From: Actinomycetes bacterium
Lineage (GTDB): Bacteria; Planctomycetota; Phycisphaerae; JAACET01
Reading direction: 5' to 3'
NCBI GenBank assembly: GCA_030614915.1
Contig: JAUXAG010000002.1
Location: 62,001-126,000 of the forward strand
Length of the DNA: 64,000 bases
The notes below the pieces were generated by a model, which was not told where the DNA came from, did not search any database, and saw nothing but the letters and a program-made list of their open reading frames with translations. The position numbers and the translations under genes were made by a program. This document shows positions 1 through 64,000 of this stretch, in pieces. The stretch's first letter is position 1; every line of letters starts with the position of its first letter.

Positions 1-88
1 ATAGTAATTATTTGGCCACAGGTTTTACTGACTAGGCAAAGATATGATAATGGTTAACTGCCGGGGATGCTCTGGGTTAGGCGGTTTT

Positions 89-2593
<2,505 letters not shown>

Positions 2594-2975
2594 CTACATT
2601 TCCTTATCACAAAGTGTACTGAAGCCTCTCAGCAACTCCTAACGGCCCACCTGGTCCATGCTCGGTTCTATTAGCATCTACCATATCTATTGTACCCTCT
2701 CTGCCAGGTTCAATCAAGTGCCCTGCCACAACAGCGAGGAAATAACCTGGACAGGGGGCCTTCTCCAAGCTGATATCGGCCCAAAACCGGGGCTAACTGA
2801 AGCTTTAGCCTTGTCGGTTCAAACCTTGTGGCAATGTCCCAAGCGAGCTTTGATTCGCTCCCTCAGCCCCCCTGGTAGCCCGGCAGTCTGATAAGACTTG
2901 GCCTTGTTAGCACCAATCGACTAAAATACCAGTCCGAAGAGGTATCGATTCACAGCAAGTACAGGGTCCAATACA
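2594..2975. other. divergent intergenic region clpC / sugar kinase
   Basis: This 382-base gap separates the divergent clpC and PfkB-family genes. Apart from the candidate clpC promoter I see no convincing gene, repeat or RNA. A 77-codon reading frame at 2658-2891 lacks a ribosome-binding site and protein-like composition. No clear promoter was found for the plus-strand gene. Confidence 0.5.
2689..2717 (-). promoter_or_regulatory. candidate sigma70-type promoter of clpC
   Basis: Read on the minus strand, TTGATT (2717-2712) is followed after exactly 17 bases by TACAAT (2694-2689). These match the sigma70 consensus at 4/6 and 5/6 positions. Transcription would start near 2682 and give a leader of about 90 bases before the clpC ATG. 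No CIRCE or CtsR-like operator was recognised. Confidence 0.45.
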
Positions 2976-3956
2976 ATGACCAATCTGCACGACACTCCAG
3001 CCCAGGATATCCCTATAGTCACTGTCAGTCTCAACCCATGCTTCGACCTTATCCTGGAGGTGGCGAATTTTCAGCTCGGCCACCACCAGCTCGGCCGGGA
3101 ATTGCAGCTTTTGCCGGCCGGCAAAGGCCTGAATGTCTGCCGCACCCTCAACAGTCTCGGCCTGCGTTCGATTATCACCGGGTTTGTCGGCCAGGAAAGC
3201 ATGGCCGAGTTTGAACAGACTTTGGCCGATACCGACGTTACCGCCCAATTCTTTGTCCTGCCCGGACGCACCCGACAGAACGTGACTATCGTGGATCCGT
3301 CCCAACTCAGCGATACCCATATCCGTCAGCGGGGTTTGAAAGTAACCAGGCAGGACCTGGAAAGGATGGGCAAGAAGCTCGGTTTGCTGGCTGAAAAGGA
3401 CAGAGTCCTGGTCTTTGCCGGCTCGCTGCCGCCGGGCCTGGGTCCTGCCGCCTTGGTTAGATTGCTCCGCATCTGTAAGGAAGACGGCGCCCGAACTGTC
3501 GTCGATACTTCCAGCCAGGCATTGGCCGCCGTTGTCAGAGAGGGCGCCTGGCTGATTAAGCCCAATCGCGAAGAATTTGCCCGCCTCACAGGACGCTCCG
3601 GCCAATCTATTGAGCAGATGGCCCGAGCCGCACGCCGGCTTACAAACCAAGTCCATAACATTCTGATCTCCCTTGGCAAAGAAGGAGCCCTGCTGATCGA
3701 TCCGAACTCAGCTATTTGGGCCCGCATAGAGCCAACCAAGCCTACCAAGATGCTCAATACGGTCGGCAGCGGTGACGCTTTGCTGGGAGCATTCTTGGCC
3801 GGCATCGTCCAAGGCCAGGATGTGCAGACATCTTTGGCCCGTGCGGTGGCCGTCTCTTGGGCAGCGTGTCAAACACCCAGCCCAGCCGGCTTCGAGACCC
3901 GACTGGCCCAGAAGGTCCAATCCCAGGTACAGATAGAACAAATCGGGGGATTGTAG
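2976..3956 (+). CDS. PfkB-family sugar kinase, 1-phosphofructokinase / tagatose-6-phosphate kinase type
   Basis: A 326-residue ribokinase-fold kinase. The N-terminal VTVSLNPCFDLILEV matches the start of the FruK/LacC subgroup (TxTLNPAxD). The first signature GKGLNVCRTLNSLG is present, and the C-terminal signature reads NTVGSGDALLGAFLAG, with the aspartate of GSGD as catalytic base. FruK-type enzymes phosphorylate fructose-1-phosphate to fructose-1,6-bisphosphate and LacC acts on tagatose-6-phosphate; the sequence alone does not decide the substrate. The subgroup is usually about 310 residues, so this is full length. No PTS fructose genes are adjacent, which weakens a simple FruK assignment. 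About 15 residues precede the conserved core; an internal start is possible but no better codon is obvious. Confidence 0.85.
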   Translation: MTNLHDTPAQDIPIVTVSLNPCFDLILEVANFQLGHHQLGRELQLLPAGKGLNVCRTLNSLGLRSIITGFVGQESMAEFEQTLADTDVTAQFFVLPGRTRQNVTIVDPSQLSDTHIRQRGLKVTRQDLERMGKKLGLLAEKDRVLVFAGSLPPGLGPAALVRLLRICKEDGARTVVDTSSQALAAVVREGAWLIKPNREEFARLTGRSGQSIEQMARAARRLTNQVHNILISLGKEGALLIDPNSAIWARIEPTKPTKMLNTVGSGDALLGAFLAGIVQGQDVQTSLARAVAVSWAACQTPSPAGFETRLAQKVQSQVQIEQIGGL

Positions 3957-4321
3957 GGATAATTTCTGCCCGATAACTCGTTACAGTAAAAACAGAAAGC
4001 GAAAACCGCCAAATTCGCCAACCCTTCTGACCGATGCTAAAGCAGGATGGTTATGGTCGGGACGAGTTCATTGCAGATCCTTTGGTTACAACCGCCATTT
4101 GGCTCAGATGGGTAAATGCATATGGGAAAAGTGGGGGCCGCCATACTTGATCGCAGCCAGCGGGTAAACGCAAAGCTACGCCAACAACTCCAAACGAGTA
4201 TTGCCTTTGCTCGCAAATCGACTCTCGCTCAACCGTCGCTAAATCCAAATGCTCCACAGCGACGGGCCAAGGGTACCTTTACCCAGCGGCTACCCTTTTT
4301 TAGAAACGGGGACTAACACTA
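3957..4321. other. intergenic region upstream of hybrid kinase
   Basis: A 365-base non-coding stretch. A 66-codon frame at 4116-4316 was examined and has no recognisable features. Near the 3' end there is a weak terminator-like hairpin (listed separately) about 20 bases before the kinase start codon. No promoter was confidently identified. Confidence 0.5.
4269..4301 (+). terminator. weak terminator-like hairpin before the hybrid kinase gene
   Basis: AAGGGTA (4269-4275) pairs with TACCCTT (4291-4297), and a run of six T (4296-4301) follows. The stem is only seven pairs with three G:C, so it is weak. Its place just before the kinase ATG makes it a terminator for upstream transcription, an attenuator, or chance. 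Confidence 0.25.
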
Positions 4322-7300
4322 ATGAAAGTCAAAGCTAAACTCGTCCTGGGAGCAGCGGCATTATCTGCAGTTACTTCTCTGATGGTTTGGACATTCGCTT
4401 TTCAAGCCGGTGTAACAACCATCCGAGAGCGAACGGCGAACCTGGTGGATTTCCTCTGCCGTTGCGTGCAGGACGAGACAGCAGGCCTGGCCGAGGCCAT
4501 GGCCGATCAATCACGCCTCTGGAGCCGCGACCAAACTGTCATAGCAGCCACGACTGCCGGCAAGGATGCACAACTTACCCAGCGATTGGATGCCCTCTTG
4601 GCTGGGAACCTCTCCTGCCGGAGCTTGGTGGTTCTGTCCCGCAGCGGTAAGCTCTTGGCTGCAAGCGAGGCAAAGCGTCCCGGCTCCAACAACGGATCCA
4701 ACGGTTACGCCTGGCCCAAGAGACTCAGCAGAGCTCTGGAGGAGAACGACTCGGTCAAAGAGGCCCTGGAAGGTCGATTGGTGGCCGGTTCCGGCCTTTA
4801 CCCTGTACCCGACACGCTCGGCAGTCCTTTGGCCCTTTGGCAGGTTACCACCCCCATTACTCACAAAAATGAAACGATCGGGGCTTTATTGGCCAGTTAT
4901 TCCTGGGACTCCAAGTTGACCCCCCGGCTTGTCCAGCTGCTCGGTCACCTTGAGCGGACAAGTCTCAGCCAAGCACAGATCAACCTTCTGGATGCCGACC
5001 GAACCATTATCGTCTCGACTCGGGCCGAGCTTGTCGGAGAGCGATTTGCAACCCGCCAAGGATGGCTGAGCTTTTATCCAGCTACCCTCCTGGGGCCCGA
5101 ACAGGGCCGGCTGGTCCTGACAATCCCACAAGCACCCTTGAACCAGGCAATAGCCAGCCTCAAGGCCAAGACTTTCATTTGGGCTCTTGCCGGCGGCCTC
5201 GCTCTGCTGGTTGGCCTTTATGTCTTGGGGCATCTGCTGGTTAGCCGTCGCCTCCACAAATTGCTGGACCTTTCCAGAAGCCTGCTCCGCGAGATCGAGG
5301 GACCTCAGCCAGCGCCAAAGGTCGGTCCTCATGGTGATGAAATCCAACAGTTGACCCGCACTCTGGCCCGGGCCAACACAGAGCTCGCCGACCGCCAGCA
5401 GAATATGCAAAACCTCTTGGCCGAGTTGACCAGCCTCAATGAAGAGCTGACCCAGGCCGACCGTCTCAAGAACGAGTTCGTGGCCAACATGTCCCACGAA
5501 ATCCGCACACCTATGAACGGTATTTTGGGTTTTGCTGAGCTGCTCAGCCAAGAGGACCTCACCAGCGCCCAGCACGAATACGTGGATACCATTCTCAAAT
5601 GCGGTACTAATTTGCTCACCCTCATAAATGACGTGCTGGACTTGGCCCGCATAGATGCCGGACATCTCCAGCTCCGCCACCAACGCTGCTCTGTCGGACA
5701 GATCGCCGAACAGACCTGCGAGCTCGTCCAAAACCAGGCCGAGCAGAAGGACATAAAACTTATTTGGCAGCTAGCCGAGGACGTACCCGAATGGGTCCAG
5801 TTAGACCCCGAACGCCTCCAGCAGATCCTCCTGAATATGATCAACAATGCTGTGAAGTTCACCGATCGCGGTTTCGTCAATCTCAATGTCAGCACCACTT
5901 GGCGGGAGGACCGCCAAGGCCTGAGAATTTCCATCACCGACAGCGGTATAGGAATCGCCCCTGAAAAAAGCGATCTGATATTTGAGCCTTTTGCACAAGT
6001 CGATGGTTCGGATCGCCGTCCCTATGGCGGAGTAGGTCTGGGACTGGCTATCTGTCGCAAATTAGTTGACGCCTTGCAGGGCACTATCAAGCTCCACAGC
6101 ATCCCCGGCGAAGGCTCGGAGTTTGTAGTCTGGCTTCCCTTTGAGCATTCGGAGCGATCCTCCGGACAGGCCGACCTAGCCGGCCCAGGCCAGTGGGCCT
6201 TGGCCAGCGATAGCACCAGTGCTACAGATACTCCACCACGTGTGCTCGTGGTTGAGGACGACCGAATCTGCGGGGAGTTTTTCAAAACCTACCTCTCCCG
6301 CAACGGCTATACAGTTTCGATAGAAACCGACGGCGACAAAGCCATCGAGCGTGTAAAACAAACAAAACCCGACGCTATCATCCTTGATCTCCGCCTGCCG
6401 GGTAGGAGCGGCCTGGACATCCTGGCCGAACTCAAGAGCAAGCCCAGCACCGAGACCATTCCTGTGATCGTTTGCTCGGTGCTGCGGTGCGAGGACAAGG
6501 CCCTGAACTTAGGAGCCTTGGAGTACCTCCACAAGCCGTTCACCGGAAACGAATTGTTGCGGGTGGTTCACAGAGCCGTCATAGAGCACAAGACCACCGA
6601 AATCTTGGCCGTCGATGACGAACCCACAGTCCGCAGATTATACGACGTCGCCCTCAAGCGGGCCGGCTTCAAGGTGATTACCGCCAGTGGCGGCAGGGAA
6701 GCACTGGAGCTCTTGGCCGTCCATCCGCAGATAGGTTTAGTCTTGCTGGACCTGGTCATGCCCGGAATGAGCGGCTTTGAAGTCCTCGAACGCATTCGCA
6801 ACTCCGGCAGAACTTCTCTGCCGGTCATTGTGGTCACGGCCAGGAGCATGTCTGCCGAGGAAAAGCAGCGTCTGGACGGCCAGGTCAGCGCCATCCTCCA
6901 TAAGGCCTCGCTGAGCCCCCAGCAGCTCCTGGAGCAGATCCGCACCCAGTTGGGTCAGACTGCGGACTCACGGCTTTGGGGCGACCAGCCAGGCTGGCAG
7001 GGCTGGGGGCAGCAGACCCTGCCGCTCCGCCAGTCCGACTCCGCAGACGCTCTTGCAGAGGAGCCGGGTACCTCAGCTGCCACCACGGGCCCGATACTGA
7101 TTGCCGAGGACGTGGTTTACAACCGCCGCTTTCTGGAGGTGCTCCTCGAACGGGCCGGCTACCGGATTCTCAGCTGTTCCAACGGAGCCCAAGCGGTGGA
7201 CTTGGCCACTAAAAATCGCTTTGGCCTTATTATCTTGGATATCCAGATGCCGCGCATTGACGGACTCGAAGCTGCAAAGCTGATTCGGGAAATACCCCAC

Positions 7301-7957
7301 CACACCCTCACCCCCATTGTTGCCCTTACCGCCCAGGCCATGAAGGGAGACATCCAACGCTGCTTGCAGGCCGGCTGCACCGACTACTTGGCCAAGCCCG
7401 TACGCGAGGGCGAGCTCCTGGAGAGGATAGGAAAATACCTGCTTCCGCCGGCCTCTGCCGAGAAAGCCGCATCGGCAGGCTCCCAGAAGGTCGAGGAATC
7501 TTTTAAAACCGCTCAGATCCAGTCGCAGTTGGCCGGAGACACCGAACTTATGAAGGTCGTAGCTAGCTACATTGAAGATCTGCCCCGGATGGTTACCAAG
7601 ATGATTGAGACTTTGCAGGACGGAGACTTCGAGGCTCTTGCCGGCCTGGCCCATAATCTCAAAGGCTCCAGCGGACTAGCCGGATTCCCCGACTTGGCTT
7701 CACAGGCCGCCCAGATGCAGCAAGCCGCTCAGTACAAAAGGTCTGAGGATTTCGCCGGCATCTTGAAGAAAATCGTCGAGTTCTGCCGGATGGTCGGAGC
7801 CAAGATGGATGATCTTAGTGTTGACGAGATCCTCCAGCAGAGTCCTTCAGCCCAGCTCGATCGGGCCTGGCGGGCTAAACAACATCCTCAAGAGCCTCCT
7901 GATAGTCAAACAGAGCCCGACAGGGATTTCTCCCAGGTCCAAGGCAAGCCCGAATAA
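4322..7957 (+). CDS. hybrid sensor histidine kinase with three receivers and Hpt domain
   Basis: A 1211-residue BarA/TorS-like phosphorelay protein. One transmembrane helix is near residues 8-30 and another near 284-308, enclosing a periplasmic sensor of about 250 residues with no recognised fold. A HAMP/coiled-coil linker leads to the HisKA box NMSHEIRTPMNG with phospho-acceptor H392. The HATPase has NMINNAVKFTD, DSGIGIAPE and GVGLGLAICRKLV. Three receivers follow with acceptors D689, D810 and D973. The second lacks the usual KP pair (it reads ILHKAS), so it may be atypical. The Hpt domain near 1080-1150 has LAHNLKGSS with H1111. The phosphate path is probably H392 to a receiver, to H1111, then to a separate regulator. 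The next gene begins with a receiver and is a natural but unproven partner. Confidence 0.93.
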   Translation: MKVKAKLVLGAAALSAVTSLMVWTFAFQAGVTTIRERTANLVDFLCRCVQDETAGLAEAMADQSRLWSRDQTVIAATTAGKDAQLTQRLDALLAGNLSCRSLVVLSRSGKLLAASEAKRPGSNNGSNGYAWPKRLSRALEENDSVKEALEGRLVAGSGLYPVPDTLGSPLALWQVTTPITHKNETIGALLASYSWDSKLTPRLVQLLGHLERTSLSQAQINLLDADRTIIVSTRAELVGERFATRQGWLSFYPATLLGPEQGRLVLTIPQAPLNQAIASLKAKTFIWALAGGLALLVGLYVLGHLLVSRRLHKLLDLSRSLLREIEGPQPAPKVGPHGDEIQQLTRTLARANTELADRQQNMQNLLAELTSLNEELTQADRLKNEFVANMSHEIRTPMNGILGFAELLSQEDLTSAQHEYVDTILKCGTNLLTLINDVLDLARIDAGHLQLRHQRCSVGQIAEQTCELVQNQAEQKDIKLIWQLAEDVPEWVQLDPERLQQILLNMINNAVKFTDRGFVNLNVSTTWREDRQGLRISITDSGIGIAPEKSDLIFEPFAQVDGSDRRPYGGVGLGLAICRKLVDALQGTIKLHSIPGEGSEFVVWLPFEHSERSSGQADLAGPGQWALASDSTSATDTPPRVLVVEDDRICGEFFKTYLSRNGYTVSIETDGDKAIERVKQTKPDAIILDLRLPGRSGLDILAELKSKPSTETIPVIVCSVLRCEDKALNLGALEYLHKPFTGNELLRVVHRAVIEHKTTEILAVDDEPTVRRLYDVALKRAGFKVITASGGREALELLAVHPQIGLVLLDLVMPGMSGFEVLERIRNSGRTSLPVIVVTARSMSAEEKQRLDGQVSAILHKASLSPQQLLEQIRTQLGQTADSRLWGDQPGWQGWGQQTLPLRQSDSADALAEEPGTSAATTGPILIAEDVVYNRRFLEVLLERAGYRILSCSNGAQAVDLATKNRFGLIILDIQMPRIDGLEAAKLIREIPHHTLTPIVALTAQAMKGDIQRCLQAGCTDYLAKPVREGELLERIGKYLLPPASAEKAASAGSQKVEESFKTAQIQSQLAGDTELMKVVASYIEDLPRMVTKMIETLQDGDFEALAGLAHNLKGSSGLAGFPDLASQAAQMQQAAQYKRSEDFAGILKKIVEFCRMVGAKMDDLSVDEILQQSPSAQLDRAWRAKQHPQEPPDSQTEPDRDFSQVQGKPE

Positions 7958-8013
7958 AGGTTCGTTAGGGGGATGCAGACCGCCAAGCCAAGGCCACAGA
8001 GTGGATCACAACA

Positions 8014-10005
8014 ATGACTCAATCGGATACTTTCAACTTTGCTGTTTCCTCGAACGGGGAATTGTCCGGCGGTTCAAACTCACCCGCTGACCCTGGCCTT
8101 GATCACCCCGGCGCGGCGGGGCCGGCAGAGCCCCAGGTTCAGCCGCCCTCGCAGGATACCACCAGCCCTATACTGGTGGTCGACGACAGCAAAACCAACA
8201 TAGACTTGGTCCAGAGCTATCTGGCTCGGATGAAGTTGGCCTCCGTCAGCGCCGGCAACGGCCCCGAAGCCATCGAAATGGCCAAGAAGCTCCAGCCCAG
8301 CCTCATTCTGCTCGATGTGATGATGCCGGGCATGAGCGGTCTGGAAGTTTGTCGTATCCTCAAAAACGACCCGGCCACTTCAGCCACTCCCATAATCTTT
8401 TTGTCCGCTCGCAAACAGACCGACCACAAGGTCCGGGGCATGGCCATTGGGGCCGTAGATTATATCACCAAGCCCTTCGACCCCTCGGAGCTGGAGATCC
8501 GAATTCGTTCAGCCCTGCGGACCAAGAGTCTTCAGGACCAGCTGGCCTCCCAGGCCCGCACCGACGCCCTGACCGGCCTGTACAATTGGCGATATTTCTA
8601 CGAAATACTCTCCCGCGAGGTCGAACGCTCTCGTCTGGGCAGCGACCCTCTGAGCCTGATCCTCGCAGATCTGGACATGTTCAAGGTCGTCAATGACTCT
8701 TACGGACACCAGATGGGAGACAAGATACTCTGCGATTGGGGAGCCATTATTTGTCAAATGGCTCGACCTACTGATTACGTGGCTCGCTACGGCGGTGACG
8801 AGCTGGCTATTGTGCTGCCGCTCACCGTCCTGAAAGATGCCAGAAAACTGGCCGAGCGCCTTCGCCAAAACCTGTCTCAGGCCAGCTTTGGCGACGGCGA
8901 TTTCACCGTGGAGATTGCCTGCAGCTTCGGTGTCGCGACCTTGGGACCTGGCGACAAGGCCAGTGCCGAGGCCCTGGTACGCATGGCCGACGAGGCCCTC
9001 TATGCCGCCAAACGTCAGGGTAGAAATCGTGTCTGCGCCTGGTCAGCCGCGCACAAGGACCATCTCTGGACAGATGATTCCAAGGTCTCTCATCAGCTTT
9101 ACCAAATGCGCACCCGCGTGGCCTCCATTAACGCCCAATCCCGCAAGCAGGCCATGGAAAGTATGTGGATGCTGGTCAAGGCCCTGGAGGCCAGAGACCC
9201 CTACTCCGCCCATCATTCCGAGAACGTCATGCACTATGCCGTGGCCATCGCCAGAGAGATGGGACTGGCCCCACAATTCGTCCAGCACATACACAATGCC
9301 GCCATTCTTCACGATATCGGAAAAATCGGCGTGCCCGACCGGGTCTTGAAGAAGGTCGGCAGGCTCAGTGCCTCAGAGTGGGAACTCATGAAGCAGCACC
9401 CACTCATATCAGCCGAAATCCTCGGACAACTCACCGTCTTGAAGCGCGAGGTGCTTTCTGTCAGACACCATCACGAACATTTTGACGGAAGCGGTTATCC
9501 TGAGGGTCTGGCCGGCAAGCAAATTCCCATCGGGGCTCGTATCTTAGCTGTAGCCGACGCCTTTGATGCCATTACTTCCGACCGTATCTATCGTCCCGCT
9601 AAAGAATGCCAAGCAGCCGTCGCGGAGATCACCCGTTGTTCGCCGAGCCAATTCGACCCGGAAGTAGTCGAGGCCTTCGTTCGCGCAGCCCAGACTCAAA
9701 AGGACGTTTGGCCGGTTCGGCGCCATAGCCGGAAAACTTCAGCCCACCAAGACATCACCACGAACAGCCAACAAGGACAATTGCCCAGTTCAGCAGATGA
9801 CCAGCAACACTCCCACGAATGGCTCACTATTCAGCGCGAGATCGAACAGTCCTTGGCCGGCTTGGCCGAGAATCTGGATAAACTCAGCTCCAGCCGATCA
9901 CAGCAGGATCTCGACTCTCTCGAGGCGATCCTGGCTCAGTTCCGAACTCAAGCCGAGGAGCTCTCGGCCTTGGCTAAGGCACTCACACCTCAACCCCCAT
10001 GTTAG
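8014..10005 (+). CDS. response regulator with GGDEF and HD-GYP domains (c-di-GMP synthesis and breakdown)
   Basis: A 663-residue protein with a receiver at about 50-165 (ILLDVMMPGMSG, acceptor D101, IDYxxKPF-like end). A GGDEF diguanylate cyclase follows at about 180-345, with active site GGDEL at 260-264 and the product-inhibition RxxD (RPTD) five residues before it. An HD-GYP phosphodiesterase spans about 385-570 with HDIGKIGVPD (H433/D434) and HHEHFDGSGYPEG near 486. The C-terminal 90 residues are polar and probably disordered or coiled. Both catalytic sites look intact, so it could make and degrade c-di-GMP, with the switch set by receiver phosphorylation. It starts 56 bases after the hybrid kinase and is probably cotranscribed. 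A GGGGG stretch lies upstream of the ATG. Confidence 0.93.
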   Translation: MTQSDTFNFAVSSNGELSGGSNSPADPGLDHPGAAGPAEPQVQPPSQDTTSPILVVDDSKTNIDLVQSYLARMKLASVSAGNGPEAIEMAKKLQPSLILLDVMMPGMSGLEVCRILKNDPATSATPIIFLSARKQTDHKVRGMAIGAVDYITKPFDPSELEIRIRSALRTKSLQDQLASQARTDALTGLYNWRYFYEILSREVERSRLGSDPLSLILADLDMFKVVNDSYGHQMGDKILCDWGAIICQMARPTDYVARYGGDELAIVLPLTVLKDARKLAERLRQNLSQASFGDGDFTVEIACSFGVATLGPGDKASAEALVRMADEALYAAKRQGRNRVCAWSAAHKDHLWTDDSKVSHQLYQMRTRVASINAQSRKQAMESMWMLVKALEARDPYSAHHSENVMHYAVAIAREMGLAPQFVQHIHNAAILHDIGKIGVPDRVLKKVGRLSASEWELMKQHPLISAEILGQLTVLKREVLSVRHHHEHFDGSGYPEGLAGKQIPIGARILAVADAFDAITSDRIYRPAKECQAAVAEITRCSPSQFDPEVVEAFVRAAQTQKDVWPVRRHSRKTSAHQDITTNSQQGQLPSSADDQQHSHEWLTIQREIEQSLAGLAENLDKLSSSRSQQDLDSLEAILAQFRTQAEELSALAKALTPQPPC

Positions 10006-10017
10006 TTTCGATAATAA

Positions 10018-11787
10018 TTAGCCCGCGCCCTTAGAGGCGATTCGACCTTTGGCCCGCTCGCCGATCTGCTGCCAATACCATTGCCACTTATTCCGCGGCT
10101 CAGAAATTTGCTCCAGGAACTTCAGCAGAAACCGCAGCCGCAGCGTACGACTAATCTGGGCCCAGTTTTGAGTGGCCGACTGCGCCCGCACCGCCATATC
10201 CAACCGGTCTGACTTGTTGGGCCAGCGGGCTCGGCGTATTTCTTCCAGCCCGGCCAATACCAGTCGTTGCCCTCCGCCGAGAAACTGCTGCACCAGAATC
10301 TTACGCGGCTGAAAATCACCATGTCTATAACCATGACGCTCGAGCGCCCCGGCCAATTGCCCAGCCTTCTCCGCCAGTTCCTTCAGCAGTAGATACTTCT
10401 GCCGCCCGGATACTTGTTCACCTTGGCTTCTGATAAACTCTTCCAGATTCTTGCCGCCTGCTATTGCTTCGCTGATGAGTACTTCCGAACCGGCATCTAC
10501 GCCCTTGCCTTTAGCCAGCCAAGCCAGCGGTACAATAGCCGGTATCTGCCGTCTGGCCAAGGCCCAGCCCACCTCGAACGCCCGCTGCAGTGCCGGGCGA
10601 CCAAACACTTTGCCCAAATTCATCACTCGGCTCAGCCGGCCACCCTGCGCCCGCACCAATTTGCCGTAGACGCTAAGACTAATCTCAGCCACCTGCAAGC
10701 ACCGCCGCACCAGCAACGTGCCGCCTGAATCTCTCAGCTTCTCCACTTGCCCCCCGGCAAAAAGACCATCCAGGTCCTTGAGCGCCCGCTGCCACTGACT
10801 CACCGTAAACTTCGACCCCGAAGCTACACTACCGGGGATCACTTCTTTTCGCCCCAGAAATACCGAACCTTTCCAATATCCCCCGAGCCGGATCAGGGCG
10901 AAGTATTTGTTGGTGAACCGGCACCTGCGGTCGTGCTTGGCCCATTTGTGCTGTCGTCTCTTCCAAACCAGCCGCTCTATCTCCCCCAACAACTGGCCAA
11001 CTGTCCTGTCCAAGTGGGCCTGTTCGGGTCGCACGACCCTGAGATACTCAGCCAGGAATCTTTCGCGTTGTGTCTTGCTCAGGTGCCGGATAACCGAGCA
11101 GTAGAACAGGGCCAGATTCCAGCGGGCCGCTCGGCCCAGCGCCGCGACCGGTTTATCTCCATGGCCCAGCCGAGTTCGCTGCAGTTTCTGCAGGTCGGTC
11201 AGCACCAGTTGCCGCTGTCCTTTCGCATCGACACAGAGCAGAAAGTTCCCCAGGTGCGGGTCGGGATGAAGCAGCCCAGCCCGATGGCCTCTGCCCAGAA
11301 TCTCTGCCAGGAGCCTCAGCAGTTCGTCATCCATCCCATGCTCAGCCAGATAGACATCCAGCGGAGTAGCCGGCCAGACCGCAGCGGTCAACAGAACGCT
11401 CGGGCCGCCCATGCCCCGGAACCCCTTTTGTCCGAACGCCAAAGGCTCTGGACAATTGATCCCCGCCGACCTGGCCAGACGGTAATTCTTGAACTCAGTC
11501 GCCACCGGACTCAGGCGAAAAAGGCTTTTCGCCGCCCCGACCAGTCCGCCAAGCTCGTAACGTTTCACGTAAACGTCGAGTTCTCCCAGTCGGACCCGCC
11601 ATATCCTCCGCCTGGGGTTAGTCTTGATCAGTTCTGCCCGTTTATCCCCCGAAGGGTCAGTCCAATTAGGTGCCTCGGTCCCGAACAGTTGGCTCTGACG
11701 GCCCGGCTCGACCCAAAACTTCAGTCCTGCCCCATCGTCCTGTCGGCAAGCGACCGGCACGGCTTTGGAATCCTTATAGCTAGCCAT
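10018..11787 (-). CDS. tandem lipopolysaccharide-kinase-like (WaaP/Kdo kinase family) protein
   Basis: A 589-residue protein built from two protein-kinase-like modules. The first (about residues 30-270) has VYVKRYE as the lysine motif, LLHPDPHLGNFLL near 170 as the catalytic loop and LTDLQKLQR as the metal-binding aspartate. This resembles LPS core kinases of the WaaP/InaA/Kdo-kinase group. The second (about 330-570) has YRHGDFQPRKILV near 487, but the expected metal-binding aspartate is replaced (VLAGLEEIRR), so it is probably catalytically weak or dead. Family members phosphorylate heptose or Kdo at the inner membrane. It converges with the upstream GGDEF gene (12-base gap) and stands apart from any LPS cluster. 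Substrate unknown; a protein-kinase role cannot be excluded. Confidence 0.75.
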   Translation of the reverse strand: MASYKDSKAVPVACRQDDGAGLKFWVEPGRQSQLFGTEAPNWTDPSGDKRAELIKTNPRRRIWRVRLGELDVYVKRYELGGLVGAAKSLFRLSPVATEFKNYRLARSAGINCPEPLAFGQKGFRGMGGPSVLLTAAVWPATPLDVYLAEHGMDDELLRLLAEILGRGHRAGLLHPDPHLGNFLLCVDAKGQRQLVLTDLQKLQRTRLGHGDKPVAALGRAARWNLALFYCSVIRHLSKTQRERFLAEYLRVVRPEQAHLDRTVGQLLGEIERLVWKRRQHKWAKHDRRCRFTNKYFALIRLGGYWKGSVFLGRKEVIPGSVASGSKFTVSQWQRALKDLDGLFAGGQVEKLRDSGGTLLVRRCLQVAEISLSVYGKLVRAQGGRLSRVMNLGKVFGRPALQRAFEVGWALARRQIPAIVPLAWLAKGKGVDAGSEVLISEAIAGGKNLEEFIRSQGEQVSGRQKYLLLKELAEKAGQLAGALERHGYRHGDFQPRKILVQQFLGGGQRLVLAGLEEIRRARWPNKSDRLDMAVRAQSATQNWAQISRTLRLRFLLKFLEQISEPRNKWQWYWQQIGERAKGRIASKGAG

Positions 11788-11871
11788 AGCCTAATACTAC
11801 AGCGCAACTTGTATTTGTAAAATAGCCTTCTTCGTCGGTAAAACTCGACACCAGAGCCCCAAACATTCGGC

Positions 11872-13557
11872 TCAGGCATCGGCCCCCAGGGCCTTGCGGA
11901 TTTCGTCCAGCAGTTGATCCACCTTGAAGGGCTTGAACAGCACCGCGGCCAATCCTTCCTTACGGGCCCGCACGATGGAATGGTTCGGGTCGTATCCGAA
12001 CCCCGTCATCAGCATGACCGGCAGATCCGCAGATTTATCCTTTGCCGCCGCGAAGATTTCGTAGCCGTTTTTACCCGGCATCTTGATGTCTGAAATGACC
12101 AGCTCGTAATCATTCTGCTTGATCATCTCCACGGCTTCATTCCCATCTGCCACTGCGTCCACCGCCGAGCCCAGCCGCCGTAGCAAGTCCCCGATGGTCT
12201 GACGAATCATGGGCTCGTCATCAATGACCAGGATTCGCCGACCTTTTAGCCGTTCATCCCGTTCTATTTCGATTCTGGATTTGTCCAGCAGTCCCGGCCG
12301 TTCCTTTGAAACATCCGAGATGGCCTGACGGATGGCCTCGGCGTTGTCTACAATGCTCTGGATTCTCCGTTGCATATCGTCTTGTCCGATGTACTCGTCT
12401 TTCAAGCTGCTCGCTTCGGTGCAGATATCGTTCAAAGGACCGCTGATATCCGCAGCCACGCTGTCGGCCAATTGACCGCTGGCTGCGTAACGCTCTACGA
12501 TCAGTAAATCTAAAATGTTCAAGGCCATGGCCACGTACCGGGCAAAAATCTCTGCCAGTTGCCGGTGATTTTCGCCGAACGCTCCAACCTCGTCGGACTC
12601 CACGTTGAAGGTCCCGATCACCTCGTCGTGCATCCGCAGCGGAACCGCCAGGCAAGACTTGGCCCCCTTCAGACCAGGCAAATATCGATCATCCTGGCTT
12701 ACGTCATGGCAAATATAGCTACGCCCGGCCGCCGCAACATAGCCACTGATCCCCGAGCCCTCGACCGAGGCGAACAGCTCAGCATCCAGGGACAAATCTT
12801 CCCCACCACCGGCAATTACCAGCTCCAGTTTGTTGGTTTTGCGATCCAGCAACCGGATTGAAAAGCATTTGGAGTGCAGCAAATTCTCCGTGAAATGCAC
12901 GATCTTCTCTTCCAGCAGATCCAGACGCTGCTGCATGTTCATCTTTGCCAGTCTCTGGGCGTCCAGCCGAACCAGCTCCCGACCGGCCCGGTCGATGGCA
13001 TCAAGCCCCTGTTGCAGACGTCGAGCCTGAGATTCATCCCAGCTGACCGCCACCACTTGCGCCAAAGCGCCTGTTTCCGTACAAAGTGGAGAAATAATTA
13101 CCTGAAAGAACCGATTGTCCGAAGTAGTCACAGAGAACTTCCGCACTCCAAAGCTGACTTGCTCATCGGGACCAGCCTTGGCTGACTTTTCAGCGAAGTA
13201 TTCATAGGCTTGGCGTGAATGCCGGCAGATCTTTTGAGCTACTTCTTCCGGCCAGCCTCGCATTCGTTGATTGGCCCACAACATCTTGCCGTGGGGGTCC
13301 ACCGTGCAGACCCCCTCTCCCAGGGTATTGAGGATCGTGGTCGCCTGTTGGATACCCGAGGACCGCTCCAGGGGAAGAAAATCAGCCGTCTCCGATATCA
13401 CCGCATCGAACTGTTGGACTCGGATAAGCCCCAACGCCTGCCCGAAGCTCTCCACCGGAACCACCTCGTGTTCGCGGGCCAGTGATTCGATGAAGGCCTC
13501 GCTCTTCGAGGATCTACCTCGCAGCACCAATAATCGCAGCTTGGTATCTTTGCCCAC
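11872..13557 (-). CDS. PAS-GAF sensor with C-terminal receiver domain
   Basis: About 561 residues from the chosen GTG start. Order: a receiver-like N-terminal region (LRLLVLRG, but with no normal phosphorylation DxxMPG), a PAS domain (LNTLGEGVCTVDPHGKMLWA), a GAF domain (GSGISGYVAAAGRSYICHDV through VPLRMHDEVIGTFNVES), a helical linker, and a true receiver (RILVIDDEP, VISDIKMPGKNG, LFKPF). There is no HATPase, so this is not a kinase by itself. It may receive phosphate from a separate kinase and act by binding partners. The longest frame begins at a TTG at 13599, but GTG at 13557 has an AGGAG eight bases before it, so I prefer it. It lies 31 bases downstream of ackA on the same strand and may be cotranscribed. 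Confidence 0.85.
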   Translation of the reverse strand: MGKDTKLRLLVLRGRSSKSEAFIESLAREHEVVPVESFGQALGLIRVQQFDAVISETADFLPLERSSGIQQATTILNTLGEGVCTVDPHGKMLWANQRMRGWPEEVAQKICRHSRQAYEYFAEKSAKAGPDEQVSFGVRKFSVTTSDNRFFQVIISPLCTETGALAQVVAVSWDESQARRLQQGLDAIDRAGRELVRLDAQRLAKMNMQQRLDLLEEKIVHFTENLLHSKCFSIRLLDRKTNKLELVIAGGGEDLSLDAELFASVEGSGISGYVAAAGRSYICHDVSQDDRYLPGLKGAKSCLAVPLRMHDEVIGTFNVESDEVGAFGENHRQLAEIFARYVAMALNILDLLIVERYAASGQLADSVAADISGPLNDICTEASSLKDEYIGQDDMQRRIQSIVDNAEAIRQAISDVSKERPGLLDKSRIEIERDERLKGRRILVIDDEPMIRQTIGDLLRRLGSAVDAVADGNEAVEMIKQNDYELVISDIKMPGKNGYEIFAAAKDKSADLPVMLMTGFGYDPNHSIVRARKEGLAAVLFKPFKVDQLLDEIRKALGADA

Positions 13558-13588
13558 GACTTGAGCTCCTCGAAAATCCCCTTCTAGA

Positions 13589-14788
13589 CTACGATCCAAC
13601 TAACGCCAGGGTCTGCCTGGCTATCAGCAATTCCTCGTTGGTGGGTATCACCAGGATTTTTACCTCACTGTCCGCAGCCGATATCTCTTTCGCTTGGCCT
13701 TGTGCCACCGCCTCGTTGGCCTTGCCATCCAACCGTAATCCAAACCTTTCCAGATTTGCAACAGCCTTGCTACGAACCACAGCTGAGTTTTCGCCGATCC
13801 CCCCCGTGAAAACCAGCCCATCCACCTCACCCAGCAGGGCCATGTAAGCCCCGATGTACTTCTTGAGACGGTGCACGAATATCTCCAGAGCCAGCCGAGC
13901 TCGCTCCTGCCCATCCTCACCGGCCTGGACGATGTCCCGCATATCGTTACTCAGACCCGAAATCCCCAGCAGACCAGAACGATGCTGGAGGGCTTCGTTG
14001 ATTTGTTCCAGACTCATATCACTGTTAGCCGCAAGATGAAAGACTATGGCCGGGTCCATATCTCCGCCGCGGGTGCCCATGACCAGACCTTCGGCGGGGG
14101 TCAGTCCCATACTGTGGTCCACGCTCTTGCCTCTGCGGATAGCCGTGATGCTGCAGCCGTTGCCCAAGTGGGCCGTAATCAGGTTCAGTTCATTCAACGG
14201 CCTGCCGAGCATTTCTGCGGCACTGGCGGCCACGTATTGATGGCTCGTCCCGTGAAAACCATACCGCCGGATTCCGTACTGCTCATACCACTCGTAAGGC
14301 AGAGCATAGATAAAAGCTACTTTCTTGAGCGTACTGTGAAAAGCCGTGTCGAACACCGCCACCTGCACCGCCGAACCCAACGCCATCTGTGCTGCCGTAA
14401 TCCCCGCCAGGTTCGGCCGATTATGCAACGGGGCCAACTGAGCACAATTCTCAATAGCCCGGATGACTTTCGGGTCAATCCGCACGGCCCCGCTGAATTC
14501 CTCCCCGCCATGCACCACCCGATGCCCCACGGCCTTGATCTGCTCGATCCTCTCGATTACGCCGTAGTCCCGATGCACCAGGCTCGCCAGGATCAAGCCC
14601 AGCCCATCCCGGTGATCCTCGGCCGAGCAACTCGGCTGCACCACGGCCCCCTTCGCTTGATGGCACAGGGAAACCTGCTCTGTGCCCAGCCGCTCCAAAA
14701 GTCCCTTGGCCAGCACTGATTCGTCCGCCATGTCGAACAACTGATATTTTATCGACGAGCTGCCGCAGTTAATTGTCAATATTTTCAT
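13589..14788 (-). CDS. ackA: acetate kinase
   Basis: A 399-residue ASKHA-fold kinase, the standard AckA length. The N-terminus MKILTINCGSSSIKYQLFD carries the first signature, and the second reads TAHLGNGCSITAI with the nearby FHGTSH containing the catalytic histidine. MGLTPAEGLVMGTRGGDMDP and FTGGIGENS complete the active site. It interconverts acetyl phosphate plus ADP with acetate plus ATP, giving ATP in acetate-forming fermentation. Its usual partner pta is not adjacent. Acetyl phosphate can also phosphorylate response regulators, a possible link to the downstream receiver protein; this is inference from position. Confidence 0.97.
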   Translation of the reverse strand: MKILTINCGSSSIKYQLFDMADESVLAKGLLERLGTEQVSLCHQAKGAVVQPSCSAEDHRDGLGLILASLVHRDYGVIERIEQIKAVGHRVVHGGEEFSGAVRIDPKVIRAIENCAQLAPLHNRPNLAGITAAQMALGSAVQVAVFDTAFHSTLKKVAFIYALPYEWYEQYGIRRYGFHGTSHQYVAASAAEMLGRPLNELNLITAHLGNGCSITAIRRGKSVDHSMGLTPAEGLVMGTRGGDMDPAIVFHLAANSDMSLEQINEALQHRSGLLGISGLSNDMRDIVQAGEDGQERARLALEIFVHRLKKYIGAYMALLGEVDGLVFTGGIGENSAVVRSKAVANLERFGLRLDGKANEAVAQGQAKEISAADSEVKILVIPTNEELLIARQTLALVGS

Positions 14789-14830
14789 CTCTGCTATGTA
14801 GCTCCACGGCTGGGGGGTCTGCTCTATCAG

Positions 14831-16024
14831 TCAGCGAATAGTCTGGCTTTGTTGGAGGGCCCGCTGGGCTTCAGCCATCTGGTGGGCACTTGGCGCCCGG
14901 CCCGTGCGGATCATCCCCGCGAAACAGTCGAACAGGTAGCTCGCGTCGTGCGGGCCCGGCGAGGCCTCCGGGTGGTACTGCACTGCATATATCGGCCGAT
15001 TACGGTGGGCAATTCCTTCCAAAGTGTTGTCATTCAGATTCAAATGAGTAATTTCCACCTCCTCGCGATTCAGCGACTCGATATCCACCGCGAAACCGTG
15101 ATTCTGCGACGTAATCTCCACCCGACCCGTGCCCACGTTGAGCACCGGATGATTCGCACCTCGGTGACCGAACTTTAGCTTATACGTCTTGCCTCCCAGG
15201 GCCAGCCCCAGCAATTGCATGCCCAGGCAAATCCCGAAGATCGGCAAACCCGTCGCTATCAGTTCCCGCAGAGTCTCAATCGTATAGCTCACCGGCTCCG
15301 GGTCGCCCGGACCGTTGGAGACAAACAGCCCATCCGGCTTTAGCTTGCGGATTTGGTTCGGCCCCGTATCAGCCGCCACCACCGTTACCTCGAATCCCGC
15401 CTCCACCAAGTTGCGTAGGATATTGCGTTTCATCCCGCAATCGATAGCTACCACCTTCAAACCCGTCGGCTCGCCCCGGCTGGCCATGGCAAACTTACTT
15501 TCAAAGCCCTTTGTCCATCGACTCGAAGTCTTCCCCGACACTTCTCGAACCAGGTCCCTACCCAGGAGTCCCGGTGTCTGGCGGGCCATCCGGGCCAGTT
15601 GAGCGTCGTCCAGAATCTCGGTCGAGAGCACTCCGTTCATCACCCCTTGCTCTCGCAACTTTTTAGTCAGGGCCCGAGTGTCAATACCTTCCAGGCCCAC
15701 AACCCCTGTGGCCTTGAGATAATCTTCCAGGCTCTGCTCGGCCCGGAAGTTGCTCACCCTGCTGGAAAGCTCCCGCACGATCAGCCCTTCCACGTAGGGC
15801 CTGTCCGACTCCACATCCTCGGCGTTTACCCCGTAATTACCGATCTGCGGATAGGTCATAGTTACTATCTGCCCTGCATAGGACGGGTCGGTGAGAATCT
15901 CCTGATAGCCGGCCATGGAAGTGTTGAAGACCACTTCGGCACTGTGTGTGCCGTCTGCCCCGAAGGCTGTACCTGTGTATACCGTCCCATCCTCAAGGGC
16001 CAGTTTAGCCGGGCGTGATTTCAT
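14831..16024 (-). CDS. carA: carbamoyl-phosphate synthase small (glutaminase) subunit
   Basis: A 397-residue protein with the CarA N-terminal domain (LALEDGTVYTGTAFGADG, FNTSMAGYQEILTDPSYAGQ). The C-terminal class I glutamine amidotransferase domain has FGICLGMQLLGLALGG, containing the nucleophilic cysteine, and VQYHPEASPGPHDA, containing the catalytic His and Glu. It releases ammonia from glutamine for CarB in arginine and pyrimidine synthesis. CarB is not within the window downstream; the next gene on the strand, ackA, begins 42 bases after the carA stop, so carA-ackA may be one transcript. The ATG start matches the family. Confidence 0.97.
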   Translation of the reverse strand: MKSRPAKLALEDGTVYTGTAFGADGTHSAEVVFNTSMAGYQEILTDPSYAGQIVTMTYPQIGNYGVNAEDVESDRPYVEGLIVRELSSRVSNFRAEQSLEDYLKATGVVGLEGIDTRALTKKLREQGVMNGVLSTEILDDAQLARMARQTPGLLGRDLVREVSGKTSSRWTKGFESKFAMASRGEPTGLKVVAIDCGMKRNILRNLVEAGFEVTVVAADTGPNQIRKLKPDGLFVSNGPGDPEPVSYTIETLRELIATGLPIFGICLGMQLLGLALGGKTYKLKFGHRGANHPVLNVGTGRVEITSQNHGFAVDIESLNREEVEITHLNLNDNTLEGIAHRNRPIYAVQYHPEASPGPHDASYLFDCFAGMIRTGRAPSAHQMAEAQRALQQSQTIR

Positions 16025-16234
16025 GCTGATTTCACCTCAACGCTTTTAGACCGTCCAGTACGTCTGGGGCACACTCTCGGGCTGGTTGGGGGTGTTTTTG
16101 GATGACTGCTTTGGTCAAGTAGCTTCCTCGACCGGCCGATAAGCCTTTCAGAGGCTGTGGGACTCCGTCTGTGCTCTGAGCCTTACGGTCTGTGCCGTTT
16201 TCGGCTCGAACACGGACCGGACAGCCTTACACGC

Positions 16235-16274
16235 GAGGGTTTGGGCGTTGGGCAAGCTCAAACCCTCCTTTTTG
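16235..16274 (+). terminator. hairpin with T-run between carA and SH3-domain gene
   Basis: GAGGGTTTG (16235-16243) pairs perfectly with CAAACCCTC (16259-16267) across a 15-base loop, followed by CTTTTTG. The T-run lies on the plus-strand side while both flanking genes run on the minus strand. It therefore does not terminate the SH3 gene in the usual way. It may be a structural repeat or act on antisense transcription. Confidence 0.35.
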
Positions 16275-16309
16275 CGCTCCAGGGCCGGATAACCGTATTC
16301 CTGAGTCCT

Positions 16310-17542
16310 CTAGCTGTCGTCGCTCAGAATCTTGTTAACCACTACCAAGTCCAGTCGCACCCGCAGGTCGAACACCGCCGGGCCGGAAATGGTTACAATC
16401 TTACCCTCTTTACTCTTGAGCGACTCACCGCTTACCACACCCGGAAGCAGGTAGCAGATATTCTTGCCTGTAAATGGATCCACCATCCGCCAGCGCTCCA
16501 TCCCCCGGCTGCGGAAAACGTAAGAGGCTGTCAGTCGGCCGGTGGCCTCTCTGAGCTTTTCCTCGGCTGTGCCGCCGGCAGTGGCGTAGGTTTTCACCAG
16601 CTTTTGCATACGTCTCTGGGACTCTTCGTAGCTCTCCTTGATGTTCGCTGATCTTTCCAGTGCCGCCTGAATATCCATGTGTCGCCGAATTTCCTTGATT
16701 CGGCCCTGGGTCAGTTCTGCAATTGACTCAGACTTGGTCTTGGCCGAAAGACCCATGTATTTGGCCAGATGCTCCGCCAACTGGCGTTGGGCCACCGGGC
16801 GACGCATCTCGATTCTCAAAGCTTCGTCCAGGTTCTTCAGCTCGGTCCGATCCGCAGACTTAGCCACCTTTAGGGATTCTGGAATCTTCAAAACATCTTC
16901 GATATCCGGAACAGTCGGAATTTCTACAATATCTTCAGGTCTGACCGCGGGCTGACCTTTGTAGGGCTTGACATACCCCACGTATTGGGCCGAAACCCAG
17001 AGAAATGCCTTTCCCCTCGGCGGCTTGATTTTGTAGAAGCTGAGCTTTTCGCCGGCAACCTCCGAAGTAACCTGCCCCAGAATGCGGACCTGGTCGCCTT
17101 TGTTCAGTTTGCACTGAACCTGGTAGTTTTGTTTGGACTCACTCGCTCCTGCCCTGACCCGCACCACTGAGCCGGTTACCACGCCCTGGTCGCTTGCGGA
17201 TTTCTCCACGTACTTCGCCGCGATCAGACTAAAAGCTCCCTTGGGCGGATCGATCTTGAGCCAGCCGGACCGTTCTTGGTGCACCACCACTTTGCTGCCT
17301 TGGGAAAGTGTCTCGCAGACATAATAGTTCAATCCAGGCCCGGCCCGCACCCGAACCCTCTCGGCACTGACTTGACCTTCTGCCGGGTATGTTATCTTCT
17401 CGCCTTTGGGCCAGCCGCCTGCCGACGCTTTTGTCGTTTTTGCTGTGGGCTGTCCGTGGGCAACTGTCCCACACAGCAGCACTACTGTGCCTAAGGCTAC
17501 CACCAGACTCCCGGCAACGCCGCCAATTCTATTTCTGCCCAT
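16310..17542 (-). CDS. exported protein with two bacterial SH3-like domains
   Basis: A 410-residue protein with a signal peptide (residues 1-31: basic start, hydrophobic core LVVALGTVVLLCG, likely cleavage after AHG). Two SH3b-type repeats follow: one near 52-112 with SAERVRVRAGPGLNYYVCE, the other near 118-195 with GSVVRVRAGASESKQNYQVQ. The remaining 215 residues are mostly helical and charged, with no known domain. Bacterial SH3 domains commonly bind cell-wall or protein ligands, so a periplasmic role is likely; the actual function is unknown. It is separated from carA by 285 bases and appears to be its own unit. Confidence 0.7.
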   Translation of the reverse strand: MGRNRIGGVAGSLVVALGTVVLLCGTVAHGQPTAKTTKASAGGWPKGEKITYPAEGQVSAERVRVRAGPGLNYYVCETLSQGSKVVVHQERSGWLKIDPPKGAFSLIAAKYVEKSASDQGVVTGSVVRVRAGASESKQNYQVQCKLNKGDQVRILGQVTSEVAGEKLSFYKIKPPRGKAFLWVSAQYVGYVKPYKGQPAVRPEDIVEIPTVPDIEDVLKIPESLKVAKSADRTELKNLDEALRIEMRRPVAQRQLAEHLAKYMGLSAKTKSESIAELTQGRIKEIRRHMDIQAALERSANIKESYEESQRRMQKLVKTYATAGGTAEEKLREATGRLTASYVFRSRGMERWRMVDPFTGKNICYLLPGVVSGESLKSKEGKIVTISGPAVFDLRVRLDLVVVNKILSDDS

Positions 17543-17788
17543 GGTATTTCTCCGCCTGAGATTTTTCTTGCCGAGCTGGATAGCTTTCGCTTTTGCTGAG
17601 CCTATCGCTTGGGCCAGCTCCTGTCAAGTCCCTTCCATCTGCTTGGGGGCGCTCGCCTGGCTCAGCCACAAACGCCGCGCCCAACTGGCCCCAGCCTGTA
17701 AAAAACCACCTGGACTGGGCCAATCTGAGCCGATAAACTACCAGCCGGTTGTGACTAACAAATCCAAGCAGAGCACTAGGAGGTAATG

Positions 17789-18964
17789 ATGATACGCATT
17801 TCCAAGCGAGCGGCGAATATCGCCGCCTCGGCTACTTTGGCGGTCTCGGCCAAGGCCAAACAAATGAAGGCTGAAGGGATCGATGTGGTCAGTTTCGGGG
17901 CCGGCGAACCGGACTTTGACACCCCGGGCTTTATCAAAGACGCCGCCAAAGAAGGCCTGGATAAAGGCCTGACCAAATATACCGCGGCCAGCGGTGCGCC
18001 AGAACTGAAGAAGGCCATTGCTGAGAAGCTGCGGCGTCAGAACGGATTGGATTATGAGCCGAGCCAAGTGGTAATCAGTTGCGGCGGCAAACACGCCTTG
18101 TACGGTGCCTTTCAAGTGCTCGTCGAACCCGGTGACGAGGTCCTCCTGCCTTCGCCCTACTGGGTGAGCTACCGGGAGCAAATCAAATTGGCCGGCGGCA
18201 AAGTGGTCGAGCTGCGAGGCCAAGAAGAAAATGATTTCAAGCTAAAGCCCGAGCAGATCGTCCAGGCTATCAACGAGCGCAGCAAAGTACTGGTGCTCAA
18301 CTCGCCCAGTAATCCGGGCGGTTTCGCTTACACGCCGGATGAGCTAAAAGCCATCGCCAAAGCTGTGGTCGATGAAGACATCATCGTTTTTTCCGACGAG
18401 ATTTATGAAAACCTCGTCTATGGAGGCCAGAAGTTTGTCAGCTTTGCCACCTTAGCTAATGGATTAATTGAAAAGACTGTAACCTTCAATAGCCTGTCTA
18501 AAACCTACGCGATGACCGGCTGGCGGCTCGGCTACGCGGCCGGCCCTCAGGAAATTATCTCCGCCATGGGACGCCTCCAAAGCCACGAAACCTCCAATCC
18601 GGTAACCTTCTGTATGTACGCAGCCATAGCCGCTCTGCAGGGCGACCAGAGTTGCGTAGGGCAAATGCGCGACGAGTTCGCCAAGCGAGGCCAACACATG
18701 TGGCAGCGTCTCAACGCTATAAAGGGCATAAGCTGCATCAAGCCCGTCGGGGCCTTTTATTGTTTTCCCAATGTTTCCGACTGCTATGAGAAACTCGGCG
18801 TCAATGACTCAGTCGCCTTTGCCGACGCTGTGCTGGATAAGATCAATGTAGCTCTGGTGCCCGGCATAGCCTTCGGCTGGGATACCCACGTCCGCCTGTG
18901 CTTTGCCACCAGTACCGAGCAAATCGACAAGGGCTTAGATAGGCTGGAAAAACTTTTAAGCTAA
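17789..18964 (+). CDS. aspC: PLP-dependent aminotransferase, aspartate aminotransferase type
   Basis: A 391-residue fold-type I aminotransferase of subgroup I-gamma. The N-terminal region has VVSFGAGEPDFDTP, the middle has NSPSNPGGFAY, and the PLP lysine is K238 in SLSKTYAMTGWRLGY. The end has VRLCFATS with the substrate-binding arginine. Enzymes of this type transfer the amino group between aspartate and 2-oxoglutarate; some also act on other amino acids. An ATG occurs at 17786 as well, but AGGAGGT ends only one base before it, so the second ATG at 17789 has the better spacing. It is immediately followed by the remnant resembling the quinolinate synthase end. Confidence 0.93.
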   Translation: MIRISKRAANIAASATLAVSAKAKQMKAEGIDVVSFGAGEPDFDTPGFIKDAAKEGLDKGLTKYTAASGAPELKKAIAEKLRRQNGLDYEPSQVVISCGGKHALYGAFQVLVEPGDEVLLPSPYWVSYREQIKLAGGKVVELRGQEENDFKLKPEQIVQAINERSKVLVLNSPSNPGGFAYTPDELKAIAKAVVDEDIIVFSDEIYENLVYGGQKFVSFATLANGLIEKTVTFNSLSKTYAMTGWRLGYAAGPQEIISAMGRLQSHETSNPVTFCMYAAIAALQGDQSCVGQMRDEFAKRGQHMWQRLNAIKGISCIKPVGAFYCFPNVSDCYEKLGVNDSVAFADAVLDKINVALVPGIAFGWDTHVRLCFATSTEQIDKGLDRLEKLLS

Positions 18965-19069
18965 GAAGAAGACTTGGCCATGAGGAAAGTCATCAACCGC
19001 ATCCAGGTTGATTCTGCCACCGCCGCCGACGCCAGACTGGCGCTGGAACGAATGCTGGAAATCAAATAG
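18965..19069 (+). pseudogene. possible 3' remnant of quinolinate synthase (nadA)
   Basis: In frame directly after the aminotransferase stop there are 34 codons ending in a TAG at 19067. The segment reads EEDLAMRKVINRIQVD followed by a tail with ARLALERMLEI. This strongly recalls the C-terminus of NadA proteins (valine-rich turn, then xxPLERMLxL), but the rest of NadA is missing. It may also be translated from ATG 18980 as a 29-residue peptide. The interpretation as a deletion remnant is inference; the restriction-modification genes begin 26 bases downstream, which suggests a past rearrangement here. Confidence 0.35.
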
Positions 19070-19094
19070 CCTTCTGCTATAATAAGCCACCAGA

Positions 19095-19973
19095 ATGAGC
19101 GACAACCAAATCTACTATGGCGATAATCTGGATATTCTGCCAGGCCTTCGCGACGGTTCGGTCAATCTGATCTACATTGACCCGCCGTTTAACACCGGTA
19201 AGGTCCAGGAACGCACACAAATACGAACCATCCGTGACGAGACCAATGGAGATCGTGTCGGCTTCCAAGGGAGAAAGTACAGGACCGAGACTGTGGGCAC
19301 GAAGGGTTTCGCCGACTCTTTCGACGACTTTATAGACTTTCTTAAGCCCCGGATTTTGGAGGCCTATAGAATCCTTTCAGAAAACGGCTCGTTTTTCTTG
19401 CATATCGACTATCGCGAAGTTCATTACTGTAGACTGTTGCTGGACCGGATCTTTGGCCGCGATTGTTTCATGAATGAAATTATCTGGGCCTACGACTACG
19501 GGGCCCGTTCAAAGAAACGCTGGCCGGCGAAGCACGACAATATTCTTTGGTATGCCAAAGATCCCAAGAACTACACGTTCAACTTCGACGAGATGGATCG
19601 TATTCCATATATGGCTCCTGGACTTGTCGGCCAGAAGAAGGCTGATCGGGGTAAGACGCCTACGGACGTCTGGTGGCACACCATTGTGCCGACTAATGGT
19701 AAAGAGAAAACGGGCTACCCGACGCAAAAGCCCTTAGGCCTTATCACCCGAATCGTAAAGGTGCACTCTAAACACGACGATCTTCTTCTAGATTTCTTCG
19801 CTGGGGCGGGCACACTCGGTGAGGCGGCTGCCAGAGAAGGCCGAAGGTTTGTTTTGATTGACAAGAATTCCGAAGCTGTGCAAATTATGGCCCGTAGGTT
19901 ATCCTTTGCTAAACCCAAGTGCGTAAACTTTGAACCATCACACATGCCTGCAGCCGAAGCGACGCTCTTTTGA
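19095..19973 (+). CDS. site-specific DNA methyltransferase (N6-adenine/N4-cytosine, beta-class order)
   Basis: A 292-residue methylase. The catalytic motif IV IYIDPPFNTG (D29-F32) comes near the N-terminus. The AdoMet-binding motif I DFFAGAGTLGEAA (from D233) is near the C-terminus, preceded by TGYPTQKPLGL. This order (motif IV before motif I) defines the beta class of amino-methyltransferases, and DPPF favours adenine-N6. The middle, about 60-200, would include the target-recognition region; the recognition sequence cannot be read from it. The next gene, a PD-(D/E)xK nuclease, starts 14 bases after the stop, so the pair is a type II-like restriction-modification system. Codon use is less C-rich than the neighbours, suggesting acquisition. 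Confidence 0.93.
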   Translation: MSDNQIYYGDNLDILPGLRDGSVNLIYIDPPFNTGKVQERTQIRTIRDETNGDRVGFQGRKYRTETVGTKGFADSFDDFIDFLKPRILEAYRILSENGSFFLHIDYREVHYCRLLLDRIFGRDCFMNEIIWAYDYGARSKKRWPAKHDNILWYAKDPKNYTFNFDEMDRIPYMAPGLVGQKKADRGKTPTDVWWHTIVPTNGKEKTGYPTQKPLGLITRIVKVHSKHDDLLLDFFAGAGTLGEAAAREGRRFVLIDKNSEAVQIMARRLSFAKPKCVNFEPSHMPAAEATLF

Positions 19974-19987
19974 GAGTTGGACCAAAC

Positions 19988-20533
19988 ATGGCAAGAGAAA
20001 TACGCGATCCTGATATTCAAATTCTGGCTGGTATCTCCTCCTCCCTCCGTGCAGATTATGTCTCTGATGACTTACAGTGGGAGGGAAGTCCATTCGCATG
20101 GATAAAGACGAAACCTTCAAGGCAACGGGGAGCTATAGGGGAAAAACTCATTGCAGGCTGGTGCGCGGCAAGAGAATTTGATGTGACGAAGGCTCCGGAC
20201 TCAGAGTGTGACAGATTGATTGAAGGACTGCGTGTTGAGATTAAGTTCTCGACTCTCTGGAAGAATGGCCGTTATAAATTTCAGCAGTTGCGCGACCAGA
20301 ACTACAAATTTGTCATTTGCCTTGGGGTAAGCCCGTTCGACGCGCACTGTTGGGTTATTCCAAAGGATATCGCCTGGGATCATTCCATCCCGCAGCACGG
20401 AGGCCGAAGAGGATCGGATACTCACTGGCTTGATGTGAGTCCGAACAATGTCGAAGGTTGGCTAGCCAAGTACGGAGGTACATTGTCCCAGGCACATACG
20501 AGCCTTCGCCAGATAATACTCAAGCGCCAATGA
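19988..20533 (+). CDS. probable type II restriction endonuclease, PD-(D/E)xK fold
   Basis: A 181-residue protein from ATG 19988 (an alternative TTG at 19970 overlaps the methylase stop). It has GAIGEKLIAGW, whose glutamate can serve as the upstream helix residue. This is followed by SECDRLIEGLRVEIKFS, giving the D...ExK metal site (D75 or D71, E84, K86). A conserved lysine-rich turn and LRDQNYKFVICLG follow. I cannot assign it to a named enzyme. Gene order and the catalytic motif together make a cognate nuclease for the upstream methylase likely. The DNA is somewhat AT-richer than the neighbours, which fits horizontal transfer. Confidence 0.75.
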   Translation: MAREIRDPDIQILAGISSSLRADYVSDDLQWEGSPFAWIKTKPSRQRGAIGEKLIAGWCAAREFDVTKAPDSECDRLIEGLRVEIKFSTLWKNGRYKFQQLRDQNYKFVICLGVSPFDAHCWVIPKDIAWDHSIPQHGGRRGSDTHWLDVSPNNVEGWLAKYGGTLSQAHTSLRQIILKRQ

Positions 20534-20621
20534 CAAACTAGCCCTGTTGGGAAACACAGATCTGCAAGCGGAAGGACTGCATATCTTCGGCCTCATGTGT
20601 ATATGAAGAAAAACCTCCAAA

Positions 20622-20704
20622 TGGGTAGGGCAGGATTTGAACCTGCGTAGGCTTACGCCAACGGGTTTACAGCCCGTCCCCTTTAGCCACTCGGGCACCT
20701 ACCC
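20622..20704 (-). tRNA. tRNA-Tyr (anticodon GTA)
   Basis: The minus strand folds into a class II tRNA. The acceptor stem GGGTAGG (5' end at 20704) pairs with CCTACCC, with discriminator A at 20622. The anticodon arm CGGGC-TGTAAAC-CCG gives anticodon GTA, there is a long variable arm, and the T arm has GGTTCAAATCC. The 3' CCA is not encoded. Its 3' end faces the restriction-modification genes, but no duplicate of the tRNA end was found at their far side. Confidence 0.95.
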
Positions 20705-20883
20705 AAAAAACTCGCTTACCTCACCAACAATATTAGCCAAATGCCGTCTTGCCGTCAAGCAATATTGGCCAAGCCCTCACCGACTTCGGCCAGTACAGCA
20801 AGTACGATCTCGAAGGCATGTTCAGCATCGGCGAGGAATAGTTCACCCTTGTCCCGCCCCGTCCCACGCACAACTCTGGCAGC

Positions 20884-21657
20884 TCAGGCTTCGCTTACCT
20901 CGATTTGTAAACCATCGTAGGCCAGACAAATTCCTTCCGGCAGCTCTGCGCTGACCGTCGCGTGCCTTACACCGTGGCCCATGTGAACAAAGAACGTCTG
21001 CCGGGCCCTGAGTTTTTGAGCTACTTCCACTGCTTGGCCGATACTCAAATGAGCCGGATGGGGTTTCGATCGCAAAGCCCCCAAAACCAACACCTCCAGT
21101 CCTGCCAGTTTATCCAGGCTGTCCGCTTCTATCTCCGAGCAGTCAGTGCAATAGGCAAAGTTCCCCAGCCTAAAACCCAGTATCGGTTCGCCGGCGTGAA
21201 TCAGAGGTATCGGCTCAACTTTCTGTCCAAACAAATCGAAGGCCTTATCTACCTCGTGCAGTTCGATCAACGGGCAAAAAGAGTTTTGCAAATGAGCGTT
21301 TTCTACCAGGGCGTAGTCAAAAACCCGCCGAATATCAGCCGCACACTGCCTGGAGGCGTAACAGGCGATCGCACCGTTTTGAAGCAGACAGAATCGCCGG
21401 ACATCATCCAGCCCGAAGATGTGATCGGCGTGTGAGTGAGTGAACAGGATCGCGTCCAGCTTCCTGAGGTTATTGTTCAAAGCCTGCAGCCGTAGATCCG
21501 GCGTGGTGTCGATCAAAACATTTCGACCTGCGTAGCTCAGCAGAACGCTCGAGCGGAACCGTTTGTCCCGCGGATCACTCGATTTGCACGTCGGGCAGTC
21601 ACAGCCGATTGCCGGCACCCCCGTGCTCGTCCCCGTGCCCAGGAAGGTGATCTTCAC
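20884..21657 (-). CDS. metallo-beta-lactamase-fold hydrolase, PhnP-like
   Basis: A 257-residue MBL-fold protein. The N-terminus MKITFLGTGTSTGVPAIGCD is followed by a CxxC-type pair (CDCPTC) and the metal motif FTHSHADHIFGLDD. Further on are HAGEP, YCTDCSEI and FVHMGHGVRH, which supply the remaining metal ligands. This layout matches the PhnP / cyclic phosphodiesterase branch of the superfamily; related proteins hydrolyse cyclic phosphate esters. No phn genes are nearby, so the substrate is open. It starts with GTG, and its GTGA overlaps the topA stop by four bases, implying translational coupling. Confidence 0.88.
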   Translation of the reverse strand: MKITFLGTGTSTGVPAIGCDCPTCKSSDPRDKRFRSSVLLSYAGRNVLIDTTPDLRLQALNNNLRKLDAILFTHSHADHIFGLDDVRRFCLLQNGAIACYASRQCAADIRRVFDYALVENAHLQNSFCPLIELHEVDKAFDLFGQKVEPIPLIHAGEPILGFRLGNFAYCTDCSEIEADSLDKLAGLEVLVLGALRSKPHPAHLSIGQAVEVAQKLRARQTFFVHMGHGVRHATVSAELPEGICLAYDGLQIEVSEA

Positions 21658-24203
21658 GAACTTGATTCCTTTTCGCCCTCGCTCTCATCATCGCTCTTGG
21701 GCAAGGGTTTGGTGTTCCGGCACCGCGGAAATCCCGAGCAGGCGATGAACTTTCCCCGCCGACCACTGCGGATAACCATGGGTTTGCCGCACTTCTCGCA
21801 GTTGATCCCCGCCGGGACCGCCGGCTTCTTGGGCTTGGGCGCCAAACGAATGCCCTCCGGCAGCGGCCTGGTATTCTCGCACTCCGGATAACCGCTGCAG
21901 CCCAAAAACGCTCGCCTCCCCTTTCGCCTCACCTCCATCGCCTTGCCGCAAAGTTCACAAATCTCCTTGATATCCTCTTCCTTGACCGTCTTGAGTGGTT
22001 CGCCCTTCTCACTGCAGGGCATGTTCGTTTTACATTCCGGATACCCGCTGCAACCCAAAAACAACCCAAATCGGCTTTGACGAAGGACCATGTCCTTTCC
22101 GCAATTGGGGCATTTCACCGAGCCGTTCATGGTGATAGGCTTACCGTCCTTGTCCACCGGCAAAGTGTTCTTACACTCCGGATAAGCCGAGCAGGCCAGG
22201 TATCGCCCCGACTTGCTCCAGCGGTACACCATGCTCTGGCCGCACTGCTGACACTTGTATTTGCTCGGCTTGGACTGGGTCCGAACGTGTACCATCTTCT
22301 CCATCGCCGAATCCAGACTTTCCCGGAACGGATCGTAAAACTCCCGCAGTACGCTCACCCAATTCAAGTGGGCATCTTCGATATGGTCCAGTTGCTCTTC
22401 CATGTGCGAGGTAAAGGAAACATCCATTATCTTCGGGAATTGCTCGACCAGCTTTTCGGTCACCATCATGCCCAGCTCTGTGGCTGTGAACCGCCGCTCG
22501 CTCAGTTCCACATAATTGCGCTTGGTTATAGTATCAATGATAGCTGCATAAGTACTAGGTCGGCCGATCCCCTTGGCCTCCAACGCCTTTACCAGCGATG
22601 CCTCCGTATACCGCGGCGGAGGTTGAGTGAAATGCTGGCTCGCCCGAACCATAATCTTGCTCAGCTTCTGATCCTCCGCCAGCGACGGCAGAAGCTGCTC
22701 ATCCACTCCAATCCGCACCCCGCTGACCTTCAAGTGCCCCTCAAAGACCAATGCCCGACCGCTGGCACGCAGCATAAACGACGAATTATCGCTAACGTCC
22801 GCCCTGATATCCACCGTGGTTACCTGCCAAAGCCCTGCCCTCATCTGACAGGCCACAAAACGCCTCCAAATCAGTTCATACAGCCGAAACTGATCCGATG
22901 TCAAAAACCCCTTGATGCTCTCCGGACTCAGGGCCGTATGCGTCGGCCGAATCGCTTCGTGGGCCTGCTGGGCCCCGCTCGCCGAGGTATATCGATTGGC
23001 CGAGTCCGGCAGATACTCCCCGCCAAAGTGCTGGCCGATAAAATCCCTTACCTCTCTCACCGCTTCCTCGGCCAGGTGCGTCGAGTCTGTACGCATATAA
23101 GTAATCAGACCCACCGGACCTTGCCCCGGAATATCAACCCCCTCATAGAGCTGCTGGGCCGTCCGCATCGTCCGCGACGACCTGAAGTGCAAACGAACAG
23201 ACGCCTGCTGTTGCAGACTTGCCGTCGTAAAGGGAGCCGCCGGACGGTCCTGCCGCTTGGAGCTCTTCAGCCGCTCTAGCACGTACGCCGCTTGCTCAAG
23301 TTTCTCCACCGCCGCCTGGGCTTGGCTCTTATTTCGCGGCCGGAAGGCCTTGCCCTCGGCCTCCAAAACGTCAGCCTGGAATATCTTGTGCTGCCCGTAC
23401 ACCTCCGCCTTCACCCTTCTGTCGGGTTGTTTACCTTCCGGGATATTTTCCCACAGCTTGCTAAAAGCCTCTCGGGCACTGTCCGCGGAATCACTGACCG
23501 TCAATGGTACCGAAATCCGCCAGTACTCCTCGGCCTCGAATGCCTGGATCTGCCGTTCCCGATCCACCAGAAGCCGTACCGCCACCGACTGCACACGTCC
23601 TGCCGAAAGGCCCGGCATAATCTTTTTCCACAGCAACGGGGAAAGCTCGTAGCCCACTATCCGGTCCAGTATTCTCCTGGCCTGTTGGGCCGACACCTTA
23701 TCCTGGTCGATTTGTCCGGCCGCCTTGAATGCCTCCGTTATCGCCCGCTTGGTTATCTGGTTAAACACCACCCGCGAAATCTTCGCCGCTGGCAGCTTCA
23801 AAGCCTCAGCCAAGTGCCAGGCAATCGCCTCACCCTCCCGGTCCAAGTCTGTGGCCAGGAAAACCTGCTGGGCCCCTGCCGCCATCTTGCTCAGCTTGCG
23901 GATCAGGTCCCGCCGCCTGGGTAGTATCTGGTACGTCGGAGCGAAATCCTTCTCTATGTCCACCCCGTATTCCTTGGCCGGCAGATCACGCACGTGCCCC
24001 ATGCAGGCAGTAACCTTATAGTAGTTACTGCCCAGGTATCTGCCGATAGTCTTGGCCTTAGCTGGGCTTTCCACGATAACCAGTCCATAGGCCTTGCCCG
24101 CTTTGGCCGACGGTCTTTTCTTGGCTTTGCTAGTTTTGCCCTGCAGCTTGGTTTTGTCCACAACTACTCTTTTCGACGAGCTTTTTGACGGCGATTTTAC
24201 CAT
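21654..24203 (-). CDS. topA: DNA topoisomerase I
   Basis: An 849-residue type IA topoisomerase. A lysine/serine-rich extension covers about the first 38 residues. The TOPRIM domain has LVIVESPAKAKTIGRYLG and ATDLDREGEAIAWHLAEAL. The active tyrosine is Y369 in LITYMRTDSTH. Near GIGRPSTYAAIIDTI lies another conserved core motif. The C-terminal 220 residues hold four zinc-ribbon repeats, each CxxCG...CSxYPxCxN-like (CQQCGQSM, CPNCGKDM, CELCGKAM, CEKCGKPM). The enzyme relaxes negatively supercoiled DNA. It is the upstream member of a two-gene unit with the MBL hydrolase. Confidence 0.97.
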   Translation of the reverse strand: MVKSPSKSSSKRVVVDKTKLQGKTSKAKKRPSAKAGKAYGLVIVESPAKAKTIGRYLGSNYYKVTACMGHVRDLPAKEYGVDIEKDFAPTYQILPRRRDLIRKLSKMAAGAQQVFLATDLDREGEAIAWHLAEALKLPAAKISRVVFNQITKRAITEAFKAAGQIDQDKVSAQQARRILDRIVGYELSPLLWKKIMPGLSAGRVQSVAVRLLVDRERQIQAFEAEEYWRISVPLTVSDSADSAREAFSKLWENIPEGKQPDRRVKAEVYGQHKIFQADVLEAEGKAFRPRNKSQAQAAVEKLEQAAYVLERLKSSKRQDRPAAPFTTASLQQQASVRLHFRSSRTMRTAQQLYEGVDIPGQGPVGLITYMRTDSTHLAEEAVREVRDFIGQHFGGEYLPDSANRYTSASGAQQAHEAIRPTHTALSPESIKGFLTSDQFRLYELIWRRFVACQMRAGLWQVTTVDIRADVSDNSSFMLRASGRALVFEGHLKVSGVRIGVDEQLLPSLAEDQKLSKIMVRASQHFTQPPPRYTEASLVKALEAKGIGRPSTYAAIIDTITKRNYVELSERRFTATELGMMVTEKLVEQFPKIMDVSFTSHMEEQLDHIEDAHLNWVSVLREFYDPFRESLDSAMEKMVHVRTQSKPSKYKCQQCGQSMVYRWSKSGRYLACSAYPECKNTLPVDKDGKPITMNGSVKCPNCGKDMVLRQSRFGLFLGCSGYPECKTNMPCSEKGEPLKTVKEEDIKEICELCGKAMEVRRKGRRAFLGCSGYPECENTRPLPEGIRLAPKPKKPAVPAGINCEKCGKPMVIRSGRRGKFIACSGFPRCRNTKPLPKSDDESEGEKESSS

Positions 24204-24493
24204 TGACCTTTGGAACCAACAACACTTTTAAGTCTTATATCACAAGCAGTTACAGCGTTATCTCCGCCCCGGCTAACCTGCCGGGCCTAAGCATATATCG
24301 GCCCGTAGCGGGCCCGTCCACAAAGAAAATCATTATTGCCGTCCCCGGACGACTGGCCAAAAAACTAGCCAACTCCAGCCCTTCTGTCAATAATCAAACG
24401 CCTGTCCAGTCGCTTGCTTTGCTCTTGCAATGCCCGGGCGAGCCGATATATTGACCTTCTTACAATACCTTTGCTGATTTGGAGTTATGCCCC

Positions 24494-27157
24494 ATGGCTA
24501 TGAAATGGTTTCGAAAACACAACAGGAAAATCCTCGTAGTAGGCGGCTCCCTGTTAATGGTGGCTTTCCTCTTGCAAGGTCCCCTGCAAAGGGGCTGCCG
24601 AGGCCGCTCCCGTGCCAAGGATTACCCCATCGCCGAGGCCTTCGGGAAAACAATTACCTTGAACGAAGTCCGCTCTGCTGCACTGGAACTCGCCATTCTC
24701 CAAGGCATCCGTCTGCCGCGGCCTGTCGCCGACCCTATAGATTATGTGCTTCTGCTGAAAGAGGCCCGGCAAATGCGACTGCCCGCAGGCCCGGAGGTGG
24801 TCACTGAAGGTATAGCCACGACCGTCGCTAAAATGAACGCTGTCTCCACTTTGGCTCAACTGGCCGCAAAGCTCACCGGCCAGCAGCGGTTGAACTTCAC
24901 CATAGATGAAAAACTCCTGCGCCGGGTCCTGGCTAACTTCATATCTGTAACCCGGGCTCAAGAGCTCATCCTCGGTAAACCCGAGATAATACCCGGCCAA
25001 GACGGCCGGGCAATCCGCGATTTCCACTCAGCTCTGGGACTGGCGCAGCCTTCGGAGAAACAACTGGAGCTGGCCTTTCGTGACCTTCAGGAGCAATTGG
25101 GCGTTGAATATGTCTGCTTTCCTGCCTGGCGTTACGCCTCTAAAGTCTTGGCCCCGACTGACTCTGAGATCCTCGCCCAATTCGAGGCTTACAAGGATGA
25201 ATATCCCGGCACCGCAGGCAACGAGTTCGGCTTCGGTTACAAACGACCCCTGGTGCTCAAGCTCGAGTATCTCAAGGTTGACCTGGAAAAGGTCAAGGCC
25301 CAACTGCAAAGACCTTCCCCCGAGAGCGTCCGGCAATACTACGACAAACACAAGCAGCTTTATGTGCTGCCTTTTGAAGATGACGCCGGCGCCCAGCCGG
25401 ACACTCCAGCCGCCCCCCGCCAATACAAACCTTTCGAGCAGGTCTATGAGGACCTTGAAAGCCGCTGGCTACAGGAACAGGCCCAGGCCAAGGCCGTCGA
25501 AATCATCGGTGAAGCCCGCAGGTTGGGCAAAGCCCGTTGGGAACAGCTCAGAAGAGAACAAAAGGACGCTCCTATTGACCTGGCAAGGCTTTATCCTTAT
25601 GCTGGCGAACAGCAAGATACTCTTGTCAAACGATTGCACGAAAAGTTCAACGTCAAACCCCAATATGGACGCACTGACTGGATAGATGCCGACCAGGCCG
25701 AGGCTCTACCCGGTATCGGGGCCAGCTATTCACGCACTAGGCCAATGTTTCAGTTTTGGGGCCTTGCCTCGGCAGTCCGGCAGACCGGCTCAGGTTCCCA
25801 GGACCCAGCCTCCATGTCCTTCGAGCTCGGCCAAGACTGCCGCGTCAATCTGCAGGATGCCCAGAACAACCTATACTTATTCCGGGTCATCGGCTTGCGC
25901 CGCGACCAAGTCTTCGACACCAGCCAGATCCTCGATGACCAGCAGCTGGGCCGTAAGGTCGCCGCCGATCTGTTTGCCCGACGGGCCTACGAGTACGCCC
26001 TCGATCAGGCCCGCAAGCTGCTCCCCTTGGCTCAGCAGCAAGGCCTGGAAAAAGCCCTCGCCCAGTTTGCCGATAAGGACCTGAACATTCGTCAGGCCGG
26101 TATGATCACCCGCGCTAACGCCAACATTGCTTTCCCGGAGCAGCAAGTCCTCCTGGTTGATGAGCGGGGCAGAACGCTCGGGCAAGTCGACTTAGTATGG
26201 CAGGACTTCGCAATTCCTGGATCGGGACAGTCCGTGGGCATGCTGACAGTAAAGGTAACTAACCAGGCCACGAAAGGCAGAATAACAGCCGTCGGCCTGA
26301 ATCTACCTCGCCTCTTGAGGCTCACCTGTCCAGAAATCCTCACTCTCCAAGCTCCGGCTAAGAATGCCGGAGACTTCGCCCCCGCTGGACCCCAGGGATA
26401 CACCCTCAGATATTTCGGACGCGGAATTGACGCCGGCCAAGCCGGAAAGTTCGACTTGCTCATTAGCGCCCAAGAGCAGGAATTGGCCAATACGCCAAAT
26501 CTGTCAAAAGGCGGCATTGAACCTGGACAAAGCGAAATCTTCTCCCTCCAATTACCTCACGCAGGTTCGCCACTGACTGCCGTTGCCTTTGCTCGCAGTC
26601 TCACCCAAACACCCGCCGGAGCGGCTGGAATAGGTTCTTTCCTTGTTGCCCGTCTGGAAACTGCTGGAACAAGTGAAACCCTCAGGGGAATCTTTCCCGC
26701 CAACAGGCAGAATCAGTTCCTTCGCGACTGTTTCGTCGTCCTGGACAGTTCCACCCTACTGCGCAGAGCTGCTCCGCCGTCGCAGTTCAAGTTGGAAAAG
26801 AAAGACGGCCAAGACCAACCTGGCACCGATGAACTGGCTGTCCCCAGGACTCCCGACTTACTTACTGAACGTCTCTCTGGTCAAGCGCCCTGCGCACTTA
26901 TCGAACTTCCTCGCCGGAGACTCTGCTATGTCATATCCGCCGGCAAGCACTTGCCCTTGTCCCGGGCCCAGTTTCACCGCCGCCGTCAGCCCTTGCTCAG
27001 CGCACTGGCCCGCGATCACCATGCACTCCTGGTAAGGTATTGGTGGAATAGCAGCAGCATTCGCAGCCGAACCGGCTACCGCGATCTTCAAGCCCAAGAA
27101 GAGGCTCCTCCAACGGACCAAGCGCCCACTCAGACCCCCGATGAAGGCTCGCCCTGA
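24494..27157 (+). CDS. large membrane-anchored SurA/PpiD-like protein
   Basis: An 887-residue protein with one N-terminal transmembrane anchor (MKWFRKHNRKILVVGGSLLMVAFLL split around residues 3-28) and a large, presumably periplasmic part. The region after the anchor (IAEAFGKTITLNEVRSAAL) and the helical stretch to about residue 260 resemble the N-terminal chaperone region of PpiD/SurA, but no clear parvulin PpiC domain is visible. Long polar coiled segments rich in Gln and Ala follow, and the C-terminus is acidic and proline-rich. The GGAG nine bases before ATG 24494 favours this start over a TTG at 24479. It lies 63 bases before tatC. A role as a periplasmic folding factor is inferred. Confidence 0.6.
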   Translation: MAMKWFRKHNRKILVVGGSLLMVAFLLQGPLQRGCRGRSRAKDYPIAEAFGKTITLNEVRSAALELAILQGIRLPRPVADPIDYVLLLKEARQMRLPAGPEVVTEGIATTVAKMNAVSTLAQLAAKLTGQQRLNFTIDEKLLRRVLANFISVTRAQELILGKPEIIPGQDGRAIRDFHSALGLAQPSEKQLELAFRDLQEQLGVEYVCFPAWRYASKVLAPTDSEILAQFEAYKDEYPGTAGNEFGFGYKRPLVLKLEYLKVDLEKVKAQLQRPSPESVRQYYDKHKQLYVLPFEDDAGAQPDTPAAPRQYKPFEQVYEDLESRWLQEQAQAKAVEIIGEARRLGKARWEQLRREQKDAPIDLARLYPYAGEQQDTLVKRLHEKFNVKPQYGRTDWIDADQAEALPGIGASYSRTRPMFQFWGLASAVRQTGSGSQDPASMSFELGQDCRVNLQDAQNNLYLFRVIGLRRDQVFDTSQILDDQQLGRKVAADLFARRAYEYALDQARKLLPLAQQQGLEKALAQFADKDLNIRQAGMITRANANIAFPEQQVLLVDERGRTLGQVDLVWQDFAIPGSGQSVGMLTVKVTNQATKGRITAVGLNLPRLLRLTCPEILTLQAPAKNAGDFAPAGPQGYTLRYFGRGIDAGQAGKFDLLISAQEQELANTPNLSKGGIEPGQSEIFSLQLPHAGSPLTAVAFARSLTQTPAGAAGIGSFLVARLETAGTSETLRGIFPANRQNQFLRDCFVVLDSSTLLRRAAPPSQFKLEKKDGQDQPGTDELAVPRTPDLLTERLSGQAPCALIELPRRRLCYVISAGKHLPLSRAQFHRRRQPLLSALARDHHALLVRYWWNSSSIRSRTGYRDLQAQEEAPPTDQAPTQTPDEGSP

Positions 27158-27220
27158 TAGCATTTCAGCGGCCATCTCTTTGGCTGGTTCTCCGGCGGCA
27201 ACGCAGCATTCGGACGCAAA

Positions 27221-28009
27221 ATGACCGCAAAGCCCACCAGCAACACGGAGCGATTCGAGCGTGACCTCAGCCGCATGAGCTTGGCCGATCACATCGAAGA
27301 GCTTCGCAGTCGGCTAATCAAGGCCCTTCTCAGCCTGGTCGTGGCCGCCGCTGTCTGCTTGTACTTCACAGAGCCCATTCTCGACTTTGTCCGCAGGCCT
27401 TTGGCCCAGTCCCTCGCTGTATACGGTTATAGTACCGACCTGAATGTTCTAAGCCCCATCGAATACTTCAGCATCTATGTCCGGGTAGGCTTGATCTGCG
27501 GGCTGATATTGGCCAGTCCATGGATCTTTTATCAGATATGGTCCTTTGTGGCTGCCGGCCTGTACAAACGAGAAAAAAAATGGGTTCTCATCTTCGCCCC
27601 CGCTTCCCTGGGTCTGTTCATCGCCGGGCTGCTCTGCCTCTACTTCGCCGTGCTGCCCTTGACTTTGCGATTCTTCATCAGGTTCGGCCAGGGGATGGCC
27701 AGCCCTTTGTACACCTGGGATCGTTATGTATCTATGGTCTTCAACCTGGCTTTGGGTTTTGGTCTGGGATTTCAGACTCCGCTTATAGTCATCTTTTTGG
27801 CTGTTACCGGGCTGGCCAGCCTTAGCCAACTTCGGCGCGTTCGCAGATACGTTATCCTCGCCATGCTGATGGCGGCGGCTATCCTTACTCCGCCGGATTG
27901 GCAAAGCCAGATACTCCTGGCCCTGCCCATGCTGGGCCTGTTCGAGCTGGGCCTGCTGGCATCCTGGCTCATACTCCGCAAACGTTCGACTGCCAGAGAG
28001 CATGATTAA
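27221..28009 (+). CDS. tatC: Sec-independent protein translocase TatC
   Basis: A 262-residue polytopic protein with the TatC N-terminal signature MSLADHIEELRSRLIKALLS, including the conserved glutamate, and six predicted transmembrane segments. FxPG-type loop residues are replaced by KREKKWVLIFAPASLGLF. The segment NLALGFGLGFQTPLIVIFL follows the family's GxxFExP motif with Q in place of E. TatC is the receptor for twin-arginine signal peptides in the inner membrane. TatA/TatB are not adjacent. The stop TAA is directly followed by the speB ATG, so the two are translationally coupled. Confidence 0.93.
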   Translation: MTAKPTSNTERFERDLSRMSLADHIEELRSRLIKALLSLVVAAAVCLYFTEPILDFVRRPLAQSLAVYGYSTDLNVLSPIEYFSIYVRVGLICGLILASPWIFYQIWSFVAAGLYKREKKWVLIFAPASLGLFIAGLLCLYFAVLPLTLRFFIRFGQGMASPLYTWDRYVSMVFNLALGFGLGFQTPLIVIFLAVTGLASLSQLRRVRRYVILAMLMAAAILTPPDWQSQILLALPMLGLFELGLLASWLILRKRSTAREHD

Positions 28010-28900
28010 ATGAAAACCCAGCCCCCGAGAATAAACTTTCTGGACCTCGAGCCGCAGTTCAGCGATTATCAGGCCAGCCGTTTTGCTATCCTGCCGGTCC
28101 CTTATGAGGGCAGCGTAACTTATGGAACCGGCACAGCCGGCGGACCAGCGGCCGTCATACAGGCTTCAACACAGGTCGAGTTGTTCGACGAGGAGCTCCA
28201 AGGCGAGTTCTTCGGAGCTGGGGTCTTTACTGCTGGGCCCGTGGACTGTCAATCACTCAGCCCCGAACAGGTCCAAGAGCAGATTTGCACCGCCGCGTCC
28301 AAGCTGCTGGCAGACGGCAAATTCGTGCTCGCCCTCGGCGGCGAACACTCCGTCAGCGTCGCCCTGATCAAGGCTGCCACTGAGCGTTGGCCCGACTTGA
28401 GTGTTTTGCATCTGGACGCCCACGCCGATCTGCGAGACAGTTACCAGCAGAGCAAGTACTCCCACGCCTGCGTCTTGCGTCGGGTGTGGGACCTCTCTCT
28501 GCCCACGGTAAGCGTGGGAATCCGCAGTTACTCGCTCCAAGAGAGCCGCGTGCTCGACAATTCTTCCCATACCCTGATTACCGCTCGGCAAATAGCCCGG
28601 ACTCGCTCTGACCGCTCCGCTCAAGAGCGGTGGACCGACCAGGTCTTGGTCGGCCTGTCTGATAACGTCTACCTCTCCGTCGATATCGACGTCTTCGATC
28701 CCAGCCAGGCCCCCGGCACAGGTACGCCCGAGCCCGGAGGCTTGGATTGGTATGAAGTTACCGCTCTTCTACGCCGCGTAGGGCAAACAAAGCAAATCAT
28801 CTCCGCTGATATAGTTGAGGTAATCCCCCAAATAGCCGGTCATGTAACCGAATTCCTGGCTGCCAGGCTGGCCTATAAAATTATAGCCTATTCCCAGTAA
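28010..28900 (+). CDS. speB: ureohydrolase, agmatinase type
   Basis: A 296-residue arginase/agmatinase-fold enzyme. Manganese ligands are seen in ALGGEHSVSVAL, LHLDAHADLRDSY (DAHAD) and SVDIDVFDPSQAPGTGTPEP (DIDxxDP). Loop sequences after DAHAD fit agmatinase (SHACVLRR) better than arginase. It would convert agmatine to putrescine and urea; a related guanidino substrate cannot be excluded. The gene starts on the base after the tatC stop and so shares that operon, though no functional link is known. Confidence 0.9.
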   Translation: MKTQPPRINFLDLEPQFSDYQASRFAILPVPYEGSVTYGTGTAGGPAAVIQASTQVELFDEELQGEFFGAGVFTAGPVDCQSLSPEQVQEQICTAASKLLADGKFVLALGGEHSVSVALIKAATERWPDLSVLHLDAHADLRDSYQQSKYSHACVLRRVWDLSLPTVSVGIRSYSLQESRVLDNSSHTLITARQIARTRSDRSAQERWTDQVLVGLSDNVYLSVDIDVFDPSQAPGTGTPEPGGLDWYEVTALLRRVGQTKQIISADIVEVIPQIAGHVTEFLAARLAYKIIAYSQ

Positions 28901-28998
28901 CCCCCAAGCCAAGCCATCTAAACTTGCTTTTGAGCGGCGATTCTGTATCCTAGGAGTGTTCGGCCACTGAATCAAAGAGGAACTGTCGGAAGAATCAG

Positions 28999-29682
28999 AT
29001 GTTTGCAATTCCGGACATCAACGAATTAATGATGCGGGCTGTGGCTATAATACCAGCCCTGACCTTCCATGAGTATGCCCACGCCTGGGCAGCCTACCGG
29101 GCCGGCGACGAGACTGCCTATAGAATGGGGCGATTATCGTTGAATCCACTGGTTCATCTAGACCCGCTGGGCACGATTATGCTTTTTTTTGGCCCCATCG
29201 GCTGGGCCAAGCCGGTACCGGTAAACCCGGCCAATTTCCGCCGGCCCCGAAGAGATGATATTATCGTCAGTTTGGCCGGTGTGACTACTAATGCTTTGTT
29301 GGCTATATTATGGACGCTCGTACTCGGTGTGTTCTTATGGCTGGGGAGTACTCAAGGAACTACTGCACCTGCGGCTGGTAATGAAGTCAACAGATTCGTA
29401 TCGGTAATGCAGGAGGTTGCTTTCTGGGGAATGTTCATAAACATAGCCTTGGCTGTGTTTAATTTGATTCCCATTCCTCCCCTGGATGGCTCACACGTGT
29501 TAGGACATATTCTCAAAGGTCAAGCTGCTCTACGTTACGCCCAGCTTACCAGGTTTGGCCCGATCCTTCTGATTGCATTTGTAATTGTTAACATGCAGAC
29601 ACATATTCTCGTAGGCCTTATACTTTTCATCGTCAAGCCCTTAATACGTCTAGCAGATATGTTGGCTGGGGCTGCATTGTGA
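28999..29682 (+). CDS. site-2 protease family (M50) metalloprotease
   Basis: A 227-residue intramembrane protease. The zinc motif HEYAH (H24, E25, H28) lies in the first hydrophobic segment, and NLIPIPPLDGSHVLGH supplies the third ligand (aspartate) in a later one. Four to five hydrophobic segments are visible. The short form with this layout is common and often called a Rv2869-like or YwhC-like membrane protease. The substrates are unknown. GGAAG precedes the ATG. It is followed by trpS 42 bases later, so they may be cotranscribed. Confidence 0.92.
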   Translation: MFAIPDINELMMRAVAIIPALTFHEYAHAWAAYRAGDETAYRMGRLSLNPLVHLDPLGTIMLFFGPIGWAKPVPVNPANFRRPRRDDIIVSLAGVTTNALLAILWTLVLGVFLWLGSTQGTTAPAAGNEVNRFVSVMQEVAFWGMFINIALAVFNLIPIPPLDGSHVLGHILKGQAALRYAQLTRFGPILLIAFVIVNMQTHILVGLILFIVKPLIRLADMLAGAAL

Positions 29683-29724
29683 GTTTTTGTAACTGTTAGG
29701 ATTGTACAAAAGGTGAATAAATAG

Positions 29725-30756
29725 ATGGTCGAACAAGCAAGCAAGAAGAAAGGGCGGATCCTCTCGGGCATGAGGCCCACCGGCCCCTTGCATCTGGGCC
29801 ATTTGGTAGGAGCCCTGGGCAACTGGGCCAAACTGCAAGACGAATACGAATGCTATTACACGATAGTTGATTATCATGCTTTAATGAGTGAATACCGTCA
29901 ACCCGAAATCATCGACCAGGCCACCAGCGACGTCGTCCTCGACTGGCTCGCTTGCGGACTCGACCCCCAGGGCAGCGCCATCTTCCGTCAGTCCGACGTA
30001 CCCGCCCACGCCGAGCTGCACCTGATCCTCTCTTGCATCGTCCCCATTGGTTGGCTCGAACGCGTGCCCACTTACAAAGAGCAGCTCCAGCAGCTCAAGC
30101 ACAAGGAGATCAACACTTACGCCTTCCTCGGCTATCCCTGCCTCCAGGCTGCCGACATCCTCATCTACAAGGCCAATGCCGTCCCCGTCGGCGAAGACCA
30201 GGCCAGCCACCTCGAACTCACTCGCGAAATAGCTCGCCGTTTCAATAGCCTCTTTGGACATGTCTTTCCTGAACCGGATGCCCTCATACTAAAGGAACAG
30301 CAGGGCTCTAGGCTACTGGGCCTGGACCGCCGAAAAATGTCCAAAAGTTACGACAATACCATTGACCTCAAGGAAGACCCTCAGACCATGCGTAAGAAGG
30401 TCCTGAGCATGATCACCGATCCCCAGCGCCGCACCAAAAAGGACCCCGGCCGGCCGGACTTCTGCAACGTGGCCACCTTCTATCGCCTCTTTGCCCCCGA
30501 TCGCTACGAAAAGCTCGAGGTCGCCGCAAACTGCAGTGGCGCTGGTTGGGGCTGTGTCGAGTGTAAGACTCATATGTACGAAGGGCTCGCTGAATACCTC
30601 CAGCCTATCCAGGAAAAGCGCCGAAAGTTGGCTCAGTCACCAGAGAGAGTCGAAGAAATCCTCCAGGATGGTGCGGCCAAGGCCGCCCCCGTTGCCGGCC
30701 AAACCCTCGAGGAGGTCCGCCAGAAGTGCAACCTCAAAGGAAAACGCACACTATAG
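29725..30756 (+). CDS. trpS: tryptophanyl-tRNA synthetase
   Basis: A 343-residue class I aminoacyl-tRNA synthetase. The HIGH-type motif is GPLHLGHLVGAL (residues about 17-28), and KMSKSYDNTIDLKED holds the KMSKS loop near residue 205. The middle has EDQASHLELTREIARRFN, typical of TrpRS tryptophan binding. It charges tRNA-Trp. The gene is normal length. An AT-rich palindromic repeat begins a few bases after its stop. No T-box or trp leader was seen upstream. Confidence 0.97.
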   Translation: MVEQASKKKGRILSGMRPTGPLHLGHLVGALGNWAKLQDEYECYYTIVDYHALMSEYRQPEIIDQATSDVVLDWLACGLDPQGSAIFRQSDVPAHAELHLILSCIVPIGWLERVPTYKEQLQQLKHKEINTYAFLGYPCLQAADILIYKANAVPVGEDQASHLELTREIARRFNSLFGHVFPEPDALILKEQQGSRLLGLDRRKMSKSYDNTIDLKEDPQTMRKKVLSMITDPQRRTKKDPGRPDFCNVATFYRLFAPDRYEKLEVAANCSGAGWGCVECKTHMYEGLAEYLQPIQEKRRKLAQSPERVEEILQDGAAKAAPVAGQTLEEVRQKCNLKGKRTL

Positions 30757-30761
30757 GAAAA

Positions 30762-30890
30762 TAAAATATCAAATATCAAAATGTAAAATTACAAATCAAA
30801 ATGCAAAAATGAAAATGTCCGAACAGGCCGTTCCAAAATATTTGAATTTTGATATGTCATTTTGATATTTACATTTTGATTCTTGATTTT
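30762..30890. repeat. AT-rich imperfect palindromic intergenic repeat
   Basis: About 130 bases composed of repeated blocks of the type ATCAAAATG. The left half (to about 30820) is nearly the reverse complement of the right half (from about 30837), which carries CATTTTGAT-type blocks. A GC-richer tip lies between (GTCCGAACAGGC). It sits between trpS and the scpA start. The AT content and repeat structure contrast sharply with the flanking coding DNA. Its role is unknown. Confidence 0.7.
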
Positions 30891-30893
30891 ACT

Positions 30894-31685
30894 ATGGAAG
30901 ATCGCAGGCCAACGGAATACAGGGTCGATCTGGACGTTTACAACGGTCCGCTGGATCTGTTGCTCTATCTCATCAAGCGCGATGAGCTGGACATCTATGA
31001 CATCCCTATCGCTCACATCACCGAGCAGTACTGCGCCTATGTGGATTTGCTCAAACAGATCGACCTGACCTTGGCCGGCGAATTCATGGTCTTGGCCGCC
31101 TCCCTCATTGAGCTCAAAGCCAAAATGCTCCTGCCGCGCCCCGTCCTCGAGGGTGATGACTCCGAAACCCTGGACCCCCGCCTCGAGCTGGTCCGGCAGT
31201 TACTGGAATACAAACAATTCAAGGACGTCGCCAGCGAGCTGGGCCAGTCCGCCCAGCTGGCCGCTTCTCGCTATCCCCCAGCCCTGCGCAAGGACGATTT
31301 GCACCTCGACAAAGCCGACCATGAACTCGACCTGCGGGACGTGGCTGTTTGGGACCTGCTTGAGGCCTTCGATAAACTCATGGCTGCCACCTTGGCCGGA
31401 AAATACCAGCACGAAGTCATCTACGACGACACCCCCATCGACATCTACGAGGCCGATATCATCGACCGCCTCGGAACCGAAGGCTCTTTAAGCTTCACCG
31501 ATATCTTTCGAGGACGAGTAAACAAAGGCGAAATTATCGGATTATTCCTGGCCCTCTTGGAGCTGATCAGGCAAGAGTTGGTCCGGGCCGAGCAATCCAA
31601 AGCTACGGAGGAAATCTACATCTTTCCCATAACAACCGCCCAAGCCGAATCGAGTCAGACCAATGACCCCAACAACTCGCACTGA
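30894..31685 (+). CDS. scpA: segregation and condensation protein A
   Basis: A 263-residue kleisin from ATG 30894, which begins the conserved MEDRRPTEYRVDLDVYNG. The frame continues upstream into the AT-rich repeat, so the earlier ATG is unlikely. The N-terminal domain shows GPLDLLLYLIKRDELDIYDI and EFMVLAASLIELKAKMLLPRP, the SMC-neck-binding ScpA signature. The C-terminal winged helix has FLALLELIRQ. ScpA bridges the Smc heads for chromosome condensation. ScpB, usually next, is not adjacent; a 266-base gap with a short tandem repeat follows. Confidence 0.95.
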   Translation: MEDRRPTEYRVDLDVYNGPLDLLLYLIKRDELDIYDIPIAHITEQYCAYVDLLKQIDLTLAGEFMVLAASLIELKAKMLLPRPVLEGDDSETLDPRLELVRQLLEYKQFKDVASELGQSAQLAASRYPPALRKDDLHLDKADHELDLRDVAVWDLLEAFDKLMAATLAGKYQHEVIYDDTPIDIYEADIIDRLGTEGSLSFTDIFRGRVNKGEIIGLFLALLELIRQELVRAEQSKATEEIYIFPITTAQAESSQTNDPNNSH

Positions 31686-31722
31686 TGGGCGAGGACGCTG
31701 GGATTCTCTCAAATCCCCCAGG

Positions 31723-31783
31723 GCTTATAGCCGATGTAACTACTATGTTGGGCGTGGCTTATGGCCGATGTAACTGCTGTGTT
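31723..31783 (+). repeat. two-copy 34-base-period tandem repeat
   Basis: GCTTATAGCCGATGTAACTA (from 31723) recurs with three changes from 31757 (27-base units at 31723-31749 and 31757-31783). A third truncated start, CCTTATGGCC, is near 31791. It sits in the 266-base gap after scpA and has no clear function. Confidence 0.6.
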
Positions 31784-31951
31784 CACTTTGCCTTATGGCC
31801 GGCCCCGAACCGGACGACGTCGAAGTCGTAATAAACTATATGAATTCTCTCGTTAGCGTTTAGCCGGCGATCAGGTCATCGTCCCGGCCACCCGCTAAGC
31901 GAGGCTTATTGCCGGCAACCCAACTGGAATAATCAAAGGTCTGGAGAAACG

Positions 31952-32383
31952 ATGAACCAAATGAAATTGCACCATTTGGCCGTCGTAGTTGCTGATATCA
32001 AACGCAGCGCCGAGTTCTACAAGAAGCTTCTGAATATCACCCCCGTGACCAAAATTATCCACGACGCTGGGCAAAAGGTGCACATTCAGTTTCTCGCCGG
32101 CCCAGTCCTAGGACCTTTGCGGCTGGAGCTCTTGGCCCCCGACAGCAACGATTCTCCCGTGGCTTCGGCCTTGAAAAAAGGCGGCGGACCCAATCACCTC
32201 TGTTTTGAGGTCAGCGACCTCGACCAGGCCCTGGAGCTCGCCCGCCGGCAGGGCTCTCGTATAATCTGCGCGCCCATCAAAGCCCCAGCCCTGGCCAATC
32301 GCAAAATTGCCTTCGTCTTCACCCCTGATCAGCAAATCGTCGAGTTCGTACAAGGCTCGGCCGAGGCCGGTGAGAACTCATAG
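31952..32383 (+). CDS. VOC-family protein, methylmalonyl-CoA epimerase / glyoxalase-like
   Basis: A 143-residue vicinal-oxygen-chelate protein. The first betaalphabeta unit has MKLHHLAVVVADIKRSAEFY with metal ligand His; the second has GPNHLCFEVSDLDQALELA and the final glutamate in QIVEFVQ. This resembles methylmalonyl-CoA epimerase and 4-hydroxyphenylpyruvate dioxygenase-like folds, but the reaction is not settled. No methylmalonyl-CoA mutase is near. It is 33 bases before the FkbH-like gene on the same strand, so a role in the same pathway is inferred. GGAG lies 9 bases before the ATG. Confidence 0.78.
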   Translation: MNQMKLHHLAVVVADIKRSAEFYKKLLNITPVTKIIHDAGQKVHIQFLAGPVLGPLRLELLAPDSNDSPVASALKKGGGPNHLCFEVSDLDQALELARRQGSRIICAPIKAPALANRKIAFVFTPDQQIVEFVQGSAEAGENS

Positions 32384-32416
32384 CCAACAGCAAATCTGGT
32401 GGGAATCATCATAAGT

Positions 32417-34282
32417 ATGTCGCCAAACAGAGAACAGATAAAAAAGCTCATCGCCCAGGGCCGCCATCAACAGGCCCTGGACGCCTTGCTGGACTTGCTC
32501 AGTGAAGGACCGCCTTTGCACAAGGTTCACTTCGCCGCCCAGATGATTTCCGATCAAATAGACACTGCCTCCTTGGGATTCAAGCCCCTCCGCATCGCCA
32601 TTCTGCGCAGCTTCACTTTGGAGCTTATCGAACCATTTATGATCACGGCCTGTGCCCGCCTGGCCCTGACCCCGCAGCTCTACTTCGCCCCCTACAATGT
32701 AATCCAGCAGGAGGTTCTTGATCCAAACAGCCCCCTGCACCAATTTGACCCCCAAATAGTAATCCTTGCCGCTAGACTTCATGAGTTGTCACCCAAATTA
32801 GTCTGGCAGTTCCCCTCACTCTCGGATCAGCAGATTGAGCAGCTCAGCGAAGAAGCCCTTCAGGATATGGGGCAAATCATTTCCGCTTTGGCCAAGCACA
32901 GCCGATATCAGGTTATTGTCCACAATCTCTCCAGCCCCGCGTACCCGGCCATGGGCGTCATCGAAAGCCAGCTGCCCACCGGTCAGCGACTCCTCATCCA
33001 ACACATGAACCAGCAATTGCGCCGGCTGGCTCAGGATTACCCCAATGTCTACATCCTTGATTTTGACCAGGTCAGAGCCCGCGTAGGTTGCGATAGATTC
33101 GATGATCTCCGCGGCTGGTACTTGGCTAAATCTCCAATCTCCTCCGCCGGCATGGCCGAGTTGGCCAAAGAATACGCCGCTTTTATTCGTCCTCTGATTT
33201 CCAAAACCAAGAAGTGCCTTATCCTCGACCTGGACAACACCCTCTGGGGCGGGATCATTGGCGAAGACGGCCTCGAGGGTATAAAGCTCGGCGGCGACTA
33301 TCCCGGCAATGCCTTTGCCGAGTTCCAGCAGGCCCTGCTCAATCTCTACCACCGTGGCGTGATCCTGGCCGTGGCCTCCAAGAACAACAAAGCCGACGCC
33401 ATCGAGGTCTTCCAAAAGCATCCCGAAATGATCCTCCGACAGGAGCATTTTGCCTCCATGCACATCAACTGGCAGGACAAAGTCCAGAGCATCAGAACCA
33501 TTGCCGCCGAACTTAATATCGGCACCGACAGTATGGTTTTCATGGATGACAGCGATTTCGAATGCGAGTTGGTCCGCCAGGAGCTGCCCGAAGTTTTGAC
33601 CCTCAAGCTGCCCGGCGAACCTGCAAAGCTGCGCGGCAAACTCGAAAGTCTCGACTGCTTTGACTTGCTGGGATACACCGCTGAGGACCGGGCTCGCGGC
33701 CGACAGTATCGCCAGCAGGCCCAGCGCAGCAAAGCCAGAGCCGAAGGTGCCTCTCTCGAGGACTTCTATCGCTCCCTGGAAATAAAACTGCTAATCGGAC
33801 CGCCCCAGCCGGGCCAGTTCAACCGCATCGTCCAGATGACCCAAAAAACCAACCAGTTCAATCTCACGACTCGCCGCTATCAACCCACCGACATCAAAGC
33901 CATGCTGGATTCGCCGGATACCTTTGTGTACGCTCTTCGCTACGCTGACCGATTCGGCGATGCCGGCCTGGTCGGTTTGGCCATCGTCCGAACTCGGGCA
34001 AAGGACTGGCTCATCGATTCGCTCCTGCTGAGTTGTCGGGTTATCGGCCGAACTGTTGAGCAGGCCCTCTTGGTCTATCTGGCCCGCCAGGCGCGTCAAG
34101 CAGGCGTTCATCGCCTCATCGGTGAGTATATACCCACGGCCAAGAACGTTCTGGTCAAGGATTTCTACTCCAGCCGGGGCTTTGAGCAAATCGCCGCCCA
34201 CGACGGGCCAATACAATTCCGGGGCAACCTGGATAAGTTACCCGCCGATTACGCCGATTATTTACAGGTCGAAGAGTGCTAA
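32417..34282 (+). CDS. FkbH-like HAD-IIIC / acyltransferase protein
   Basis: About 621 residues from ATG 32417 (a GTG at 32399 is also in frame). The first 265 residues resemble the N-terminal SGNH/GDSL-like region of long FkbH proteins. The HAD core begins with LILDLDNTLWGG (D271 as nucleophile) and includes VASKNNKADA and VFMDDSDFECELV, all FkbH hallmarks. The C-terminal 150 residues have GNAT features (FNLTTRRY, DSLLLSCRVIGRTVEQALL, FYSSRGF). FkbH enzymes dephosphorylate a glyceryl phosphate donor and load the acyl group on an acyl carrier protein. The next gene encodes such a carrier. No polyketide synthase is near, so the end product is unknown. Confidence 0.88.
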   Translation: MSPNREQIKKLIAQGRHQQALDALLDLLSEGPPLHKVHFAAQMISDQIDTASLGFKPLRIAILRSFTLELIEPFMITACARLALTPQLYFAPYNVIQQEVLDPNSPLHQFDPQIVILAARLHELSPKLVWQFPSLSDQQIEQLSEEALQDMGQIISALAKHSRYQVIVHNLSSPAYPAMGVIESQLPTGQRLLIQHMNQQLRRLAQDYPNVYILDFDQVRARVGCDRFDDLRGWYLAKSPISSAGMAELAKEYAAFIRPLISKTKKCLILDLDNTLWGGIIGEDGLEGIKLGGDYPGNAFAEFQQALLNLYHRGVILAVASKNNKADAIEVFQKHPEMILRQEHFASMHINWQDKVQSIRTIAAELNIGTDSMVFMDDSDFECELVRQELPEVLTLKLPGEPAKLRGKLESLDCFDLLGYTAEDRARGRQYRQQAQRSKARAEGASLEDFYRSLEIKLLIGPPQPGQFNRIVQMTQKTNQFNLTTRRYQPTDIKAMLDSPDTFVYALRYADRFGDAGLVGLAIVRTRAKDWLIDSLLLSCRVIGRTVEQALLVYLARQARQAGVHRLIGEYIPTAKNVLVKDFYSSRGFEQIAAHDGPIQFRGNLDKLPADYADYLQVEEC

Positions 34283-34296
34283 GCGGGAATATAATC

Positions 34297-34536
34297 ATGC
34301 CAGAGCCATTGGAGGAAGTGATTGGTTCGGTACTGGGCGTATCACCTCAGTCATTATCGGATGACAGCTCCATCGAAAACGTCCAGGCCTGGGACTCTTT
34401 GCGGCAGCTAAGTATATTATTGGCTTTGGAAAGCGCCTACGGGATTACTATTACCACGGATCAGGCCCTGGATATGAACAGCATCTCGGCCATCAGGGCC
34501 CTGCTCGCCAAGCATGGTGTGGAGCTGCCCCCCTGA
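34297..34536 (+). CDS. acyl carrier protein
   Basis: A 79-residue carrier protein. The phosphopantetheine site is VQAWDSLRQLSILLALE with S34 (W-D-S-L). It is acidic with four helices. It has a GTG at 34276 overlapping the FkbH stop, but ATG 34297 gives the usual N-terminal length. As a separate ACP next to an FkbH-like loading enzyme, it probably carries the acyl group made by it; the housekeeping ACP for fatty acid synthesis would be expected near fabH. It is followed 38 bases later by glmS. Confidence 0.9.
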   Translation: MPEPLEEVIGSVLGVSPQSLSDDSSIENVQAWDSLRQLSILLALESAYGITITTDQALDMNSISAIRALLAKHGVELPP

Positions 34537-34574
34537 CCCGCTTCGATTGAGACCCCTGCCCAGGAGATACACAC

Positions 34575-36401
34575 ATGTGCGGAATCGTCGCTTATGCCGG
34601 CCACAAACCCTGCCACAGGATTCTCATCGAAGGAATCAAACGCCTGGAGTACCGCGGCTACGACTCTGCAGGTCTGGCCGTCATTCAGGACGGCAAATTA
34701 GCCCTCCAGCGGGCAGCCGGAAGAATTGCCAGCCTCGAGGAAATACTCGATGAAACCACCGCTCACGGCACTGTCGGCATTGCCCACACCCGCTGGGCCA
34801 CCCACGGTGCCCCCACCACCTCCAATGCCCACCCCCACCTCGATGATTCCGGACGCATCGCCCTGGTCCACAACGGGATTATTGAAAACTACGCCGCCCT
34901 GAAAACCTGGCTCCAGAGCCAGGGCAAGCACTTCAGTTCTCAGACCGACTCCGAGGTCCTGGTGAACCTTATCAGCTTCCTCTATCGCGGCAACCTCGTT
35001 GACGCCGTCCAGAAGGCTCTCAAGGAGGTCGAAGGTACTTACGGCATAGCGGTCATCAGTTCCGACCATCCCGAGACCATCGTGGCCGCACGCAAGGGAA
35101 GCCCCCTGCTGGTTGGAGTCGGCGAGAATGAGCATATCGTCGCCAGTGACGCCGCTGCCATCGTCGAGCACACCACCAGGGCCGTTTATCTCGAAGACGG
35201 CGAAATGGTTGTGATCACCCCAGATGCTTTTCGAACCATTACTCTGGACAACATCACCGTCGACAAGGAGCTGGAGAACATCGAGTTCAGTCTCCAGCAA
35301 ATCGAGCTCGACGGCTACGACCACTTCATGCTCAAGGAAATCTTCGAGCAGCCCACTTCCCTGGAAAACACCCTTCGCGGACGAATTGATCTTCAGGCCG
35401 GCAGGGCAATCCTCGGCGGACTTGAAAACGTCAAGGATCAGTTAGCCCAGGCCAAGCGAATCATCATCATCGCTTGCGGCACGGCCTGGCACTCCGGATT
35501 GGTCGGCGAATTCCTCTTGGAGCACCTGGCACGCATCCCCACGGAGGTCGAATATGCCAGCGAATTTCGCTATCGCAATCCCATCATCGAGCCCGGCACC
35601 GTAGTTATCGCCATCAGCCAGTCCGGCGAGACCGCCGACACCCTTGCCGCCCTCCGCGAAGCAAAGGAGCACGGAGCCTTGGCCTTGGGCATAGTCAATG
35701 TGGTCGGCTCGACCATTGCCCGCGAGGCCGACGCCGGAGTATATCTGCACTGCGGACCGGAAATCGGTGTCGCCTCCACCAAGGCCTTCACCAGCCAATT
35801 AGCCGTCCTGACCCTCTTGGCTATATACCTCGGACGACGCCGATCCCTCGACCACGACCAAGCTCAACGCCTGCTGCAGTCCTTGACCGAAATGCCCGCC
35901 AGGATCAAAAATGTTCTCTGCCTCTCCGACCAGATACAAAAGGTCGCCCAATCCTGCCTCGATCGAGAGCACTGGCTCTTCCTGGGGCGCGGTTACAATT
36001 ATCCTCTGGCCCTGGAGGGTGCCTTGAAGCTCAAAGAGATCTCCTACGCCCACGCCGAGGGCCTGCCCGCTGCTGAGATGAAGCACGGCCCGATTGCCCT
36101 GATCAACAAGGGTATGCCCACCGTCTTCATCGCTACCAGTGGATCACAGTACGAGAAGGTAATTTCCAATATCGAGGAGGTCCGGGCACGCGGGGGCATG
36201 GTCTTGGCCGTAGCCACCGAAAACGACACTCGAATCCAGACCCACGCCGAGGCCGTCTTTACCATACCCGACGTGCCGGAACCGCTGAGCCCCTTATTAG
36301 TAGTCATCCCCTTGCAGTTGCTCGCCTATCACTGTGCCGTCGGGCGGGGATGTGCCGTCGATAAGCCCCGCAATCTGGCCAAGAGTGTCACCGTCGAATA
36401 A
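34575..36401 (+). CDS. glmS: glutamine-fructose-6-phosphate aminotransferase (isomerizing)
   Basis: A 608-residue enzyme. The N-terminal glutaminase domain starts MCGIVAYAGHKPCHRILIEG with the nucleophilic Cys2. YRGYDSAGLA and GIAHTRWATHG follow. Two SIS domains carry ACGTAWHSGLVGEFLLE and SQSGETADTLAALREAKEHG, and the C-terminus AKSVTVE matches the family. It makes glucosamine-6-phosphate from fructose-6-phosphate and glutamine, the start of UDP-GlcNAc synthesis for peptidoglycan and surface glycans. The 38-base leader is too short for a glmS ribozyme. It follows the FkbH-ACP genes on the same strand. Confidence 0.98.
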   Translation: MCGIVAYAGHKPCHRILIEGIKRLEYRGYDSAGLAVIQDGKLALQRAAGRIASLEEILDETTAHGTVGIAHTRWATHGAPTTSNAHPHLDDSGRIALVHNGIIENYAALKTWLQSQGKHFSSQTDSEVLVNLISFLYRGNLVDAVQKALKEVEGTYGIAVISSDHPETIVAARKGSPLLVGVGENEHIVASDAAAIVEHTTRAVYLEDGEMVVITPDAFRTITLDNITVDKELENIEFSLQQIELDGYDHFMLKEIFEQPTSLENTLRGRIDLQAGRAILGGLENVKDQLAQAKRIIIIACGTAWHSGLVGEFLLEHLARIPTEVEYASEFRYRNPIIEPGTVVIAISQSGETADTLAALREAKEHGALALGIVNVVGSTIAREADAGVYLHCGPEIGVASTKAFTSQLAVLTLLAIYLGRRRSLDHDQAQRLLQSLTEMPARIKNVLCLSDQIQKVAQSCLDREHWLFLGRGYNYPLALEGALKLKEISYAHAEGLPAAEMKHGPIALINKGMPTVFIATSGSQYEKVISNIEEVRARGGMVLAVATENDTRIQTHAEAVFTIPDVPEPLSPLLVVIPLQLLAYHCAVGRGCAVDKPRNLAKSVTVE

Positions 36402-36620
36402 TTACCCCAAAGCCCACTGCCCTGGATGTCCGATGTTCCGACCACAAGACTAAAGGCTCATGCACTCTCTAACAGGCTCTAATCATTGGTTTTATCGGTC
36501 GAGGTCGAAATCTTCCCCACATCCAACTGATTGTCGCAATGCAAGCAGCAAGCCCATTTGGCCGATAAAATATAGATGACGGACTTCTGCTTTTCGGATT
36601 TACTTCCAGGAGCACATTCT

Positions 36621-39215
36621 ATGGCCACCGACACTGCAAAAAAGGCTGACACCATGCAGACCGTGCGGATTTTCACCGTAGTACCCGAGCTGCCTGCCCG
36701 CCTGGAGGGACTGCGAAGGCTGGCCTACAATCTCTGGTGGACCTGGAACGCCGAGGCCATCGAGCTCTTCCAGCGACTCGACCGCCAGCTCTGGGAAAAG
36801 TGCTATCACAATCCCGTCCTTATGCTCGGTCGCCTCGAGCAGAACACCCTGGACCGCTTGGCTGAGGACGAAGCCTTCCTTACCCACCTGGACTCGGTAA
36901 TCGAAAGGTTTCAGCAACACCTCAGCAGGCACAGTTGGTACCACCATCTCAGCGAGCAGTCCGATCTGGACAAATTACAGATCGCCTACTTCTCCGCTGA
37001 GTTCGGGCTCAGCGAAGTTTTGCCCATCTATTCCGGAGGTCTTGGAGTGCTCTCCGGAGACCACCTCAAGGCCGCCAGTGATATGGGCCTGCCCCTCGTA
37101 GCTGTCGGCTTGCTCTATCGAGAAGGATACTTCCGCCAATATCTTAGCGCCGATGGCTGGCAGCACGAGAAATACCTCCAGAACGATTTCTATAACCTCC
37201 CGGTCCTGCCCGTACGCAATGAAGCTGCCCAGCAATTGCGCATCTGTGTTCGTTGCGGACAGCGCGACGTCATCGCCCAGGTCTGGCAGATAAACGTCGG
37301 CAGGGTTGTATTGTATCTCTTGGATACCAACGTCCCTGAGAACACACCTGCCGACCGCAGCATCACCGGCAGGCTCTACGGCGGTGACCGCGAGATGCGC
37401 ATCCGCCAGGAAATCGTCTTAGGGATTGGCGGAGTTAGAATGCTTGAGGCCCTGGGAATTGAACCCACCGTTTTTCACATGAACGAAGGACACTCAGCCT
37501 TCCTGGCCTTGGAACGAATCCGTAAACTCATCGAAAAAGAGAAGGTCAATTTTGCCCAGGCCTGCCAGGCCACCGCCGCCGGCAATGTCTTTACCACTCA
37601 CACCCCCGTACCCGCCGGAAACGACATGTTCAGCCCCGATCTGATGCGCAGGTATTTTACTGACTACTCCTCTACTCTCCAACTCAACTGGCAGGAGTTT
37701 GTGGGCCTGGGCCGGCAGGAGCCCGACAACGACAAGGAAGATTTCTGCATGACCGTCTTGGCCCTACGCTTATCGGATTATGCCAACGGAGTAAGCAGCC
37801 TGCATGGAAAGGTCTCCCGCAAGATGTGGGCCAACGTCTTTGCTCCACTCCCCGAAGACGAGGTCCCCGTCGTCTCTATCACTAACGGTGTCCACAGCCG
37901 GGGATGGTTGAGCCACGAAATGACCGGTCTGTTCGAGCGCTATCTCGGCCCCCATTGGGTTGAAGACCCTTCCGATCACCGCCCCTGGAAACGAATCGAA
38001 GACATCCCCGGCAGTGAACTTTGGCGAACCCACGAGCGCCGCAGAGAGCGGCTGGTAGCCTTCGTCCGCCGGGGCCTCCGCCGACAGTTGCAGCGCCGCG
38101 GGGCCGGGGCTAACGAGTTGGCCAAAGCCATGGAGGTCCTCAATCCCGAGGCTTTGACCGTTGGCATTGCCCGGCGATTCGCCAGTTACAAACGCTGCGC
38201 CCTGGTCCTGCGCGATATTGGTCGGCTGCGGCAAATTCTCTTGAATAAGGACCACCCCGTGCAAATCATCATGGCCGGAAAAGCCCACCCCTGTGACAAC
38301 GCCGGAAAAGAAATCATCCGTAACGTCATCCGCCTGGCCCAGGAGGATAGCCTCCGCCATCATCTGGTCTTCTTAGAAGACTACGACATCAACATCGCTC
38401 GCTACATGGTCCAGGGCGTCGATTTATGGCTCAATACCCCACGAAGACCAATGGAAGCCAGCGGAACCAGCGGAATGAAGGCCGCCGTCAATGGTGCCCT
38501 CAACCTCAGCGTCTTGGATGGCTGGTGGGCTGAGGCTTATGATCCCCAGATCGGCTGGGCCGTCGGGCAGGGAGAGGAGTACTTCGACCACGATTACCAG
38601 GACCAGGTGGAATCCGAGGCCATTTACAATATCCTCGAACGCGAGATAGTCCCTCTCTTCTACGATCGTGGTGCTGGGGGGCTACCGACCGGATGGATTG
38701 AAAAAATGAAAAGGTCTCTCGCTGCCATACCCGCTCATTTCAACACCGCCCGCATGATCCAGGAGTACACCGAACTGTCCTATCGGCCCGCTCATCAACG
38801 CTGGACCGCCCTAAGTGCCGACCATTTGGAGCGCACGCGCAAGCTGCTGGCATGGAGAGACCTCATCGAGGCCGGCTGGCCGAAGCTTTCCGTCCGGGCC
38901 GTACACGCCCAGACCGATCAACCACTGCTGCTCCACGAGGAAATGCCCGTGCGCGTTGAGGTCCAGCTGGGCCAAATCGATCCCCAGGATATAAAAGTGC
39001 AGTTGTACTGCAGCCCCTTGGACGCTCGCGGACGCCTTGGCCCCGGTGATACCATTGAGCTGAGCCACGAGGGAGCCATCGAAGACGACGTCCACGCCTT
39101 TACCGGCGCCATCCGCTGCCCCAGCACCGGGCGCTACGGTTTTGCCGTCCGCGTCTTGCCCAGTCATCCCGACCTGAGTCTGCGCCAAATCCAAGGCCTG
39201 ATGCTCTGGGCCTAA
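36621..39215 (+). CDS. glgP: glycogen / alpha-glucan phosphorylase (short-type family)
   Basis: An 864-residue enzyme from ATG 36621, which has CCAGGAG about ten bases upstream; an in-frame ATG at 36576 is less likely. The N-terminus NLWWTWNAEAIELF and YFSAEFGLSEVLPIYSGGLG typify the alpha-glucan phosphorylase family found in many bacteria and archaea. The C-terminal catalytic half has GKAHPCDNAGKEII and RRPMEASGTSGMKAAVNGAL, where the lysine binds PLP. It cleaves terminal alpha-1,4 glucose with phosphate to give glucose-1-phosphate from storage glycogen or maltodextrin. It stands alone with 219 bases before it. Confidence 0.95.
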   Translation: MATDTAKKADTMQTVRIFTVVPELPARLEGLRRLAYNLWWTWNAEAIELFQRLDRQLWEKCYHNPVLMLGRLEQNTLDRLAEDEAFLTHLDSVIERFQQHLSRHSWYHHLSEQSDLDKLQIAYFSAEFGLSEVLPIYSGGLGVLSGDHLKAASDMGLPLVAVGLLYREGYFRQYLSADGWQHEKYLQNDFYNLPVLPVRNEAAQQLRICVRCGQRDVIAQVWQINVGRVVLYLLDTNVPENTPADRSITGRLYGGDREMRIRQEIVLGIGGVRMLEALGIEPTVFHMNEGHSAFLALERIRKLIEKEKVNFAQACQATAAGNVFTTHTPVPAGNDMFSPDLMRRYFTDYSSTLQLNWQEFVGLGRQEPDNDKEDFCMTVLALRLSDYANGVSSLHGKVSRKMWANVFAPLPEDEVPVVSITNGVHSRGWLSHEMTGLFERYLGPHWVEDPSDHRPWKRIEDIPGSELWRTHERRRERLVAFVRRGLRRQLQRRGAGANELAKAMEVLNPEALTVGIARRFASYKRCALVLRDIGRLRQILLNKDHPVQIIMAGKAHPCDNAGKEIIRNVIRLAQEDSLRHHLVFLEDYDINIARYMVQGVDLWLNTPRRPMEASGTSGMKAAVNGALNLSVLDGWWAEAYDPQIGWAVGQGEEYFDHDYQDQVESEAIYNILEREIVPLFYDRGAGGLPTGWIEKMKRSLAAIPAHFNTARMIQEYTELSYRPAHQRWTALSADHLERTRKLLAWRDLIEAGWPKLSVRAVHAQTDQPLLLHEEMPVRVEVQLGQIDPQDIKVQLYCSPLDARGRLGPGDTIELSHEGAIEDDVHAFTGAIRCPSTGRYGFAVRVLPSHPDLSLRQIQGLMLWA

Positions 39216-39321
39216 CAACGCTAGTGTCCGCTAAGGCCAATAACTTTTGGGATGGTAAATCTTCTCTCTAGCTGTCCGCGCCGTCCGCCTCGACAGTTTT
39301 ATAGGTCCTATCCTCGCTGAA

Positions 39322-39549
39322 CTAGCGGCCATTGAGCAATGCGGCCAATAAAATATGGCGCAGTTTGTCTTTGCTCAGTGAGTCCAGAAAGTCGTCAGTA
39401 AAATCCATCCTGAACCTGGCCTTCAGCGACCGCAGACTCCCCTTCAGTTGAGTTCGACTCATGCTCGCTAATTTTGTAGCGATTCTCTCAGCCTCAACCG
39501 TCTTGCCTTTTTTAGTTTTCAAACCGGTATTCATAGTCTTGCCCATCAT
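39322..39549 (-). CDS. small basic protein of unknown function
   Basis: A 75-residue frame between the converging/diverging glgP and queA genes. The sequence is charged and helix-rich (MSRTQLKGSLRSLKARFRMD, FLDSLSKDKLRHILLAAL), with a lysine-rich N-terminus and no hydrophobic segment. This composition is typical of real small soluble proteins. No family was recognised. Start options are ATG 39549, ATG 39546 or TTG 39555; AGGAG lies 12 bases before 39549. A short regulatory or ribosome-associated protein is possible but not supported. Confidence 0.5.
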   Translation of the reverse strand: MMGKTMNTGLKTKKGKTVEAERIATKLASMSRTQLKGSLRSLKARFRMDFTDDFLDSLSKDKLRHILLAALLNGR

Positions 39550-39644
39550 AAACAAATTCGCTCCTACGGCTCAGTGCTAATATCGGTTGTAATCACCAGG
39601 TGCTTCTGTTAATAATGGTCTCTCCCTTGTCCAGAGAACTAACT

Positions 39645-40676
39645 ATGCTGACCCGCCAGTTCGACTACGAGTTACCGGACGAGCTCATCGCTCAGCAGCC
39701 CCTGCCCCGGCGCGACCAATCCCGGCTGCTGGTCCTTGAGCGTGCCAACCGGTCCATCCACCATACCGCGTTTCGCCGGCTGGGCGAGCATCTTAGCCCC
39801 GGAGATTGTCTGGTCCTAAACGACTCCCGCGTGCTCCCAGCTGGCTTTCAAGCCCTTCGGCTCACCGGCGGCAAGGTCCAGGGACTTTTTCTATCTGAAT
39901 CGCAAGGCCTCTGGCAGGTTATGCTCCGCCCCTCATCGCGCCTGCGAGAGGGCGAATCTTTGCAGTTGCCTGGTTATCCCGGCAAATTGCTCCTGGCCGA
40001 ATCCCTGGGCAAGGGCATGTGGTCTGCACGCCCCGAGCCCCCGGCCCAGGCCCTGCAAGTCCTCGAGCAGATCGGCCGACCACCCTTGCCCCCCTACATC
40101 AAACGCCAGCCCGATAGCGACGACCTGATCGATCGCCGGCGCTACCAGACCGTTTTTGCACGTCGGCCCGGATCGGTCGCTGCCCCCACCGCCGGTTTGC
40201 ATTTCAACCAGAGAATGTTCAAAAGCCTCCAGGCCAAGGGCATCCGGCACGCTTACGTCACCCTCCACGTTGGCCTGGGCACTTTCGCCCCCATTGCCAC
40301 CGACACCATCGAGCAGCACCAAATGCACGCTGAATCTTTTAGCATCTCACCTCGTGCGGTCAGGCTGATCCAGACCACCCGGGCAGCCGACCAGCGGACC
40401 GTAGCCGTCGGCAGCACCTCTCTGCGGGTCCTCGAAGCTGCCTGCGCCCCGGGCAAACTGACCCCTCAGCAGGGATGGACGGACATCTACATAAAGCCCG
40501 GCTATCAATTCGGTGCCACCGACGCCCTGCTGACCAACTTTCATTTGCCCCGTTCCACTCTGCTGGTCCTGGTCTGCGCCTTTGCCACATCCGAGCTGAT
40601 CTTCGAGGCCTATCAGCAGGCCATTGCCAGGAAATATCGATTCTACAGCTACGGCGACGCTATGCTCATCCTCTAA
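39645..40676 (+). CDS. queA: S-adenosylmethionine:tRNA ribosyltransferase-isomerase
   Basis: A 343-residue enzyme starting at ATG 39645, giving the family N-terminus MLTRQFDYELPDELIAQQPL; the frame extends 45 bases upstream without a conserved sequence. Hallmarks include RDQSRLLVLER, LVLNDSRVLPA, AAPTAGLHFNQRM, YVTLHVGLGTFAPI and LLTNFHLPRSTLLVLVCAF. It builds epoxyqueuosine in the wobble position of tRNAs with GUN anticodons, including the tRNA-Tyr(GTA) in this window. tgt is not adjacent. No preQ1 riboswitch was seen in the short upstream region. Confidence 0.96.
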   Translation: MLTRQFDYELPDELIAQQPLPRRDQSRLLVLERANRSIHHTAFRRLGEHLSPGDCLVLNDSRVLPAGFQALRLTGGKVQGLFLSESQGLWQVMLRPSSRLREGESLQLPGYPGKLLLAESLGKGMWSARPEPPAQALQVLEQIGRPPLPPYIKRQPDSDDLIDRRRYQTVFARRPGSVAAPTAGLHFNQRMFKSLQAKGIRHAYVTLHVGLGTFAPIATDTIEQHQMHAESFSISPRAVRLIQTTRAADQRTVAVGSTSLRVLEAACAPGKLTPQQGWTDIYIKPGYQFGATDALLTNFHLPRSTLLVLVCAFATSELIFEAYQQAIARKYRFYSYGDAMLIL

Positions 40677-40763
40677 CTGCCTGGCCGAAAACTCAGTGGT
40701 CTTCAAGTTTCCAATATGGTATTATGCCCCAGCGCACGTGGCTTTAGCGCCTTTCGGGCCTAA

Positions 40764-42023
40764 ATGATGAAACAGTCCGACCAGGACAAACGTATTGCCG
40801 ACCTGGAGCTCATGCTCCAGATCACCCGCTCCCTCGGAGCAGCCACCGACCTCCAGAAGCTCCTGGAGGTCATCGTGGAGGCCGGCATGCGCATGCTCGA
40901 TGCCGAACGCGGCTCGGTCTTTCTCTACGACCCCGATGTCAAGGAGCTCTTTTCCGTCGTCGCCACTGGAGCGGCCGGCATCCGGTTTTCCATAGAAAAG
41001 GGCATTGCCGGCGCCGCTGCTCGTTCCATGCAGGTCATAAACGTCCCCGACGCTTATGCCGACGAACGTTTCAACCAGGAGATCGACAGGAAGACCGGCT
41101 TCCGCACCCGCAACATCCTAAGCTGTCCGCTTACCGGCTACGACGGCGAGCTTACAGGTGTCCTCCAACTCTTGAACAAGAAGCAAGGCCCCTTCACCAC
41201 CTACGACCAACAGTTAGCCGAGGCCCTCGGCAGCCAGGCCGGAGTCGCTCTCCAGCGGGCCCGCCTCATTGAGCATTACATCGAAAAGCAGCGCATGAGT
41301 CGCGACCTCGAAATTGCCAAGGATATTCAGCACAACCTTCTGCCCCACGAAGATCCCACTGTAGGCGGCTATGAGATTGCCAGTGCTTTTGAGCCCTGCG
41401 ATGAAACCGGCGGCGACTGTTACGACTTTCTCCTTCTGCCTCAGGATCGCCTGGTGTTCATGCTGGGCGATGCCACCGGCCACGGTGTAGGCCCCGCACT
41501 GGTCAGCGCCGAGACCAGGGCCCTGCTCCGCTCGGCAGCGAGCCTTACGAACGACATCGAAACGATCATCAAGTTGGTCAACAGTCTTCTGGCCCAAGAT
41601 TTGCCTGGCAACCGTTTCACCACGGCCTTTGTGGGAATTATAGATACCGCTCAGCACAATCTCGTTTACGCCAGTGCTGGGCAGGGCCCGGTACTGTTCT
41701 ATCAAGCCGACGGCGCTGAGGTTGGTCAGCTCGAAGTTACCGGCATACCCCTGGGGATCATGGCCGATTTTGAATATGCCGTCGCCCAGCCCAGACCCTT
41801 GGGCAGCGGCGATATCATTATGCTTCTCACCGACGGCTTTTATGAGTGGACCAACCCCGCCGGCGACCAGTTCGGCGCCGACCGGGCCGCACAGATCCTC
41901 CGGGAAAACGCTGCCCAGCCCGCTGGGCAGATTCTCCAGGCCGTCCGCGAGGCGGTGCGAAACTTCGCCCAGGGCACCAGACAGGCTGACGACCTTACCG
42001 CCATTATTATCAAACGCGACTAA
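40764..42023 (+). CDS. GAF-domain PP2C/SpoIIE-type protein phosphatase
   Basis: A 419-residue cytosolic regulator. The GAF domain (about residues 20-165) has AERGSVFLYDPDVKELFSVV and LTGVLQLLNKK. A coiled linker with MSRDLEIAKDIQHNLLP precedes the RsbU/SpoIIE phosphatase domain, with metal motifs ETGGDCYDF, GDATGHGVGPALVSA and MLLTDGFYEWTNPAG. Such proteins dephosphorylate anti-sigma antagonists in partner-switching systems. No anti-sigma or antagonist gene is in the window. The next gene, a glycosyltransferase, starts 50 bases later and may share the transcript. Confidence 0.92.
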   Translation: MMKQSDQDKRIADLELMLQITRSLGAATDLQKLLEVIVEAGMRMLDAERGSVFLYDPDVKELFSVVATGAAGIRFSIEKGIAGAAARSMQVINVPDAYADERFNQEIDRKTGFRTRNILSCPLTGYDGELTGVLQLLNKKQGPFTTYDQQLAEALGSQAGVALQRARLIEHYIEKQRMSRDLEIAKDIQHNLLPHEDPTVGGYEIASAFEPCDETGGDCYDFLLLPQDRLVFMLGDATGHGVGPALVSAETRALLRSAASLTNDIETIIKLVNSLLAQDLPGNRFTTAFVGIIDTAQHNLVYASAGQGPVLFYQADGAEVGQLEVTGIPLGIMADFEYAVAQPRPLGSGDIIMLLTDGFYEWTNPAGDQFGADRAAQILRENAAQPAGQILQAVREAVRNFAQGTRQADDLTAIIIKRD

Positions 42024-42073
42024 CCCGGCGCTCAAAGTCTCCATCGGCTTGGAAAAAGACAGAGGCTCTTCTT

Positions 42074-43177
42074 ATGGCTGAAAAAAAACCGCTGCGGATT
42101 GCAATGTTGGCCTCCATATCCTGGCCGCTGCCCCCCAAGGGCTACGGCCCCTGGGAGCAGGTGGCCTACAACCTCAGCGAAGAGCTCGTTCGCCGCGGAC
42201 ACGAGCTCACGGTATTCGCCGCCGGCGGTTCCAAGGTTTCCGCCAAGCTCGTCGTTACCTGTCCTCATCCGCTGGACGTTTGGCCCGAGCCGGAGGCCTC
42301 TCGCCCTCAAGCCCTTAATCTTCAGAGCGGTTTTCTCGAGGGGCCGCCCGATGGTGTCCTCTACGAAGAGATGCACATTGCCGAGTGCCTGAAAATGGCT
42401 GCCGCCGGACACTTCGACATCATCCACAATCACCTCCACGCCCACACCCTCCAGTTTGCCGACCTGGTCGCTACCCCCATCCTCACCACTCTCCACGGCG
42501 TGGCCTGGAACAAATCCAATCATCCCGCTCTCTTAGCCCGCAAGCACTATCCCTTTGTCTCCTTATCCAACAAGGAACGCGATTTTCTCCCCCAATTGAA
42601 CTATGTGGCCACCATACCCAACGGCATTTTGGTGGAGAACTTTCCCCTGGTTAGCGACAAGGACGACTATCTTCTCTTTGCCGGCCGATTGGCACCGGAA
42701 AAAGGCCCCGCCGAAGCTGTCGAACTCGCCCGACGCACCAATCGCCCCCTCATCTTGGCCGGTATGATCGAGCCCCAGTATCAAGATTACTTTGATCGAA
42801 AGATTGCTCCCTACCTCGATGGTAAGCAAATCCGCTACGAAGGACTGCTTACCCAAAAGCAGGTAGCTCTGCTTTACCAAAAAGCCGCCGCGGTATTGTT
42901 CCTGCTCCAGTGGGATGAGCCCTTCGGCCTCGTCGCTGCCGAGGCCCAGGCAGCCGGCACCGCTATCCTGGCCTTTCCCAGAGGCTCGATGCCCGACATC
43001 GTCCAGGACGGCCGCACCGGCTTTATCGTTTCCGATTTGGACCAGGCCTGCCAAGCCGTCCAAAAGCTAAGCACCATTGACCCTGTGGCCTGCAGAAAAA
43101 ATGCCGAACAGAATTTCAGCTCCACCGCCATGACCGACAAATACGAAGCTCTCTATTACCGCTTGCTCGGACGATAA
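42074..43177 (+). CDS. GT4-family glycosyltransferase
   Basis: A 367-residue GT-B enzyme. The N-terminal fold begins with RIAMLASISWPLPPKGYGPW and contains ELVRRGHELTVFAAGGS; the sugar-nucleotide domain has LFAGRLAPEKGPAEAVELAR and DEPFGLVAAEAQAAGTAIL, where the ExxxxxxAxGTP-type motif binds the donor diphosphate. Close relatives are usually annotated as UDP-glycosyltransferases acting in surface glycan or glycolipid synthesis. The donor and acceptor are unknown. It follows the GAF-SpoIIE phosphatase and precedes the exported protein at 43185 by seven bases. Confidence 0.92.
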   Translation: MAEKKPLRIAMLASISWPLPPKGYGPWEQVAYNLSEELVRRGHELTVFAAGGSKVSAKLVVTCPHPLDVWPEPEASRPQALNLQSGFLEGPPDGVLYEEMHIAECLKMAAAGHFDIIHNHLHAHTLQFADLVATPILTTLHGVAWNKSNHPALLARKHYPFVSLSNKERDFLPQLNYVATIPNGILVENFPLVSDKDDYLLFAGRLAPEKGPAEAVELARRTNRPLILAGMIEPQYQDYFDRKIAPYLDGKQIRYEGLLTQKQVALLYQKAAAVLFLLQWDEPFGLVAAEAQAAGTAILAFPRGSMPDIVQDGRTGFIVSDLDQACQAVQKLSTIDPVACRKNAEQNFSSTAMTDKYEALYYRLLGR

Positions 43178-43184
43178 GAATAAC

Positions 43185-44681
43185 GTGCGTACAAGGCAAC
43201 CGCATCACATCGGGGCCCTCACTGTCCTGTTGGCCTGTTTGGCTGGGACGGTTGGTTGTGCCCCCAAGCAGATATTCCCGACCGCATACACCACCACAGC
43301 GACCGGCAATGATACACTCGAGCAGCGGGCATACGATACCGACCGCGACGGCCGAGACGACTACTACCAGCACCTCAATGAGCACGGCAGAGTAGTCCGC
43401 TTGGCCTTCGACCAGGACCGGGACGGCACCATTGACCAGCAGGTCGATCTCGACGAGTTCGACCTGGCCGATTGCCGCCAGCTCTACATCCTCCTGGACG
43501 GCGTGCCTTACCAGATGATCGCCGACATGTACGACCAGGGTTATTTCCGCCTCTTCCATCGACCCAGCCGATTGATCAGCACCTTTCCATCAATGACCGA
43601 CGTAGCCTTCGCCGAGGTCTTCGACTTATCGCCCGTATTGGCTTACGAGGCAGGCTACTACGACAGGGGCGATGCCAAACTCCACAACGGCAACAGGGTC
43701 TACCTCAGTGGCAAGAACGAGCCTTGGAACCAACGCCTCGACTATCGCAGCCGCATGTGGATGGACGCCGTGGCCTACGTTTGGCCTAAGTGGTGGCTCG
43801 ACCATGAACTCCGGGCCATCCTCAGCAAATACCGCGAATCCGACAACAAACGCATCTCCGGATACAGCGTATCCAGCACTTGCCTGGGCACCAACGACGG
43901 CGCCGAAGGCTATCGCCAGGTTCTACTCCAGCTTGAGCAGATCTGCCAGGCCGCCATGTTCGCCTCAAAAGGTAAGGTAAAGATCACTGTTTTTTCCGAC
44001 CACGGACATAATCTCATCGCCTCCAAGCCCCTGCCCCTCAAGGACCTGCTCGAGGAATCGGGTTTTAGAGTAGTCAGTAAGCTCAAAGGGCCCAAAGACG
44101 TGGTCGTCCCCCAGTTCGGTCTGGTGACCTACGCCTCGATCGAAACCTTCTGCCCGGCCGAGGTCGCTTCGGCCGTCGTCCGGATGCAGAGCATAAACCT
44201 CGCTATGTACAAACTCGACCAAGGCAGCGTCGTCGTCCTGGACCGTTCAGGCAAGGCCCTGATTACCAGGCAGGCCAACCGTTATCGTTACCACTGCATT
44301 CACGGGGACCCACTCAAGCTCAGTCCCGTGCTCGCCCAGCTGGGCGAATCCGGACTGCTGGATGAGCACGGCTACGCCCACGACGCCGACTGGTTCGTCG
44401 CCACCTGCCGCCATGAATATCCCGACGCCCTGGCTCGCATATGGCGGGCCTTCCATGACCTGGTCCAAAACACCCCCGCTGTCGTCGTAACCGCCAAGGA
44501 CGGCTGGTACTTCGGCAAAGGCAAATTCGACTTTTTCGTGGATGTGGCCAGCACCCACGGCTCGCTCAATTATATCAACTCGGTTACTTGCGCCATGACC
44601 ACCGCCGGCCAACTCCCACCCGACCTTCGCTTGGCCGAGTTGTTCAAGGCTTTAGCGGATTTAGGTCTGGAACCACCCTAG
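43185..44681 (+). CDS. exported alkaline-phosphatase-superfamily-like protein with Ca-binding repeats
   Basis: A 498-residue protein starting at GTG, seven bases after the glycosyltransferase stop. It has a signal peptide with a hydrophobic core (LTVLLACLAGTVG) and a cysteine at residue 26, a weak lipobox. Two calcium-loop motifs follow (DTDRDGRDDYY near 47, DQDRDGTIDQQ near 71). After that the fold resembles the alkaline-phosphatase / nucleotide-pyrophosphatase superfamily: LDGVPYQMI near the start, PSMTDVAFAEVF, and VFSDHGHNL near 270. The usual DGxR-type nucleophile pattern is altered (LLDGVPY), so the activity is uncertain. A periplasmic hydrolase working on a phosphate ester is a reasonable guess. 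Confidence 0.6.
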   Translation: MRTRQPHHIGALTVLLACLAGTVGCAPKQIFPTAYTTTATGNDTLEQRAYDTDRDGRDDYYQHLNEHGRVVRLAFDQDRDGTIDQQVDLDEFDLADCRQLYILLDGVPYQMIADMYDQGYFRLFHRPSRLISTFPSMTDVAFAEVFDLSPVLAYEAGYYDRGDAKLHNGNRVYLSGKNEPWNQRLDYRSRMWMDAVAYVWPKWWLDHELRAILSKYRESDNKRISGYSVSSTCLGTNDGAEGYRQVLLQLEQICQAAMFASKGKVKITVFSDHGHNLIASKPLPLKDLLEESGFRVVSKLKGPKDVVVPQFGLVTYASIETFCPAEVASAVVRMQSINLAMYKLDQGSVVVLDRSGKALITRQANRYRYHCIHGDPLKLSPVLAQLGESGLLDEHGYAHDADWFVATCRHEYPDALARIWRAFHDLVQNTPAVVVTAKDGWYFGKGKFDFFVDVASTHGSLNYINSVTCAMTTAGQLPPDLRLAELFKALADLGLEPP

Positions 44682-44708
44682 ATTTCTCAATCAACCTTTC
44701 GCGACTCT

Positions 44709-44870
44709 TCAATCATCTTTATCTTCTTCCTCATCATCGTCGTCTTCCTCCTCTTCCTCTTCGCGCAGTCTTTCCTCGTACGCCAGACGTTCTGCCCGCT
44801 CCTGCAAATACTTCACAAAATCCTCCGCAGGAAACCTCTTCCCTTTGAGAATCCCCGCCTCGATTTATTC
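44709..44870 (-). pseudogene. displaced 3'-end copy of the HAD-lipoprotein gene
   Basis: This minus-strand segment repeats the 3' end of the gene at 47418-48539. From 44757 to 44855, 99 bases are identical at an offset of 2,691 bases; up to 44870 there are two mismatches. Translated, it gives IEAGILKGKRFPAED and the arginine/glutamate-rich tail, then an acidic end longer than that of the intact gene (DDDDEEEDKDD). The codon CAA for Gln in the intact copy is TAA here, so even the fragment cannot be read through. It ends at TGA 44709-44711. It is the left border of the ABC island. Confidence 0.85.
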
Positions 44871-45832
44871 TAGCAACTGTCTGCGCTTCCGGTAACCTCA
44901 AGAAAGTGCTTTTCGAGGCTGCGGCTTTGGGTGAATTTGCGCGGGGTGATACCCATATCGAGCAGTTTGCGCAGCAGAGCCCCGATGATGGCATCCTGGT
45001 CATGGGAGATATCGAGTGTGACCAGATAGGACGCTGATCCCACTGACCCATTGGCAGTGACGACGGCCATTGACCTGATGTCGCGCAGGCCCGTGAGGGA
45101 GTTCAGCCGTTTCACCTCGCCGTCTTGTAGTGGCCGCGACAGCTCCAGGTCGTACTCGCAGTCAGCCCGAGTGATGTCCTCAACGGAGCCGGCGAAGACA
45201 AGCTTGCCCAGGTCAAGGATCGCGACGTAGTCGCAGAGTTCCTGTATCTCTGTGAGGTTGTGAGAACTAACCATGATGGTGGCGCATTCCTGAAGTTTCT
45301 TAATAAGGTCCCGGGTTTGGTGGGCACTGGCGGGGTCCAAGCCGGCAGTCGGTTCGTCGAGCAGAATAACTTCGGGGTGCCCAAGGAATGCTTGAGCGAT
45401 GCCGAGACGTTTGATCATTCCGTGCGACAGCGTGCCGACGCGACGTTTGGCGACTGATTCGAGGCCGACCAGCTCCAGGGTCTGCATGACCTCCTTTGTG
45501 GCCTCCTGACGCGTGCGGCCGCCGAGCAGACGGAAGAACACAAGTTGATTGAGGATCGGCACATTCCGTTGAAACGCGGCATCTTGCGGAAAGATGCTCA
45601 AGCGGCCCCGCAACTGGGAAATGCGGCGGGTATCAATGCCGAGGACCTCGACGCTGCCGGCATTGGCCTTGAGGAAGTTGGCGACCAGCGAAAAAAGTGT
45701 CGTCTTGCCGGCACCGTTAGGGCCGAGCAAGCCGAAGATGGATCGCGGCGGAACGTCGAAGGTTACCGAATCGAGAGCCTGGATGCGACCGAAGCTCTTT
45801 GAAATCCCATTAATGCGTATCGTGTGCACCAC
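44870..45832 (-). CDS. ABC transporter ATP-binding protein
   Basis: A 320-residue ATPase of the ABC-2 exporter type. Walker A is GPNGAGKTTL, the signature is TLSHGMIKRLGIAQ (LSHGM in place of LSGGQ, common in this subgroup), and Walker B is EVILLDEPTAGLDP, followed by the H-loop in MVSSHNL. The C-terminal 90 residues form a regulatory domain. It starts with GTG. Its stop codon TAG straddles the left repeat junction: T and A belong to the island and G to the repeat, so the original C-terminus may have been slightly different. The permease gene is 9 bases upstream, so the two are one exporter. Confidence 0.93.
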   Translation of the reverse strand: MVHTIRINGISKSFGRIQALDSVTFDVPPRSIFGLLGPNGAGKTTLFSLVANFLKANAGSVEVLGIDTRRISQLRGRLSIFPQDAAFQRNVPILNQLVFFRLLGGRTRQEATKEVMQTLELVGLESVAKRRVGTLSHGMIKRLGIAQAFLGHPEVILLDEPTAGLDPASAHQTRDLIKKLQECATIMVSSHNLTEIQELCDYVAILDLGKLVFAGSVEDITRADCEYDLELSRPLQDGEVKRLNSLTGLRDIRSMAVVTANGSVGSASYLVTLDISHDQDAIIGALLRKLLDMGITPRKFTQSRSLEKHFLEVTGSADSC

Positions 45833-45841
45833 AGGTTTTAC

Positions 45842-46759
45842 CTATAGATCGCGTGTTTCAAAACGGTAATAGCCCAAAAAGAGAAAGACCAGCATATATC
45901 CCAGGCAGGCCAACGCTGTCCCCAGCGAATAGGTCAGTTTGGGGTGGAGCAGATGGTTCTGAAGTCCCCAGGGCAGTGCGTAGTTGAGGTATATCGCTGG
46001 CTTCCAGACAAGGCTTCCAAGCAAGGCAAAAAGCCAGACACCGCCGATGACCACTTTGGCCAATACCAGTGAGACAAACGCCGAACCGACTGACGCTGAA
46101 ATCCACGAGCAAATAGCAATGTACGGCAGCATGAGCACAGATAGGGCGAGGAATCCGTGCAAAGCCCAGGCAACAAGCGGTCCGGCAGAATATATTTTGA
46201 TGTTAACGCCCAGATAGAAAGTGATCGTAGCGATGATGATTGCTATGACCAAGGTCGAGAAGAAAGCTGTTCCAAGAAATCGGCCAATGAAGATATTGGC
46301 CCGTTCGGTTCTCAGAAGGAGGTAACGCAGACCGCGGTTTTGCACATCGCCAGCGATCTGGTTAAAGGCCAGGAAGGAAATCAGCAAGGGCATGCCGAAC
46401 AGCAGGATGAGAAATATGACCGAGAGTAGGGCGGGCCGATCGTCGAGTAGAAATGTTGTCCACGGGTCGCTGGACGCAGGAGAGTTCTCATCCGACTCGA
46501 TGCCTAATGCCCATTGGATCACGGGTCGCCCCCGTTTGACGATTTCAGCGACGACCTCCTTGGGATCGGGCTCCTGCCCGGCTTTGGCCTGCTGGGCCAT
46601 TACCTGCTCGATGGGGGCCAGGACAGCCTGTGCGACGGTAAGGCCGAAGACCAATGTAATCATGAGAAACACAAGCCCGGCCCCGCCTCGCAGCGTGTAA
46701 CGAGTCCGGTAAAAGCTGATCAGGCGTATGTGGCTGGCGCTGACGTCCCTCAGGCTCAT
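45842..46759 (-). CDS. ABC-2 type transporter permease
   Basis: A 305-residue membrane protein with six hydrophobic segments, the first near residues 24-50 (GAGLVFLMITLVFGLTVAQAV). It contains a large soluble loop after segment 1 (residues about 50-105) with EVVAEIVKRGRPVIQWALG. DVQNRGLRYLLLRT is the typical cytosolic element of ABC-2 permeases (NRG-LRYLL). Such permeases export lipids, peptides, drugs or polysaccharide. The substrate is unknown. It shares the island with the ATPase (9-base gap) and a small membrane protein (45-base gap). Confidence 0.88.
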   Translation of the reverse strand: MSLRDVSASHIRLISFYRTRYTLRGGAGLVFLMITLVFGLTVAQAVLAPIEQVMAQQAKAGQEPDPKEVVAEIVKRGRPVIQWALGIESDENSPASSDPWTTFLLDDRPALLSVIFLILLFGMPLLISFLAFNQIAGDVQNRGLRYLLLRTERANIFIGRFLGTAFFSTLVIAIIIATITFYLGVNIKIYSAGPLVAWALHGFLALSVLMLPYIAICSWISASVGSAFVSLVLAKVVIGGVWLFALLGSLVWKPAIYLNYALPWGLQNHLLHPKLTYSLGTALACLGYMLVFLFLGYYRFETRDL

Positions 46760-46804
46760 CTAGTCAAGCTCCATACGCCGCAAAAGGATGGTAGATCGAC
46801 GTAA

Positions 46805-47260
46805 TCAGTTGGTGAGGTCCTCCTTGAAGGTCGTGTTCAGCAGGATAAGGGTCAGTACAGGGTAGATGAAGCCGATGATAGCCCCGATGGTAAATCCTCC
46901 GCCAATTTCAGGCTTCATCATCACCGCAGAAACGATACCGATGATAATTGCAAGTACTGCATATGCATTACCCAAAGTGCGGCCCATGAATTTCTTCTGT
47001 TTTATATAGCCGATGCCGGAGATGAGCAAAAGGATACTTGAGACAGCCGACACCGCGAGCAGACAGATGAGCATAGGCCGACCTATGGCCTGGATGGCTT
47101 CCAACTGGGTGCGGGCCTGTTCATCCATATTCTCGGCTAGCTTCCCGAAAACGACAATCATGGTGATCATGCCCATGATACCGAGCAGTCCCCAACCCGA
47201 GAAGATGAAGTTCAAGACTGCCAGTGCCGTTAGTCCGCCGGGACGTTTTCCTTCATTCAT
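46805..47260 (-). CDS. small four-helix membrane protein of unknown function
   Basis: A 151-residue protein from ATG 47260, preceded by AAAGGA; a longer frame to 47323 is charged and lacks a ribosome-binding site. Four hydrophobic segments are visible: ALAVLNFIFSGWGLLGIMGM, the segment with LLAVSAVSSILLLISGIGYI, AYAVLAIIIGIVSAVMM and IGFIYPVLTLILL. No motif was recognised. As first gene of the ABC island it is probably coexpressed with the exporter and could be an accessory subunit or immunity-type membrane protein; this is inference from position. Confidence 0.65.
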   Translation of the reverse strand: MNEGKRPGGLTALAVLNFIFSGWGLLGIMGMITMIVVFGKLAENMDEQARTQLEAIQAIGRPMLICLLAVSAVSSILLLISGIGYIKQKKFMGRTLGNAYAVLAIIIGIVSAVMMKPEIGGGFTIGAIIGFIYPVLTLILLNTTFKEDLTN

Positions 47261-47417
47261 TGCAATGTCCTTTCTTTTTGCACGCGATTTCCTGACCTTT
47301 GACTCACGATCCCCGTGGCCCACTCGCTGGTGATTCTAGCATATCCATGAAATTTTTCAAAGCCTGTTTTTGCATTTAAACTTGCTTTCAGCCCTGATGC
47401 CTTTGCTGTAAGCGTGA

Positions 47418-48539
47418 TTAATCGTCGTCATCCTCTTCTTCCTCCTTCTCTTCGCGCAGTCTTTCCTCGTACGCCAGACGTTCTGCCCGCTCCTGCAAAT
47501 ACTTCACAAAATCCTCCGCAGGAAACCTCTTCCCTTTGAGAATCCCGGCCTCGATTTGTTCCCAATTCTTCACCACCTGCAATCGCCCCCGACCCTGCAG
47601 TTCTCGGATGCTCTCAGCCATTTTCCGCATATCCTTGGCCTTTTCCTTGTAGTGTGGCAGTAGATAAGCCTTCATCCCGTTATCAACGTAGGCCTGGGCA
47701 TCGGAGGGTTTATCCCCGATACCGATCTGGATACCAGGAAAGCGTTTTCTGGTAAGGGCCAGTTCACTGCTCTTGAACTTACCGCTGCCGGCCAAAGCCT
47801 CCTTCAGTTCACTCAGCAGTAAAGGCCCCTTCGGATAGCCCTGCTTGCTCAGCCATTGCTTGCTTTTGCGGCTCAGAAGTTCCGGCCTTTGGGTCAGGTA
47901 GATAATCCCATATTTTTCCCCTATTGCCTTTGTCACCCTCAGCGAGTCGGGCATGGGCTTGGCCCCGCCTATAAGCACCCGAAAAAAGCTGCTCCCCACC
48001 ACCGTGTGATCCAGGTCGATTACCACAAAGGCGGTCTTCTTTTCCCGCACAGCCACCAGCAGCGGCGCAGCACTCACCTCCAGCAGGTCTTTGTAGTCCT
48101 TATTCGGCACGTCATCGATTTTGGCCTGGAGCGAATAGTTCCCCGCTTTGCTCGGCTTCCAGGAAATGGCCGCTCGGCCCTGGTTGTCCGTCCGGGCCCT
48201 GCCGATAAGTTTCGACCCCTCGTAGAATCCCACGCTCACACCCGGTACATCCTCCAGCATCTTCGCCAGTTGCACCTTTGCCGCCAGCTCCACCGGCTCA
48301 TTCGGATAGCTCAAGGCATCGTAGGCGTAAAAGATTACCCCCTTCTCAGCTCCCAGGAAAACCCCCCCGGCCACATCGCTGACCATGTCCTGCCAGCCGC
48401 CCTTGCGTCTTTGCGGAGTCTGATACGAGCGTTCATCGCTTTGGGCTTGCTTGTCGGCCTGGATCTCATCATTCGATTTGCCACAGCTTGCCAGCAGCAA
48501 AACACAAGTTAAAATGCTAATGAATCTCTGAGTTCTCAT
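47418..48539 (-). CDS. HAD-family lipoprotein, DUF2183/App1-like phosphatase domain
   Basis: A 373-residue lipoprotein from ATG 48539 with GGAGAT upstream; the frame extends to 48716, but the lipoprotein signal MRTQRFISILTCVLLLASCG (lipobox LLASC) marks the start. An Ig-like domain occupies about residues 100-175, then a HAD-like phosphatase domain begins with FVVIDLDHTVVGSSF (D-x-D-x-T) and has IYLTQRPELL and IGIGDKPSDAQAY. This resembles the App1/DUF2183 phosphatidate phosphatase catalytic domain. The C-terminus is very charged (EERLREEKEEEEDDDD). It is probably anchored in an envelope membrane, acting on a phospholipid or another phosphate ester. Its 3' end is duplicated at 44.7 kb. Confidence 0.8.
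   Translation of the reverse strand: MRTQRFISILTCVLLLASCGKSNDEIQADKQAQSDERSYQTPQRRKGGWQDMVSDVAGGVFLGAEKGVIFYAYDALSYPNEPVELAAKVQLAKMLEDVPGVSVGFYEGSKLIGRARTDNQGRAAISWKPSKAGNYSLQAKIDDVPNKDYKDLLEVSAAPLLVAVREKKTAFVVIDLDHTVVGSSFFRVLIGGAKPMPDSLRVTKAIGEKYGIIYLTQRPELLSRKSKQWLSKQGYPKGPLLLSELKEALAGSGKFKSSELALTRKRFPGIQIGIGDKPSDAQAYVDNGMKAYLLPHYKEKAKDMRKMAESIRELQGRGRLQVVKNWEQIEAGILKGKRFPAEDFVKYLQERAERLAYEERLREEKEEEEDDDD
47421..47562 (-). repeat. right copy of the duplicated gene 3' end
   Basis: This is the copy inside the intact gene. Positions 47448-47546 are identical to 44757-44855. Outside this core the acidic tail codons have diverged by small insertions and substitutions. Confidence 0.85.
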
Positions 48540-48778
48540 AGGTAAATCTCCGGTATCCAAGCCCTTCCTGCTGCGGTCATGACTTGTCTGAGCCCATTGT
48601 GCCCCGGGCGTAATTCTAGCCGATCCGGGCCCCGGATTCACGAAATCCTTCCCGTTTTTCCCCCCGGCACTTGCCCCGCCCAAAATCGCCCAGACCGAGC
48701 CATTGCATTTGGCCACCCGCCTGTATATAATTATTCATAACATATTTAAGGTCCAGCCATTCTTGGGAGGGTAATGCC

Positions 48779-49621
48779 ATGAAATCCTATCTTAGAGTTG
48801 TTTCTATCGTCTTGCTCGTCTGTGTACTTTTCGCTCCGGGCTGCACCATAAATCCAGTTACCGGCAAAAAGCAGTTGACCCTGATCCCTCCGTCCGAAGA
48901 GATCGCCCTCGGTGAGAGGACTGGGCCAGAGTTCGAAAAGGAATTCGGCGGAAAAGTCGACAGCCCACAGCTCCAGCAATACATCGCCGAGGTCGGAGCC
49001 AAACTCGCCGCTGTTTCCGATCGGCCGATGCCTTATGAATACGCTTTGCTCCGTTCCGACGTTCCCAACGCCTTTGCTCTGCCCGGAGGGAAAATATACG
49101 TTACCGCCGGACTGTTCAGGCATATGACCAACGAACGCCAGTTGGCTGCCGTTTTAGGCCACGAAACCGTTCACGTTGCCGCCAAGCACAGTGTTCAAAG
49201 CCTTCAGAACCAGATGGGCGCTGCCATATTCGCCGAGCTGGTCGGTGTTATCGTTGGCGGCGAAAGCGCCCAGAGCGCAGAGGCCGCCACCAGGTTATTC
49301 GTTGCCGGCATGGTTAATCTTCCCTATAGCAGAGAGCATGAATCCGAAGCCGACGAGTTCGGCCTGAAATACATGGACCGCGCCGCCTACAATCCCTGGG
49401 GAATGGTCGAACTGCTGGAATTGCTCCAGAGCCTTTCGCAGTCCAAACCCGGATTGTTTGGCGATCTCCTTGCCACTCACCCCCTGACCAGCAAACGAAT
49501 CGAAGACGTTCGAGACATCATCGCCAAGGATTATTCCGCCTATTCTCCCCAAATGCCCGAGCCGCACGGCCAACGCTTCGAGCAGATGCGCAGGCTCATG
49601 GAGTCCGCAACCAAAAAATAG
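48779..49621 (+). CDS. M48-family metalloprotease lipoprotein
   Basis: A 280-residue protein. The signal ends in a lipobox-like FAPGC (Cys22), followed by TINPVTGKKQLTLI, typical of the LoiP/YcaL and BepA-like group. The zinc site is VLGHETVHVAAKHS (HExxH near residue 124), with third ligand in EHESEADEFGLKYM. PNAFALPGGKIYVTAGLF is the substrate-strand motif. These enzymes degrade misfolded outer-membrane proteins in the periplasm. GGGAGG precedes the ATG. It diverges from the HAD lipoprotein gene across 239 bases. Confidence 0.94.
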   Translation: MKSYLRVVSIVLLVCVLFAPGCTINPVTGKKQLTLIPPSEEIALGERTGPEFEKEFGGKVDSPQLQQYIAEVGAKLAAVSDRPMPYEYALLRSDVPNAFALPGGKIYVTAGLFRHMTNERQLAAVLGHETVHVAAKHSVQSLQNQMGAAIFAELVGVIVGGESAQSAEAATRLFVAGMVNLPYSREHESEADEFGLKYMDRAAYNPWGMVELLELLQSLSQSKPGLFGDLLATHPLTSKRIEDVRDIIAKDYSAYSPQMPEPHGQRFEQMRRLMESATKK

Positions 49622-49684
49622 GCATGTTTGGCGAAACTCCTTTTCGCCACTCCTGTGGTACCAATGGCTGTTCTTCGGGCCGCT

Positions 49685-50089
49685 CTATTGGCCGCCGGCC
49701 TTTTGCCCAGCTAGCTTCTCCACCTTCGCTGAGAGAACATCGAAGTCGATCGGCTTTTCCAGAAAATCCTGTACCGGCATCCAGGTCTCGTCGATATCAC
49801 CTGGTCCAAAGCCCATCGGGAACTTGGTGTTGATCGCCGAAAGAATCAAAATCGGCAGTCTGGTCAGCGTTTTGTGTTTGCGAATCTCCTGGGCCAGGTG
49901 AAAACCAGCCGCCGCATTTTCCGGGAACATGACATCCAGCACCAGCACCTCATGAGGCTCCCGCTCGAGCTTGTCGATAACCTCTTCCGTATCATAAATA
50001 GCCGTTGTCTGGTGACCTCTATGCTGGAGCACACGGCAAATTGAATCCATGAAATCTCGATCGTCGTCAACGATCATTACCTTGGCCAT
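49685..50089 (-). CDS. single-domain response regulator
   Basis: A 134-residue stand-alone receiver. AKVMIVDDDRDFM supplies the acidic pair, EVLVLDVMFPENAAAG the phospho-acceptor aspartate, and DFLEKPIDFD the conserved lysine. An insertion after the acceptor loop (FPMGFGPGDIDETWMP) resembles that of receivers found beside redox or hydrogenase systems in other bacteria, but none is here. It may relay phosphate to other proteins. AGGAGG lies before the ATG on the minus strand. It is isolated beside a gene desert. Confidence 0.92.
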   Translation of the reverse strand: MAKVMIVDDDRDFMDSICRVLQHRGHQTTAIYDTEEVIDKLEREPHEVLVLDVMFPENAAAGFHLAQEIRKHKTLTRLPILILSAINTKFPMGFGPGDIDETWMPVQDFLEKPIDFDVLSAKVEKLAGQKAGGQ

Positions 50090-50827
50090 ATTTGCCCTCC
50101 TTTGAAAATATCCACCCGCGACCGACGAGCTTACTCGACTTTTCGCTAACAGACCGCTTGTCCAGTCCTAAGCATACATATCGCAGCGGATTTGTCAAAG
50201 CCATCGCTGGGCGAACTTGCACAAGAACGACCGCAGCCCCCCAAAAAAGTCCCGTTCCTTGGCCTCAATAAGACCGCCCATCGGCAACAGCTATGGCAAA
50301 GACCGCCTGCCACTTGGGTAAGCTGAGGGGGACAACCTACCCGTGGTGGTGACAAGCGGCCTTATAAGCTCTGTGACAAGCCCCGCTGGCGGAAATCAAG
50401 CTGATCGCCGAGAGCAAGGCAAAATTTTATCTACTTTGGTCTCCACCTCAGCAGGCTAAACCTGCGAACAGCACCAGCCCCAGCGCCGCCGGCTCTGGAA
50501 TGATTCGGCAGGACGGGGCATCTCCCGTTAAATCTCCCCAGACTACTGTTGTCGCCCCTCTCCATCCCAACTAAGTAAGTCTAGCACAGCTCACTCATAG
50601 AGTCAAACACTAAATCAGCAAAAACAGATGGATATTTGCTATTCTGGGTTCAATAGTATCGAATCCGCGTAATGATTCGTACAAGGTTTATCCTATTTAT
50701 TATTCGCCTTGAACTTGGCTCAGTCTGAACCCTGCTGCTCTGCCAAGCGAAGGGGCTGTCGCCCCAGCTCAAGAGAGCCGACGAGGACGTCTCGGCGATT
50801 CCTGTAGCAAGCTGAATGAGAGTCAGG
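50090..50827. other. gene-poor stretch
   Basis: 738 bases without an intact gene. The only recognisable coding trace is the PEP-CTERM remnant at 50448-50570. A GGGGC/GCCCC hairpin lies near 50750-50765 without a T-run. A 69-codon minus-strand frame at 50146-50355 is cysteine-rich and implausible. Confidence 0.6.
50448..50570 (-). pseudogene. C-terminal remnant of a PEP-CTERM protein
   Basis: On the minus strand, between an in-frame TAG (50573-50571) and TGA (50450-50448), 40 codons read LGWRGATTVVWGDLTGDAPS, then CRIIPEPAALGLVLFAGLAC. The second half is the PEP-CTERM sorting signal: IPEP motif then a hydrophobic helix; the usual basic tail is missing, with the stop directly after the helix. 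The first half (TVVWGDLTGD) resembles the short linker and calcium-binding start seen before this tail in planctomycete secreted proteins. No start codon or full gene is present, so this is a decayed gene end. Confidence 0.55.
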
Positions 50828-52555
50828 TCACGGCTGTTCGACCGGTGACTCCCGGTGGGCGAGGATCATCTCGGTTCGGCGGGACCGGAGGATTTGTCCG
50901 AGTGTACCTTGGCGGATAGCACGGAATATGTCGCCAGCGGATGTTTTGGCAAAGACACGTGTTGCTGGTTGGTACTGCCATCCGCTCAGATCCAAGCCGT
51001 CAAAATTTTTCTGAGTGCAAAGGATCCATTCGGCAGAACGGGCAGCCTCTCTAGCGCCCGGGGTATCTAGAGCGAGGTAGCGTTGTAGGAGAACGTCTCC
51101 GGAGGTAAAGACACGGATTTTGGCAGCCAAGCCGCCCTTGCCTATCATCATGATTGGCTGGTGGTTGGACTGCCCGCGAAGCAGTTGATGCTGCCGGAGG
51201 GTAGTGGCGATCTGTTCGCCCTGGTCGGGCAGAGCGAGGTGCCCAATGACCAGACAGACGATGGGGATTATCGCCAGAATGGCCAGTCCAATAGCCACGC
51301 CTCGAGGAATCCAACGTTCATTTCGCGAGGCCAACCACAGGGCCGCCGCCAGCAGCAAACCGAAAGCTTGCACGCCAATAGCCAACATCGTCTGGTCGAG
51401 ATTGAAGTTTATCCAGGCCACAGCTGTACTGACCAGGATCAGGACAGCCAGGACGACCTTGAGCCCGCGGCCCATTTGAGAATGACGCTTGCCGGGCTCA
51501 GCCAAGTGGAACAAACCAGCTAACATGACCGCAGCAAGTGGGGCAGCGGAAAGCGTATATCTGTCGGACAGATTCCTGCTGAAGCCAAAGATAATTCCAA
51601 TGACAACAAGCCAACCCAAGGCCACTAGATCCGCACGACGGTGCTGGCCTGAGCGGGCCCGGAATTTGCCACGGTTGCGAACTAACAGTTCGGGCAAAAA
51701 GAGCAGCCATGGCAGGAACTGTAGCAGGTAGAAGCTGCTGTAGCGGGAAAGGTCTTGCAAGCGAGAGGGCCAGTCTAGCACGATTTGGCGGCCCATCTGG
51801 TCTTCCCAGAACTGGAGCCACATATCCGATCCGTGCACAAACAGGGCGGCGGCATACCAAGCTAGGCCCACAACCAGACCCGTGATCATCGAAGGTATGT
51901 GGAGCAAGCCTCGGACACCGCGGAGTCCGCGTGTGGCCAAGGCAACTACGAAAAAGTATGCAACCACTAATAGGCCCATACCCCCTTTGCTGGCAAGGGC
52001 GAGTCCGGCTCCGATGTAGGCCATCCAGTACCATCGGCCTTCGCTCCGCTGGATGACTGTAATGGCAACAAAGCCGAGCAGGCTCAGAGCCATAAAAAAA
52101 ACGAGCAAAGCGTCGGGGATGCTTCTCATAGCGGTCGGCACCAGGACGCCATTCGTAGCCATCATGGCTCCGGCCAGCAGGGCGGATCGGCGATTTTGAA
52201 AAATCAGTAGCCCAATCCGATAGGTAATGTATACGGAACCCGCAGAAGCTAAAAGGAAGATGAGCCTTGCCCCCAGGGGACTCGTCCCCAGCAAAGCCAT
52301 ACCGCCGGCAGCAGCCCAGTAGGCCAGAACTGGCTTTTGAAAACGGTAGCTACCCTCGGGGGTTTGAGGCCAAAGCCACTGGCCATCCCTGAGCATCCCA
52401 AGGCCGCCGTCGCTGTAGTGCCGCTCATCAGGATAATACGTAATGTAGCTACCCGCCAAAGGCAGCAAGGCCAAAATAAAGCCCACGACCAAAATCGCGG
52501 CCCCCAAACGCATTGCATTGCGTTCAGGCGGACTTACAAAGAACGAGCCATTCAT
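50828..52555 (-). CDS. GT39/ArnT-type membrane glycosyltransferase
   Basis: A 575-residue polytopic protein with about 11-12 hydrophobic segments. After the first segment is YYPDERHYSDGG, carrying the acidic pair expected in the first periplasmic loop of GT-C enzymes of the PMT/ArnT family. The segment YRFQKPVLAYWAAAGGMALLG is the conserved KPP-like loop. The family transfers sugars from polyprenyl phosphate donors to lipid A or protein acceptors at the outer face of the inner membrane. Acceptor unknown. Neighbours include a second such enzyme, 100 bases upstream on the same strand. Plus-strand composition is more G-rich than in flanking DNA. Confidence 0.88.
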   Translation of the reverse strand: MNGSFFVSPPERNAMRLGAAILVVGFILALLPLAGSYITYYPDERHYSDGGLGMLRDGQWLWPQTPEGSYRFQKPVLAYWAAAGGMALLGTSPLGARLIFLLASAGSVYITYRIGLLIFQNRRSALLAGAMMATNGVLVPTAMRSIPDALLVFFMALSLLGFVAITVIQRSEGRWYWMAYIGAGLALASKGGMGLLVVAYFFVVALATRGLRGVRGLLHIPSMITGLVVGLAWYAAALFVHGSDMWLQFWEDQMGRQIVLDWPSRLQDLSRYSSFYLLQFLPWLLFLPELLVRNRGKFRARSGQHRRADLVALGWLVVIGIIFGFSRNLSDRYTLSAAPLAAVMLAGLFHLAEPGKRHSQMGRGLKVVLAVLILVSTAVAWINFNLDQTMLAIGVQAFGLLLAAALWLASRNERWIPRGVAIGLAILAIIPIVCLVIGHLALPDQGEQIATTLRQHQLLRGQSNHQPIMMIGKGGLAAKIRVFTSGDVLLQRYLALDTPGAREAARSAEWILCTQKNFDGLDLSGWQYQPATRVFAKTSAGDIFRAIRQGTLGQILRSRRTEMILAHRESPVEQP

Positions 52556-52655
52556 AGTAATTCCTTATCGAGACTCGTAGGCTCTACATGAACGGATATC
52601 TTCGAGCGATCCGCGAACCTCAGCAAACTCCTCCTGCACGCCCAGCTCATTAATA

Positions 52656-54140
52656 CTAATCCCCCCCAGCTTTCCCTTCGTTTAGGCCCCCCTTGAAACC
52701 GTAACATTTAAAGATCGAGAAGCTTCGTATAATCTTGTCCTTCCTGTAAAAATTTTGCGAGGGCAATCTTTCGCCGCCTTTAAAAGCCCTGACGACCGCG
52801 GGCTCTATATCTGCGTCGTGGGGTTTTATATATATACCATCAGCCCCTATTAGTGAGTCGAAATCTTGCCAGAGGTCGTATTGATTATTCCTGCGACCCA
52901 AATTGATATTATAGACTTTCGGCTGATGGCGAACATAGAAAGCCAATTCTGCCGTTATCTGATAACCATCGCTAAATATAAAAGGCCTTTGGCCTGTCTT
53001 TCTTTCCATCTCCTCAGCTACTTCGCTCACCCTCTGGCCAAGCTCTTTCCAGCCCACCAATTTAACAGTAGGGTTCAGCTTCCTTGGCAAATCTACGAAA
53101 GGAACAAGGTAGACAAAAGCACTGAAGATCAAGGCTACGACTAAAGCCGCCCACATAAACTGTCTTTTCCCAGGGCTTGCTGACCCGCCAAATACGCCCA
53201 CAAAAACTGCTGTCCCCGCAAAGTATCCTACTGCAGGCCAATTGCCTTGTACCTTCTGAGTCAAGCTGAGAAAAAAGAAGAATAGTAAAATGGGCACCGT
53301 ACAGAAAAAAAGAAAAAGATACTCTCTCTTTCTCTCTCTGACAACAACGACCAGGCTCCAGATAATACCTATAAATAACAGAGGAGAAATTATCAGCAGT
53401 TGAGAGAGTGAAAATTCAAAAAAACGGAAAAGCGGCAACTGTTTGCCACTGGCCAGGTGATCAAAGAACATGTGGTTAAAATAGCACCAGTTGTTTCTTT
53501 GATTCCACAATAAAACCGGTGTGTATATTAATAAACTCAATAACAAAGCAAGGTACGGCTCCTTTGTTCTCAGGCAGCTTCTATCTTTCTTTACAAATAG
53601 TAGATACAAGAGTATCGAGACAGGCAAAAAGATAAGCACAAACTTACTCAACAGGCCCAAACCCAAACTCAATCCTGCAAGATACCACCAGTGGGGATTC
53701 CTCAGGGCCTTATAGGAGAAATAAACAGTTAATGACCAGAAAAGCATTGCCAGCGGGTCTATAGTCATGATGACCGAGCCGATGTTGAAAATCGGCCCAA
53801 GATTCAAAGTCAGGACCATCAGAAAACCAAGCCTGGCGGTTTTGAATACATCCACTATCAGCAAGTAGGCGACAAGTGACGTAGCTGCAGAGATTATTAC
53901 TGCGCCCAAGCGCACAAAAAAGGCACTGTCCCCACCCAAACCGGTGAAAAAGCTGATTGTGTAGGCCACCATCGGTGGCTTGGTGAGGTAACAAGCTTGC
54001 AGGGGTCTTCTGGCCCAGTCCCAGTACTGAGCCTCATCGGCTGACAAATCCAGCGGCGTCTGCCAGATGTAGATCAACCGCAAAAAGGCTGCTATAACAA
54101 TGAGCAAGACCGCCAAGTTTCGATAATTGTCGCTTTTCAT
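52656..54140 (-). CDS. second GT39-type membrane glycosyltransferase
   Basis: A 494-residue protein from ATG 54140, immediately before the first hydrophobic segment; a longer frame begins at 54191. It has about 11 hydrophobic segments, DLSADEAQYWDWARRPL with the conserved acidic pair, and TKPPMVAYTISFFTGLGG with the KPP loop. Both are standard for bacterial GT39/RgtA-like enzymes that use polyprenyl-phosphate sugars. By eye the DNA of this gene is clearly AT-richer (for example 53250-53720) than its neighbours, suggesting horizontal acquisition. The C-terminal 140 residues are periplasmic. Confidence 0.88.
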   Translation of the reverse strand: MKSDNYRNLAVLLIVIAAFLRLIYIWQTPLDLSADEAQYWDWARRPLQACYLTKPPMVAYTISFFTGLGGDSAFFVRLGAVIISAATSLVAYLLIVDVFKTARLGFLMVLTLNLGPIFNIGSVIMTIDPLAMLFWSLTVYFSYKALRNPHWWYLAGLSLGLGLLSKFVLIFLPVSILLYLLFVKKDRSCLRTKEPYLALLLSLLIYTPVLLWNQRNNWCYFNHMFFDHLASGKQLPLFRFFEFSLSQLLIISPLLFIGIIWSLVVVVRERKREYLFLFFCTVPILLFFFFLSLTQKVQGNWPAVGYFAGTAVFVGVFGGSASPGKRQFMWAALVVALIFSAFVYLVPFVDLPRKLNPTVKLVGWKELGQRVSEVAEEMERKTGQRPFIFSDGYQITAELAFYVRHQPKVYNINLGRRNNQYDLWQDFDSLIGADGIYIKPHDADIEPAVVRAFKGGERLPSQNFYRKDKIIRSFSIFKCYGFKGGLNEGKAGGD

Positions 54141-54372
54141 TTTCTGGATATTTCGCCGGTACACAGTTGTCGACCAAAAGGGTCCGTCCATTGGCCGGCG
54201 CAGTATACCCAGTACCCGCGAGTCGTTCCAGGAGCAATTCTCCCGCTTTGGCGCTGAGCATCTGTGAGCAGAGCTCCTCTAGGACGACTCAAAATCCCTT
54301 GACGCCCAGCACTCATAACAGGTAACATGGCCCGCTGGCTGTTAGCTGTTGTTTTTCTAACAGAGTTAATGG

Positions 54373-55728
54373 ATGAAGAAGAAAGTCAAAATAACCATCA
54401 TCGGTGGCGGAAGCTACAACTGGTGCCCTACCATAATCCGCGACATCTTGAAGATTGAAGGTATCAAGAGCTGGGATTTCCGGCTGCTGGACATCGACCC
54501 GCCCGCGGCCCGCAGGATCGCCAGGCTGGGGCGAAAAATGGCCGCCGATTGGAATCTCTCCGCTGATTTTTCGGCCACGGACGCTCAGGACGTGGCCCTC
54601 AAAGGTGCCGATTTTGTCACCATCACCATCTCCACCGGCGGCTTTGAAACCATGGCCCGAGACCTGAAAATACCCGAGAAATTCGGCATCTATCAGACCG
54701 TGGGCGATACCGTCGGGCCCGGCGGCTGGAGCCGGGCTCTGCGCAACATACCTGTATTTGTCGATTTGACGCAAAAGATCCGCCGCTTTGCCCCCCAGGC
54801 TTTCATTATCAACTACACCAACCCCTTGAGCACTCTCACCAGGACCATTTGCCTGCACACCGATCAGCCCGCCGTCGGCCTCTGCCACGGCCTCTTCGAG
54901 TTCTACGATCTGCTCATGCAGATTTTCGGCCTCAAGGACGAGAAGCAGGTCCGCCTCCGCATCGCAGGCCTTAACCATTTCTTCTGGCTATTGGATCTGA
55001 AGATCAAAGGTCGAGATGGTTACAAAATGCTTCAGCAACATCTTAAAGGCAAACCTCTGTCAAGCCTAGAAAAAGCCTGCCAGCTGCCCAGTGTCTTCCA
55101 CAGCAGAATGAAGGTTGCCGCTGAGCTCTTTGAACGCTACGGCTATTTGCCCTATATCGGCGATCGCCACACCTGCGAGTTTTTCAGTAATTACATCGTC
55201 CCCAATATCCGCAAGCTCAGAGAATACGCTCTGATCCGCACTTCCATAGACTACCGAAAACGATTGCGCGCCGGGCGGCTCAAGCAGGTAATGGACCAGA
55301 TATCCGGCCGGGAAGAAATATCTCCGGAACGATCACGGGAAACAGCCGCCGATATTATTGCTGCGGTGGCGCTGGGCCGGGAGTTTGTCGACGTGGTCAA
55401 CCTTCCCAATCAAGGCCAGATACCCAACCTCCCCCACGGGACTGTTGTCGAGACACTCGGCGTAGTCAATTCCCTTGGTTTTACACCCCTCGTAGCCGGA
55501 CTCTTACCCGAAGGCATCCTCCCGCTGGTTATGCCCCATGCCCTCAATCAAAAACTGATCGTCGAGGCCGGCCTGACCGGCGACTGGGACAAGGCCTTTA
55601 TCACCCTGGCCAACGAACCGGCATGCGCCCATCTGAATTGGCCCCAGATAGAAAAGATGGGGACCGCCCTGCTGCGGGCTAATAAAAAGTATCTACCCCA
55701 GTTTTTCAAGGCAGGCAAACGCCGTTGA
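54373..55728 (+). CDS. glycoside hydrolase family 4 enzyme
   Basis: A 451-residue NAD- and metal-dependent glycosidase. The N-terminal Rossmann motif is KITIIGGGSYNW, and NYTNPLSTLTR provides substrate-binding asparagine. The metal ligand cysteine and histidine occur in VGLCHGLFEF and the later AGLNHFFWL. GH4 enzymes use a redox-assisted elimination to cleave alpha- or beta-glycosides, often phosphorylated or uronic substrates; the exact type cannot be told (alpha-glucosidase or alpha-galacturonidase types are most similar by eye). It is cytosolic. The alpha/beta hydrolase gene follows 39 bases later and probably shares the transcript. Confidence 0.9.
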   Translation: MKKKVKITIIGGGSYNWCPTIIRDILKIEGIKSWDFRLLDIDPPAARRIARLGRKMAADWNLSADFSATDAQDVALKGADFVTITISTGGFETMARDLKIPEKFGIYQTVGDTVGPGGWSRALRNIPVFVDLTQKIRRFAPQAFIINYTNPLSTLTRTICLHTDQPAVGLCHGLFEFYDLLMQIFGLKDEKQVRLRIAGLNHFFWLLDLKIKGRDGYKMLQQHLKGKPLSSLEKACQLPSVFHSRMKVAAELFERYGYLPYIGDRHTCEFFSNYIVPNIRKLREYALIRTSIDYRKRLRAGRLKQVMDQISGREEISPERSRETAADIIAAVALGREFVDVVNLPNQGQIPNLPHGTVVETLGVVNSLGFTPLVAGLLPEGILPLVMPHALNQKLIVEAGLTGDWDKAFITLANEPACAHLNWPQIEKMGTALLRANKKYLPQFFKAGKRR

Positions 55729-55767
55729 GTTGTTTTAGCATAATTCTCAAACGAAACCCTCAATTGC

Positions 55768-56820
55768 ATGTCCGAGCGTAATTTCTCCATGGTCGAGTAT
55801 TTTAAGCGGCGGGCAAAGTCCCTGGTGCCCGAATATCGCTTTGCGGGCCGGACCAAAGAGGATTTCCAGCAGTGGCAAAGGACCTTGCTCGGCGAACTCA
55901 GCAAAGCTTTGGGAGCGACTCCTGAGCCGGTTGATCTGAACCCCCAGATCGAATGGGAACGTCAAGAGGACGGCCTGTTCAAGCGCTGCGTCCTGCTCGA
56001 CACCGAAGCAGACTACTCGGTGGCAGCGCTGGTGTATGTGCCGGCTGATGCGCCGAAGAACGGTTCAAGGCCAGCGATTCTTTGCAGTCACGGACATGGC
56101 GATTTCGGCAAAGATTCGGTCATGGGAGTCCGCAAAAGCGATGAGCCCGAACGCGAAGAAGAGATCAAAAGGCTCAACTATGACTATGGGCTACAGATGG
56201 CAGAAAAAGGCTACGTTACCATAGCTATCGACTATCGCAGCTGGGCAGAGGGCGACGAGAAAAGAAGCACCGTTTACCCCGAGCGCGATCCCTGCAACGT
56301 CCACTTTATTCGGGGCACGATTATGGGCATCAATTTGTTAGCCCTGGACATCTGGGACGCTCGCCGGGCTTTGGATTACCTCTGCAGCCTCGACGAGGTT
56401 GACCCCAACCGCCTCGGGGCCATGGGCCTGAGCTTCGGCGGTACCATGACCACTTGGATAAGCCTTATCGACCAGCGGATCAAGGCCGCCGACATAATCT
56501 GCTACAGCGACCGCTTTGACGACTTCGCCATCGGCCGGGGCAACTTCTGCGGCTCACAAATCATCCCCGGCCTATTCGGCCTCTGTGATGTGCCGGATCT
56601 GCATGGCCTTATCGCCCCCCGCCCCTTGCTCGTAGAAATCGGCAAGCAGGACGACTGCTTCTTCATGCCCTCTGCTATGAGTTGTTACCACGAGGTAGAA
56701 AAGATTTACACCGCTGCCGGCGTCCCTGAAAAACTCGAACTCGACCTATTCGAAGGCGGGCATCAGTTTGCCGGAAACAAAGCCTTCGACTTCTTCGACC
56801 GCTATCTCAAAAATGCTTGA
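55768..56820 (+). CDS. alpha/beta hydrolase, acetyl-esterase / dienelactone-hydrolase-like
   Basis: A 350-residue alpha/beta-hydrolase. ILCSHGHGDFG forms the oxyanion region, AMGLSFGGTMTTW holds the nucleophilic serine near residue 221, and the acid and histidine are expected near EIGKQDDCFF and LFEGGHQFAG. It has no signal peptide. It resembles the large bacterial esterase group around acetyl xylan esterases. Paired with a GH4 glycosidase, a role in removing acyl groups from imported oligosaccharides is plausible but unproven. The start ATG at 55768 is used; ATG 55789 is also possible. Confidence 0.8.
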   Translation: MSERNFSMVEYFKRRAKSLVPEYRFAGRTKEDFQQWQRTLLGELSKALGATPEPVDLNPQIEWERQEDGLFKRCVLLDTEADYSVAALVYVPADAPKNGSRPAILCSHGHGDFGKDSVMGVRKSDEPEREEEIKRLNYDYGLQMAEKGYVTIAIDYRSWAEGDEKRSTVYPERDPCNVHFIRGTIMGINLLALDIWDARRALDYLCSLDEVDPNRLGAMGLSFGGTMTTWISLIDQRIKAADIICYSDRFDDFAIGRGNFCGSQIIPGLFGLCDVPDLHGLIAPRPLLVEIGKQDDCFFMPSAMSCYHEVEKIYTAAGVPEKLELDLFEGGHQFAGNKAFDFFDRYLKNA

Positions 56821-56858
56821 TTAGCTCCCCCGCGCAAGCCCCACCAAAGCAAGCTCAA

Positions 56859-56942
56859 TGCGGATGAGAGGAGTCGAACCTCCACGCCCCGAAGGGCACA
56901 GGCACCTGAAGCCTGCGCGTCTGCCAGTTCCGCCACATCCGC
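56859..56942 (-). tRNA. tRNA-Leu (anticodon CAG)
   Basis: The minus strand forms a class II tRNA. The acceptor stem GCGGATG (5' end at 56942) pairs with CATCCGC, with discriminator A at 56859. The anticodon stem CAGGC/GCCTG encloses loop TTCAGGT, giving anticodon CAG. A long variable arm (TGCCCTTCGGGGC) and the T arm GGTTCGACTCC follow. No CCA is encoded. Confidence 0.95.
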
Positions 56943-57123
56943 AAGCCGTAAGTGAACTGTTATTCTATCCGCTGGCCGCATCCCTATCAAGCTGCTGAGA
57001 AAAAAACCTGCCCACTAATGCCCATCCAAAACACTCTGGACCTGCCGCTTCTCGAACTCTATCATGTGCCTGGCTCGTGAGTATCCAGTCAATACTTGAG
57101 ATTTACCAAGCAGGAGTCCAACA

Positions 57124-58008
57124 ATGCCCGAGCTGATGATCGGCGTAATCGGTGGTACCGGGCTCGACCAAGCCTTTGCCGCAGACAACCAGGGCCAACA
57201 GCGAGAAGTCAATACCCCCTTCGGAAAGCCCTCCGGCCCCATTACGCTGACTCAATGGTCCGGCGTACCCGTTGCCCTACTGTCCCGCCACGGCGAAGGG
57301 CACATGCTCAGCCCTTCGGCCGTCCCCTACCGGGCCAACATCTACGCCCTCAAATCCCTGGGCGTTACCCACATAATCGCCTCCGGGGCCGTCGGCAGCC
57401 TCAAAGAGAAAATCCAACCCCGACACCTAGTCGTGCCCGATCAGGTCATCGACAAGACCTTTGGCCGCGAGAGTTCTTTCTTTGCCGATCATCTGGCCGT
57501 GCACGCCGAGTTCAGCCATCCGTTTTGTCCGCATCTTCGCCGGCTGCTGCTCGACTGCGCCGAGGCGGTCGAAACCAGCGTCCACGACGGCGGAACCTAC
57601 GTGTGTATGGAAGGCCCCCAATTCTCCACCCAGGCCGAGTCGCGAATGCACATAGCTTGGGGCGGCGATCTGATCGGCATGACCTGTATGCCCGAGGCCA
57701 AGCTGGCCCGAGAGGCCCAAATCTGCTACGCCCTGCTGGCACTGCCCAGCGACTACGACTGCTGGCGAGAGCACGACCCGGCCCTGTCGAAGCTCGAGCT
57801 TCTCAACGAAATCATCGCCAACCTCAAGCAGGTAACCGAATTCGCCACGACCCTCATTCAGGCCGCCATCAGCCGATCCGGAAAATTGGCCCAGATCGAC
57901 TGCCCCGATCGCAAGGCCTTAGAATTAGCAATCTGGTCCGACAAGCAGCGGATTCCAAAAAAAGTGCGCCAAGAACTCCAACTGCTCATCGGCGAGTACT
58001 TGTGCTGA
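57124..58008 (+). CDS. mtnP: S-methyl-5'-thioadenosine phosphorylase
   Basis: A 294-residue trimeric-type purine nucleoside phosphorylase family enzyme. It has IGVIGGTGLDQ, the phosphate-binding LLSRHGEGHMLSPSAVPYRA, ASGAVGSLKEKI, CMEGPQFSTQAES and IGMTCMPEAKLAREA, where MTxxPEAxLARE is characteristic. It splits methylthioadenosine (or related nucleosides) to adenine and the sugar 1-phosphate, recycling the by-product of polyamine synthesis; that fits the speB gene in the window. Inosine activity cannot be excluded. AGGAG lies before the ATG. A long frame in another register (57096-58064) is a shadow. Confidence 0.93.
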   Translation: MPELMIGVIGGTGLDQAFAADNQGQQREVNTPFGKPSGPITLTQWSGVPVALLSRHGEGHMLSPSAVPYRANIYALKSLGVTHIIASGAVGSLKEKIQPRHLVVPDQVIDKTFGRESSFFADHLAVHAEFSHPFCPHLRRLLLDCAEAVETSVHDGGTYVCMEGPQFSTQAESRMHIAWGGDLIGMTCMPEAKLAREAQICYALLALPSDYDCWREHDPALSKLELLNEIIANLKQVTEFATTLIQAAISRSGKLAQIDCPDRKALELAIWSDKQRIPKKVRQELQLLIGEYLC

Positions 58009-58011
58009 TAA

Positions 58012-58076
58012 CTCAAATTGATTTTATAAAAGCGCTCGCCCCCCGGGGGTACGCGCTTTTATAAGATCAGCTTGAG
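58012..58076. terminator. long palindrome, probable bidirectional terminator
   Basis: Arms of 24 bases (58012-58035 and 58053-58076) pair with three mismatches, two of which are G-T wobble. The centre contains CCCCCGGGGG (around 58040-58049). The core TATAAAAGCGC/GCGCTTTTATA has an A-tract on one side and a T-tract on the other, typical of a terminator working in both directions. It lies just after the MTA phosphorylase stop. It also coincides with a switch in strand composition. Confidence 0.6.
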
Positions 58077-58194
58077 TAAGTATATCCAATTGACGAATAA
58101 CGGAAAGCTGGCGGCGGACGAGTTAAGGGGCGGTTGACGGAAATGGCGGCATATCCTAACATATAATTAGGTAGGCCGAGCCACCTGAAGGGAG

Positions 58195-60564
58195 ATGGTG
58201 GATAGAGAGGCGGGGGAAGGTTCAGTGTGGCTTTCGAATCGCGGAGATGACTGTGGTAACCTAGTTTACAAAAAGAGGTTAGCTGAATTGACCCAAAGAG
58301 CTCAAAAGGAATCGGGGGCAAAGCGAAGTGTTTGCTTTGTATCCTCGTTTTTGCCGCAAAAGTGCGGGATCGCAACTTTTACCAATGACTTGATAAACGC
58401 GATCAGGGCAAACACCGGCGATTTTTCGCCGTTTGTAGTGGCTATGCACGGTGGAGAGAAAGTGGATTATGCAGACCCGGTGAAATTTGAGATTCGGCCG
58501 AACGTTGAGGGCGACTATCGATCGGCAGCAGAGCATATCAATTTTAGTCAAGCGAAAGTGGTCAGCATACAGCATGAGTACGGACTGTTCGGCGGGGAAC
58601 AAGGCAATTACCTGCTACTGCTTCTGCGGCGGCTACGGGTGCCAGTAGTAACGACACTACACACTGTTTTGGACAAACCGAGCAATGCCCAACGTAAAGT
58701 TTTGTCTGAAATCGCCGATATTTCCTATAAGGTAGTAGTGATGAGCCGGCAGGGAATGTCCATGCTCAAGGATGTTTATAATGTGTCCGGGAAAAAGGCG
58801 GTACATTTTCCGCACGGTATTCCGGACCTGCCACTGGTTAATCCCAACAACTACAAGCATTCGCTGGGCTTGAGAGAACGGAAGATCATCCTGACCTTCG
58901 GCCTTATCAGCCGGAACAAGGGTATCGAGGTGATGATCAAGGCTCTGCCGGAGATCGTGGCCGAGGATGCTTCGATCGTGTATGCGGTGGTGGGGGTGAC
59001 ACACCCCAACGTCAAGCAGGTGGACGGGGAAGAATATCGGCTGAGCCTGCAACGGCTGGTGGCTAAGCTTGGCTTGGAAGAGCACGTGATCTTCTACAAT
59101 CACTTTGTCAGTGCCCCGGAGTTGCACCAGTGGCTGTGCGCGGCAGATTTCTACGTTACGCCATATCTTTATCCACAGCAGATGACCAGCGGGACGTTGG
59201 CCTTCGCCTTGGGCAGCGGGAAGGCTATCATCTCCACGCCTTACTGGTATGCCCGAGAACTTCTGGAGGACGGTCGGGGCAGATTGGTGGACTTCGGGGA
59301 TTCGCAGGGGATCGCGGCCAATATCATCGAGCTGCTGAGAAATCGGCGCAAGTGCCTGGCGATGCGGAAGCGGGCGTACGCCCTGGGCAGGACGATGACC
59401 TGGCGTAACGTGGGGGCCAGCTATTGGAAACTTCTGGGTGAAGCTGCGCGGCGGGGACGTGCCAGAGCAGTTCTGTATGAACCGGTGCCTGAAGAAACCG
59501 GGTCGGTGGTGGATTTGCCCGATCTGCAGTTAGACCATCTGATTCGGCTGACCGACGAGGTGGGACTTATCCAACATGCTAGGTTCATAGTTCCAGCACG
59601 GGAGCACGGGTACTGTACGGACGACAACGCCAGAGCGTTGGAGATGATCATAAAGTATTATCGGAACAAGAAGGACAAGGAATTGCTGCGGCTGTTGAAT
59701 ATTTACCTGGGATTTATTTATCATGCCCAAGGGGTGGATGGGCGCTTCCAAAACTTCGTAACCTTCGAGCGGAAACTCGTGGAACCGGATGTGCCGGGCG
59801 ATGCTCTGCCGCGGGCGGTGCTGGGGATAGGGGCCTTGGTGGGAGATCCGCCCACGCCGGCTTATTTGGCCTCTGCCAAGGAGTGTTTTCAGCGAGCGAT
59901 AGTGCACTTGCCGGTGGCGAGCCTGCGGGGAAAGGCCTACTCCATTGTGGGTTTGAGCTACTACCTAAAGCAGTTTCCCGAAGAGACCGATATTAAAGAA
60001 TTGCTGCGCAAAAACGCCCAGATGCTGGTGTCGGCCTTTGAGGAGCGATCTTCGGAAGATTGGCTTTGGTTTGAGGACGAACTGACCTATGACAACGCTG
60101 CTGTGGTGCAGGGCTTATTCGTGGCAGGGCAAGTGTGCGAAGAATCAACGTTTATGGAGACGGCAGTGAGGAGCTGCGAGTTTTTACTCAAACATACGTA
60201 CGACGGGCACCACTTCTCCTTTGTGGGCAATAAGGGCTGGTTCCCGCGGGGCGGACAGAAGGCTCGGTTCGACCAGCAACCCATCGAAGCGTCGAGCACG
60301 GTGGGGATGCTGCGAACAGCATATGAGGCTACGGGCGAGGGTAAGTATGCGAGGCTGATGCGAAAGGCCTTCGATTGGTTCCTGGGAGACAACGACCTGC
60401 AATTGCCGGTGTACGATTTAGCAACGGGCGGATGCGGAGACGGCCTAAACGCAGACGGGGTGAACACCAACCAGGGAGCGGAGAGTCTGCTGAGTTTTCT
60501 CAGTGCCCTGATTTGCGTGAGCGAGAGCTATGCGAGCCGAGGAGGCAAGGGACGTTCCCAGTAG
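58195..60564 (+). CDS. GT4 glycosyltransferase fused to an alpha/alpha-toroid (glycosidase-like) domain
   Basis: A 789-residue protein. The first 430 residues form a GT-B glycosyltransferase (CFVSSFLPQKCGIATFTNDL, SIQHEYGLFGGEQGNY, LTFGLISRNKGIEVMIKALP, PYLYPQQMTSGTLAFALGSGK). From about 445 to the end there is an all-helical repeat domain resembling six-hairpin glycosidases, with HGYCTDDNARALEMI, EDWLWFEDELTYDNA and PIEASSTVGM. It probably builds or remodels an oligosaccharide chain; substrate unknown. The start is uncertain: ATG 58195 follows GAAGGGAG without space, and GTG 58225 follows GGGGAAGG. The next gene is a second glycosyltransferase 19 bases downstream. Confidence 0.85.
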   Translation: MVDREAGEGSVWLSNRGDDCGNLVYKKRLAELTQRAQKESGAKRSVCFVSSFLPQKCGIATFTNDLINAIRANTGDFSPFVVAMHGGEKVDYADPVKFEIRPNVEGDYRSAAEHINFSQAKVVSIQHEYGLFGGEQGNYLLLLLRRLRVPVVTTLHTVLDKPSNAQRKVLSEIADISYKVVVMSRQGMSMLKDVYNVSGKKAVHFPHGIPDLPLVNPNNYKHSLGLRERKIILTFGLISRNKGIEVMIKALPEIVAEDASIVYAVVGVTHPNVKQVDGEEYRLSLQRLVAKLGLEEHVIFYNHFVSAPELHQWLCAADFYVTPYLYPQQMTSGTLAFALGSGKAIISTPYWYARELLEDGRGRLVDFGDSQGIAANIIELLRNRRKCLAMRKRAYALGRTMTWRNVGASYWKLLGEAARRGRARAVLYEPVPEETGSVVDLPDLQLDHLIRLTDEVGLIQHARFIVPAREHGYCTDDNARALEMIIKYYRNKKDKELLRLLNIYLGFIYHAQGVDGRFQNFVTFERKLVEPDVPGDALPRAVLGIGALVGDPPTPAYLASAKECFQRAIVHLPVASLRGKAYSIVGLSYYLKQFPEETDIKELLRKNAQMLVSAFEERSSEDWLWFEDELTYDNAAVVQGLFVAGQVCEESTFMETAVRSCEFLLKHTYDGHHFSFVGNKGWFPRGGQKARFDQQPIEASSTVGMLRTAYEATGEGKYARLMRKAFDWFLGDNDLQLPVYDLATGGCGDGLNADGVNTNQGAESLLSFLSALICVSESYASRGGKGRSQ

Positions 60565-60583
60565 TATCGAGGAGATGTGAAGT

Positions 60584-61807
60584 ATGTCCAGCAAACCAAT
60601 AGTGATGATATCCAGTTGGCCGCCGCGGCTTTGCGGGATAGGGACTTTTGCTGAAGAGGCGGTGGCGTTTCTTCAGCGAGCCCAGCCTCGTCGGGATATC
60701 CACATTATCAGCCATACGGACGGGCAAGGTGAGAAGGTTCATCCAGTCATCGACATGACTGATCCGCAGTGGTATCTGCCGGTAGTGGAAACGGTAAAAC
60801 AGCTGGATCCGGAGGTGGTGCATATCCAGCATGAATACGGGCTATACAACTATGTGAACGAGCGAGGGGAATCGGACTTCAACAACGGCTTTCTGCTGAT
60901 GCTGGATATGCTCAGTGATTATGCGACCATCGTCGAGCCGCACAGCATCCACGGTCGGATGAAGGATGCGGAGGAGGACTTCGTGCGGGCGTTGGCCAAT
61001 AAGTGCTCGATTCTGGTGTTCAAATGCTCCTATCAGAAATGGCGGCTGGAGTGGACCTTCCGCAACAAAGGCTGGGAAATACCACACAACATCATAGTCA
61101 TTCCCCACGGGGCGCGTCCGGACCGGCGGTACCGAATCGATCAAGTGGATGAACTCAAAAAAGATTTGGGCCTTGGGCAGTTTGTGGGCAAGCACATAGT
61201 GGGGCTGGTGGGCTGGATTCAGAACAACAAGGCCTGGGATATCCTGACCGAAATGTGGGAGGATATCTATCATGAGATTCGTGAGCGAACCGGGCAGCAG
61301 TGGTCTTTGTTTGCGGCGGGGGATCTGCGTGATCCGAACCACAAGCGCCAGTACGAGAAGTATGTGGGGGAGGTGAAACTGCTGGAACAAGAGGGGATGG
61401 CCCATTACTTCCAGTTTATTCCTCGTGGGGAAATGTACTACAAGGTGATGGCCATTTGCGATTTCATTGTTCTGCCGTCGCTGGACGAGACCCAATCGGG
61501 GACCCTGGCTCGAATAATCTCCTTGAACAAGCCGTATATAACGACAGCCCCGTTGGAAGGTCTGACATCGCAGACGGTGGACAGCGGGGGAGGGCTGCTG
61601 TTTACGACCAAAGCGGGCTTGCGGCGTCAGGTGCTGCGCCTAGCCAACAGCGAAAGGCTACGGTTAGAACTGGGGAATAATCTGAAGAAATATCTGGAAG
61701 GTACGGTCAGTTGGGAAGTTGTGACAGATCAGTATCTGCGGGCGTACCACTTGGCGGTCAGCCGGCGGCGGGCCAACAGGAACATCTACGTACGGCCTGA
61801 ATTCTGA
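60584..61807 (+). CDS. GT4-family glycosyltransferase
   Basis: A 407-residue GT-B enzyme. It opens with IVMISSWPPRLCGIGTFAEE and shares with the upstream protein the motif IQHEYGLYNYV, suggesting that both act on similar substrates. Other motifs are VGLVGWIQNNKAWDILTEMW and DFIVLPSLDETQSGTLARII, the donor-binding end. GGAG precedes the ATG. The two genes are separated by 19 bases and are presumably one operon. A role in a short polysaccharide or compatible-solute-like glycan is possible; no GH130 phosphorylase, which often accompanies such pairs, is within view. Confidence 0.88.
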   Translation: MSSKPIVMISSWPPRLCGIGTFAEEAVAFLQRAQPRRDIHIISHTDGQGEKVHPVIDMTDPQWYLPVVETVKQLDPEVVHIQHEYGLYNYVNERGESDFNNGFLLMLDMLSDYATIVEPHSIHGRMKDAEEDFVRALANKCSILVFKCSYQKWRLEWTFRNKGWEIPHNIIVIPHGARPDRRYRIDQVDELKKDLGLGQFVGKHIVGLVGWIQNNKAWDILTEMWEDIYHEIRERTGQQWSLFAAGDLRDPNHKRQYEKYVGEVKLLEQEGMAHYFQFIPRGEMYYKVMAICDFIVLPSLDETQSGTLARIISLNKPYITTAPLEGLTSQTVDSGGGLLFTTKAGLRRQVLRLANSERLRLELGNNLKKYLEGTVSWEVVTDQYLRAYHLAVSRRRANRNIYVRPEF

Positions 61808-61907
61808 GATTAGCTGGTCAAAGGGGGTTATTGCCGAAGAGAGGGATCATCCCAAGTAGCAGCAAATGAGAAGAAATCAGCCAGAGGGGGATAAAGGTTT
61901 ATTTTGC

Positions 61908-61936
61908 TTGACAGGGCCTGAGTGGGCCGTTAACTT
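61908..61936 (+). promoter_or_regulatory. candidate sigma70 promoter for rpmF-plsX-fabH
   Basis: TTGACA (61908-61913) is a perfect -35 and is followed after 17 bases by TAACTT (61931-61936), a moderate -10. It lies about 150 bases before rpmF. The 275-base gap holds no YceD/DUF177 gene, which often precedes rpmF in other bacteria. Confidence 0.4.
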
Positions 61937-62082
61937 GCTCAGCTTGTTGGGTAGATAATAGGCCAGCACGTTGGCGCTGGGCAGGAGCGCTGTACGTAGT
62001 TTGTTAGCTCGTTTGGGCGTATGCAAAAGGTGTTGGAAATCGGACGGCTGAAAGATCGGCCAGCCAGAGGGTTTTGCCAGCC

Positions 62083-62268
62083 ATGTTGCCAGTACAAAAG
62101 AAAAGCAAATCAAAGACCCGCACCCGCCGAAGCCACCATAGGCTCAAGCGGGTCGGCTACGTATTGTGTCCCAAATGCGGCTCAGCTAAGCTGCCGCACG
62201 CGGTCTGTGAAAACTGCGGACTCCTCAACCGTCGAGTATCTCTGAAAGTGGCCGAGAAAGGGAAATAG
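62083..62268 (+). CDS. rpmF: 50S ribosomal protein L32
   Basis: A 61-residue protein starting at ATG 62083, aligned with the family N-terminus (MLPVQKKSKSKTRTRRSHHR, then LK). A TTG three codons upstream is also in frame but is not conserved. The zinc ribbon is visible as CPKCGSAKLPHAVCENC. The C-terminal NRRVSLKV closes the family. It is followed four bases later by plsX, the usual rpmF-plsX-fabH order. Confidence 0.95.
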   Translation: MLPVQKKSKSKTRTRRSHHRLKRVGYVLCPKCGSAKLPHAVCENCGLLNRRVSLKVAEKGK

Positions 62269-62272
62269 CTCG

Positions 62273-63259
62273 ATGAAGCTAGCAGTAGATGCCATGGGTG
62301 GAGACCAGGCTCCAGGCGAAGTAGTTTGCGGGGTATTGGACGCTCTGGAGTTCCTGGGAGACGACAAGGTGGTCCTGGTGGGCAGAGAAGCATCTATCAT
62401 GGAGCAGCTGTCGGGGGATAACGGCTGGCGAGGGCGGGTGGAGATACTCCATGCGGAGGAGGTTATCGAGATGGGGGATTCTCCGATAAGCTCGGTGCGG
62501 CAGAAAAAAGACTCATCGATCAATCGGCTGGTGGAGTTGGGGGCATCGGGGCAGGTGGATGCAGTGATTTCGGCGGGGAATACGGGTGCATACGTAGCGG
62601 CCTGTCAGTTACGAATGAAGACGCTTCCGGGGGTTTTGCGTCCGGGGATAGCGGTGGCTATTCCGCATGCCAGCGGTGTCAGTGTAGTGGCGGATGTGGG
62701 GGCCAACGTCTCATGCCGGCCCCAGAACCTTTACCAATATGCGGTGATGGCTTCGGTGTATTACGAGAAGCTGTTTCACAAGAAAGATCCGCGGGTAGGG
62801 CTGCTGTCAGTGGGAGAAGAGGAATCAAAAGGCAACCAGCTGGTGCGGGAAGCCCATGAGCTGTGTAAAGCAGATGAGAAGATGAACTTCGTGGGCAATA
62901 TTGAAGGACGGGACATTTTCGGGGGAATCTGCGAGGTGATGATCTGCGAAGGCTTCGTGGGCAATGTCCTGCTGAAGGTTGTGGAAGCTCTGGTGGGTAA
63001 TCTGATGGAAACCGTACAAGCAATAGCCCGGGAGCAGATACCGGAGACGGCGGCGGCTCTTGTTCCCATAACGCGTGGCATACAGTGCCGTTACGACCAT
63101 TCGGAGTATGGTGGTGCCCCGCTGCTGGGCCTGCAGAAACTGAGCATAAAATGCCACGGTTCGAGCAATCGTCAGGCGGTGAAGAATGCGATCCGGGTGG
63201 CTCGAAACTTGGCCTACGACCACTTGAACGAACAAATAGTCGAACGACTCAACAAATAA
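62273..63259 (+). CDS. plsX: phosphate acyltransferase PlsX
   Basis: A 328-residue enzyme with the PlsX start MKLAVDAMGGDQAPGEVVCG, the central SAGNTGAYVAACQLRMKTLPG, LLSVGEEESKGNQLVREAHEL and FVGNIEGRDIFGG, all family hallmarks. It makes acyl phosphate from acyl-ACP, the donor for PlsY in phospholipid synthesis. It is a peripheral membrane enzyme. GGGA precedes the ATG, and fabH follows 13 bases after the stop. Confidence 0.97.
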   Translation: MKLAVDAMGGDQAPGEVVCGVLDALEFLGDDKVVLVGREASIMEQLSGDNGWRGRVEILHAEEVIEMGDSPISSVRQKKDSSINRLVELGASGQVDAVISAGNTGAYVAACQLRMKTLPGVLRPGIAVAIPHASGVSVVADVGANVSCRPQNLYQYAVMASVYYEKLFHKKDPRVGLLSVGEEESKGNQLVREAHELCKADEKMNFVGNIEGRDIFGGICEVMICEGFVGNVLLKVVEALVGNLMETVQAIAREQIPETAAALVPITRGIQCRYDHSEYGGAPLLGLQKLSIKCHGSSNRQAVKNAIRVARNLAYDHLNEQIVERLNK

Positions 63260-63272
63260 TCAGGCAGGAAAC

Positions 63273-64000
63273 ATGACGGACAAACCGGGTGCGGTGATTG
63301 CCGGGACAGGAAGCTATATACCTGAAAAGGTGCTTACGAATTTTGATCTGACAAAACTGGTGGATACTTCGGACGAATGGATCACGGTGCGGACGGGTAT
63401 CAAAGAGCGACACATCGCCGGTGAGGGGGAAACGACGGCGAGCATGGCGATAACGGCATCAGAGAGGGCTTTGGAAGATGCGGGGGTGGGGGCTGAACAA
63501 ATCGATGCCATAATCTGTGCAACAATTACCCCGGAGATGCCTTTGCCGGCGACGGCGTGTTTTATCCAGGACAAGCTGGGAGCGGAGCAGGCATCAGCAT
63601 TTGACATCGCGGCAGCGTGCAGCGGGTTTATCTATGGTCTAGAGATAAGCAAAATGTTCATCGAGAGCGGGCGGTACGAGCATGTACTGCTGGTGGGCAG
63701 TGAAACGCTGAGCCGGATCACCGATTACCAAGACCGGAGCACGTGCATTCTGTTCGGTGACGGGGCTGGTACAGCCGTGCTAAAGGCGAGCAACAACCGG
63801 CAAGAAGGGATTATCTATACGAACTTGAAATCGGACGGGCATAAATGGGATATGCTGCAATTGCCGGGATGCGGATCACGATATCCAGCCAGCCAAGAGG
63901 TTCTGGACAAGCGGATGCAATACATGAAAATTCAGGGCCGGGCAATATACAAGTTTGCGGTGAACTCGATGCAGGAATTGATAGTTGATGCCATGAAGAA
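63273..64000 (+). CDS. fabH: 3-oxoacyl-ACP synthase III, 5' part (runs off the window)
   Basis: The first 242 codons of KAS III. GAVIAGTGSYIPEKVLTN, TSDEWITVRTGIKERHIA and AFDIAAACSGFIYGLE with active-site C116 identify it. RSTCILFGDGAGTAVL is also conserved. The catalytic histidine and asparagine lie beyond the window end. FabH condenses acetyl-CoA with malonyl-ACP to start fatty acid synthesis. GGCAGGAA precedes the ATG. It belongs to the rpmF-plsX-fabH operon. Confidence 0.96.
   Translation, partial: MTDKPGAVIAGTGSYIPEKVLTNFDLTKLVDTSDEWITVRTGIKERHIAGEGETTASMAITASERALEDAGVGAEQIDAIICATITPEMPLPATACFIQDKLGAEQASAFDIAAACSGFIYGLEISKMFIESGRYEHVLLVGSETLSRITDYQDRSTCILFGDGAGTAVLKASNNRQEGIIYTNLKSDGHKWDMLQLPGCGSRYPASQEVLDKRMQYMKIQGRAIYKFAVNSMQELIVDAMK

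Follow-up and report, generated by a model that had tools for sequence, protein, structure and literature searches.

The window, by which we mean the whole stretch of 64,000 nucleotides that was analysed, contains a locus where the 3' end of a lipoprotein gene occurs twice, on either side of three genes for membrane transport (Table 1). These three genes, encoding an ABC ATPase, an ABC2-type permease and a small membrane protein, all have one orientation and correspond to the three cotranscribed transport genes that the initial annotation had noted. The small membrane protein gene has its first start codon at 47323, but the ATG at 47262 is the more likely start. The lipoprotein gene is intact and its product carries the lipobox LLLASC. 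Its earlier assignment to the HAD family stands, although the matches are weak and are of the LNS2/APP1 phosphatidate-phosphatase type, and the right copy of the repeat is indeed the 3' end of this intact gene.

Table 1. Features of the locus (positions in the window).
Feature	Position	Strand	Remarks
Convergent neighbour gene	43185..44681	+	same neighbour in G001
Left copy of the repeat (orphan HAD gene end)	44709..44870	-	repeat core 44731-44870
ABC exporter ATPase gene (DrrA-like)	44870..45832	-	dN/dS ~0.22
ABC2-type permease gene	45842..46759	-	dN/dS ~0.17
Small membrane protein gene	46805..47262	-	found with the ABC pair throughout the phylum
Promoter-like site upstream of the ABC operon	47333..47360	-	weak; chance expectation gives about as many
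Right copy of the repeat (authentic end of the intact HAD gene)	47418..47561	-	tail and 3' flank match G001
Intact HAD-family (LNS2/APP1-like) lipoprotein gene	47418..48539	-	373 aa; dN/dS ~0.17 vs G001
M48 peptidase gene, other neighbour	48779..49621	+	same in G001; adjoins a glycosyltransferase gene in G002

The two copies form an ungapped direct repeat of 140 bp (44731-44870 against 47422-47561) with 93.6% identity and an E-value of about 1e-55. The identity of 99 bp that had been reported within it (44757-44855 equal to 47448-47546) proved exact on recheck, and from there up to 44870 the mismatches are just two, at 44856 and 44867. No other such repeat between separate sites occurs in the 64-kb window, and the whole source genome, a draft of 36 contigs, holds two copies of the repeat, both of them at this locus. 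The left copy adjoins the ABC ATPase gene, beginning right at the TAG stop codon of the latter, and it had been rightly described as a 3' fragment with a nonsense codon: its HAD frame holds one TAA. What the initial annotation overlooked is that the fragment has an in-frame acidic tail and a stop codon of its own (TGA at 44709-44711), located 28 bp beyond the stop of the convergent gene. This acidic tail is not a copy of the right-hand tail, although the bodies of the two copies are near-identical.

The comparison within the genus covered three species in all, the source genome (G000), G001 and G002, each represented by a metagenome-assembled genome. The sister species G001 (record DAOVKO010000046.1) shows the same gene order, from the convergent gene through the ABC trio and a single complete HAD gene to the M48 gene. 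There the convergent gene is separated from the stop codon of the ABC ATPase gene by 127 bp, and no HAD end is detectable in this gap; a decayed remnant of the left copy was considered and rejected, the local alignments being no better than those of shuffled sequences. Over a body of 114 bp the left and right copies differ from each other at 2 sites and each of them differs from G001 at 11, while 10 sites unite the two copies against G001. Therefore, the duplication, or a later homogenisation of the copies, postdates the split of the species. The right site is the original one, because its tail and 3' flank match those of G001. In G002 the M48 gene directly follows the glycosyltransferase gene; the convergent gene, the ABC trio and the HAD gene, together the equivalent of window positions 43178-48778, are missing there as one block. 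Since all of these genes are absent at once, G002 does not represent a clean empty site. The G001 record is titled 'Actinomycetes bacterium', which is odd beside the PEP-CTERM and queuosine-type genes of the genus, and it is possibly mislabelled.

Genomic islands of the tyrosine-recombinase type can integrate at the 3' end of a gene and restore that gene. Our locus resembles them in having a gene end at both borders and an intact target gene, but it differs from them in that there is no recombinase, fixed core or empty site, and the supposed cargo is present in G001 without the repeat. The absence of a recombinase nearby had been stated before and is borne out by the contig, where the closest phage-integrase domain is about 100 kb away. 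As only ABC transport genes lie between the repeats and no recombinase gene lies in or beside the element, an integrase-type island was rejected; an RNA element or tRNA as the target was rejected as well, since no tRNA or Rfam RNA was found near the repeat. The gene end at the far border does fit the layout of an island, but the divergence makes the copy younger than the ABC operon here.

The initial annotation had offered two readings, a one-time duplication and a passenger of an unrecognised mobility mechanism. The first is the better supported and the second did not hold up in the comparison with the sister species: in G001, too, the ABC trio lies here between these neighbours, but with only one gene end and without the left copy. 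An empty site with a single gene end, which had been expected of relatives in the case of an island, was not seen, as G001 has the ABC genes and G002 lacks everything, and no relative in the genus carries different cargo between the same repeats. Because G001 has the operon at this place without the copy, the footprint of a new kind of mobile island is unlikely and an ordinary local duplication accident is the most likely explanation.

The ABC trio can be understood apart from the repeat. Many genomes of the phylum have its homologues grouped together; in these places no HAD gene accompanies them and no repeats flank them. Thus the trio is an ordinary, independent operon, and the notion that it forms a repeat-flanked unit elsewhere was rejected. 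Its permease was found in none of the 58 genomes of the same class that were searched outside the genus, which suggests that the trio may have entered the genus horizontally; such an arrival would be an event separate from that of the repeat and older than it. The minimal mobile elements of Neisseria, as defined in PMC3082526 after Saunders and Snyder (2002), are likewise small gene cassettes between conserved neighbours and have no mobility genes, but at our locus an alternative cassette was not seen, the ABC trio being the only one in the few available genomes of the genus.

We consider that the left copy originated by partial gene duplication, made once in this lineage after its split from the sister species, and we give this reading a probability of roughly 0.55. 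A second, partial copy that is absent from G001 and little diverged from its parent copy is consistent with such an origin. About 140-160 bp of the 3' end of the lipoprotein gene would have been copied in the same orientation, presumably from the HAD gene of the same chromosome, and would have landed in the short gap that follows the stop codon of an already present ABC export operon. The likely route would be illegitimate recombination or template switching, mediated by a short sequence that the two sites share. A plausible short junction is seen when CGACTTGTTC, which lies beside the ABC stop codon in G001, is compared with CGATTTGTTC in the HAD gene (9 of 10 positions shared); the G001 sequence serves here as a stand-in for the pre-duplication sequence of our species, and the similarity could equally be the stub of a deleted remnant. 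The enzymology of the copying is what we infer from this picture.

The partial duplication has a weak point in the left tail: plain copying of the right tail does not yield it, while the body is almost identical. The left acidic tail may have been altered by slippage or template jumps in its purine-rich low-complexity stretch. In another genome of the class, G534, two HAD ends that are 96% alike are set apart by a long tail expansion; thus low-complexity tails vary fast in the HAD family, and slippage or template jumps can explain the left tail. With partial duplications by illegitimate recombination or template switching the locus shares a short piece placed nearby, the direct orientation, a junction of few bases and the absence of a mobility gene, and it is unlike them in the exact placement of the piece at a stop codon and in the altered low-complexity tail. 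This kind of event is already known and the locus, if read in this way, is another instance of it. The left copy needs no function; at most, a read-through transcript of the convergent gene would carry antisense to the HAD mRNA.

The main rival explanation reverses the roles of the two parts: the ABC segment would have been imported by recombination and the left copy would be the recipient's own original gene end. We regard such an import as possible, if rather doubtful. It would account for the in-frame acidic tail and the stop codon that the left copy has to itself, right beside the convergent neighbour, and the absence of the ABC genes in G002 is in line with it. The import could have taken place in the common ancestor, where the ABC segment arrived with a HAD 3' end of its own, the left copy being subsequently lost in G001 and homogenised in our species. 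Alternatively, an ABC-less conspecific strain could have taken up a segment of HAD end and ABC genes, with one junction formed by homology in the HAD gene and the other by microhomology beside the ABC stop codon. Homology-facilitated illegitimate recombination (summarised in PMC6382021) would yield such a pair of junctions, and this pair is what the import needs. However, the left copy is not recognisable in G001, no strain was found that has the HAD gene at this place and lacks the ABC genes, and the near-identical bodies would then presuppose that gene conversion took place recently or that an unseen strain was involved. The synonymous divergence from G001 is 0.17-0.20 in the ABC and HAD genes against 0.43-0.49 in the neighbours, which points faintly towards an import, but the divergence profile is patchy and extends outside the block. 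When window positions 43640-50486 are compared with the G001 locus (L033), the ABC and HAD genes diverge by about 6.5%, the M48 gene by about 17% and parts of the convergent gene by up to 29%; this uneven divergence along the contig hints at recombination tracts.

It could also be argued that the left copy is what remains of a decayed tandem paralogue of the lipoprotein gene, the rest of which was lost or replaced by the ABC genes. Such decay would leave only a 3' end with a nonsense codon, and several genomes of the class do have paralogues of the HAD gene. Yet the copies, with 2 differences in 114 bp, are too alike to predate the ABC operon, which G001 shares, and G001 has no such remnant. 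The comparison with G001 thus largely refutes the tandem paralogue, and we hold it to be very improbable. Two full-length diverged lipoprotein genes, the arrangement that the initial annotation had named as speaking against an insertion, were not seen in the relatives either.

We assign a similarly small chance to an assembly artefact, in which strain variants of the metagenome-assembled genome would have been joined in one contig. The draft state of the genome would permit it, but the left copy is set apart by bases and a tail of its own, its junction is clean with few bases shared at either side, and both outer flanks are orthologous to G001. With its two direct copies of about 140 bp, one of them at the 3' end of a gene, the locus also recalls the template and variable repeats of a diversity-generating retroelement, or some other retro-copying system. 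This origin is so improbable that it can practically be neglected: the mismatches in the body are not at the adenines of either copy in the coding sense, and the one reverse transcriptase that the genome was found to encode is located on a different contig, with no copy of the repeat near it. The retroelement was rejected, as its defining features, adenine-specific mismatches and a nearby reverse transcriptase, were not found. The single reverse-transcriptase gene is located at G000:C35:262693-263235 (about 494 aa).

The HAD gene end is accompanied by a partial copy in a distant family of the class as well. In G042 the HAD gene is followed by a gene of 160 aa and then by 65 bp that repeat the HAD 3' end and have a stop codon of their own, and G515 has the same arrangement with a remnant of only about 28 bp; the cargo is in both cases unrelated to the ABC trio. 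The flank after the G042 remnant is the flank that directly follows the intact HAD gene in G534. This similar layout with other cargo in an unrelated genus speaks against the duplication at our locus, and the same anatomy with the native flank after the remnant speaks in favour of an import. The G042 remnant is as close to the HAD genes of congeners as to its own, which indicates an old event of that genus, and a search of viral contigs for the 160-aa gene found none. About 40 other HAD loci in the class show no such remnant. The orphan C-terminal fragments in G549 and G050 were rejected as contig-edge cuts of a paralogue. In a control with 516 ORFs in 670 kb, the HAD gene was the only one with clear orphan partial 3' ends on the same strand (2 of about 44 loci); since the window case was the one that chose the HAD gene, this excess is not convincing and only suggestive.

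It might be proposed from these cases that the purine-rich HAD 3' end is a recurrent, recombinase-free hot spot of breakage and insertion in the class, where small operons and defence genes would repeatedly settle by one-sided homology and leave a second gene end behind. We think that such a hot spot is unlikely, and to the same degree we doubt that the ABC operon here and the 160-aa gene of G042 and G515 are two independent cases of it. The HAD loci that show no remnant, the contig-edge cuts, the hairpins of G553 (see below) and the partial duplications elsewhere on our contig all speak against it. The similar anatomy in G042 and G515 keeps a weak island reading for the HAD gene family, not for this locus. 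Defence-type genes are found downstream of the HAD gene in three genomes of this distant family, namely a PD-Lambda-2-like gene in G042, PDC-S06 in G505 and a GmrSD/NsnA-like gene in G534, and in G534 a HEPN-nucleotidyltransferase pair lies downstream of a second HAD 3' end, which is situated at a contig edge. The defence-type genes at this position vary within the genus g34 and G534 (these observations come from the regions L070 12874-14900, L130 1602-4536, L133 2771-3931 and L134 3724-6128).

If the event was an ordinary one, the locus is a clear case, open to dating, of a gene end that was copied to a place next to an unrelated operon, as well as a warning that a gene end on both sides is by itself no proof of an island. 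If, on the other hand, the hot spot were true, it would mean recombinase-free capture of cargo at the end of a protein-coding gene, with defence genes among the cargo in a related family.

A direct repeat at the HAD gene end of G553 was rejected as a parallel case, as it consists of REP-like hairpins beside a RAYT-like transposase gene. This hairpin repeat of 82 bp stands directly after the HAD gene and again 0.8 kb further on (L139 6739-7659; L138), and the congener G475 has different DNA at this site.

The contig of our locus carries further partial duplications in which the HAD gene is not involved, and these lend support to a partial duplication at the locus itself. Outside the window, at G000:C1:161759-165012 (L228 15759-19012), half of a tRNA-Gly(TCC) gene is duplicated together with its upstream flank 1.7 kb away, with a PEP-CTERM protein gene in between, and the partial copy is itself split by a pair of helix-turn-helix and Fic-domain genes. 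A transposase-like gene (rve integrase core) has a second, fragmentary copy of its 5' end 1.3 kb upstream (G000:C1:652-765 and 1915-2028).
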